Origin: an uncultured Methylococcaceae bacterium
Lineage (GTDB): Bacteria > Pseudomonadota > Gammaproteobacteria > Methylococcales > Methylomonadaceae
Length of the DNA stretch: 36,943 nt
Reading direction: 5' to 3'
NCBI GenBank assembly: GCA_903938485.1
Contig: CAJADF010000039.1
Coordinates: 1 to 36,943, forward strand
The position numbers and the translations under genes are program-made. A model generated the notes under the pieces. It saw nothing but the letters and a program-made list of their open reading frames with translations, did no database searches and had not been told where the DNA came from. This document shows positions 1 to 36,943 of the stretch, one piece after another; the first letter of the stretch is position 1; every line of letters starts with the position of its first letter.

Positions 1-105
1 CAACTTAAAGTTGATGGTTTTAAGAACAGAGATAACGCACATTCATATGCTAATAAATTAAGAAAATCTATTAATCTAAATACTATTTCAGTCGTCGTTA
101 ATTAA
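1..105 (+). CDS. C-terminal end of an unidentified protein (possibly SPOR domain), partial
   Basis: The first frame is open from the window edge to a TAA at 103-105, giving 34 C-terminal residues. The pattern V-x-G-F-K-N-R-D-x-A-x-x-Y-A-x-K-L-R followed by a hydrophobic strand resembles the last half of a SPOR (peptidoglycan-binding) domain, but the fragment is too short to be certain. Its stop overlaps the start of the sensor kinase by one base (TAATG), so the two are probably translated from one mRNA. The start and the rest of the protein lie outside the window. Confidence 0.5.
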   Translation, partial: QLKVDGFKNRDNAHSYANKLRKSINLNTISVVVN

Positions 106-1478
106 TGCTTTCTCATATTGATCCAAAATCACAAGTTTCTGCTCGTCAGAATCTTAAATGGTTGTTTATACTAAGAAATTTAATGATTTTCTGTGAGGTA
201 ATACTCATATTATTAACGATACATGGATTAGGGATAAGGTTACCTGAACAACAGTTATGGTTAGTAGTTTTATCAGCGGGTGCCATTAATGTTTATACAT
301 CAATGCGAATGCAATCTGATGAGGTTGTTTCTGAAATCGAAATTTTTTCGCAAATTTGTATTGATGTATTCGCCATTGCGGCTTTACTTTTTCTAACCGG
401 TGGGGCATCAAATCCTATTACATGGGTATTCTTATTGCCGGTTATCATTACTGCAATTATGTTACCGCAAGCTTATGCATGGTATATGGTGATATTAACA
501 ACTTCACTGTATACCATGTTAATTGCGTTTAATATTCCGTTACCTTCTGTAGAGCCACATATTCCAGATCCATCAATGATGATGTCGAATATGGAAAGTT
601 ATCAAATGCTCCAACATATGCACGAAATGAATGATAAAAGTTATTTCAGTTTACATATGTTCGGTATGTGGTTTGGTTTTGTATTCAGTGCAGGTTTAGT
701 TGGTTTTTTTGTGGTTGAGTTGGCCAGAACACTGCGTGTGCAAGAAAGAAGTTTATCTAAGGCAAGAGAAAATGCGCTTCGAGATGAAAGGGTAGTGGCT
801 TTAGGTACTTTAGCCGCGAGTGCGGCACATGATATGGGCACACCTTTAGGTACTATCGCGATTGTTTCTCATGAATTGGAACAAGAATATCCGAGTCATC
901 GTTATCCAGAGTTATACGATAAAATGAGGATAATTCAAGATCAATTAACTCGATGTAAAGAAGCATTATCTGTTATGTCAGCTTCAGCGGGAGAAATGCG
1001 CGCAGAGTCGGGTGGGGTTATTGGTTTAATAGATTATTTGGAAGATTTAATCAATCAATGGCGTACTCATTTACCTGGTGTTAAGCTTAATTATTTTATA
1101 GATCCAGACGTGGCATTAGACGCTAAAATAATTGCGGAACTCACACTGACGCATTCTTTAATTAATATTCTTAATAATGCGGCTGAAGCCTCACCACCAG
1201 AATTGGGTGTTGAATTGCACGCTAAATGGGATTTAGACTTTATAACTATAAAAATAAGAGATTTTGGCCCCGGTTTTCCACCTGAAATTGTTGAGTCTGG
1301 TGGTAAACAACCTGTTGTAAGTAAAAAACGCGGTTTGGGTGTGGGATTATTCTTAACTTATTCTACAATCAATCGGTTAGGTGGTGTTATCAAGTTATTC
1401 AATTGTGAGTCGGGCGGTGCCGTTGTTGAGATTACTTTACCATTATTGAACACAGAGACAGTAAATGACGACTATTGA
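105..1478 (+). CDS. regB: RegB/PrrB/RoxS-type redox sensor histidine kinase
   Basis: Membrane histidine kinase of 457 residues. The first ~210 residues carry about six hydrophobic segments. Residues 99-105 (GGASNPI) match the conserved GGxxNPF loop of RegB, implicated in ubiquinone sensing in Rhodobacter, with the last F changed to I. The H-box is AAHDMGTPL with the phosphorylated histidine at 242. C284, in RCKEAL, sits where RegB has its redox-active cysteine. The N-box (NNAAEAS, ~357-363) and ATP-lid glycines (DFGPG 386-390, GLGVGL 410-415) are intact. The gene overlaps its response regulator by 14 nt. In the family, this kinase responds to quinone redox state and phosphorylates RegA. The family assignment is firm; the signal sensed here is inferred. 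The ATG at 105 overlaps the previous stop codon. Confidence 0.9.
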   Translation: MLSHIDPKSQVSARQNLKWLFILRNLMIFCEVILILLTIHGLGIRLPEQQLWLVVLSAGAINVYTSMRMQSDEVVSEIEIFSQICIDVFAIAALLFLTGGASNPITWVFLLPVIITAIMLPQAYAWYMVILTTSLYTMLIAFNIPLPSVEPHIPDPSMMMSNMESYQMLQHMHEMNDKSYFSLHMFGMWFGFVFSAGLVGFFVVELARTLRVQERSLSKARENALRDERVVALGTLAASAAHDMGTPLGTIAIVSHELEQEYPSHRYPELYDKMRIIQDQLTRCKEALSVMSASAGEMRAESGGVIGLIDYLEDLINQWRTHLPGVKLNYFIDPDVALDAKIIAELTLTHSLINILNNAAEASPPELGVELHAKWDLDFITIKIRDFGPGFPPEIVESGGKQPVVSKKRGLGVGLFLTYSTINRLGGVIKLFNCESGGAVVEITLPLLNTETVNDDY

Positions 1479-2013
1479 TGATGACAATCCAAGGCTTTTG
1501 TTGGTCGATGATGATGAAACATTTTGCAGCGTTTTAAAATCAGCATTAGAAAAAAGATCTTATGAAGTTATTGTGGCCAATAACGTAAAAGACGGTATCT
1601 TTCAAGCAGAAAAACACATACCTGAGTTTGCAGTAATAGACTTGCGTATTGGACATGAGTCTGGACTTGAGTTAGTAAAAAAATTAATTAGCTTAGATGA
1701 TAATACCCAAATCGTAATGTTGACTGGGTTTGCTAGTATTGCTACTGCAGTTGAGGCTATTAAGTTAGGTGCTGTGCATTATTTAACTAAGCCAGCTAAC
1801 GCTGATGAAATCGTCAGCGCCTTACATAAAAATGTAGGGGATACCTCTGTAGAAATTAGTGAGAATCCGCTGTCAGTAAAACGCTTGGAGTGGGAACATT
1901 TACAAAAAGTTTTGATGCAACATGATGGTAATATATCAAGCGCTGCGCGAGCATTGAATATGCATAGGCGCACATTACAAAGAAAGTTAGACAAAAAACC
2001 CGTTAGAGAATAA
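1465..2013 (+). CDS. regA: RegA/PrrA-type response regulator
   Basis: Protein of 182 residues with an N-terminal receiver and a short C-terminal Fis-like helix-turn-helix, the layout of RegA/PrrA/ActR. Receiver landmarks are the acidic pocket DDD at 15-17, phospho-acceptor D59, T87 and K109. The C-terminal 30 residues (GNISSAARALNMHRRTLQRK, 155-174) are the conserved DNA-recognition helix region of this family. It starts 14 nt inside regB, so the pair is translationally coupled, and the following glycosylase starts 3 nt after its stop. In Rhodobacter this regulator controls photosynthesis, cytochrome, nitrogen fixation and hydrogenase genes. Targets here are unknown; the hox operon in the same window is a reasonable candidate. 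Confidence 0.92.
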   Translation: MTTIDDDNPRLLLVDDDETFCSVLKSALEKRSYEVIVANNVKDGIFQAEKHIPEFAVIDLRIGHESGLELVKKLISLDDNTQIVMLTGFASIATAVEAIKLGAVHYLTKPANADEIVSALHKNVGDTSVEISENPLSVKRLEWEHLQKVLMQHDGNISSAARALNMHRRTLQRKLDKKPVRE

Positions 2014-2016
2014 CGC

Positions 2017-2658
2017 ATGTTTTCAAAAGCAATTTTTGATGTTGATTGTCGAGATTGTCCGCGTCTGGATGATTTTTTGAACGAAGTTAAGCAAAAATAT
2101 CCAGATTATTATTGTCGCCCTGTGTCTCCGTTTGGCGATGAAAATCCCCGTTTATTAATTGTAGGTTTAGCACCAGGTCTTCATGGAGCTAATGCAACGG
2201 CTCGACCGTTTACACAAGATTATGCAGGCATTCTACTTTATGAAGCACTTTATGAATTTGGTTTTAGTAATCGAATAAAATCTGAATCATTAAGTGACGG
2301 ACTAGTGCTTAATAAATGTCGAATTACAAATGCCGTTAAATGTTTACCACCCAAAAACAAGCCAACCGGTGCTGAAATTAATCAATGTAATCGTTATTTA
2401 GCCGAAGAAATAGGGTCATTAACTGAGAATTCTGTCGTTTTAGCGTTAGGGTCTATTGCACATCTCGCGGTATTAAAAGCGTTAGACTTAAAACAATTTA
2501 CAGCTAGATTTGCACATAATAAGTGTCATGATTTACCTAGAGGTATAACTTTAGTCGATTCTTATCATACGAGTCGGTACAACGTTCAAACAAACCGTTT
2601 AACTAAAAAAATGTTTACCGATGTGTTTATAACAATCAATAACTTATTGAATAACTAA
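2017..2658 (+). CDS. Family 5 uracil-DNA glycosylase (UDGb type, Fe-S)
   Basis: DNA-repair glycosylase of 213 residues that removes deaminated bases. Motif 1 is GLAPGLHGANATARPFTQD (50-68), matching the family-5 GLAPGxHGAxxTxRPFTxD signature with alanine instead of an acidic catalytic residue. Motif 3 is DSYHTSRYNVQTNRLT near the C-terminus. Likely [4Fe-4S] ligands are C11 and C14 (CRDC), C109 (AVKCLPP) and C124 (EINQC). It follows regA after 3 nt and is the last gene of the apparent operon. Its presence with redox regulators probably reflects conserved gene order rather than shared function. Length and motifs are normal for the family. Confidence 0.87.
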   Translation: MFSKAIFDVDCRDCPRLDDFLNEVKQKYPDYYCRPVSPFGDENPRLLIVGLAPGLHGANATARPFTQDYAGILLYEALYEFGFSNRIKSESLSDGLVLNKCRITNAVKCLPPKNKPTGAEINQCNRYLAEEIGSLTENSVVLALGSIAHLAVLKALDLKQFTARFAHNKCHDLPRGITLVDSYHTSRYNVQTNRLTKKMFTDVFITINNLLNN

Positions 2659-2976
2659 TCGTGGTTATAGATTTGTTAACTAGAATGTATTTTTTCTTTT
2701 TTTAATATCTACTTGTTAGAAACGTTAGACATAAGAATCATAATCTTTACCTTGATTATTAATAGCTATTTAATTTCGTACAATCAAACGTTAAAAGTCT
2801 GTAGCTAAATCTATTAATAGTATGGTATAAATTACACGTCAGTTCTGATTCGCTATTTAACTCTCCAAGCCCTTCTTAGCTTTCTTCACCAAATCCTTAC
2901 ATGTATATGGCACTTTAGTTAATTGTTAACTAATCTTCATTGTCATATTTTTTACTATTAAAAATAGGAAATATCG
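2659..2976. other. Intergenic region upstream of the pilin gene
   Basis: 318 nt, very AT-rich, no gene seen. A T-rich stretch lies at about 2689-2704 without a convincing stem before it. A TGGCAC element at 2908-2913 resembles the -24 half of a sigma54 promoter, but the -12 GC is absent, so I do not call a promoter. The pilin start is preceded by AGGAAATATCG, a usable ribosome-binding site. Confidence 0.5.
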
Positions 2977-3453
2977 ATGTTAAATACAGATACGAAGAAA
3001 ATAACGCGCGGTTTTACTTTAATTGAGTTAATGATAGTTGTCGCTATTATTGGTATTTTAGCGGCCGTTGCAATTCCCGCTTATCAGGATTACACCATTA
3101 GAGCAAAGGTCACTGAGGCTATAAGTTTAGCCAGTCCTGCTATGACAGCAATGGGTGTTGCCTGTAGCGAAGGTACCTTAGGAAATCCAGCTATCGATAA
3201 TTCAACATTAGGTTTAGGTCTTGCAACAGCAATTACCGGTAAATATACAACATCGGTTACAGCAGAGGGCAGTGCAACTGGCACGCCCGTAGTCATGGCA
3301 GGCACTGTTACTATTGTGTTAAAAGCTATTGGATCTGGTGTATCAGCCGGAGATACTATTATCTATACAGCCGCGTGCAATGCAGATACGGGTACAACAT
3401 GGACAGTCTCAGGGACAGGTACAAATATCGCTAAATATTTACCTAAGGTTTAG
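2977..3453 (+). CDS. pilA: Type IV major pilin (PilA family)
   Basis: Prepilin of 158 residues. A short basic leader ends at G12, followed by the type III signal core [20 protein letters not shown] (13-32). Mature residue 1 is F13, to be N-methylated after prepilin peptidase cleavage, and E17 is the conserved glutamate at mature position 5. The hydrophobic helix runs to ~Y36 and a variable globular domain follows. Two cysteines (in VACSEG and TAACNAD) could form the C-terminal disulfide loop of group a pilins. Product: subunit of a surface pilus for twitching, adhesion or DNA uptake. The mature length of ~146 residues is typical. Other pilus assembly genes are not in the window. Confidence 0.92.
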
Positions 3454-3469
3454 AACTATTTAAATAGTT
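3454..3469. repeat. Perfect 16-bp AT palindrome right after pilA
   Basis: AACTATTTAAATAGTT begins on the base after the pilA stop codon and is a perfect palindrome. As RNA it can form only a weak hairpin. It may mark the 3' end of the pilA message or protect it; there is no T-tract of terminator type. Confidence 0.4.
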
Positions 3470-3529
3470 ATCTTGTCTATTAAGCCGGGTTTATTTATGA
3501 TCATGTTGTATTTAAAAAAGGTGGGTACT

Positions 3530-3952
3530 ATGAAAAATTTTAAAGTTTTGTGTGGTCTATTGATAGCTATCAGTTTTTTTACTAGTTATGTAAGCAATGC
3601 TGATAGGGGGGGGCATGGTTTTGGTGGACATCATGGTGGAGGGTTTCATCATGGTGGTTGGGGGTATGGGAATGGGGCATTTATTGGCGGTCTTGGCTTA
3701 GGTTATGGGCTCGGCTATGGCGCTTACAATTATTATCCTTATAATTATCAACCTTATGTTTATCCTCCCACTGTCGTGACAGTACCTGCTTCACCTCCCG
3801 TTTATATCCAACAAAGTGCTCCTCCTGTTGCCAAACAATATCCAGCTGGATATTGGTATCATTGTAGCAATCCTGAAGGTTATTACCCTTATGTAAAGGA
3901 TTGTCCAAATGGCTGGCAACAAGTTGAACCTAGTCCTGCAAATCATAATTAA
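3530..3952 (+). CDS. Secreted Gly/His/Tyr-rich protein with GYYPYV..CPxGW motif
   Basis: Function not known. I start the gene at the ATG at 3530 because AAGGTGGG lies just upstream and the product (140 residues) then begins with a clean signal peptide (MKNFKVLCGLL...SNA, cleavage near residue 24). An upstream TTG at 3473 in the same frame adds a poor leader. The mature N-terminus is rich in glycine and histidine (HGFGGHHGGGFHHGGWGYG), then a Tyr/Pro-rich stretch, and it ends with YWYHCSNPEGYYPYVKDC followed by PNGW. That Cys-containing ending occurs in other small exported proteobacterial proteins. The His/Gly region could bind metal or be surface-exposed and flexible. It lies between pilA and a glycine-zipper lipoprotein, suggesting an envelope role. 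Confidence 0.75.
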   Translation: MKNFKVLCGLLIAISFFTSYVSNADRGGHGFGGHHGGGFHHGGWGYGNGAFIGGLGLGYGLGYGAYNYYPYNYQPYVYPPTVVTVPASPPVYIQQSAPPVAKQYPAGYWYHCSNPEGYYPYVKDCPNGWQQVEPSPANHN

Positions 3953-3963
3953 GGTAAATATAA

Positions 3964-4533
3964 ATGACTTTTATGAGTAAATTTTTTTTAATACTATTTA
4001 TTACCCTATTAACTGCTTGTGCTAGTTTGCCTAATGCGCCTTCTGTTATGGTATTGCCAGGTACAGGTTTGTCATTTGATCAATTTCGTCAGGATGATGC
4101 CGTTTGTAAGCAATATGCTTCATTTGAAGTGGGCGGCGTTAACAGTCCGAATCCAGCAGCAACTAATAATACAATTGCAGGAGCCGCTGTAGGAACTGCC
4201 GTTGGGGCATTAACTGGCGCAGCCATTGGGGGTGGAACTGGAGCGGCGATTGGAGCCGGTAGCGGTTTAGTTGCTGGTGGTGCAATCGGTGCAAACTCAG
4301 CTAACTATTCAAGTTATGCAGATCAACAGCGTTACGATGATGCCTATATTCAATGTATGTATGCAAAAGGTCATCAAGTGCCTGTGTCAGGTCAGTTTAC
4401 AGGTACTTCGATTCAAAATTCACAATTTTTAGAATCTTCAGTTCCACCGCCTCCACCACCCCATTATTCTGCGTCAAAACCCATTCCTCTTCCACCTGCA
4501 GGTAATCCTCCACCGCCACCTCCCATGAAGTGA
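3964..4533 (+). CDS. Glycine-zipper lipoprotein with proline-rich tail
   Basis: Predicted lipoprotein of 189 residues. The signal peptide ends in the lipobox LLTAC with the lipidated cysteine at residue 19. A glycine-zipper segment (IAGAAVGTAVGALTGAAIGG and following, ~residues 71-110) consists of GxxxG-type repeats that pack or insert in membranes. It is followed by a conserved-looking CMYAKGHQVP stretch and a polyproline C-terminus (PPPPPP twice), which may span periplasm or peptidoglycan. AAGGT at 3952-3956 overlaps the previous stop and serves the ATG at 3964; the two genes are 11 nt apart and probably co-transcribed. Exact role unknown; relatives are envelope-integrity or surface lipoproteins. 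Confidence 0.8.
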   Translation: MTFMSKFFLILFITLLTACASLPNAPSVMVLPGTGLSFDQFRQDDAVCKQYASFEVGGVNSPNPAATNNTIAGAAVGTAVGALTGAAIGGGTGAAIGAGSGLVAGGAIGANSANYSSYADQQRYDDAYIQCMYAKGHQVPVSGQFTGTSIQNSQFLESSVPPPPPPHYSASKPIPLPPAGNPPPPPPMK

Positions 4534-4633
4534 TGGTTTTATTATGGATACATTTAATAGAATGATTAGAGCTGAGCTGAATTGAATGTCTATATAGATG
4601 TTGACAAATGTTACAGCATTCAGTTAAACCATT

Positions 4634-6076
4634 ATGAATAGACCTAAAAGAAAGCTATTAATTTTTTCTAAGCTTAATTTAGAAAATGAACTATTAGAAC
4701 ACATTGAAAAATTTGACTGGGAAATTCATAGTGCAAATACACAGGAAGAATTAATTGATTTATCAAAAAAACACCTTTTTAAAGTAGGCATCATTTTTTC
4801 AGACACACTTAATCAGGTAATTGACTCTAAACAGATTAACCTTGATAGTATGTTGGTCAGTTCTATAGACCAATTTGAAATAATAAAGTCAAGTCGGCAA
4901 TTTAACACATCACGCTCTATCAACTGGATTTTAGGTGTTTCTCCCGAATGCGCTTCTTTAATTAACACAGATCTTGAAACATTAAAACATGTTGCTGAGT
5001 ATTGTTATGGTTGTATACCGTTACCGATAGATACGGTCAATTTATTGATTATTCTAGAAAATGCTTATGGTATGAGAGGAAGTCTATACCCATTTACTAA
5101 TAACCAATGTTCTAATAATTCTCAGTTCGGGATTATAGGTAATAGCGAACCTATGAATCTTTTATTCAATCAGATTAAGAAAGTGGCAAGAGAAGATTAT
5201 TCCGTACTCATAGAGGGTGAAACTGGTACTGGTAAAGAGTTAGTTGCTAATGCAATTCATAACAACTCTTATCGATATGAATTTCCATTTGTGGCAATTA
5301 ATTGTGGAGCTTTTCCAACAGAATTAATACAAGCAGAGTTATTTGGGTACGAAAAAGGTGCATTTACTGGTGCAAATCAACGCAAAATCGGACGTATTGA
5401 ACAAGCTCAAGGGGGGACTCTTTTTTTAGACGAGATTGGTGATTTACCTTATAAACAGCAAATAAATCTATTAAGATTCTTAGAAGATAAAACAATAACT
5501 CGTATTGGTGGTTCAGAAAAAATTGCTACTGATGTTCGGGTTGTTGCTGCTACACATGTTGATCTGAAATTGGCTGTAGATAATAAGAAATTTAGAGAAG
5601 ATTTGTATTATAGATTACACGTTTTAGAAATAAAAACGCCTGCTTTGCGTCACAGAGAAAACGATATTTGTTTGCTTGCCAATCATTTTTTTAATTTATA
5701 TTCGTTGAATAAGAATTATATCGCTATTGAATTCGATAAATATTCAATTCAATTATTAAATCATTATCATTGGCCTGGGAATGTAAGGCAATTAATGAAC
5801 TCAATTAGACGTGGTTTAGTGGTTTCTGATTCAAGAAAAATAACACCAACAGATTTGGGTATTGAGTGGGATTGTGATAATCATCAAGTACAAACATTAG
5901 AAGGAGCTCGTTCAATTGCTGAACGTGAATCAATCATTGCAGCTTTAAGATTTACTAACAATAATATGAGTAGAGCGGCAGAATTATTGGGTATATCACG
6001 TGTAAGTCTTTATAGGTTAACACTTAAATATATGATTAAATCTAATAATATCGAAGCTTCAGCGCAAATTATCTAA
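4634..6076 (+). CDS. VpsR-like AAA+ enhancer-binding regulator with degenerate receiver
   Basis: Transcriptional activator of 480 residues. Residues ~6-150 look like a receiver fold that has lost the phosphorylation pocket: no DD pair near the N-terminus, no clear acceptor aspartate, and the usual K-P is replaced by PLP (129-131). This resembles Vibrio VpsR. The AAA+ domain (166-395) is complete: Walker A GETGTGKE (195-202), GAFTGA loop (242-247), Walker B GTLFLDEIGD (261-270) and the arginine-finger region REDLYYRL (321-328). A Fis-type helix-turn-helix closes the protein (NNNMSRAAELLGISRVSLYR, 442-461). Intact GAFTGA indicates sigma54 contact. In VpsR, the related N-terminal domain responds to cyclic-di-GMP; here this is only an analogy. 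It follows envelope/pilus genes. No good ribosome-binding site is visible before the ATG. Confidence 0.85.
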   Translation: MNRPKRKLLIFSKLNLENELLEHIEKFDWEIHSANTQEELIDLSKKHLFKVGIIFSDTLNQVIDSKQINLDSMLVSSIDQFEIIKSSRQFNTSRSINWILGVSPECASLINTDLETLKHVAEYCYGCIPLPIDTVNLLIILENAYGMRGSLYPFTNNQCSNNSQFGIIGNSEPMNLLFNQIKKVAREDYSVLIEGETGTGKELVANAIHNNSYRYEFPFVAINCGAFPTELIQAELFGYEKGAFTGANQRKIGRIEQAQGGTLFLDEIGDLPYKQQINLLRFLEDKTITRIGGSEKIATDVRVVAATHVDLKLAVDNKKFREDLYYRLHVLEIKTPALRHRENDICLLANHFFNLYSLNKNYIAIEFDKYSIQLLNHYHWPGNVRQLMNSIRRGLVVSDSRKITPTDLGIEWDCDNHQVQTLEGARSIAERESIIAALRFTNNNMSRAAELLGISRVSLYRLTLKYMIKSNNIEASAQII

Positions 6077-6226
6077 TATTACATCAAAATATATCTGTAT
6101 GAGACTAACTTTGATTCATCATAATCAATGAATTGCTAACGACTTTTGATGGATACTTTTTGGGCTACCATCGACGGGTTTTTACGTCAAAAATGTCTTG
6201 TGTATATTTAGCCATTATTATGAGTT

Positions 6227-6253
6227 TGAGCCAACGGGGTTTGCGTTGGCTCA
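6227..6253. terminator. Hairpin (10-bp stem) between the regulator and the oxidase gene
   Basis: TGAGCCAACG (6227-6236) and CGTTGGCTCA (6244-6253) are perfectly complementary with a 7-nt loop. It lies between two convergent genes (ends 6076 and 6345). No long T-run follows on either strand, so it may be a transcript-end stem or bidirectional barrier rather than a classic intrinsic terminator. No gene is credible in 6077-6344. Confidence 0.5.
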
Positions 6254-6309
6254 GTTTGATATCAATGATGGATTGTTGGTGTTTTATCAACCTATCATTT
6301 TCGTAAGTA

Positions 6310-6339
6310 GGTTGGGTTATGGTTGCCCACAACCCAACC
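6310..6339. terminator. Hairpin just downstream of the first oxidase gene
   Basis: GGTTGGGTT (6310-6318) pairs with AACCCAACC (6331-6339) around a 12-nt loop, five bases past the stop codon of the minus-strand oxidase gene (stop at 6345-6347). The same TTGGGTT/AACCCAA core occurs in a hairpin right after the second oxidase gene (36905-36931). Probably a transcript end or a dispersed intergenic palindrome. Confidence 0.55.
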
Positions 6340-6344
6340 CGTGG

Positions 6345-9300
6345 TTAGTAGGCTACGAAGTTGTCAACTCTTGCACCGTTAGGAAGTTGCATACCAACCT
6401 TGCCACCGCCTGAAGTCCACAGTGCGTTATTAGGAAGTTGCACACCTGATGGTGTTAGCAAGTTAGTCGTAGTTCCGACGACTTTCCAGACCCATACTTT
6501 GCCCGTATTGTCCACTGCTGCCAGCAGTGAATTACCGCTAGCCAGGTTGCCGCCAGTTGAGGTTGCCACACCTACAGTTGTGTAGGTTGGATTGATGGCA
6601 TTACCATTGGTGGTCGTTGCCACAGTGACGCCACCTCCACTATAGTTGACGCGAATCGCATTTTGCAATTGGTTACTGCCAAATGCGCCTCCTAATGTTC
6701 CAGTCGCTTTCAAGAATAGAGCCGTGTTGTTTATTGGAGCAGTAACGAAAGTGAAACCAGCACCTTGGTTTTCAGTTCCTACTGTAGTGGAGTAGGCATA
6801 GCCTGTAGCAAATAACAAATTAGCTGTCGCCTGATTGTTATTTATACGCAGAACAGCATTGCTCAATGTAACATTTTGCTGCCAAGTGTTACCTAGGGTA
6901 TTGGCATTAGCACGGTTGAAGTTATCTCGAACTACGCTGGGTATTGTTGGAGGAATTGCTACTACAGTCGCCGTACCCGTGCCGCTCAATGATACAGTTT
7001 GTGTACTATTGGGGACATTGTTAGAGTTATCGGTAATGGTCAATGTGCCCGAAGGAACTGTGCCTGCCACTGTCGGTGCAAAGGTTACGTTGATTGTACA
7101 GTTCGCACCAGGGTTCAACGAAGCACCACAAGTACCACCTGCTGCACCTACGGGTCTGGCAAAGGGTGCTCCGCTGGTCGCAATGCTGTTAATAGTCAAC
7201 AAACCGGCACCACTATTAGACAGCGTTGCCGTCAATGCTACACTCGTTGTATTCACCGTTGTGTTGGGGAACGCTAGTATAGCGGGTGAAACAGCAGCAA
7301 CTGGAATAATGAGTCTCGAAGCGGTATTTGACCAGTCAGAATTGGCTGTCACGTTGGCATAACCTATAAACCCAGGAACTAATGTACTTAATTCAGAAGG
7401 TAAAGTACCACCGTATGAACCATCGGGATTACGCGGTGTATCCAACTTTCCATCGCCAGCACCGACTGTGTTGTTCGCCATTACACGGTAGTATACAGAA
7501 GCATCTGCAGGCGCAGAGGTATCTATATAGGATAATAAACAACCCGATTGAAGATCACATTCTTTTTTAGAAAATACCTTACCCGTAGATGGATTAATAA
7601 GTGATTCAGTAAGAACATTGAATGAAGTCATTGTTCCGGGGGTAAAGTTTGAAGTATTTGATCTTTGAATGGTCACCCAATTGGATATAATTGAATTATC
7701 CGTCCAGTTAACGGTTACATTTGTACCTTGTCCAGTAGCCGTAGTCATTGAGGGCGCTTCCGGTGGTTGCGCTGCCGAAATTGTCCTCATCATATCGTTT
7801 TCCTCATGACCCAAGATATGACAGTGCCACAGATACTCCCAGCCGAAGTTAATAGATTTATTGGATACGTCAGATGCATTACCAGACATTGGATCTAAAT
7901 TGAATTGGTCCATAGCTACAAGTGCATTAGGAGCTAAGTTTGGCATTAGTAAACGATGGCTATTGGGCACTTTGAACGGCAGATTTGTCATGGTCATTGG
8001 GCGTAAGGCGACTATGGTGTCAGACAATGGGTGCATTTTTACTGTATCTTTCCAACCGAGTTCGTTGGCATCTGGCGGATACATTGCACCGTCCCAACCT
8101 ACACGATTAACCAATTGAACATGGAATAAGTGGAAGTGAATCGCATGGGAGTCAACACCGTTATGGGTGATTTTCCAGATTTGTGTACCATCCGTCGCCG
8201 TACCTGAAATAGGTATCATGTTGGTATTCTGGGTTATTTTCACTAATTCAGTCTGAGGATCAACATACGCCTGAGGAATCGAGACGGCTGTTAATGCAGT
8301 TGTTTTGGGTACCTCAACACCCAGCAATGCGTTCATCCGTCCCCAATTTTGAGTCCAGTCTTCAATAATTGATTTAGGTTGGAGATCGAATTTTAGTGAT
8401 CCTGTTGTTACAGGTAATTTAGTTAAAGGATCCATCGGTGTATAAGTCAGTGAAGTATCACTGATACGTGATAAGTCTTGACCTAATGCATCAGTAAATG
8501 TCGTTGCCAGCCCCGTATAGGTTTGGCTATATACCGATTGAGGAACAACGATAGGTTCTTGACTGTTTTTGAAAGCTGTCTGAACAGCAGTTGTTAAATC
8601 AGTCATGTTGATAGTACCTGTATCATCAACAGGATTAGTACCTCCCGTTCCAGTAACACGAATTTGCATCAAAGTTCTACTGTTAGGACCGTAGCCGGGT
8701 ACTACTGAAAATGCACCACCGGTATCAGTGTTGTCAAATCCACCGGTATAGTAATCTAGACGTAAATCCCATGCTGGCATAGGTGCAGGTGAGTCGTTGT
8801 ATAAGAGTAGGGTAGAGCCTGCAAAGTGAGTGAAATCCACTAAAACATCAGCACGTTCAGCTGGCCCTAATAATAATGCGTGCTCCTTAACATTACCGAT
8901 CAGAATATTTTTAGGGTTGTACTCATAGTTAACCGGTTGGTTCTTGATCACGACAGGTGATGAAAGGAATCCACCTTCGGTACCAATCTGTATCATTGCA
9001 GGACCGCGGGTTGCTGGATCAAAAACGCCAGATGGACGACCATCAAAGGTTACCCCCGCTTTTTGTTTTGTATACCACCCTGATGGAAAATGAGTAATTC
9101 CATCTTGAGCTGCATTCCAAGGTAACATTTTGACTTCGGTACAATTCTCTGCTCCAAATACCGCTTGTGTATTTAAAAGGTTAGATTGAGCGTTCTGCAA
9201 CACTGTGTTTGCAACTGTTAAAGCATTATTTGCAATAGCAAGATCTGCTAACAATGTGATATCTGTTGGTGATGCATCAGATGCAAGTTTTGCATTATTA

Positions 9301-11345
9301 ACATTTGATTGTGCATTAGTTAGGGCCGTAGTTGCATTACTCACATTACTATTTGCTGATGTAATGGCTTTTCCGTCACAGATTTGTGCAACACTTGTCG
9401 TGCCTGAATTCGCAAGTGCCGTGTTATCACTTTTTTTGCTGGCTGCAACAACCCAAGATAGATTTAACATGCGGTCGTTACCAACACTTAATATCCGGAA
9501 ACGGTATGGTTTAGGATCGACTGTCATATAAGGATAGGCTGTTCCATTAACTATCGGCGTGTCATTGAAAGCTTCTGGTGTACCGGATGGTGATTCGGTT
9601 ACTTGCCCTGTCGAATTATCTAAAACCCCCCCATTCGTTGGTTGAATATTTTTTGTAGCATCGCCACCGCTACTTACGTTTGTCAAACTACCATTAGGCA
9701 CACCTGGAATGTATGGCCCTTCGCAATAACTAGTTGTGGTATTACAGTTAGGGTCGTAGTAGGGATTGGCAATCTGTCCGTTTTGGATATTGACAAACGG
9801 AGGCCAGAACCAAGGGCCGTAATCCCAGCGTCCAACAGCATTGGCACCCGAGACATCACCTGGATTTTGGTTAGGCATGAATACATGTGGAACCCAAAGG
9901 TCACCGTTTCCATTATATACAGAGGAGATTTTACCGGTATTACCCCAGCGCCAAGTTGGATCCTGAGAATCAAGTTGCGATTTGAAAGCACCATAAAAGT
10001 TCATTACTGGAATACTGTTATTCGGTACAAAGGTTTTTTCTTGAATGACTAAGGGAATGGTATCAGCTAATGCCGGCAAGACATTGATTTGACTAGGATT
10101 ATTTCCAGAAATGTTTGTGCCATTTACAAGATCCTGCTCGGTGGGATCTTGCAATACAAATCCTGCAGCCTCCCCGTTATAAACATTTAAACGGGTCGTT
10201 CCTTCCGCATGATCATGATAGAACATCAGCCGTGCGCTTTGATCATTCGTAAAAAAGTAGGTCATTGCTCCGTCACCTGGATTATTGGTCGCACCTGATA
10301 CTGTACAGGACGGTTTAACTGCACAAGATGCAATAATATTACCACTAGTATCAAACCACATGTCGGGTACATCACGAACAGATTCGCCTTTATTTTTTCC
10401 AGCCTCACCATTTGGTTTTACCCATTGGCGAACGGTACCATCACTGATCCATGGAGTGTTACCACCGTGTAAATGCACAGCAGCACGGTTATCAGTATCA
10501 GTTGCTCCATCGGCACCCATATAGGTGGTATCCACAGGTAGCGCTAGTTTTCCACTCGCACCTGTTGGAAGTTGGTTCACAAATTTGATACGAACCGGTT
10601 GACCTTTTTTAGCTACTATTATTGGGCCGAGATAATGATTGCTTAATGCATCACTACCCGTAGGTGCATTTAGTTGTTTGTAACCGCGTAAGGTGGTTTT
10701 GGGCAGATCGCTATGGAATTGATGTTCATATTCAGACACGGCAATTTCATAGTAATCAGAACCCGGGAAGGTTGTCTTGTCAGCAACCGCTATTGGAAGT
10801 ATTTGATTTAGATTGTTGGGTGCTACTTGTGCCAAGCCTAATGGTGCAAGCGTATCTACAAACTTTCTGATACCTGAATTCAAAAGGGGTGTATCAAATG
10901 TTTCGGTCGAACAAGATAACAAATCAACACCTGGTGAGACAAAAGCCCCTGTAGAGTCAACATTGGGCAGTATTGCGCCCGTTGGAGAAATATTAGATGT
11001 TGCTTTTATTGTTGCTGAGCAACTATGGCCGGCACCATCTTTTATAGTGATCGTATCAGTTGCTAAATATCCAGTACCACCTTGTATATCCATTAAGTAT
11101 TTTGTGGGTACATCGTTGACGTAATCGTAGGTTGTAGCTGCGGCACCTGTGCCTGAGCCACCAGAAACAACCGCTAAAATGGGCGAAGGGCTATTGGCGT
11201 AGTTTGGAACGACACCGAAGTAATCGGGAATATGACCTGGTCCTGGCGGTGGGTTTTGTTGACCAACTCCAGCTAAGCTGCCAACTGCAAAAACGGCTGT
11301 TCCACTGGCAAGTAATATTTGTTGTATTGATTTAGTTAAGTTCAT
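6345..11345 (-). CDS. Giant exported multicopper oxidase (CotA/laccase-like core, MofA-sized)
   Basis: Protein of 1666 residues. It has a Sec-type signal (no twin arginine) and then PPPGPGxIPDYFGVxPN. Copper-site motifs of three-domain multicopper oxidases are present: HLHGG (291-295), YHDH with TRLNVYNG (376-390), HAIHFH (1067-1072) and HCHILGHEENDMM (1174-1186). The type 1 cysteine is C1175 and the axial methionine M1185. The core resembles CotA/bilirubin oxidase, widened from ~510 to ~1190 residues by inserts. It then carries a fibronectin-III-like domain (~1196-1340), one HYDIN-like domain (~1352-1457) and a C-terminal beta domain ending in VDNFVAY. Size and layout recall Leptothrix MofA (Mn oxidation); the substrate cannot be assigned. 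The ATG overlaps the stop of the small secreted gene (ATGA, 11342-11345). The second copy is at 31532-36892. Confidence 0.85.
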   Translation of the reverse strand: MNLTKSIQQILLASGTAVFAVGSLAGVGQQNPPPGPGHIPDYFGVVPNYANSPSPILAVVSGGSGTGAAATTYDYVNDVPTKYLMDIQGGTGYLATDTITIKDGAGHSCSATIKATSNISPTGAILPNVDSTGAFVSPGVDLLSCSTETFDTPLLNSGIRKFVDTLAPLGLAQVAPNNLNQILPIAVADKTTFPGSDYYEIAVSEYEHQFHSDLPKTTLRGYKQLNAPTGSDALSNHYLGPIIVAKKGQPVRIKFVNQLPTGASGKLALPVDTTYMGADGATDTDNRAAVHLHGGNTPWISDGTVRQWVKPNGEAGKNKGESVRDVPDMWFDTSGNIIASCAVKPSCTVSGATNNPGDGAMTYFFTNDQSARLMFYHDHAEGTTRLNVYNGEAAGFVLQDPTEQDLVNGTNISGNNPSQINVLPALADTIPLVIQEKTFVPNNSIPVMNFYGAFKSQLDSQDPTWRWGNTGKISSVYNGNGDLWVPHVFMPNQNPGDVSGANAVGRWDYGPWFWPPFVNIQNGQIANPYYDPNCNTTTSYCEGPYIPGVPNGSLTNVSSGGDATKNIQPTNGGVLDNSTGQVTESPSGTPEAFNDTPIVNGTAYPYMTVDPKPYRFRILSVGNDRMLNLSWVVAASKKSDNTALANSGTTSVAQICDGKAITSANSNVSNATTALTNAQSNVNNAKLASDASPTDITLLADLAIANNALTVANTVLQNAQSNLLNTQAVFGAENCTEVKMLPWNAAQDGITHFPSGWYTKQKAGVTFDGRPSGVFDPATRGPAMIQIGTEGGFLSSPVVIKNQPVNYEYNPKNILIGNVKEHALLLGPAERADVLVDFTHFAGSTLLLYNDSPAPMPAWDLRLDYYTGGFDNTDTGGAFSVVPGYGPNSRTLMQIRVTGTGGTNPVDDTGTINMTDLTTAVQTAFKNSQEPIVVPQSVYSQTYTGLATTFTDALGQDLSRISDTSLTYTPMDPLTKLPVTTGSLKFDLQPKSIIEDWTQNWGRMNALLGVEVPKTTALTAVSIPQAYVDPQTELVKITQNTNMIPISGTATDGTQIWKITHNGVDSHAIHFHLFHVQLVNRVGWDGAMYPPDANELGWKDTVKMHPLSDTIVALRPMTMTNLPFKVPNSHRLLMPNLAPNALVAMDQFNLDPMSGNASDVSNKSINFGWEYLWHCHILGHEENDMMRTISAAQPPEAPSMTTATGQGTNVTVNWTDNSIISNWVTIQRSNTSNFTPGTMTSFNVLTESLINPSTGKVFSKKECDLQSGCLLSYIDTSAPADASVYYRVMANNTVGAGDGKLDTPRNPDGSYGGTLPSELSTLVPGFIGYANVTANSDWSNTASRLIIPVAAVSPAILAFPNTTVNTTSVALTATLSNSGAGLLTINSIATSGAPFARPVGAAGGTCGASLNPGANCTINVTFAPTVAGTVPSGTLTITDNSNNVPNSTQTVSLSGTGTATVVAIPPTIPSVVRDNFNRANANTLGNTWQQNVTLSNAVLRINNNQATANLLFATGYAYSTTVGTENQGAGFTFVTAPINNTALFLKATGTLGGAFGSNQLQNAIRVNYSGGGVTVATTTNGNAINPTYTTVGVATSTGGNLASGNSLLAAVDNTGKVWVWKVVGTTTNLLTPSGVQLPNNALWTSGGGKVGMQLPNGARVDNFVAY

Positions 11346-11623
11346 TGTGCGCCTCTTTTACCGTTACCAGTAGTGTCTGATTGACTCTGAGCATTATTTA
11401 CTACAGAACTTTGATTCTCGAGATTATGCGTCTGTTTTAAACGTAATGCCGCTGCTTTTCGTTGTGAATGAGGTAATGTTTGCCTGCTATTTTGTGACTT
11501 GATTACGTCTGTATTATTGATTTGATTTTCATTGATTGTATTTTTTGCATTAACTGCATTTACACTCGATAACACCATAAGCGTAGTGAAATACAAACCA
11601 AATAAACGAATATTCTTATTCAT
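11342..11623 (-). CDS. Small secreted partner protein of the first multicopper oxidase
   Basis: I do not recognise a named family. It is 93 residues long: an N-terminal signal (MNKNIRLFGLYFTTLMVLSS, likely cleaved near residue 26), then an Asn/Gln-rich mature part. Residues 40-66 contain V-I-K-S-Q-N-S-R-Q and later R-K-A-A-A, and these align without gaps with residues 52-78 of the product of 31218-31535; 11 of 27 positions are identical by my count. Both end in a G-x-G...G-x-Q tail. A strong ribosome-binding site AAGGGG lies at 11631-11636. The gene overlaps the oxidase by 4 nt (ATGA), so the two are translationally coupled. Inferred role: helper, subunit or metal chaperone for the oxidase. 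Confidence 0.8.
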   Translation of the reverse strand: MNKNIRLFGLYFTTLMVLSSVNAVNAKNTINENQINNTDVIKSQNSRQTLPHSQRKAAALRLKQTHNLENQSSVVNNAQSQSDTTGNGKRGAQ

Positions 11624-12306
11624 CAGTTGACCCCTTTATTAATTATTATTGCCTGAAATAGGCGCGATTCTTTTGTTAGGACTGATTATTCAAATCATCA
11701 TGAATAGTAATGTAATGAGAATTTTGTGTTAACAAACAGAATCACTTGGTGTAATGCAGTTAGTAGGCCAAAAATTTAACGCACTGTTTTTTAATGACTT
11801 ATTATTCATACTAATCATTTACATTTATTTCTTTATCGAAATGTGTAATACATTTGATACAAACATTTAGCGTATTGAGTCATACTGTAAATTGTTATGT
11901 GTAACATTTATGTTACATATAACAACAATAATACAAAGTTAATTAAAGTGATAAATTCGAATCTAGATATATAAATTTAATTGAAGTGACTATTTATCAA
12001 TATCTTATTTATAAAAAACGAATGGGTTTTAATCAAAATATAAAAATTTTAGTCTAATTTATTTTCTAGATCATATGTAACGCATACACTACAATTAATA
12101 ATCAGTTGATTTTGTTGTTGAAATAAATTGCCATAAGTTTATGGCGGATTTGATTAGACTTATTATGATTGAATTTAACTTTAGATCTCTGGATTGATTT
12201 GATGAAATAGAGTCGGGATAGAATCTACCTTTGTTATATATCTAATTTATCGTATGCTATTAAGCGAGTGACATTTAATTAAATATAATTATTCAAAACA
12301 AGATAT
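11624..12306. other. Long AT-rich intergenic region between divergent genes
   Basis: 683 nt with no credible open frame. It must hold promoters for the minus-strand small protein/oxidase pair and for the plus-strand lipoprotein gene, but I see no convincing -35/-10 pair. It contains a 34-bp palindrome at 11892-11925 and a smaller one, GCCATAA-gt-TTATGGC, at 12130-12145. The length and dyads suggest complex control. Confidence 0.5.
11892..11925. promoter_or_regulatory. Near-perfect 34-bp inverted repeat, candidate operator
   Basis: Arms TTGTTATGTGTAACA (11892-11906) and TGTTACATATAACAA (11911-11925) are complementary at 14 of 15 positions (one G-T) around the 4-nt spacer TTTA. It lies about 270 bp upstream of the small-protein/oxidase pair and 380 bp upstream of the lipoprotein gene. 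It could bind a dimeric regulator or form a hairpin; there is no following T-tract on either strand. Confidence 0.45.
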
Positions 12307-13263
12307 ATGCGCAGACTTAAAAAGATATTATTAATTATTATTGGTATTGAGTTGTCTGCATGCGGTTTAACAGATGATTATTGTTCGACACCTAATCTTG
12401 AGCAATTATTTCTGAATTACTTATCAGTACAAATTACAACAATTCTAAATAAACAAAATCCAATTAAGGATAAGAAATCTGTAGAGGCTCTAAACGCTAA
12501 GGTCGCAAATTTATTGGCTTTAGTTGATCTTGATATTGATGAAGTAAAAACACTTAATAAAGATACTTCAAAGAGAACAGGGCAATGTACTGCAAATCTT
12601 AAAGTATCTGTGCCTCCTCCCTTATTGGAGGATATTGATGATTATAGATTGAAATTAAAAGAGGGATTGTTTTCTCAATATGCTAAAGAATTGGGTATTG
12701 AAAATAAGGAAAACTCCTTTTCGCAACCTATCAATTATGTCGTAAACGTTTCAGTTAATCCGCAAGAATCGCATGTTAAATATGATAGTTATGCTTGGGA
12801 ACGTTTATTTGCTCAACTGTTTGTTTCAGTAACGGATATACCTGTATTAAATAATTTAAGACCCACCGTTGAGAGAGATATTCAAACATTAAATAAAACT
12901 GAAATAAAAGATACTAAATTCAGTGTTGAAGCTGTAGATATGCCATCTACTGATTTGATCTCAGATAATCGAAATCAAAATAATGCCCCGAGTTTTGATT
13001 GTAATAAAGCTAGCACACCAACAGATAAAATAATATGTGTCACCAATGCGTTAGCTGTATTAGATGTCAAAAATATGGCGCTTTATAAACAGGCAAAGTT
13101 AATTGATTTTAATAAGACTAAATTAATCAGACAAGAATCTATTAAATATAAATATGCTTGCGGTTCAGATGTTGATTGCATCAGTCGAATTTATCAAAAA
13201 ACAATTTCTCTTTATGGTTGTGTTATAAAAAATGCCATTTGCCAAGATGATATTGTGTTTTAG
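12307..13263 (+). CDS. Lipoprotein with C-terminal LprI-like (DUF1311-type) domain
   Basis: Predicted lipoprotein of 318 residues. A basic N-terminus and hydrophobic stretch end in LSAC with the lipidated cysteine at 19. The middle (~30-200) is not recognisable. The last ~90 residues carry FDCNKASTPTDKIICVTNAL, then LDVKNMALYKQA, a Q-E-S segment and further cysteines; this spacing fits the lysozyme-inhibitor LprI-like/DUF1311 family. Known members inhibit lysozyme or have no known role, so a periplasmic/outer-membrane defence or stress function is an inference. The gene ends tail-to-tail with the Sel1 gene: its TAG directly abuts that gene's stop (13264), with no base between them and so no room for a separate terminator. 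Confidence 0.7.
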   Translation: MRRLKKILLIIIGIELSACGLTDDYCSTPNLEQLFLNYLSVQITTILNKQNPIKDKKSVEALNAKVANLLALVDLDIDEVKTLNKDTSKRTGQCTANLKVSVPPPLLEDIDDYRLKLKEGLFSQYAKELGIENKENSFSQPINYVVNVSVNPQESHVKYDSYAWERLFAQLFVSVTDIPVLNNLRPTVERDIQTLNKTEIKDTKFSVEAVDMPSTDLISDNRNQNNAPSFDCNKASTPTDKIICVTNALAVLDVKNMALYKQAKLIDFNKTKLIRQESIKYKYACGSDVDCISRIYQKTISLYGCVIKNAICQDDIVF

Positions 13264-14166
13264 TTAACAATTTGTATAAGAAGAAGTTGCACATTTATGA
13301 CTTAAATCTTTTGCTGTTTGGCGTTGTTGCTCTGTTAGTTGCTTATTAATATTATCAAGCTCTTGAACGGCTTCATTGCTACCATTGTTAACTGCAAGAT
13401 TTAACCAAGCAGCCGCATTTATAAGATCTTTCTCTACACCTTGGCCATTTAAAAAAGCTAAACCAAGCATAAATTGCGCATCTGGATCGCCTTGCAAGGC
13501 CGCGGATAGAAACCATTTTTTTGCTAATTTATAGTCTTGTTCAACACCTTGACCCTTTTTATAAATTAAACCTAGTTTTAGTTGCGCATCTGCATAGTCA
13601 TGTAATGCGGATTGTTGGTACCAATTTAGGGCTTCTTTTTCATCTTGATGAGTACCTAAGCCTAACTCGTACATTTGGGCTAAATTAAATTGCCCATCAG
13701 CATCGTTTAAATCAGCGGCAGTTTGGAAGTGTTGATAGGCTTCTTTGTGATTTTGTATAACACCCTTACCATTTTTATACATTAACCCTAAAACGACATG
13801 GGCTATTGAGTTCTTTTGTTTAGCGGCTTCGATGAGTAAGGGGAGGGCTTTTTGGTAATCACCTGTTTGCGTGGCATGCAACCCTTCTTCTAAATCGTTT
13901 GCCACCACATTATCTTTTAATTTGGCAACCGTGTGGAAAGGTTGATAGGCTTTTTTGTTATTTTTTTTCAACCCCTTACCCTTTTTATACTTTATTCTTA
14001 AACCGACTCGAGTCATTGCGTTTTTATGTTTAATTGCTTTATTGTGTAAGTAAAGTGCTTTCTGGTGATTGCCTTTTTGTGAGGCATGCAAATCTTTTTT
14101 TAAATCGTTTGCCAAGACATTGAGAGATATTGTTAATAAGAAAATGATCGACACTAGATGTTTCAT
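13264..14166 (-). CDS. Secreted Sel1/TPR-like repeat protein with internal duplication
   Basis: Sel1-repeat protein, an alpha-solenoid used for protein-protein contacts. I prefer the ATG at 14166 because the product (300 residues) then opens with a signal peptide (MKHLVSIIFLLTISLNVLA). An in-frame ATG at 14193 would add nine residues, and neither start has a clear ribosome-binding site. Successive Sel1 units show A-x-x-x-L-G-x-M-Y-x-x-G-x-G-V and A-x-x-W-[FY]-x-x-A-A. The first ~70 mature residues are a diverged copy of the next 70 (ANDL...LHAxQxG...QKAL...GKG...AYQxF), matching a 210-bp duplication. The first copy has become lysine-rich and has lost Sel1 consensus residues. Partner unknown. 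Confidence 0.82.
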   Translation of the reverse strand: MKHLVSIIFLLTISLNVLANDLKKDLHASQKGNHQKALYLHNKAIKHKNAMTRVGLRIKYKKGKGLKKNNKKAYQPFHTVAKLKDNVVANDLEEGLHATQTGDYQKALPLLIEAAKQKNSIAHVVLGLMYKNGKGVIQNHKEAYQHFQTAADLNDADGQFNLAQMYELGLGTHQDEKEALNWYQQSALHDYADAQLKLGLIYKKGQGVEQDYKLAKKWFLSAALQGDPDAQFMLGLAFLNGQGVEKDLINAAAWLNLAVNNGSNEAVQELDNINKQLTEQQRQTAKDLSHKCATSSYTNC

Positions 14167-14279
14167 AAAATTAATGACTGAGATTGTGCGCATTGATTAA
14201 GTAGCAAGAGTAAAAACTGATTTATAATAAGCTATCTTACTTATTTAACCAATAAACTGTATTTTCTGGAGTTATTCGC

Positions 14280-14786
14280 ATGACTATTTCAATGTACCAA
14301 GCGTCCATCCCGTCATTTATTCGGATGTTAGATAATTTATTAGTCATTCTTGATAAAGCTCAAGCTCATGCTGAAGCAAAAAACATTAATGAAGCAATTT
14401 TTGTTAACGGACGATTAGCCCCAGACATGTTTCCTTTAAGTAAACAAATTCAAATTGCCACTGATATGGTTAAAGGGTGTGGAGCCCGTTTAGCGGGTAT
14501 TGAGGTGCCTAGTTATGAAGATAACGAAGCAACATTTGCCGACTTAAAAGCTCGCGTAAATAAAACCCAAGTTTTTTTACAAACTCTGACTGCAGAGCAA
14601 ATTGATGGCAGTGAAGAACGCGATATAACGGTAAAATTTGGTAGTCGCTCTTTTAGCTTTTTAGGACAACCGTATTTGTTAGACTTTGTTATCCCGAATT
14701 TCCATTTTCACTTAACTTGCACTTACGCCATTCTGCGTCATAACGGGGTAGATATAGGTAAAATGGATTATATTGGAAATTATTAG
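14280..14786 (+). CDS. DUF1993 family protein
   Basis: Protein of 168 residues matching the DUF1993 family: an N-terminal MTISMYQASIPSFIRMLDNL helix, then RLAPDMFPLSKQIQIATDMV and GCGARLAGI, and the C-terminal FHLTCTYAILRHNGVDIGK stretch, all typical of the group. The fold is probably a DinB-like four-helix bundle. No signal peptide, so cytoplasmic. The ATG at 14280 follows TGGAGTTATTCGC, a reasonable ribosome-binding site. It forms a two-gene unit with the DUF4870 gene, which starts 3 nt after its stop. Molecular function is unknown for the family. Confidence 0.82.
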   Translation: MTISMYQASIPSFIRMLDNLLVILDKAQAHAEAKNINEAIFVNGRLAPDMFPLSKQIQIATDMVKGCGARLAGIEVPSYEDNEATFADLKARVNKTQVFLQTLTAEQIDGSEERDITVKFGSRSFSFLGQPYLLDFVIPNFHFHLTCTYAILRHNGVDIGKMDYIGNY

Positions 14787-14789
14787 GCA

Positions 14790-15128
14790 ATGAACATTAG
14801 GCGAATTAACAGAAATTCAGAGACGGATAAATTAATCGTTGTTTTGACCCATTTAGGTGGGATCTTTTTTGGCTTCGTACCTGCCTTAATTGTTTACTTA
14901 GTCAAAAATGATGGTTGGGTTAAAGATAACGCTAGAAATGCCCTTAATTGGCAATTAACCACTTTGGTTTATTATGCAATTAGTTGGGTGTTAGTCATTG
15001 TATTGATAGGCTTCTTTTTACCTTGGTTAATCGTGGTACTTAATTTGGTCTTTTGTTTAGTAGCGGCAATTCGCTCAAGTAACGGTGAATATTACCGCTA
15101 TCCACTAACTATAGAATTTATCTATTAA
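14790..15128 (+). CDS. DUF4870 family membrane protein
   Basis: Small membrane protein of 112 residues. The start reads SETDKLIVVLTHLGGIFFGF, then VPALIVYLVKNDGWVKDNARNALNWQ, which is the DUF4870 (Tic20-like) signature: a first membrane helix with a His-Leu-Gly motif, a second with P-x-x-x-Y-L-x-K, then a D-x-A-x-x-x-x-N-W-Q loop. Two further membrane helices follow (~60-98). It starts 3 nt after the DUF1993 stop and so is almost certainly co-translated. Converges on hoxW, whose end is 8 nt away. No biochemical role is known. Confidence 0.85.
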   Translation: MNIRRINRNSETDKLIVVLTHLGGIFFGFVPALIVYLVKNDGWVKDNARNALNWQLTTLVYYAISWVLVIVLIGFFLPWLIVVLNLVFCLVAAIRSSNGEYYRYPLTIEFIY

Positions 15129-15136
15129 TAGTTTGC

Positions 15137-15622
15137 TCAGTGCTTATGATTGGATTGCGCTAGCCAATAAGTATAATCCGGGTTTTGCAATAATAGTTCG
15201 GTAAACACACAAGCAACTCGAAAATGTTGCGCTGCTTCACTACTTAAACCTTCACCTAATGCAAACTTTTCTGCTTTGATACTGAGCAGAAAGCACGCAG
15301 GAGGTGTTTGGTGTTTTATCGACTCATAGACATCTAAAACCGCGGAGGGACTCATGGTATGTGTGGTATAACTCTTATCTTTATTAGCACTAAGTTTTGC
15401 AAAATTATAGGCTTGTTCACAAGATATGGACGCATCCACAAACATGACCAATGCTCTGTTTTCTAAATCCAGTGCATGTTCAATTTGTAATTGAAAGTCA
15501 CATAAAATATCGATTTGATTTAAGTCACAATGTTGCTCAATATACTCAAGTAATAATGGCCCTAAAGCATCATCTCCACGACTTAAATTCCCGTAGCCAA
15601 AAATAAGAATAGGTTTAAGCAC
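15137..15622 (-). CDS. hoxW: Hydrogenase maturation protease HoxW
   Basis: Endopeptidase of 161 residues in the HyaD/HybD/HoxW family, which removes the C-terminal extension of the [NiFe] large subunit once nickel is inserted. The N-terminal motif is GYGNLSRGDDALGP (9-22), with an acidic residue of the DD pair at 17-18 expected to read nickel occupancy. The second conserved acidic region includes D63 (FVDASIS), and HTMSP follows in the middle as in this family. It overlaps hoxH by 8 nt (15615-15622) and is the last gene of the hox operon. Its predicted substrate is the 36-residue tail of the adjacent HoxH. Assignment from motif plus context is strong. Confidence 0.88.
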   Translation of the reverse strand: MLKPILIFGYGNLSRGDDALGPLLLEYIEQHCDLNQIDILCDFQLQIEHALDLENRALVMFVDASISCEQAYNFAKLSANKDKSYTTHTMSPSAVLDVYESIKHQTPPACFLLSIKAEKFALGEGLSSEAAQHFRVACVFTELLLQNPDYTYWLAQSNHKH

Positions 15623-17117
15623 TAGCTACTCGATTAATATGACCATCGCTACCTTTGACCAACTTATCAATTAACTGACCGTCTGCGTTTATCAACTCCA
15701 GTTGCAAGGGCATTTTACCCATGGCATGAGTAGCACAAGACAAACAAGGATCATAAGCTCTAATAGCGACTTCTAAATTATTTAATAAAGGTTCGGTTAG
15801 TTCCTGACCCGATAAATATTCAGCGGCCACTTGTCTTACAGATTCGTTCATTGCCATATTGTTACTGGTTGTTGAAACGATTAAATTAGCCTTAGTGACT
15901 ATGTCGTTTTCATCCACTTGATAATGATGAAATAAGGTGCCTCTAGGCGCTTCAATAACCCCAACACCTTCATAACGCTTTTCACCTCTAGCGACCAAGT
16001 CATTGCTCATAATGTCAGAATCGTTTAACAGGGTTTTAATGCTTTCGGCGCAATGTAAGAGTTCAATTAAACGCGCCCAATGAAAAGCTAATGTACTGTG
16101 CACCATAGCGGAGTTGCCGTGGGCTTTAAATTCTACCCTCGCAGTTTCTGCTAAAGGTGTATCAATATAATCGCAGTTATTTACCCGAGCTAAGGGGCCA
16201 ACACGATACCAGCCATTTTCTTTACCTTCAGACAACAGGTAAGGGAATTTCATATAAGACCAAGACCGGACTTCTTCATGAATATAATCGTTATATTTAC
16301 AATAATCGACATGATCAATAATGGTTTCACCCTTAGCATTTTTAGCGCGAATGCCGCCATGATAAAGTTCTAACGCGCCATCGGGTTTAGTTAAACCTAA
16401 ATAATTAGTTTTTATGGTCGCAAAATCATCATAGTAGGGGAGGTTGGAGCAATGTACATTTTTAATTAAATCAACAGAAGCCGCCGACCAACTGATGATT
16501 TGTTCGATATCTTTTAATAAATAATCACGTTCTGCTTTATCTAACGATTTATTCATGCCACCAGGAATAGCGCCAGTACCATGTACGCGTTTACCAGACA
16601 CCATACGGATCACTTCTTGACCATACTTGCGTAACATAACGCCTTGTACCGCTAAATCCGGATAAGCATCAATCACGGCAATAATAGAGCGTTTGCTAAT
16701 GTCGCTTTCAAAGCCAAAAAGTAAATCGGGGCTGGATAAATGAAAAAAGTGCAAAGCATGGGATTGTAATACTTGCCCAAAATGTAATAAGCGGCGCAGT
16801 TTATCAGCGGCAACCGGAAGATTAGCTGGATCAATTCCCACCAACTGATCAATCGCTTTTGCAGCAGCAAGATGATGACTGACTGGGCAAATGCCACATA
16901 AGCGTTGCACTAAGACCGGTAGTTCCCAATAGGGTCGACCTTGAATAAAACGTTCAAAGCCTCTAAATTCAACAATATGTAAGCGAGCTTGTTTAACCTT
17001 ATTGTCTTGATCCAAGAGCAGCGTAACTTTTCCGTGTCCCTCTACGCGAGAAACAGGTTCTACCACTACGCGTTTAAGGTTTTCTTGGTTTTCAGCAGTT
17101 TCTAAATGTTCGTACAT
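15615..17117 (-). CDS. hoxH: NAD-reducing [NiFe] hydrogenase large subunit HoxH
   Basis: Catalytic subunit of 500 residues of a group 3d (bidirectional, NAD-linked) hydrogenase. Ni-Fe ligands are in RLCGIC (72-77: C74, C77) and DPCLSCATH (456-464: C458, C461). The upstream RVEGHG motif (24-29) is also intact. The precursor extends 36 residues beyond H464, the expected cleavage site for HoxW. It oxidises H2, or forms it, at the active site, passing electrons through HoxY to the HoxFU diaphorase. AGAGAA precedes the ATG as ribosome-binding site. It lies 40 nt downstream of hoxY. No residue of the active-site motifs is missing. Confidence 0.95.
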   Translation of the reverse strand: MYEHLETAENQENLKRVVVEPVSRVEGHGKVTLLLDQDNKVKQARLHIVEFRGFERFIQGRPYWELPVLVQRLCGICPVSHHLAAAKAIDQLVGIDPANLPVAADKLRRLLHFGQVLQSHALHFFHLSSPDLLFGFESDISKRSIIAVIDAYPDLAVQGVMLRKYGQEVIRMVSGKRVHGTGAIPGGMNKSLDKAERDYLLKDIEQIISWSAASVDLIKNVHCSNLPYYDDFATIKTNYLGLTKPDGALELYHGGIRAKNAKGETIIDHVDYCKYNDYIHEEVRSWSYMKFPYLLSEGKENGWYRVGPLARVNNCDYIDTPLAETARVEFKAHGNSAMVHSTLAFHWARLIELLHCAESIKTLLNDSDIMSNDLVARGEKRYEGVGVIEAPRGTLFHHYQVDENDIVTKANLIVSTTSNNMAMNESVRQVAAEYLSGQELTEPLLNNLEVAIRAYDPCLSCATHAMGKMPLQLELINADGQLIDKLVKGSDGHINRVASA

Positions 17118-17157
17118 AATTTTCTCTAATGTGATTTAGTACAACAAGACGCGTTTA

Positions 17158-17700
17158 TCAATCATAATGGACTAGATTGTAGGGTAAAGAGGGTTCTTTT
17201 CCGGCGATTAAATCAGTCAAAAATTTCCAGAATACGTCGGCAGAGGGCGGACAACCCGGTAAGAAATAATCAACTTTGACCACTTCATGAATAGGTCGAA
17301 CTTTATCTAGTAATAAAGGTAATTCTGGATCGCTGGGGATTTGAGCATTTTCAACCCCAATACCGTTAATGTAGGCTTCGTTTAGACAGTCTTCTAAAGG
17401 AATAAAATTTCGCATAGCAGGTAAACCACCATTAATCGCACAGGCACCAACTGCCACTAAAATCTTACAATTTTTTCTAAATTCTCTGAGTGTATGGACA
17501 TTTTCTGAGTTGCAAACCCCGCCTTCTATTAATCCAATATCACAGTCGGCACTACAGTGTTCAATATCGGTAATAGGTGAGCGGTCGAACACCACCACTT
17601 CAGCTAGTTCTAGAATGCGCTCATCAATATCTAAAAACGACATGTGACAACCAAAACATCCTGCTAAAGAAGTTGTGGCGACTCTAATTTTATTTGTCAT
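17158..17700 (-). CDS. hoxY: NAD-reducing hydrogenase small subunit HoxY
   Basis: Electron-transfer subunit, 180 residues when started at the ATG at 17700. A longer reading back to 17763 would only lengthen the overlap with hoxU and adds a non-conserved leader; the family begins MxNKxRVATxSLxGCFGCH. The four ligands of the proximal [4Fe-4S] cluster are C15, C18 (GCFGCHMSFLD), C87 (VGACAINGG) and C150 (PGCPPSAD). There is no long C-terminal domain for extra clusters, as expected for group 3d. It overlaps the end of hoxU by 11 nt, indicating coupling. Partner of HoxH; cytoplasmic, no Tat signal. Confidence 0.94.
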   Translation of the reverse strand: MTNKIRVATTSLAGCFGCHMSFLDIDERILELAEVVVFDRSPITDIEHCSADCDIGLIEGGVCNSENVHTLREFRKNCKILVAVGACAINGGLPAMRNFIPLEDCLNEAYINGIGVENAQIPSDPELPLLLDKVRPIHEVVKVDYFLPGCPPSADVFWKFLTDLIAGKEPSLPYNLVHYD

Positions 17701-18406
17701 GTTCAGACTCCGAATTAAGCGTGACTTGATCAATTTGCTGATGATCGTATATCCGTTTGCCAATTGGGACTTGATAAGCGGTGTGTTTAATTAAAATGGC
17801 GCCAGTAGGGCATATATGAGCGGCTTTATCGCTTGCAGACATATCAGTATCTTTTAATAACCCGGTTTCTGAATTAACGATTAAATGTTTATTAATGCCG
17901 CGGCCACTGATAGCAAATACATCTTTACCATCCTGCTCATGGCTGGCTCTTACACATAGGGTGCAAAAAATGCATCGGTTATGATCAATTAAAATTTCCT
18001 CATGCGAGGCATCCAATTCTCGGTGTGGATAAAATAACGGAAAGTGATCATCCAGCATATTTAAATGATAAGCCACGGCTTGCAACTGACAATTACCGGT
18101 TTTTTCACAAGAAGGGCAAAAGTGATTACCCTCAACAAACAGCATTTGGGTGATTTTTTGGCGATCAGCATTTAAGTCTTTAGCGTTATTGATAACTGCT
18201 TGACCATCCATTGCTGGAAACGTACACGCAGAACAGTTTCGGCCATTAACTTTTACCGTACAGAGTTTGCAACTACCATGGGGAGTAAACTCTGGGTTAT
18301 GACATAAATGCGGAATGTAAATACCCGCAGCCGTTGCGGCTTGGATGATAGTTTGACCGTCTTCAAAAGGAATAGTTACACCATCAATCGTCAGTGTTTT
18401 AGTCAT
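17690..18406 (-). CDS. hoxU: Hydrogenase diaphorase subunit HoxU
   Basis: NuoG-like iron-sulfur subunit. I start at the ATG at 18406 (238 residues): GGAGG at 18415-18419, inside the end of hoxF, is 8 nt upstream. A TTG at 18412 is the only nearby alternative. The N-terminal [2Fe-2S] ferredoxin domain has C35, C46, C49 and C61 or C58. A His-ligated cluster site follows (H95, C97, C100, C106 in HFCPSCEKTGNC), then a ferredoxin-like set (C145, C148, C151 and a later ICPTG cysteine). It carries electrons between HoxY and HoxF. The hoxF stop is 2 nt before this start and hoxU overlaps hoxY by 11 nt. Confidence 0.94.
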   Translation of the reverse strand: MTKTLTIDGVTIPFEDGQTIIQAATAAGIYIPHLCHNPEFTPHGSCKLCTVKVNGRNCSACTFPAMDGQAVINNAKDLNADRQKITQMLFVEGNHFCPSCEKTGNCQLQAVAYHLNMLDDHFPLFYPHRELDASHEEILIDHNRCIFCTLCVRASHEQDGKDVFAISGRGINKHLIVNSETGLLKDTDMSASDKAAHICPTGAILIKHTAYQVPIGKRIYDHQQIDQVTLNSESEHDK

Positions 18407-18408
18407 AA

Positions 18409-20187
18409 TCAATCCTCCAGTTGTGATAAATGCGCCGCGGCATCGTTACGATTTGCCATTTGCCTTGCTGTTTCTAATGCGGCATCTAAATCAAATCCGG
18501 GTTCATAACTTATCTTTTTTAATTGCGCTTGATAGAGTTCAGGGTAACGCGCTAGGGTTGTTAAGATGGGGTTGGCGGCTGTTTGACCTAAGCCACAATG
18601 GCTCTGAGTTTTAACTAATTGGCAAAGTTCCTCTAAAGCCACCACATCACCGGCAGAACCATGACCATTAACGATTTTATCCAGTTGATTCTTTAATAAA
18701 GAGGTCCCAACACGACAAGGGGTACAGAAACCACAACTTTCATGGGCAAAGAAGTGCGTAAAATTATTAACGATGTCTAAGATATTGCGCGTGTTATTAA
18801 AGATAATAAATGAGCCACCTGTGGCTAAATCTTCAAAAGCAATTTTTCTGGCAAACTCAGTATTTGATATAAAAGTACCGGATGGCCCCCCAATCTGAAT
18901 GCCCAACACATCTTTAGCCCCACAATCATGCAGAATAGTTTGAATAGATGTACCAAAGTCGACTTCATAAATACCGGGTTTTGCGCAATCACCACAAATG
19001 CTTAAGATTTTAGTGCCTTTTGATTTATCTGTACCCACGTTAGCAAACCACTCGCCGCCTTTAAGCGCAATTTTAGCGGCAGCCATATAGGTTTCAACAT
19101 TATTAACGACGGTGGGTTTACCTAAATAGCCGTGGGTGACTGGATAAGGCGGGCGATTTCTAGGAATCCCCATTTTTCCCTCAAGTGATTCTATTAAGGC
19201 CGATTCCTCACCACAGATATAAGCCCCAGCCCCCAAACAAATCTGTATATCAAAATTAAACCCGGCATTAATAATATTATTGCCTAATAACCCCGCTTGT
19301 TTACGCTCTGCTAAAACTGCTTTTAAAGGTGCATATAAATGTAAATATTCACCGCGTAAATATAAAAAGCCTTGTTCAGCACCAATAATAGCGGCACATA
19401 AGGTCATGCCTTCAAATACTTGATGGGCGTGTGTCGTTAATAAAACTCGATCTTTAAAAGTACCCGGTTCGCCTTCATCGGCATTACACACCACAATGCG
19501 TGCATCGGCAGTTTCTTCAGCGCAATACTGCCATTTAGTGGCGGTTTTAAAACCAGCACCACCTCGGCCACGCAGGCCAGAAATATCCAGTTCTTTTAAA
19601 GTTTCTTTAAAACCGCGTTCAAGGCCAGCGTGTAATGCTTCGCCGTGTTGTATAGCTTGACTGAGTAATAAACCCGCTTGATAAACATTGTCATTAACTG
19701 CAAATAAATCAGCCGGCCAAGCTGAGACGGGGATTTGTTGATGAATTAAGCCAGCGATCTGATCGATTTTTGCTGGCGTTAAATGGGGTAGGGCATAACC
19801 GTTTATTAATCCAGCAGGGCCCTGATCACATAAACCGGTACAAGACGTATTATCAAAACTGACTAAACCATCAGACCTAACTTCGCCTAATTTAACCTGT
19901 AAGGCTTGTTCTATATAAGCAGCAATTTGATGTTTGCCCAATAAATGATCGGTAATCGAATCGCTGATTAATAAATCATAGTGACCACGTGGGCTTAAAT
20001 GAAAGAAACTATAAAACTCGATAACCCCAATCACTTGGGTTCTTGATATACAAAGTAAAGCCGCTATCTGTTCGATAGCGGCTTTAGGTATGTGCTGGTA
20101 TTGTGCTTGAACTGCTCTAAGAACGGCTAATAAATCAGTGGCTTGATAGCCATTATTTTTTATAAGATCTTGAATAAATACCTGCAT
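18409..20187 (-). CDS. hoxF: NAD-reducing hydrogenase diaphorase subunit HoxF with fused NuoE-like N-terminus
   Basis: Subunit of 592 residues that binds FMN and NAD(H). The N-terminal ~150 residues are NuoE-like, so no separate hoxE is needed; this is the Cupriavidus-type HoxF layout. The NuoF part has the GLRGRGGAGF NAD loop (204-213), CNADEGEPGTFKDR FMN loop (234-247), GAGAYICGEESALIESLEGK (320-339) and the [4Fe-4S] cysteines C485, C488, C491 and C531. In the NuoE part only C116 and C120 remain of four [2Fe-2S] ligands; the first pair is replaced by S-D-S-I-T-D (75-80). AAAGG lies before the ATG, and a sigma70-like promoter is at 20232-20260. First gene of the operon. Confidence 0.94.
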   Translation of the reverse strand: MQVFIQDLIKNNGYQATDLLAVLRAVQAQYQHIPKAAIEQIAALLCISRTQVIGVIEFYSFFHLSPRGHYDLLISDSITDHLLGKHQIAAYIEQALQVKLGEVRSDGLVSFDNTSCTGLCDQGPAGLINGYALPHLTPAKIDQIAGLIHQQIPVSAWPADLFAVNDNVYQAGLLLSQAIQHGEALHAGLERGFKETLKELDISGLRGRGGAGFKTATKWQYCAEETADARIVVCNADEGEPGTFKDRVLLTTHAHQVFEGMTLCAAIIGAEQGFLYLRGEYLHLYAPLKAVLAERKQAGLLGNNIINAGFNFDIQICLGAGAYICGEESALIESLEGKMGIPRNRPPYPVTHGYLGKPTVVNNVETYMAAAKIALKGGEWFANVGTDKSKGTKILSICGDCAKPGIYEVDFGTSIQTILHDCGAKDVLGIQIGGPSGTFISNTEFARKIAFEDLATGGSFIIFNNTRNILDIVNNFTHFFAHESCGFCTPCRVGTSLLKNQLDKIVNGHGSAGDVVALEELCQLVKTQSHCGLGQTAANPILTTLARYPELYQAQLKKISYEPGFDLDAALETARQMANRNDAAAHLSQLED

Positions 20188-20231
20188 TTTATACCTTTGG
20201 CCTGATTCTTATCAAAACATAGCTTAATACT

Positions 20232-20260
20232 ACTATAAAATTAAGGGTTAATTGTGACAA
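20232..20260 (-). promoter_or_regulatory. Sigma70-type promoter of the hox operon
   Basis: On the minus strand TTGTCA (20255-20260) and TATAGT (20232-20237) are 17 bp apart, close to consensus. Transcription would begin near 20225, giving a ~38-nt leader before the hoxF ATG. The -35 lies inside the last codons of the phosphorylase gene, so the hox genes can be expressed apart from it. No activator site is obvious nearby. Confidence 0.65.
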
Positions 20261-20997
20261 GTGTCTGACAGAAAGGCTTTTAAAATTTTTGCAACATTTG
20301 CCATACCAATATGTAAGTTTTCTTCAATTTCGGCCATCGTGATTTCGCCAGCACTTTTACCGGCACCCCAATTAGCTATAACCGATAAAGCGGCGTAATC
20401 AATGTCAAGTTCTTTAGCCAATGCCGCTTCAGGCATACCTGTCATACCGACTAGATCACACCCATCTTTTTCCATGCGTTTGATTTCTGCTGCAGATTCT
20501 AAACGTGGGCCTTGGGTACAGCCATAAGTCCCTAAGGTGCTAACATTAATATTGAGTGATTGTGCTGCAGATATTAATGCAGCCCGTAAGTGCTGGTTAT
20601 AGGGGTAACTAAAATCAATATGTGTTAATGGATGTTTTTCATCATCAAAAAAAGTGTGTTTACGTCCATAACTATAATCAATAATCTGATCAGGAATGGC
20701 AATATGTGCAGGCGCCATTTTGTTAGTAATGCCACCCACCGCTGCTACAGCAATTATTTGTTTAACACCCAATTGGTTTAGTCCCCAAATATTTGCTCGA
20801 TAATTAATTTTATGGGGAGCAATCGTATGTGGATTTCCATGGCGAGCTAAAAAAACAACCTCTTTATTGTTTAACTGGCCAGTAATAAATTCAGCAGATG
20901 GCGCTCCATAAGGCGTATCAATTTTTTCTTTTTTAATTACAGTAAGATCACTCAATTGAGTTAATCCTGTGCCGCCAATAATTGCTAATTTAGTCAT
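20248..20997 (-). CDS. S-methyl-5'-thioinosine phosphorylase
   Basis: Purine nucleoside phosphorylase of 249 residues, MTAP/PNP-II fold. It splits methylthioinosine with phosphate into hypoxanthine and methylthioribose-1-phosphate. Visible motifs are IGGTGL (7-12) and ARHGNPH (51-57) for phosphate binding, QGPRLESAAEI (162-172) and GMTGMPEAALA (184-194). The adenine-contacting N-x-A-x-G of MTAP is here N-W-G-A-G (209-213), as I recall for methylthioinosine-specific Pseudomonas PA3004. MTAP remains the alternative if the specificity is different. The neighbouring phosphoribosyltransferase, 25 nt upstream in the operon, would use the hypoxanthine, which supports the inosine specificity. Ribosome-binding site AAGGATAAATCA precedes ATG. 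Confidence 0.85.
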   Translation of the reverse strand: MTKLAIIGGTGLTQLSDLTVIKKEKIDTPYGAPSAEFITGQLNNKEVVFLARHGNPHTIAPHKINYRANIWGLNQLGVKQIIAVAAVGGITNKMAPAHIAIPDQIIDYSYGRKHTFFDDEKHPLTHIDFSYPYNQHLRAALISAAQSLNINVSTLGTYGCTQGPRLESAAEIKRMEKDGCDLVGMTGMPEAALAKELDIDYAALSVIANWGAGKSAGEITMAEIEENLHIGMANVAKILKAFLSDTCHN

Positions 20998-21022
20998 TGA
21001 TTTATCCTTTATGTATTATTAT

Positions 21023-21565
21023 TCATAGATCTTTACACGCGTAGATACCTGCAGCGTTACGTAAATAGCCTTTGTAATCCATGCCGTAGCCAAATAAATA
21101 CCGATTTTCAACAGTTAAGCCTACAAATTCTGCTGTAATGGGTTTAGTTTTGTTAATCTCTTTATCTAGTAAAACAGCTGAGTAAACTTTGTGTGCGCCT
21201 TTCTCAATGCAGTAATCTTTAATGGCCGCTAAGGTAATACCTTCATCTAGAATATCATCAATTAATAAAATCGTTCTATCTGTTAGCGATGTTTTGGGTT
21301 CAAGCAACCATTCTATGGTGCCCCCTGCAATTTTATTTTGGTAACGACTGGCGTTAATTGAATCAATTGTTAAAGGGAAATTCAAACGTGTCAGTAGCTT
21401 ACCTGCCGTAATAATGCCCCCATTTAACACGCACAGTAGTAATAAGTTGCTGTCAGCTAGGCTATTATTAATGAGCTTGGCCATATTATCTAAAGCAGAT
21501 TCTACTTGTGATTCGGAATAAAGTAGATCCGCTGTGTCTTGAATGTGTTTAATTTCTTTAAGCAT
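21023..21565 (-). CDS. hpt: Hypoxanthine-guanine phosphoribosyltransferase
   Basis: Type I phosphoribosyltransferase of 180 residues. The PRPP-binding signature ILLIDDILDEGIT spans 99-111. An early LLCVLNGGII (44-52 region) supplies the PPi loop and VGLTVENRYLFGYGMDY near residue 150-165 the purine-binding region. Reaction: hypoxanthine or guanine plus PRPP to IMP or GMP. It overlaps nagZ by 8 nt (21558-21565) and is followed by the methylthioinosine phosphorylase, whose product hypoxanthine is its substrate. This is a salvage pair for the adenine part of methylthioadenosine. Cytoplasmic; normal length. Confidence 0.88.
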   Translation of the reverse strand: MLKEIKHIQDTADLLYSESQVESALDNMAKLINNSLADSNLLLLCVLNGGIITAGKLLTRLNFPLTIDSINASRYQNKIAGGTIEWLLEPKTSLTDRTILLIDDILDEGITLAAIKDYCIEKGAHKVYSAVLLDKEINKTKPITAEFVGLTVENRYLFGYGMDYKGYLRNAAGIYACKDL

Positions 21566-22574
21566 TGTGTTCTATCAGTTGATTTAATTGAGCAACGGTT
21601 TGTTGCCATTTAAGTGAGTCACGATAATGTAAAGTGTCATTAGAAACGCCTATCATGCGACTCAGTCTTTCTTCTCTGAGAGTATCCTGAATGATGGGTA
21701 GTTTATCAAGTACTTCAGACGCGGCCGTCGTATTGTTACACACTAAAAGCATATCACAACCTGCACTATGGGCTTGTTTAGCACGGTCAGCAAAACCACC
21801 TGCAGTTGCCGCACCCGCCATACTTAAATCGTCACTAAAAACCGTACCATTAAAATTTAATTCCTCGCGGAGGATTTTTTGTATCCAAAAATTTGAAAAG
21901 CCAGCTTGTTGACTATCGATATTAGGATAAAGTACATGTGCAGGCATGATGCCTTCTAAGCCTTCTGAGATTAATTGTTTAAACGGTATAAAATCTTTTT
22001 GGCGAAGTGCTGTTATATCTCGTTCATCTATGGGTAACGTTAAGTGGGAGTCTAAGGCGACAGCACCATGACCAGGGAAGTGTTTACCGGTTGCAGCCAT
22101 TCCTGCACTATGCATCCCTTTCATAAAATGACTGGCCATTTTTGTTGCTAGCGCCGTGTCTGTTCCAAAAGAGCGATCCCCAATAATTTGGCTAACACCA
22201 CAGTCTATATCTAAAACCGGTGCAAAACTAAAATCAATGCCCACTGCTAATAATTCAATTGCCATTAACCAACCTGCCGCTTCACACAAATCGGGTGTTT
22301 TTGAATAAAGAGCGGCCGCAGGTAATCGGGTAAATCCCGCTTTAAAACGCTGAACTCTGCCACCCTCCTGATCGACAGCAATTAAAATATTACCTTGGCG
22401 GGCTTTACGAATGGCTTTAATAAGTTCAGCTATTTGTTCTGGGTTTTCGTAATTACGTGAGAATAATATAACCGCCCCAGTATTAGGGTGGTTAAGCATT
22501 TCCGCTTCATGTGGAGCTAATGATAAGCCCTCAACATCTAACATGACAGGGCCAAAGGGTTGTTTATTTATCAT
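21558..22574 (-). CDS. nagZ: Beta-N-acetylhexosaminidase NagZ (GH3)
   Basis: Cytoplasmic glycoside hydrolase family 3 enzyme of 338 residues acting in peptidoglycan recycling; it removes GlcNAc from anhydromuropeptides. Landmarks are AVDQEGGRVQR (66-76), the substrate-binding/flexible loop KHFPGHGAVALDSHL (164-178, with H176 as the family's catalytic histidine) and FSDDLSMAGA (246-255), which contains the nucleophile aspartate at 248. It is the first gene of the nagZ-hpt-phosphorylase unit, divergent from the DUF3047 gene across 173 nt. The 8-nt overlap with hpt implies coupling although the functions are unrelated; this grouping recurs in gammaproteobacteria as far as I know. Confidence 0.92.
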   Translation of the reverse strand: MINKQPFGPVMLDVEGLSLAPHEAEMLNHPNTGAVILFSRNYENPEQIAELIKAIRKARQGNILIAVDQEGGRVQRFKAGFTRLPAAALYSKTPDLCEAAGWLMAIELLAVGIDFSFAPVLDIDCGVSQIIGDRSFGTDTALATKMASHFMKGMHSAGMAATGKHFPGHGAVALDSHLTLPIDERDITALRQKDFIPFKQLISEGLEGIMPAHVLYPNIDSQQAGFSNFWIQKILREELNFNGTVFSDDLSMAGAATAGGFADRAKQAHSAGCDMLLVCNNTTAASEVLDKLPIIQDTLREERLSRMIGVSNDTLHYRDSLKWQQTVAQLNQLIEHNA

Positions 22575-22747
22575 TAAAGGTATTAAGAATCTAAATATTA
22601 TTGAGTTATTTTAAAGCTGCTATTTAATAAAAGCGGGTTACACCTGCCTGAGATTAATACACATCCTGTTATACTGAATTATACTGGAACTTTATTCTTA
22701 GAAATTAATTCTAATGCGCTGTTAATAATTAGGGAGTTTAGCTTTTA

Positions 22748-23422
22748 ATGTATTTATGCAATAAGATAGTGAAATTTTTTGTTATTGTTGGGTTTAGTCA
22801 ATGTGTTGTCGCTGAACCCGTTGTTGAAAAACTAGTCGTAGGTTCTTTTTCTAAGGGTTTATTGGATCGTTGGGAAGCTAAAGATTTTAAGGGGAAAACT
22901 GAATATTCTTTAGTGGATTTAGAGGGTACTAAAGTATTAAAAGCGGTGAGTTCACAGGGGGCTTCAGGGCTGTTTAATGAACAGCGCATCGATTTATATC
23001 AAACGCCAGTTATGCATTGGCGTTGGCATATAGAAAATAAACTAGGTCATTTGAATGAGCAAGAAACTTCAGGCGATGACTACGCGGCTAGAGTTTATGT
23101 ATTGATTAGCGGGGGAGCGGCATTCTGGCAAAATAAAGCCCTAAATTATGTGTGGTCTAGCTCTTCATCGGTGGGTACCGTATGGCCAAATGCTTATACT
23201 TTTGGTGGGGCCAATGGAAAGATGACCATGATTTCTTTGCGTGACTCAACTCATCACACGGGGACTTGGTATGCTGAGCAGCGAAATGTGCTAAATGATT
23301 TAAAAGAACATTTTGGTGAAGATATTCGTTACATAGATGGTGTGGCGTTAATGTCAGATAGTGATGATTCAAAAAGTAATGTGACCGCCTATTATGGCGA
23401 TATTTATTTTAGTAAAGAGTGA
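22748..23422 (+). CDS. DUF3047 family exported protein
   Basis: Protein of 224 residues with a signal peptide (CNKIVKFFVIVGFSQCVVA, cleaved near residue 22). The rest fits DUF3047: an early W-x-x-x-x-F-K-G-x-T-x-Y segment, PVMHWRWHI, the GDDYAARVYVL strand, NYVWSSS, TFGGANGKMTMISLRD and the closing AYYGDIYFSK, a beta-rich fold of jelly-roll type. No enzymatic activity is known; a carbohydrate-binding-like role is a guess. GGGAG is about 11 nt upstream of the ATG, a little far. Its stop is followed at once by the 42-bp repeat array. Confidence 0.85.
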   Translation: MYLCNKIVKFFVIVGFSQCVVAEPVVEKLVVGSFSKGLLDRWEAKDFKGKTEYSLVDLEGTKVLKAVSSQGASGLFNEQRIDLYQTPVMHWRWHIENKLGHLNEQETSGDDYAARVYVLISGGAAFWQNKALNYVWSSSSSVGTVWPNAYTFGGANGKMTMISLRDSTHHTGTWYAEQRNVLNDLKEHFGEDIRYIDGVALMSDSDDSKSNVTAYYGDIYFSKE

Positions 23423-23430
23423 TTAGTGCA

Positions 23431-23708
23431 GTGATTCAATAGGCTATAGGAACGATATGATACTGTTTAGTACCGATTCAATAGGCTATAGGAGCGATAT
23501 GATACTGTTGAGTACCGATTCAATAGGCTATAGGAGCGATATGATACTGTTAAGTATCAATTCATTATCATATAGGTGCGATATGATACTGTTGAGTACC
23601 GATTCAATAGGCTATAGGAGCAATATGATACTGTTGAGTACCGATTCAATAGACTATAGGAGCAATATGATACTGTTAAGTATCAATTCATTATCATATA
23701 GGACAAAT
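23431..23708. repeat. 42-bp tandem repeat array (about 6.6 units) with an A-A-B higher-order pattern
   Basis: Units begin at ATG positions 23457, 23499, 23541, 23583, 23625 and 23667, exactly 42 bp apart, with a partial unit before the first. Units 1, 2, 4 and 5 are one type (A) and units 3 and 6 another (B), so the array is two 126-bp blocks A-A-B. Most units end in AGGAGCGAT or AGGAGCAAT directly before the next ATG, i.e. a ribosome-binding site plus start. B units contain the perfect hairpin GATACT-gtta-AGTATC. The array fills most of the 23423-23789 gap. Confidence 0.9.
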
Positions 23709-23714
23709 AAATAA
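23457..23714 (+). CDS. Possible repeat-encoded peptide (six 14-residue repeats), doubtful
   Basis: The 42-bp period is a multiple of three and this frame has no stop until after the last unit, giving 85 residues of repeats of the type MILLSTDSIGYRSD, with SINSLSYR in the B units. Every unit starts with Met preceded by an AGGAG-like sequence, so translation could start at any unit. There is no signal peptide, no known motif and no conserved neighbour. The open frame may be a by-product of the period; I would not treat it as an established gene. Confidence 0.25.
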   Translation: MILFSTDSIGYRSDMILLSTDSIGYRSDMILLSINSLSYRCDMILLSTDSIGYRSNMILLSTDSIDYRSNMILLSINSLSYRTNK

Positions 23715-23750
23715 TGATTACTATAAATTAATGGGTGTTCAGCTGTTTAT

Positions 23751-23777
23751 AAAAAAAGGCCATTATTGCTAATGGCC
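23751..23777 (-). terminator. Intrinsic terminator of the ettA transcript
   Basis: On the minus strand GGCCATTA (from 23777 to 23770) and TAATGGCC (23765-23758) form a perfect 8-bp stem with a 4-nt loop, followed directly by seven T residues (23757-23751). It lies 12 bases past the ettA stop. This is the clearest Rho-independent terminator in the window. Confidence 0.92.
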
Positions 23778-23789
23778 TCTCTATCTGAA

Positions 23790-25454
23790 TTAAGATATTT
23801 TTTTGTATTTAATACGTTTAGGATTATTAGCGTCAGTGCCTAAACGACGATGACGATCCGCTTCGTAATCTTCATAGTTACCTTCGAACCAAACGACATT
23901 ACTATCACCTTCAAAAGCTAATATATGGGTCGCGATTCTATCTAAGAACCATCTATCATGCGAAATAACAACCGCACAACCCGGGAACGCGAGTAGCGCT
24001 TCTTCTAAGGCACGAAGTGTTTCAACGTCTAAGTCGTTAGTCGGTTCGTCTAACAACAATACGTTACCACCGGTTTTAAGTAATTTAGCAAGATGCACAC
24101 GGTTTCGCTCACCCCCTGATAAATCACCGATGTATTTGCCTTGATCAGCACCTTTAAAGTTAAAACGACCGACATAAGAACGGGAAGGTGTTTCGTATTT
24201 ACCGACGGTGATAATATCTAAACCATCTGATATTTCTTCAAATACGGTTTTCTTAGCATCTAAATCATCACGTAACTGATCAACATACGCCATTTGTACC
24301 GTTTGGCCAATGTTAAGCGTGCCTGAATCCGGTTTTTCAATCCCCGCCATCATTCTAAACAAGGTGGTTTTACCGGCGCCATTCGGGCCAATAATCCCAA
24401 CAATACCCCCCGGTGGTAATCTAAAGTTAAGGTCATTAAATAATAATTTGTCGCCAAAGGCCTTGCTGATGTTTTCAGCTTCGATGACTACATCACCTAA
24501 ACGAGGTCCAGGTGGAATGTAGATTTCTTGGGTTTCATTACGTTTTTGGACATCGGTAGAAGACAATTCTTCAAAGCGAGCCAAACGCGCTTTACTCTTC
24601 GCGTGACGACCTTTAGGATTGGTACGCACCCATTCTAACTCTTCCTTCATGGCTTTTTGGCGAGAAGATTCTTGTTTCTCTTCCTGCAATAAGCGGTTAC
24701 TCTTTTGCTCTAACCAACTTGAGTAGTTGCCTTCCCAAGGAATCCCTGACCCTCTATCAAGTTCTAATATCCAGCCCGCTACGTTATCTAAGAAATAACG
24801 ATCATGCGTTACTGCAACCACTGTGCCCGTATAATCATGTAAGAAACGTTCTAACCAAGCGACCGATTCAGCATCTAAATGGTTGGTAGGTTCGTCTAAT
24901 AACAACATGTCTGGGTTAGAGAGTAATAAACGACATAAAGCGACACGGCGCTTCTCGCCACCCGATAATTTAGTGACATCCGCATCCCAATCAGGCAATC
25001 TTAAAGCATCGGCCGCAACCTCTAATTTTCGATCTAAATTGTGACCATCGGCCGCATTTATAATGTCTTCTAATTTAGCTTGGTCAGCCGCTAATTTATC
25101 AAAATCGGCATCGGGATCTGCATAGGCAGCGTAAACAGCATCTAATGCCGTTAAGGCATTCTTAACTTCTGCAACGGCTTCTTCAATATTGCCGCGTACC
25201 GTTTTTTCTGGATCTAAATGGGGTTCTTGGGCTAAATAGCCAATGTTGATACCTTTAAGAGGAATCGCTTCACCTTCAATTTCTTTATCAATGCCGGCCA
25301 TAATTCTTAGCAGTGTAGATTTACCTGAGCCATTAAGACCGAGTACACCAATTTTTGCGCCGGGAAAGAAAGATAAGGAAATGTTTTTAAGAATATATTT
25401 CTTAGGGGGGACGATTTTGCCAACCCGATTCATTGAATAGATATATTGAGCCAT
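23790..25454 (-). CDS. ettA: Energy-dependent translational throttle protein EttA
   Basis: ABC-F ATPase of 554 residues, no membrane part. The opening [20 protein letters not shown] is characteristic of EttA. First nucleotide-binding domain: GLNGSGKST (39-47), signature [14 protein letters not shown] and Walker [13 protein letters not shown]. The linker (P-site tRNA interaction motif region) spans ~240-320 and is rich in charged residues ([20 protein letters not shown]). Second domain: [23 protein letters not shown] and [12 protein letters not shown]. In the family it binds the ribosomal E site and gates entry into elongation according to the ATP/ADP ratio. It lies 59 nt downstream of cysH on the same strand and ends in a strong terminator. 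Confidence 0.95.
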
Positions 25455-25513
25455 AGTCTTTTATTAAGTCCTAAAGAGAAGGTTTCTAAAGTTTAAAATT
25501 AGCCGATTATAAG

Positions 25514-26236
25514 TTATTTTTGAAGATTGCCCGCGTGTAATCCACACTCTTTTTTTCCGCCACTTTCCCACCACCAACGCCCAACCCGTTCATGTTGATT
25601 GGGTAATACTGCGCGAGTACAGGGTTCGCAACCTATGCTGATAAAGCCTTGTTGATGTAATGGGTTGTAGGGTACTTGATGCGCTTCAATATAATCCCAA
25701 ACCTGACTAGATGACCAGTTGATCAGCGGATTAAATTTAATTAAGGTTTTTTCTGAGGTTGAAAAAACAGTGTCAATTTGTATTTCAGGGATTTCTTGGC
25801 GAGTATCTAAGCTTTGATCTTTTCGTTGACCAGTAATCCATGCATCTAACTGTGCTAATTTACGTTTTAAAGGTTCAACTTTACGGATGCCACAACATTC
25901 TTGATGACCGTCTTCATAAAAGCTAAATAGACCTTTTTGGGTTACAAAGCTCTCGAGTGCCTCTCTATTTGGGCTGAGTAATTCAATATCAATTTGATAA
26001 TGCTTTCTGACCTGCTCAATAAAACGATAGGTTTCTGGATGTAAGCGACCGGTGTCCAATGAAAATACCTTAATATCACTGCGTAGCCTAATTGCCATAT
26101 CAATTAACACCACATCTTCTGCGCCGCTAAAAGAAATAGCTATATTTTCATGTAGTTCTAGGGCAGACTTAATAATGTTTCTAGGATTTTTATCGGCCAA
26201 TTCAGCTTGTAATGTGTCAATTGTATTTGCAGTCAT
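25514..26236 (-). CDS. cysH: Adenylyl-sulfate/PAPS reductase CysH, Fe-S type
   Basis: Assimilatory sulfonucleotide reductase of 240 residues, making sulfite from APS (or PAPS) with thioredoxin. PP-loop-like [10 protein letters not shown] (35-44) binds the nucleotide. The cysteines C114-C115 ([13 protein letters not shown]) and C203, C206 (GCEPCTRA) are the [4Fe-4S] ligands that mark the APS-reductase type, absent in classical PAPS reductases. The catalytic cysteine is C231 in ECGLH. The gene starts 9 nt after gshA, linking cysteine supply to glutathione synthesis. No other sulfate assimilation genes are in the window. Preference for APS over PAPS is inferred from the Fe-S motif. Confidence 0.9.
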
Positions 26237-26245
26237 AACAGTTTA

Positions 26246-27832
26246 TTAAGTTTGAGTGAAATAATTAGCGAGAAACTGCTCAAATGGCATTTGGGGTGTT
26301 CGCTCAATTTCCTGCTGTTTAGCGATAGATTTAATAGCCAGTTCACTAAATTCTTTTCGAATAGATTCATCCAAGGTTGCTGCTTTAAAGAGTGCGGCAT
26401 GCTCTTGCGATTTGGTTAAAGCAAAACGAGTATACGGAACTTTGGCTTCTGTCATCTGTGATAAGATTTTAGCCGATGGCGTTAGATCAGGATTATTGAC
26501 CACCGCTTTTTGTGTTTCTAAAGCTCTTGTATAAGGTTTATCAAGGTTAGCATTATCAAGAATCTCACAGACAGTTTGCATGGAATTTAAAATTTCCATA
26601 GCCCAAGTCCTTAAAAGAATATTTTCGTCACCTTTAAAGAGCGTTAAACCGGGTTTTCTGCCCTGATTAGCGACCGCTAATTGATTAGAATTATTAATTT
26701 TCTGATCAATATCAGTGTTTTTTGGACTCTCATTAAGTAAACAGGTTAATAATAATGCTTCAATAAATCGTGCTTTATCGACATCAATACCGATGGGATT
26801 AAAAATATCTAAATCTAAAGAACGCATTTCTACATAACGCACCCCGCGTTTTTTAAGCGCTAGGGTTGGCTTTTCCCCTGAATTAATAATCTGCTTAGGT
26901 CGCATTGTGCTGTAGAACTCGTTTTCAATTTGTAGAATATTAGCATTGAGTTGTTGATACTCACCGTTGACATTAACGCCCAGCATTTCATACTCAGGGT
27001 AGGGCGTACTTATCGCTTGAGTCAAACTTTCTACATATCCGTTTAGCGAGTTGTAATCTATTTTTAAATTAGCTTGGTTTTTACTCTTATAACCAATATC
27101 ACTCATGCGTAAAGACGTTGCAAACGGGTGATAAAGCGTACCCGCATCAAACTCTTCAAATTGAACCATTAACTCGGGGCGACTTTTAAAGAAGTTTTTA
27201 CAAATAGCGGGTGAGGCGCCAAATAAATATAAAATCAGCCAGCCTATCCGTTGAAAATTACGCGTTAAGCCAAAATAGGCACTCGCTCTAAATTCATCAA
27301 TGGATTCTGTGCGGCCTTCAATTTTATGTAGCGTAGGCCAAAGTAGTTCTGGGACTGAATAATTAAAATGTATACCGGCGATGGCTTGCATGGTTCTGCC
27401 ATAACGATGCCATAAGCCATGTCGATACACATGTTTCATGCGACCCATATTCGAGTTACCGTAAGTTGCAATCGGAATGCTTAAATCGCCATCAATACCA
27501 CAGGGCATGCTGGCACCCAGTAATATTTCATCATCAAGACAGTCATAAACGACTTCATGAATATTACGCAGATAACTCAAAGCATCAGTAATGTCAGAAA
27601 ACGCAGGTGTAATTAACTCAATTAACGCTTCAGAATAATCAGTGGTAATGCAGGGGTGTGTTAATGCAGAACCTAAGGCGATAGGGTGTGGCGTTTGTGC
27701 AATTAAGCCATTTTTTCCTAAACGTAGACTTTCTTTTTCAATACCTTTTAAGCCACCACATAAAAGCTGGTGTTGGTCTTTATCAAGTAATTGTTGGAGT
27801 CGCGTTGGAAGTGTATTGGTAAAATAGGTCAT
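26246..27832 (-). CDS. gshA: Glutamate-cysteine ligase GshA (proteobacterial type)
   Basis: First enzyme of glutathione synthesis, 528 residues, close to the Escherichia coli type (518). Visible family segments are GLKGIEKESLRL (27-38), TDYSEALIELITP, HEVVYDCLDDEILLGASMPC, a GIHFNYSVP stretch in the active site and RYVEMRSLDLDIFNPIGID, with MEILNSMQ in the C-terminal half. It ligates glutamate to cysteine using ATP. It is the first gene of a gshA-cysH(-ettA) unit and is divergent from recQ across 82 nt. No good ribosome-binding site lies before the ATG at 27832, but the N-terminal sequence supports this start. Confidence 0.93.
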   Translation of the reverse strand: MTYFTNTLPTRLQQLLDKDQHQLLCGGLKGIEKESLRLGKNGLIAQTPHPIALGSALTHPCITTDYSEALIELITPAFSDITDALSYLRNIHEVVYDCLDDEILLGASMPCGIDGDLSIPIATYGNSNMGRMKHVYRHGLWHRYGRTMQAIAGIHFNYSVPELLWPTLHKIEGRTESIDEFRASAYFGLTRNFQRIGWLILYLFGASPAICKNFFKSRPELMVQFEEFDAGTLYHPFATSLRMSDIGYKSKNQANLKIDYNSLNGYVESLTQAISTPYPEYEMLGVNVNGEYQQLNANILQIENEFYSTMRPKQIINSGEKPTLALKKRGVRYVEMRSLDLDIFNPIGIDVDKARFIEALLLTCLLNESPKNTDIDQKINNSNQLAVANQGRKPGLTLFKGDENILLRTWAMEILNSMQTVCEILDNANLDKPYTRALETQKAVVNNPDLTPSAKILSQMTEAKVPYTRFALTKSQEHAALFKAATLDESIRKEFSELAIKSIAKQQEIERTPQMPFEQFLANYFTQT

Positions 27833-27914
27833 TGAGTAGGCGTGTATCCACAGCTGTCCTGTATAATCGAGCTATTATAATGGGTTTAGTTGATTGAAGA
27901 AATAATATCGTCGT
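27833..27914. promoter_or_regulatory. Divergent promoter region gshA/recQ
   Basis: The 82-nt gap contains two exact TATAAT hexamers on the plus strand (27862-27867 and 27876-27881). The second is in the palindrome ATTATAAT, so it also reads as a -10 on the minus strand. No convincing -35 is at the right distance on either strand. The promoters are inferred from position and -10 elements only. Confidence 0.4.
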
Positions 27915-30047
27915 ATGCAAAGCACTATAACGCAGCAAGCGCTTGAGGTTTTAAAGTCTTTATTTGGTTATGATCAATTCAGAGGCCAGCAACAAGCCGT
28001 TATAGAATCAGTCATTGCGGGTCAAGATGCGTTGGTGTTGATGCCAACGGGTGGCGGCAAATCATTATGTTATCAGATACCTGCTTTAATCAGGCCCGGC
28101 GTGGGTATTGTGATATCTCCTTTAATTGCATTAATGCAAGATCAAGTGAGCGCTTTATTACAACTAGGGGTTAAAGCGGCATTTCTAAACTCGAGTTTAA
28201 ATCTAGAGCAAGTCCGAGTCATTGAAAGCCAGTTGCTTAATCAAGAATTGGATTTGTTATACATAGCGCCAGAGCGCTTAACTTCAGAACGCACTTTAAG
28301 TCTTTTTAAGCGCTTAAAAATTGCTTTATTTGCCATTGATGAAGCGCATTGCGTCTCACAATGGGGGCATGATTTTCGGGTAGATTATTTACAATTATCT
28401 TTATTGCATGAACAGTTTCCGACCATTCCACGCATTGCTTTAACGGCTACAGCGGATGAGAAAACCCGGGTAGAGATTAAACAGCGCTTAAATTTAGACG
28501 AGGCTCCGTTATATATCAGTAGTTTTGATAGGCCCAATATTCGCTATCGTATTGTATTAAAACAAAATGCACGATTACAGTTAATTGAGTTTATCAATGC
28601 TGAACATAAAGGTGATTCTGGCATTGTGTATTGTTTATCTCGTAAAAAAGTCGACGAAACTGCTGAGTATCTTAGAGGCAAAGGTATCAATGCCTTGGCT
28701 TACCATGCGGGCATGACTAATGAATTACGTAGCGTTCATCAACATCAATTTTTAATGGTGGAGGGTTTAGTCATAGTCGCTACCATAGCTTTTGGTATGG
28801 GTATTGATAAGCCCAATGTACGTTTTGTGGCGCATTTAGACTTACCCAAGAGTGTAGAAGCTTATTATCAAGAAACAGGGAGAGCCGGTCGAGATGGTTT
28901 ACCCGCTAATGCGTGGATGGCTTATGGCTTACAAGATGTCATTACACTCAGGAGAATGTTAGCGGATTCGCCTGCAGATGAAACCCATAAACGCTTAGAA
29001 TTACATAAATTAGATGCTATGTTGGCTTTATGTGAACAAGTACATTGCCGACGCCAGGGTTTATTAAGTTATTTTGGTGATCAATTACACCACGCTTGTA
29101 ACAATTGCGATACCTGTTTAGAAATTGTAGAAACGTGGGACGGTACATTAGCGGCTCAACAAGCATTGTCCTGTATCTATCGCACCGGACAGCGCTATGG
29201 AGTCGGGTATTTAATTGAAGTGTTATTAGGCAAAGCTACAGAGCGTATTGTTAATGCCGCACACGACAAACTATCAACCTTTGGTATTGGTAAAGATTTA
29301 GATGAACAGCAATGGTCATCCGTATTTAGGCAATTAGTCGCTCGTAATTTAGTGACTGTCAATTTTGAACATTTTGGTGTTTTACAATTAACGGATGCTT
29401 GTAGGCCCATTTTACGAGGTGAGCAACAACTCGTATTGCGTAAAGATATTAAAGTGGAAAAGTCTAAAGCCAGTCGTAAAGGGCAGAATAAACCTGTATC
29501 TCTCCGTCAATCAGCAGGTGATTTATGGGAAGCGTTAAGAGCAAAACGCCGAAGGATAGCAGATGATCAAGATGTCCCGCCTTATATTATATTCAATGAT
29601 GCTACTTTGATGGCGATGGTTGAAGAAAAACCAATCACCCTTGGACAAATGGCAACATTGTCGGGAGTAGGTGTGCGAAAATTAGAGTTATATGGCGAAC
29701 AGTTTTTAGACGTTATATTAGCGCACACCAGCGTACATAAAATCCCAGAGACTGTAAATGAATCGATAGCGTTATGTAGACTAGGGTTTAATGTCCAACA
29801 AATTGCCCAACAACGTGATCTTAAAGAAGACACTGTATATAACCATTTGGCACAGGGTTTAGAGCAGGGGCATTTAAAGTTAAACGATGTACTCGATTTA
29901 TCAGCGTCTGAGCTTAGAGCAATACAAGCGGTTATTCTTGGTTTGCCAGAAGATCAGCAAAATGCTTTAAAGCCTGCTTATGAGCAATTAGAAGGGCAAT
30001 ATAGTTATGGTGTTTTGCGCTGTGCGCGCGCAGCATTGCAATTATAA
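27915..30047 (+). CDS. recQ: ATP-dependent DNA helicase RecQ
   Basis: RecQ helicase of 710 residues, about 100 longer than E. coli RecQ. Domains: helicase with MPTGGGKS (43-50) and IDEAHCVSQWGHDFR (141-155); the second RecA lobe with ATIAFGMGIDKPNVRF and QETGRAGRDG; RQC zinc site with C-x-x-x-x-x-C (CEQVHC) and CNNCDTC; winged helix; HRDC (~535-610: LWEALRAKRRRIA ... GVGVRKLELYG). An extra C-terminal helix-turn-helix (~620-700: TVNESIALCRLGFNVQQIAQ) is the extension also seen in some other RecQ proteins. Role: 3'-5' unwinding in recombination repair. Stands alone, divergent from gshA. Confidence 0.95.
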   Translation: MQSTITQQALEVLKSLFGYDQFRGQQQAVIESVIAGQDALVLMPTGGGKSLCYQIPALIRPGVGIVISPLIALMQDQVSALLQLGVKAAFLNSSLNLEQVRVIESQLLNQELDLLYIAPERLTSERTLSLFKRLKIALFAIDEAHCVSQWGHDFRVDYLQLSLLHEQFPTIPRIALTATADEKTRVEIKQRLNLDEAPLYISSFDRPNIRYRIVLKQNARLQLIEFINAEHKGDSGIVYCLSRKKVDETAEYLRGKGINALAYHAGMTNELRSVHQHQFLMVEGLVIVATIAFGMGIDKPNVRFVAHLDLPKSVEAYYQETGRAGRDGLPANAWMAYGLQDVITLRRMLADSPADETHKRLELHKLDAMLALCEQVHCRRQGLLSYFGDQLHHACNNCDTCLEIVETWDGTLAAQQALSCIYRTGQRYGVGYLIEVLLGKATERIVNAAHDKLSTFGIGKDLDEQQWSSVFRQLVARNLVTVNFEHFGVLQLTDACRPILRGEQQLVLRKDIKVEKSKASRKGQNKPVSLRQSAGDLWEALRAKRRRIADDQDVPPYIIFNDATLMAMVEEKPITLGQMATLSGVGVRKLELYGEQFLDVILAHTSVHKIPETVNESIALCRLGFNVQQIAQQRDLKEDTVYNHLAQGLEQGHLKLNDVLDLSASELRAIQAVILGLPEDQQNALKPAYEQLEGQYSYGVLRCARAALQL

Positions 30048-30159
30048 TGTTAGACAATGATGGATCATCTTGCACCGGATTGATACAAAATTAGCTACGG
30101 CTGTTGTACCATAAACAAAAGCATTATTACCAAACAACAACTTAATAGTGGAGAAAAGC

Positions 30160-30654
30160 ATGGCGGTTAGTATAGAAGATTTTAAAAAAGCGCTACAACT
30201 TTGGGCAAGTGGCGTTACGGTAGTGACTACAAACTCAGAAAAATTTGGTTTACAAGGTATGACGGTCACTGCTTTTTCCAGTGTTTCTGCTACTCCGCCT
30301 CAAATACTCGTTTGTTTAAACCAAAATGCAGATACGGTTAATGGAATTGAAGAGAGTCAGAATTTTGCAGTTAATATATTGCGAGCTGATCAACAGGGGG
30401 TTTCAAATGAATTTGCCGGGGGTGCCAGCCAACAACAGCGTATCGATAATAATTCTTGGACTGCGGGCTTAAGTGGTGTTCCGCTGTTGAATGACAGCAT
30501 TGTCTCTTTAGATTGTAAAGTGGTTAATAAAGTCTTGGTGGGTACACATTGGATAGTGATTGGTGAGATTCAAGACAGTGTCTGTAGGGAGGGTGAGCCA
30601 TTAATGTATTTCTCAGGTGCTTATCGAGCGTTAGCAGATCAATCATTCGTATAA
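30160..30654 (+). CDS. Flavin reductase family protein (HpaC/FMN-binding split barrel)
   Basis: Protein of 164 residues from the ATG at 30160, chosen because GGAG lies 6 nt upstream; a GTG at 30148 would put that site inside the gene. The pattern F-K-K-A-L-x-x-W-A-S-G-V-T-V-V-T-T, GMTVTAFSSVSATPPQILVCL and FAVNILRADQQ is that of NAD(P)H:flavin reductases that supply reduced flavin to two-component oxygenases or act alone. The GxT[VA]xxxxSVSxxPP flavin loop is intact. No partner oxygenase is in the window. Physiological substrate unknown. It is followed by a hairpin at 30680-30705. Confidence 0.87.
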   Translation: MAVSIEDFKKALQLWASGVTVVTTNSEKFGLQGMTVTAFSSVSATPPQILVCLNQNADTVNGIEESQNFAVNILRADQQGVSNEFAGGASQQQRIDNNSWTAGLSGVPLLNDSIVSLDCKVVNKVLVGTHWIVIGEIQDSVCREGEPLMYFSGAYRALADQSFV

Positions 30655-30679
30655 CTATTCGCCGTTAGCTATCAAAATA

Positions 30680-30705
30680 AGTTGGGTGGATTTGACCATC
30701 CAACT
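30680..30705. terminator. Hairpin downstream of the flavin reductase gene
   Basis: AGTTGGGTGG (30680-30689) and CCATCCAACT (30696-30705) pair over 10 bp with one G-T and a 6-nt loop, 25 bases past the stop. It carries the TTGGG core also present in the hairpins after both oxidase genes, but has no T-run. Confidence 0.5.
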
Positions 30706-31047
30706 CCCTCTTAGTTGGGATCTTCATAAATGTTTTGCTTTTTAGTAATGCCCATTTTAGTAAGAGCCAAAATACCCCTCTAGCACGCCAATAGTAGTTA
30801 TCCACCCCCCCTTTCCTAAGTAAATAGTCTCACTATTAATTTCATAATATACTTTTTACATTTCAGGTTTGTGTCATAAACTTATTTTTTATTAATGACT
30901 TCTGTTTTTTGCCGTTTTCTCCCGCAATCTCTGCCTTATTTTTCTCTCATTTACGTTACTTTATTTATTTATTTTAACTTTTGTTTTTAGATGGCTTTAT
31001 TTGTTTTTATTAGGCAAATACATGCGCTTATAAAAATAAATACGACT

Positions 31048-31061
31048 CAATGACGTCATTG
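31048..31061. promoter_or_regulatory. 14-bp perfect palindrome, candidate operator
   Basis: CAATGACGTCATTG is fully palindromic and lies 37 bp upstream of the candidate -35 hexamer of the second small-protein/oxidase pair, a typical activator-site distance. Nothing identifies the regulator. Confidence 0.4.
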
Positions 31062-31097
31062 CACATTAGTTTTTGTTAATAAATATTTAAATTTTAC

Positions 31098-31125
31098 TTG
31101 AAGTGATTGCTCGGTGTGATATCCT
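31098..31125 (+). promoter_or_regulatory. Possible sigma70 promoter for the second oxidase cassette
   Basis: TTGAAG and TATCCT at 16-bp spacing, about 90 nt upstream of the small-protein start at 31218. Both hexamers deviate from consensus, so this is a weak call that rests partly on position. Confidence 0.35.
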
Positions 31126-31217
31126 GTAATCATCTGTAATAATGTTAAACTATTTATTGCGGGTAAGAACTTGAAAGACAATTACCTTAACAATTATTAA
31201 CTTTACGAGGGGTTACC

Positions 31218-31535
31218 ATGAAAAAACATCACGGTTTTAAAACCAAACTGCTTGAGATGATGCTCATCATCTTAATCAGTCTTTGTGGAGGGGTGAGTTA
31301 CGCTAAATCAACTCATACTTCAACAGATTCTACTTTAAACACTCATGCGGAAGCGACTAGCCAACCGGCTGTTGTTAAATCGCGTAATGCACGTCAAAGA
31401 ATGGATGCGACAGCACGCAAAAATGCGGCTCAGCATTTTAAAGCGCATTACAAGCAAGCGCATGAGCAACATATTCTTGCGCACGCGCAAAAACACCAAG
31501 GTTTCTCTGGTAAAGGTCAAGGAGGTCTTCAATGA
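31218..31535 (+). CDS. Small secreted His-rich partner protein of the second multicopper oxidase
   Basis: No named family recognised. It has 105 residues: a signal peptide (basic MKKHHGFKTK, hydrophobic 11-25, cleavage after SYA at ~29), a Ser/Thr-rich linker, then a basic, probably helical region. Residues 52-78 (VVKSRNARQ...ARKNAAQ...) align with the partner of the first oxidase. Residues 72-93 contain six histidines (H73, 77, 82, 85, 89, 93) spaced 3-5 apart as on one face of a helix, and could bind copper or manganese. The tail is GFSGKGQGG. Ribosome-binding site GAGGGG lies at 31207-31212. It overlaps the oxidase gene by 4 nt (ATGA). Suggested role: metal delivery, folding or a small subunit; not proven. 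Confidence 0.82.
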   Translation: MKKHHGFKTKLLEMMLIILISLCGGVSYAKSTHTSTDSTLNTHAEATSQPAVVKSRNARQRMDATARKNAAQHFKAHYKQAHEQHILAHAQKHQGFSGKGQGGLQ

Positions 31536-34500
31536 TCACGAACTTAAATAAAGCTATCAAAAATATATTGATGGCGTCGAGCATGGCTGTGGTTTCTGCA
31601 AGCACGATGGCATCAGTTGGCGTACAAATTCCACCGCCAGGTCCCGGTCAAATTCCAGATTATTTTGGTGTGACACCTAACTTTGCTGAAAGTCCTTCAC
31701 CTCGATTTGTGACCGTCTCAGTGATTGATGGCGGTCCTTCGGGTGGTGGCGGTACAGGCGCGGTTTTAGCGGCGACTAACTACGATTACAACGTTGAAGT
31801 GTATACGCCTGGCGTTACTGACGTGCAAGTGGTTAATGGGGGTTCTGGCTATTCAAATGCGACATCCGTCTATTTAAACGGTGCAGCAGGCGTTACACCC
31901 GTCAGAGTAACGCCGGTTATTGTTAATGGTACGATTGTAAGTATTTTACAATTTGATCAATTTTTGCGTGATTCTGCGGGTAATTTAACAGCTACCGCTA
32001 ACCCAGCATGGGTGGGTAATAATGCGCTAACACCCTATTTACAAACGTCATCAGCGACTAAATTTAATACGCCGATTGCGGGAACAGGTATTCGTAAATT
32101 CGTGGATGCTTTACCCGGTTTAGCGTTTGTAGGTGGTGCTAAGTCATCTTATACGGGTGCTTATAACTTTGGCGGTACCGATGTTAATGGCAATGCCATT
32201 ACGGCGGGCCAAAACAACTTAGGCCAACAAATCCCACAAGCTACTGCGGATACAACGACCTTCCCGGGTTCTGATTACTATGTGATCGGTGAAGTAGAAT
32301 ATAAACAAAAGTTACATTCTGACTTACCCGCAACGCATTTACGCGGTTATGTCCAGTTAGATGCCAGCAATCGTCCTATTGGTAAGCCTCAATATTTAGG
32401 GCCTATCATTGTGGCGCAAAAAGATCGTCCCGTACGTGTTAAGTTGGTTAACTTATTATCACAAACGGCCGATGTATCCGGTGCTAAAGGTCATTTAACC
32501 GTTCCTGTCGACGTCACTTATATGGCAGCGAATGATACGTTTAACCGTACAGCCTTACATTTACACGGTGGTAACACGCCTTACATCAGTGATGGTACGC
32601 CGCGTCAATGGGTAAAACCCAAAGGTGAAGGTGTCGGATCTATGCCGGCTGATGGTAGCAATCCTACTAACCTAGGCTATAACAAAGGCGTGAGCGCGGC
32701 GAACGTCCCTGATATGTGGTTTGATGCGGCAGGTAATTTATTACCTAACAGCAGCACCTGTACGCAAGGTACGATTACCTGTACCACAGCGGGCGCAACG
32801 AATAACCCAGGTGATGGCTCATTAACGTTCTACTTTACCAACCAACAAAGTGCGCGCTTGATGTTTTATCATGACCACACGGAAGGTACGACACGTTTAA
32901 ACGTTTATGCCGGTTTAGCAGCACCGTATTTATTACAAGATCCAACGGAGCTTGATTTAATTAACGGGACTAACTTATCAGGCAATAACACGTCAGGTCT
33001 TAATGGCGCGCCTGTGCAAGTATTACCACCGTTGGCTGATACGATTCCGTTAATCATTCAAGAAAAAACTTTTGTAGCGAATGACACCATTCCAGTGCTT
33101 AACTTTTATGGTGCTTTCAAATCGCAATTAAACTCTCAAGATCCAACATGGAACTGGGGCGCATTGAAAGCGGGCTTTACTGATGGCATTCAATCTGGCA
33201 GCGTGCAAGACACGAACGGTACCGGTGATCTTTGGGTGCCACACGTGTTTATGACCAACCAAAACCCAGGTGATATTTCAGGGGCTAACAGCGTTGGGCG
33301 TTGGGATTATGGCCCATGGTTCTGGCCTCCCTTTATTGGTATTCAACACGGTCAAATCCTAAACCCTTACTACGATCCAGCGTGTAACTCAGCTAATAAC
33401 ACCATGGGGTGGTGTGAGGGTCAATGGATCCCAGGTATTCCTAACGGCAATACCATGACCAATGCAGATTTAACGGCTTTATATAACGCTATTCCTGCGG
33501 ATCCTAGCGTTTTAGCGAGCGATGTAACAGCAGCTATTGCATCACAACAAACGCTAAGCTCACCGACAGGTACACCTGAAGCGTTTAACGATACCCCCTT
33601 AGTCAATGGTACTGTGTATCCTTATGTGAATGTGGATCCAAAACCGTATCGTTTCCGTATCTTAAGTATCGCAGATGACCGCGCTATCAACTTATCATTA
33701 GTAGTGGCAGCGAGTAAAAACTCAGATACGACTGCAGCGGCTAATACGGGTACTAACAGCAGTGCGATCATGTGTGATGGTACGACTGCCGTTAATCCTG
33801 CGGATTGTACAGAAGTTAAAATGGTACCGTTTGACCGTTCTCAAGACGCTGTTTCGCCATTCCCTGCACATACGCGTGGTGACTTGCAAGATAACGGTTG
33901 GTATACCTCTCAAAAAGGTGGGGTCACATTTGACGGTCGTCCATCTGGGGTATTTGATCCTAGAACACGCGGTCCTATGATGGTACAAGTGGGTGTAGAC
34001 GGTGGTTTCTTATCATCACCGGTGCCTATTTATAACAAACCGATCAACTACGAGTACAACTTAAAGAACATTGTTGTCACTAACGTAAAAGAACACGCTT
34101 TATTATTAGGGCCTGCGGAACGTGCTGATGTGGTCGTAGACTTTAGTAACTTTGCGGGGTCGACTATCTTAATGTACAACGATGCACCCGCGGCATTACC
34201 TGCATTTGACTTACGTTTAGATTACTATACCGGTGATCCAGATAACACTGATACAGGGGGTACTTTCTCTACTGTGCCAGGTTATGGTCCTAACACACGT
34301 ACTTTATTACAAATCCGTGTTAGTAATAATGGCGGCGCTGTGGCGGCATCGGCACACCCTGATGATTTAGGGGTATACGATGACGGTACTAATACAGGCA
34401 CTGTATCGCCTACTTTAGTCAATGCTATTCAAACAGCATTTAGAAAAAGCCAAGAGCCTATTATCGTGCCACAAGCGGTGTATAACAGCACTTATGGAAA

Positions 34501-36892
34501 CAATATTATTGATACTATCGGTGGTAACTACTCACGTATTTCCGATAACCAATTAACGTTTAAACCATTAACTGATCCTGCAACAGGCGCACTAGGTACA
34601 ACACCGGTCACTGTACAATTTCAACCAAAATCAATTGTTGAAGATTGGACACAAGACTATGGTCGTATGACGGCGTTATTAGGTGTAGAGATGCCACGTA
34701 CATCAGCGGTTGTGCAAACATCAAATCCGATGAGTTACATCGATGCGCCAACTGAAATCGTAAAAATGACGCCGAATGATGCAACCCCTGTGTCAGCTCA
34801 AATGGCAGATGGTACGCAAATCTGGAAAATCACCCATAACGGTGTTGATACCCATGCGATCCATTTCCATTTATTCCACGTACAGTTAATTAACCGCGTG
34901 GGTTGGGATGGTGGTATGCGTCCGGTCGAGTTAAACGAAATGGGTTGGAAAGATATTATCCGCATGAACCCATTAGAAGATGCGATTGTTGCTTTACGTC
35001 CAAAACAAATGACAATTCCTTGGAAATTAGGTAACAGTCATCATTTATTGGATCCGACTAAAGCGGCGACTGCAGACCCTGCATTGTTCTATAACTTCAA
35101 CCCAGTATCACCGGTTCAGTCAAACGTGACCAACTTGGTGGCTAACTTCGGTTACGAGTATTTATGGCACTGTCATATCTTGGGTCATGAAGAAAATGAC
35201 ATGATGCGTCCTATTATCGTAGCGAATGAGCCTGAACAACCGACGATACAACAAGTAACCGCCGGAACAACTGGGTCTTTTGTGGTGAACTGGATTGATA
35301 ATTCAATGACCTCAAACTGGGCGAAAATAGAGCGCGCTTCTGATGCGGCCTTTACTCAAAATCTCGTGAGCTTTAATGCGGTACAAACAGAATGTGCTTC
35401 ACAAACTGGTTGTGCGAGAAGTTATACGGATAGAACAGCGCCTGCGTCAGGATCTGTTTACTACCGTGTGACCTCTATGAACACGGTAGGTGCAGGTGCA
35501 GGTCGTCAAGATATGGGCTACAACCCAGATGGTACTTATGTAGCGATGATGCCACCGGAGTTAAATAGCTTATTCCCAGGTGGTCAAGGTGGTTTTGATG
35601 GTTATGGTAACCAAACAGCAAACTCTGTGATGTCTGCAACGGTCGGTTTAACACCGGTAGCTAGCCTTCTTAACAGCACAACAGCTTTTGGTGGTCAGTT
35701 TGTAAATACGACTAGCGCGGCACAAACAGTGACTGTTAAAAACATTGGTTTACTACCTTTAGGTATTACCAGTGCACCGACGGCCTCTGCCGGTTACGCT
35801 GTGACAGCAAATAACTGTTTAGGTGTGACATTGGTGACTAACGCAACATGTACTATTAATGTCACGTTTAGACCGACTGCTGCAGGCGCTGCTAACGGTA
35901 CGTTAAGCATACCGACTAATGATTCGGCTCATAACCCATTAGTTGCGAACTTAACAGGTACAGGTACGGCACCGATAGCAAGTTTGGTCTCTTCATTAGC
36001 TTTTGGTAATGTTAATAACTTGACGACAAGTGCGGCACAAGCGATTGTGGTAAGCAACACGGGTACTGATGCATTAACATTCAGCAACATTGTGTTGAGT
36101 GGTGCTTCTTATGCTATCTCATCAACAACGTGTGCGACTGCAACCCCTGTTCCTGCGGGTGGTTTCTGTACAATCGATGTGACATTCAGTCCAACAGCGA
36201 TTGGTTCAGCGACGGGTGCGTTAACGTTAACGGATAACAGTGCTGGCGTAACCGGCTCTCGTCAAGTGGTTAACTTAAGTGGTGCAGGTGTAGCGCCTGC
36301 AGGTGTCGTTGTTCCTGGAGCAACAAGCACACCTACGGCAATAGGTGTGACTAACACAGCCTTAACACTAAACTGGACAGCACCGACTACAGGTGGAGCG
36401 GTTACGTCTTACACCGTACAACGTGCAACTAATGCAGGTTTTAGCACTGGGTTGACAACGACTACAGGCATTACGACCACTACGTTGAATGTGACTGGCT
36501 TAACACCGGGTGTGACTTATTACTTCCGAGTAGGAGCGGTGAACGCAGCGGGTAATGGTGCAAACTCAGCGACGTTAACTCAAGCGACAACTGTACCGAT
36601 TCCTGCACCCGCAGCACCTACAGGCATCACTTCCGTAGGGGGTACAACCGGTGCTCCGATTACTGCAGCTCTTAGATGGACTGCGGTGACTGGAGCGACT
36701 TCGTACGACGTGATGTGGGGTACTGCTGCACAGATAACCGCTAATACAGGGACTATCGTAAACAATGCAACGTCAGGTGGCCAAATCACCATGGCAGTTG
36801 CATCGAGAACAACGGTATCGATGAAAGTGCGCGCTGTAGGACCTGGCGGTGCTGGAGCGTGGTCTACTGTAGCGACGGCAAGAGCACAGTAA
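31532..36892 (+). CDS. Second giant exported multicopper oxidase (paralogue)
   Basis: Protein of 1786 residues, paralogous to the oxidase at 6345-11345. A Sec-type signal is followed by PPPGPGxIPDYFGVxPN. Copper motifs: HLHGG (343-347), YHDH with TRLNVYAG (446-461), HAIHFH (1108-1113) and HCHILGHEENDMM (1213-1225), with C1214 and M1224 as type 1 ligands. It has its own insert between the first two motifs, which are 103 residues apart against about 50 in CotA. After the core: fibronectin-III-like (~1233-1375), two HYDIN-like domains (~1376-1480, 1481-1587) and two more fibronectin-III-like domains (~1595-1690, ~1695-1786), whereas the paralogue has one HYDIN-like domain and a different end. 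Secreted or surface-bound metal or phenol oxidase; substrate unknown. Confidence 0.87.
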   Translation: MITNLNKAIKNILMASSMAVVSASTMASVGVQIPPPGPGQIPDYFGVTPNFAESPSPRFVTVSVIDGGPSGGGGTGAVLAATNYDYNVEVYTPGVTDVQVVNGGSGYSNATSVYLNGAAGVTPVRVTPVIVNGTIVSILQFDQFLRDSAGNLTATANPAWVGNNALTPYLQTSSATKFNTPIAGTGIRKFVDALPGLAFVGGAKSSYTGAYNFGGTDVNGNAITAGQNNLGQQIPQATADTTTFPGSDYYVIGEVEYKQKLHSDLPATHLRGYVQLDASNRPIGKPQYLGPIIVAQKDRPVRVKLVNLLSQTADVSGAKGHLTVPVDVTYMAANDTFNRTALHLHGGNTPYISDGTPRQWVKPKGEGVGSMPADGSNPTNLGYNKGVSAANVPDMWFDAAGNLLPNSSTCTQGTITCTTAGATNNPGDGSLTFYFTNQQSARLMFYHDHTEGTTRLNVYAGLAAPYLLQDPTELDLINGTNLSGNNTSGLNGAPVQVLPPLADTIPLIIQEKTFVANDTIPVLNFYGAFKSQLNSQDPTWNWGALKAGFTDGIQSGSVQDTNGTGDLWVPHVFMTNQNPGDISGANSVGRWDYGPWFWPPFIGIQHGQILNPYYDPACNSANNTMGWCEGQWIPGIPNGNTMTNADLTALYNAIPADPSVLASDVTAAIASQQTLSSPTGTPEAFNDTPLVNGTVYPYVNVDPKPYRFRILSIADDRAINLSLVVAASKNSDTTAAANTGTNSSAIMCDGTTAVNPADCTEVKMVPFDRSQDAVSPFPAHTRGDLQDNGWYTSQKGGVTFDGRPSGVFDPRTRGPMMVQVGVDGGFLSSPVPIYNKPINYEYNLKNIVVTNVKEHALLLGPAERADVVVDFSNFAGSTILMYNDAPAALPAFDLRLDYYTGDPDNTDTGGTFSTVPGYGPNTRTLLQIRVSNNGGAVAASAHPDDLGVYDDGTNTGTVSPTLVNAIQTAFRKSQEPIIVPQAVYNSTYGNNIIDTIGGNYSRISDNQLTFKPLTDPATGALGTTPVTVQFQPKSIVEDWTQDYGRMTALLGVEMPRTSAVVQTSNPMSYIDAPTEIVKMTPNDATPVSAQMADGTQIWKITHNGVDTHAIHFHLFHVQLINRVGWDGGMRPVELNEMGWKDIIRMNPLEDAIVALRPKQMTIPWKLGNSHHLLDPTKAATADPALFYNFNPVSPVQSNVTNLVANFGYEYLWHCHILGHEENDMMRPIIVANEPEQPTIQQVTAGTTGSFVVNWIDNSMTSNWAKIERASDAAFTQNLVSFNAVQTECASQTGCARSYTDRTAPASGSVYYRVTSMNTVGAGAGRQDMGYNPDGTYVAMMPPELNSLFPGGQGGFDGYGNQTANSVMSATVGLTPVASLLNSTTAFGGQFVNTTSAAQTVTVKNIGLLPLGITSAPTASAGYAVTANNCLGVTLVTNATCTINVTFRPTAAGAANGTLSIPTNDSAHNPLVANLTGTGTAPIASLVSSLAFGNVNNLTTSAAQAIVVSNTGTDALTFSNIVLSGASYAISSTTCATATPVPAGGFCTIDVTFSPTAIGSATGALTLTDNSAGVTGSRQVVNLSGAGVAPAGVVVPGATSTPTAIGVTNTALTLNWTAPTTGGAVTSYTVQRATNAGFSTGLTTTTGITTTTLNVTGLTPGVTYYFRVGAVNAAGNGANSATLTQATTVPIPAPAAPTGITSVGGTTGAPITAALRWTAVTGATSYDVMWGTAAQITANTGTIVNNATSGGQITMAVASRTTVSMKVRAVGPGGAGAWSTVATARAQ

Positions 36893-36904
36893 GGGTTAAC
36901 AGGA

Positions 36905-36931
36905 TTGGGTTGCAGGAAAATCGCAACCCAA
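36905..36931 (+). terminator. Hairpin after the second oxidase gene
   Basis: TTGGGTTGC (36905-36913) pairs perfectly with GCAACCCAA (36923-36931) around a 9-nt loop, 12 bases past the stop. Only 12 bases of window remain, so a following T-tract cannot be fully judged (none within them). Its core resembles the hairpin after the first oxidase gene. Confidence 0.6.
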
Positions 36932-36943
36932 GACTTAAGCCTG

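Follow-up and report, generated by a model that had tools for sequence, protein, structure and literature searches.

Small exported proteins encoded ahead of giant multicopper oxidases in a Methylococcaceae genome resemble an N-terminal segment of related oxidases in other phyla

Small genes and giant oxidases in the window

The window, meaning the whole stretch of DNA analysed here, comprises 36,943 nucleotides from an uncultured Methylococcaceae bacterium and carries two pairs of genes, each consisting of a small gene followed by a gene for a giant multicopper oxidase (MCO) (Table 1). Both small open reading frames (ORFs), encoding P0001 and P0002, lie where the original prediction had placed them, to which the strand is added here, and both proteins were noted by eye to begin with a signal-peptide-like segment. 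The stop codon of each small gene overlaps the ATG of the following oxidase by four bases (ATGA). The oxidases P0004 and P0003 both scored above the cut-off for Cu-oxidase_2 in the family scan, both contain a choice-of-anchor-D domain, and the copper-site motifs HLHG, FYHDH, HFHLFH, and HCHILGHE could be read in each of them. An fn3 domain was detected in P0004 (E 7e-14), while the scan listed none for P0003. Because the host genome possesses a methane/ammonia monooxygenase A-type gene (435.8 bits; cut-off 27.5) and the closest relatives of the window oxidases in the oxidase tree belong to Methylococcaceae, the host was taken for a methanotroph.

Table 1. Features of the two small gene and oxidase pairs, given as window positions
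Feature	Positions	Strand	Basis or remark
Small exported protein P0001, 105 aa, split form of the element	31218..31535	+	Signal peptide about residues 1-29, cleavage between SYA and KS (by eye)
Core helix of P0001, around R67-K-x-A-A	31404..31457	+	R67, A70, and A71 invariant in 13/13 split rows
His-rich stretch of P0001 (His 73, 77, 82, 85, 89, 93)	31434..31496	+	Variable within the family
AAGGAGG ribosome-binding site of P0004, inside the Gly-rich tail codons of P0001	31519..31525	+	Sequence read
ATGA overlap of P0004 start and P0001 stop	31532..31535	+	ORF ends
Giant multicopper oxidase P0004, 1786 aa, choice-of-anchor-D and fn3 domains	31532..36892	+	No built-in element seen
Small exported protein P0002, 93 aa, second split copy	11342..11623	-	ORF and BLASTP to P0001
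Core helix of P0002, around R55-K-A-A-A	11420..11473	-	Conserved in split alignment
AAGAGG ribosome-binding site of P0003, inside the tail codons of P0002	11352..11357	-	Sequence read
Giant multicopper oxidase P0003, 1666 aa, 48% identical to P0004	6345..11345	-	No built-in element seen

Three further features of the window were recorded. P0003 contains an insertion of about 60 residues (residues about 670-729; window 9159-9338 on the minus strand) that is absent from P0004, rich in A, N, Q, and L (NAQSNVNNAKLASDAS...), and coiled-coil-like by eye. The last 141 bases of the contig (36803-36943, from the 3' end of the P0004 gene onward) recur exactly at the ends of two other contigs of this genome, C35 and C66; this marks a branch in the assembly, and the 3' end of this oxidase gene may be present twice in the genome. 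The genes at 15137-20187 on the minus strand we take, by eye, to resemble those of an NAD-reducing bidirectional hydrogenase with its maturation protease.

The gapless alignment of P0001 and P0002 over 27 residues with 11 identities, as first reported, was reproduced, and BLASTP extended it to 54 residues, of which 17 are identical (E 1e-7 in a single comparison). The mature proteins aligned with a score of 80, compared to a maximum of 56 among shuffled sequences (0/5000 as high); with the last 12 residues removed, the score was 61 and the shuffle maximum 60 (0/5000). This gapless alignment reaches the final residue, and the statement that the linkers of the two copies differ was not borne out. 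The shared G-x-G...G-x-Q tail of the original prediction is present, but it is largely overprinted DNA in which the ribosome-binding site of the oxidase, placed a short distance ahead of its ATG, is read as protein. A purine-rich GG motif like AAGGAGG or AAGAGG was found at the same place in most of the other loci with this gene layout, and because of the ATGA overlap the last codon of the small gene must end in A. The C-terminal glycine tail, encoding as it does the ribosome-binding site and the overlap, was rejected as protein-level evidence of relationship.

Distribution of the split and fused forms

A pattern search of genome contigs gave 427 matches, 405 of which encode an oxidase relative, and the best 80 became loci L013-L092. 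A small exported ORF bearing the core lies directly before the oxidase, overlapping it or a few bases away, in 11 methanotroph or UBA6920 loci (L013-L020, L022-L024), and the same split layout was encountered in Thiodictyon (L021), in Acidobacteriota (L025, L026, L049, L065, and L072, the last with a more diverged core, RWKVA), and in L027. Among 13 aligned split members, R67, A70, and A71 (P0001 numbering) and the expected cleavage position A29 are invariant, a Leu/Phe and a Lys are nearly invariant, and all 13 mature proteins are net basic (+4 to +11). A profile of the split family was also run against 251 genomes of the order, a sample taken from a larger group. All 14 strong matches (E < 1e-6) lie directly before a giant oxidase, 13 of them with an overlap of four bases; nine belong to the profile or are identical to sequences in it, and five are new (L096, L099, L100, L101, L108). 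The RxxAA core sits in the mature N-terminal region of both window proteins, of 13/13 split alignment rows, and of 11/14 matches in the order, the other three (L096, RKASA; L099, RKVEA; L101, RQAEA) keeping R0 and A4, counted from the core Arg, and losing A3. Five places matched more weakly: L109 is a gene start truncated by a contig end, with first residues identical to those of L108; L110 is a 56-residue ORF upstream of an oxidase from another clade; and for L102-L104 no oxidase was found in the stretch read. Outside the profile matches, the G089 oxidase is preceded by a 182-residue ORF with SNSQRKAAAQCLK.

Conservation of the core in homologues had been set beforehand as the test on which the original prediction could fail, and R-K-x-A-A-x-R was found to recur upstream of giant oxidases. 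The small proteins form a real family with a conserved basic core, exported as judged by eye. Of the longer KSxNxRQ...RKxAA core first described, the RKxAAxR half recurs across phyla, while the KSxNxRQ half is mainly a feature of methanotrophs.

Other giant oxidases were accompanied by small ORFs of a different character or by none. The loci read from a second Methylococcales oxidase clade lacked both a small gene with the core and a motif inside the oxidase; the small exported ORF upstream of L123, of this clade, does not contain the core, and no split or fused element was seen for the third giant oxidase of the host genome, which belongs to the same clade (contig C134, L004-L008, open frame of 1163 residues). 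Four Geobacteraceae loci (L028, L030, L031, L169) possess a small exported basic ORF overlapping or near the oxidase and without RxxAA (RERALRSEIKARGAETRKRL in L028; K-rich in L169), and these ORFs are possibly diverged counterparts of the split element. In Nitrospirota, an exported ORF upstream of the oxidase (L092:1062-1553) carries a related motif twice in tandem (VVERDKKRYAIQKRAADRRAAELKKA and VVERDQKRYEARKRAAARRAAEMKKA).

A matching element was found as the N-terminal segment of the oxidase itself in Chloroflexota, Thermodesulfobacteriota, Actinomycetota, archaea, and others. It is placed between the signal peptide and the oxidase body, as in VTPADRQAAAERAA (L086), ITNADRKAAAARAA (L043), and TPAERQAAAERLKAAYK (L085), and the archaeal elements SERKAAAQRYKAAREEAM, ALRKKAAAHFKAMR, and MRKAAAKNFKANYN are close to the split RKNAAQHFKAHYKQ of P0001. 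Bridging sequences occur on both sides, namely split ITPASRKEAAARAA (Thiodictyon) and RITPEQRKDAARRAA (L027), and fused RKKAAAHFKAMR and RKAAAQRYKAAREEAM (archaeal) and ERQAAAERLKAAYK (L085). The N-termini of 110 loci were tallied, of which 91 are complete and 89 remained after the duplicates L171 and L174 (equal to L059 and L061) were dropped; the 19 loci with an incomplete N-terminus or boundary include five that show the motif (L032, L038, L040, L075, L083). Outside the methanotroph/Thiodictyon group, RxxAA is present in 48/77 distinct complete N-termini (300 shuffles: mean 9.0, maximum 16) and the strict motif in 37/77 (300 shuffles: mean 0.94, maximum 4), and within that group the motif was found in 0/12 of the oxidases themselves. 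It was noted that in L040 (2701-3258) the fused element lies in a frame that breaks ahead of the oxidase body, probably through an assembly frameshift.

The similarity between the two forms was also evident in profile comparisons. The core profile of the 13 split proteins finds the fused L085 at E 1.3e-6; among 48 N-termini from L025-L092, being those with a recognised boundary, four exceeded 5 bits and two exceeded 8 bits, compared to 0/960 shuffled sequences above 5 bits. Profile-profile comparison with the fused set gave a probability of 78.5% (E 1.7e-5) for the methanotroph split members and 93.7% (E 1.9e-7) for the other split members. Because the element is short and rich in Ala and Arg, such similarity taken alone is weak evidence.

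The split and fused forms exclude one another. The motif was also present in the oxidase in 0/18 split loci and in 48/71 others (Fisher exact test; p 7e-8, indicative only because the sequences are related). We placed the forms on a FastTree phylogeny of 82 oxidase bodies from which the element columns had been left out, with the classes split, fused, or neither assigned by hand from the loci read and with 10 loci of unknown state in the tree groups, including L092, dropped before counting. Fused members are scattered over most of this tree, while split members form two groups, each with support 99, one of Pseudomonadota (14 rows) and one of Acidobacteriota (5 rows), besides L027. Parsimony requires at least three changes between the split and fused states, or four when the diverged small ORFs in Geobacteraceae and the Nitrospirota locus L092 are treated as split. 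Neither form was found in at least 13 oxidases of the same family (L047, L048, L051, L052, L056, L058, L061, L069, L071, L078, L081, L090, L091), and the oxidase fold therefore does not need the element; the tree has 14 rows classed as neither, among them L074, which has a diverged small ORF nearby.

Structure, histidines and possible role of the element

The element has no convincing match in Pfam, NCBIfam, or the PDB. A Pfam scan of the fused cores returned seven families, each in 1/33 members (best E 0.026), the fused-element profile matched no solved chain in the PDB, and the NCBIfam and Pfam matches of the small proteins, including the HvfA match discussed below, were rejected, each involving one or two of 13 members at E >= 0.00099 and falling far under the cut-off where one is given. 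In AlphaFold2 models of two naturally fused oxidases the element is a helix of low confidence, at residues 22-39 of L085 with pLDDT about 37-41 (44 rows, mean 69) and at residues 13-25 of L084 with about 51-52 (71 rows, mean 83.5, pTM 0.87, body mostly > 80). Conservation in the split set is periodic as in a helix (p 0.011), placing R0, A3, A4, L/F7, and Y/H11 on one face, and no such period was detected in the fused set (p 0.24); the register of L045 may be off by one in the core alignment and in this analysis. An amphipathic helix as judged by hydrophobic moment was rejected as a property of the element, since 0/53 cores reached p < 0.1 in a set where L072 was unmatched and L016 was mis-anchored inside its signal peptide. 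The conserved positions suggest a docking face on a short basic helix.

Metal binding through a histidine-lined helix had been part of the original prediction, and the counts behind it are correct: six His lie within residues 73-93 of P0001, compared to two in P0002 (52 and 66). The six do not share a single face (R 0.37, p 0.39), and that arrangement was rejected; four of them (82, 85, 89, 93) do lie on one face (R 0.87, p 0.016), a subset chosen after looking. A copper or manganese chaperone of the oxidase, with the His-rich helix as its metal site, would fit the six His of P0001 and the face shared by four of them. The presence of five or more His in 22 residues, seen among the members read only in P0001 (six, the highest), L016, and L108 (five each), would agree with this, as would the recurrence of His at offsets -3 (9/13) and +26 (7/13) from the core Arg in methanotroph members and, in the available part of the source, the copper binding of MnxE/MnxF, accessory proteins of the Bacillus Mn oxidase (PMC5622069). 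However, the remaining members of the split alignments have at most three His per 22 residues, and the mature part contains only two in P0002, one in L017, and none in Thiodictyon L021. P0001 possesses the recurrent His at +26 and lacks that at -3, the former being the only one of its six common to more than 3/13 members, and no recurrent His was seen in the fused elements. High histidine content is found in some copies and is variable across the family rather than a family trait; some copies of the small protein may have a metal role, while a chaperone function for the family appears quite improbable.

Other explanations bear on the helix itself. The element could be a transient export or folding helper, similar to a propeptide or steric chaperone, acting during membrane crossing and copper uptake and absent from the finished enzyme. 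The fused element sits soon after the signal peptide, the split element is translated just ahead of the oxidase, and the models show a loose helix, all of which would suit a helper of this kind; however, the conserved helix face in the split set and the existence of forms joined to the oxidase chain favor a permanent part, no protease site was seen by eye, and we consider the helper rather unlikely. It is also conceivable that the split and fused helices are unrelated, with basic Ala-rich helices arising several times beside the same enzyme, given that the motif is short and of low complexity and that most single fused sequences are insignificant against the split profile. Their common place and register, the intermediate sequences, the profile-profile matches (E 1.7e-5 and 1.9e-7), and the exclusivity of the two forms make such repeated origin improbable. 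The ATGA overlap and the ribosome-binding site inside the small gene would even allow a translated leader whose sole job is to couple oxidase translation, but the signal peptide, the conserved protein core, and the matching segment fused in other phyla render this highly unlikely.

We favor, with moderate confidence, the explanation that the small proteins are the detached N-terminal element of a giant MofA/OmpB-like MCO, most likely serving as a non-covalent micro-subunit or an assembly/export helix. This is preferred over the transient helper, with which it overlaps in part, because of the conserved face in the split set as weighed against the low-confidence AlphaFold2 helix. Since the gene of the small protein overlaps or abuts that of the oxidase, the protein is probably translated and exported next to it. 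The data directly show conservation, adjacency, and the exclusivity of the two forms, while the coupling, the binding, and the role of the element are inferred. The original prediction had the basic core docking to the oxidase. The adjacency of the genes supports a tie to the oxidase, which goes beyond that proposal because oxidases of other phyla contain a matching core within their own chain; docking itself would be no more than a possibility, and the AlphaFold2 models, in which neither fused helix is placed on the oxidase with confidence, speak against a stable form of it.

Under the detached-element explanation, many lineages would carry a short basic helix with the pattern [I/V]-T-x-A-[D/E]-R-x-A-A-x-R, closely following the signal peptide and tethered to the oxidase by a linker, while in methanotrophs, Thiodictyon, some Acidobacteriota, and L027 the element would be made as a separate exported protein, detached by gene splitting. 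The conserved face (R0, A3, A4, L/F7, Y/H11) may bind the oxidase itself, or else a shared partner by which the oxidase is brought into position. A more speculative possibility, which we put forward tentatively, is that the N-terminal helix is an ancient tag by which giant cell-surface MCOs of bacteria and archaea are assembled or docked, used in cis or in trans through at least three state changes, with the separately exported form acting as a clamp that could recruit the oxidase to a surface partner or to a neighbouring oxidase molecule.

Comparison with known oxidases and accessory proteins

Among the papers listed in the literature searches, none described the element in its title or the start of its abstract, and the matches for a small partner of MofA/OmpB-type oxidases were mostly off target. 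New here is the match, at the level of sequence, between split small proteins and an N-terminal segment fused in oxidases of other phyla. Among described small exported proteins, P0001 was compared to the HvfA RiPP metallophore (NCBIfam NF050188). This identity was rejected, with E 0.013, 16.1 bits against a cut-off of 95, and a match in only 1/13 members, and P0001, in contrast to HvfA, has no Cys after the signal peptide.

The nearest solved sequence and fold to the oxidase body is CotA laccase, which has about 510 residues and, unlike the window oxidases, no giant insertions. The window oxidases are giant exported MCOs like MofA of Leptothrix and OmpB of Geobacter, and P0004 has an fn3 domain as does OmpB, according to the available part of the source (PMC5566968). 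This likeness is based on size, domains, and the Geobacteraceae relatives, which are 37-39% identical in their best segment. A role in the redox chemistry of Mn and Fe at the cell surface has been proposed for oxidases of the MofA/OmpB type, and in the available part of the same source the neighbours listed are mofB, mofC, and a copper chaperone, with no mention of a small N-terminal element (PMC5566968); unlike the loci described there, the window oxidases are preceded by a small overlapping gene. That the element is found both fused and separately encoded suggests that these oxidases have a functional part beyond the catalytic fold.

MnxE and MnxF are small proteins encoded just upstream of mnxG. 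The small proteins of the window resemble them in size and in partnering an MCO. In the available part of the source, MnxE/MnxF are two copper-binding proteins that form an E3F3 hexamer, were reported without known homologues, and are accessory proteins needed for MnxG overexpression (PMC5622069). The present findings similarly suggest which small ORF to co-express when giant oxidases of this kind resist expression, as is the case for MnxE/F with MnxG.
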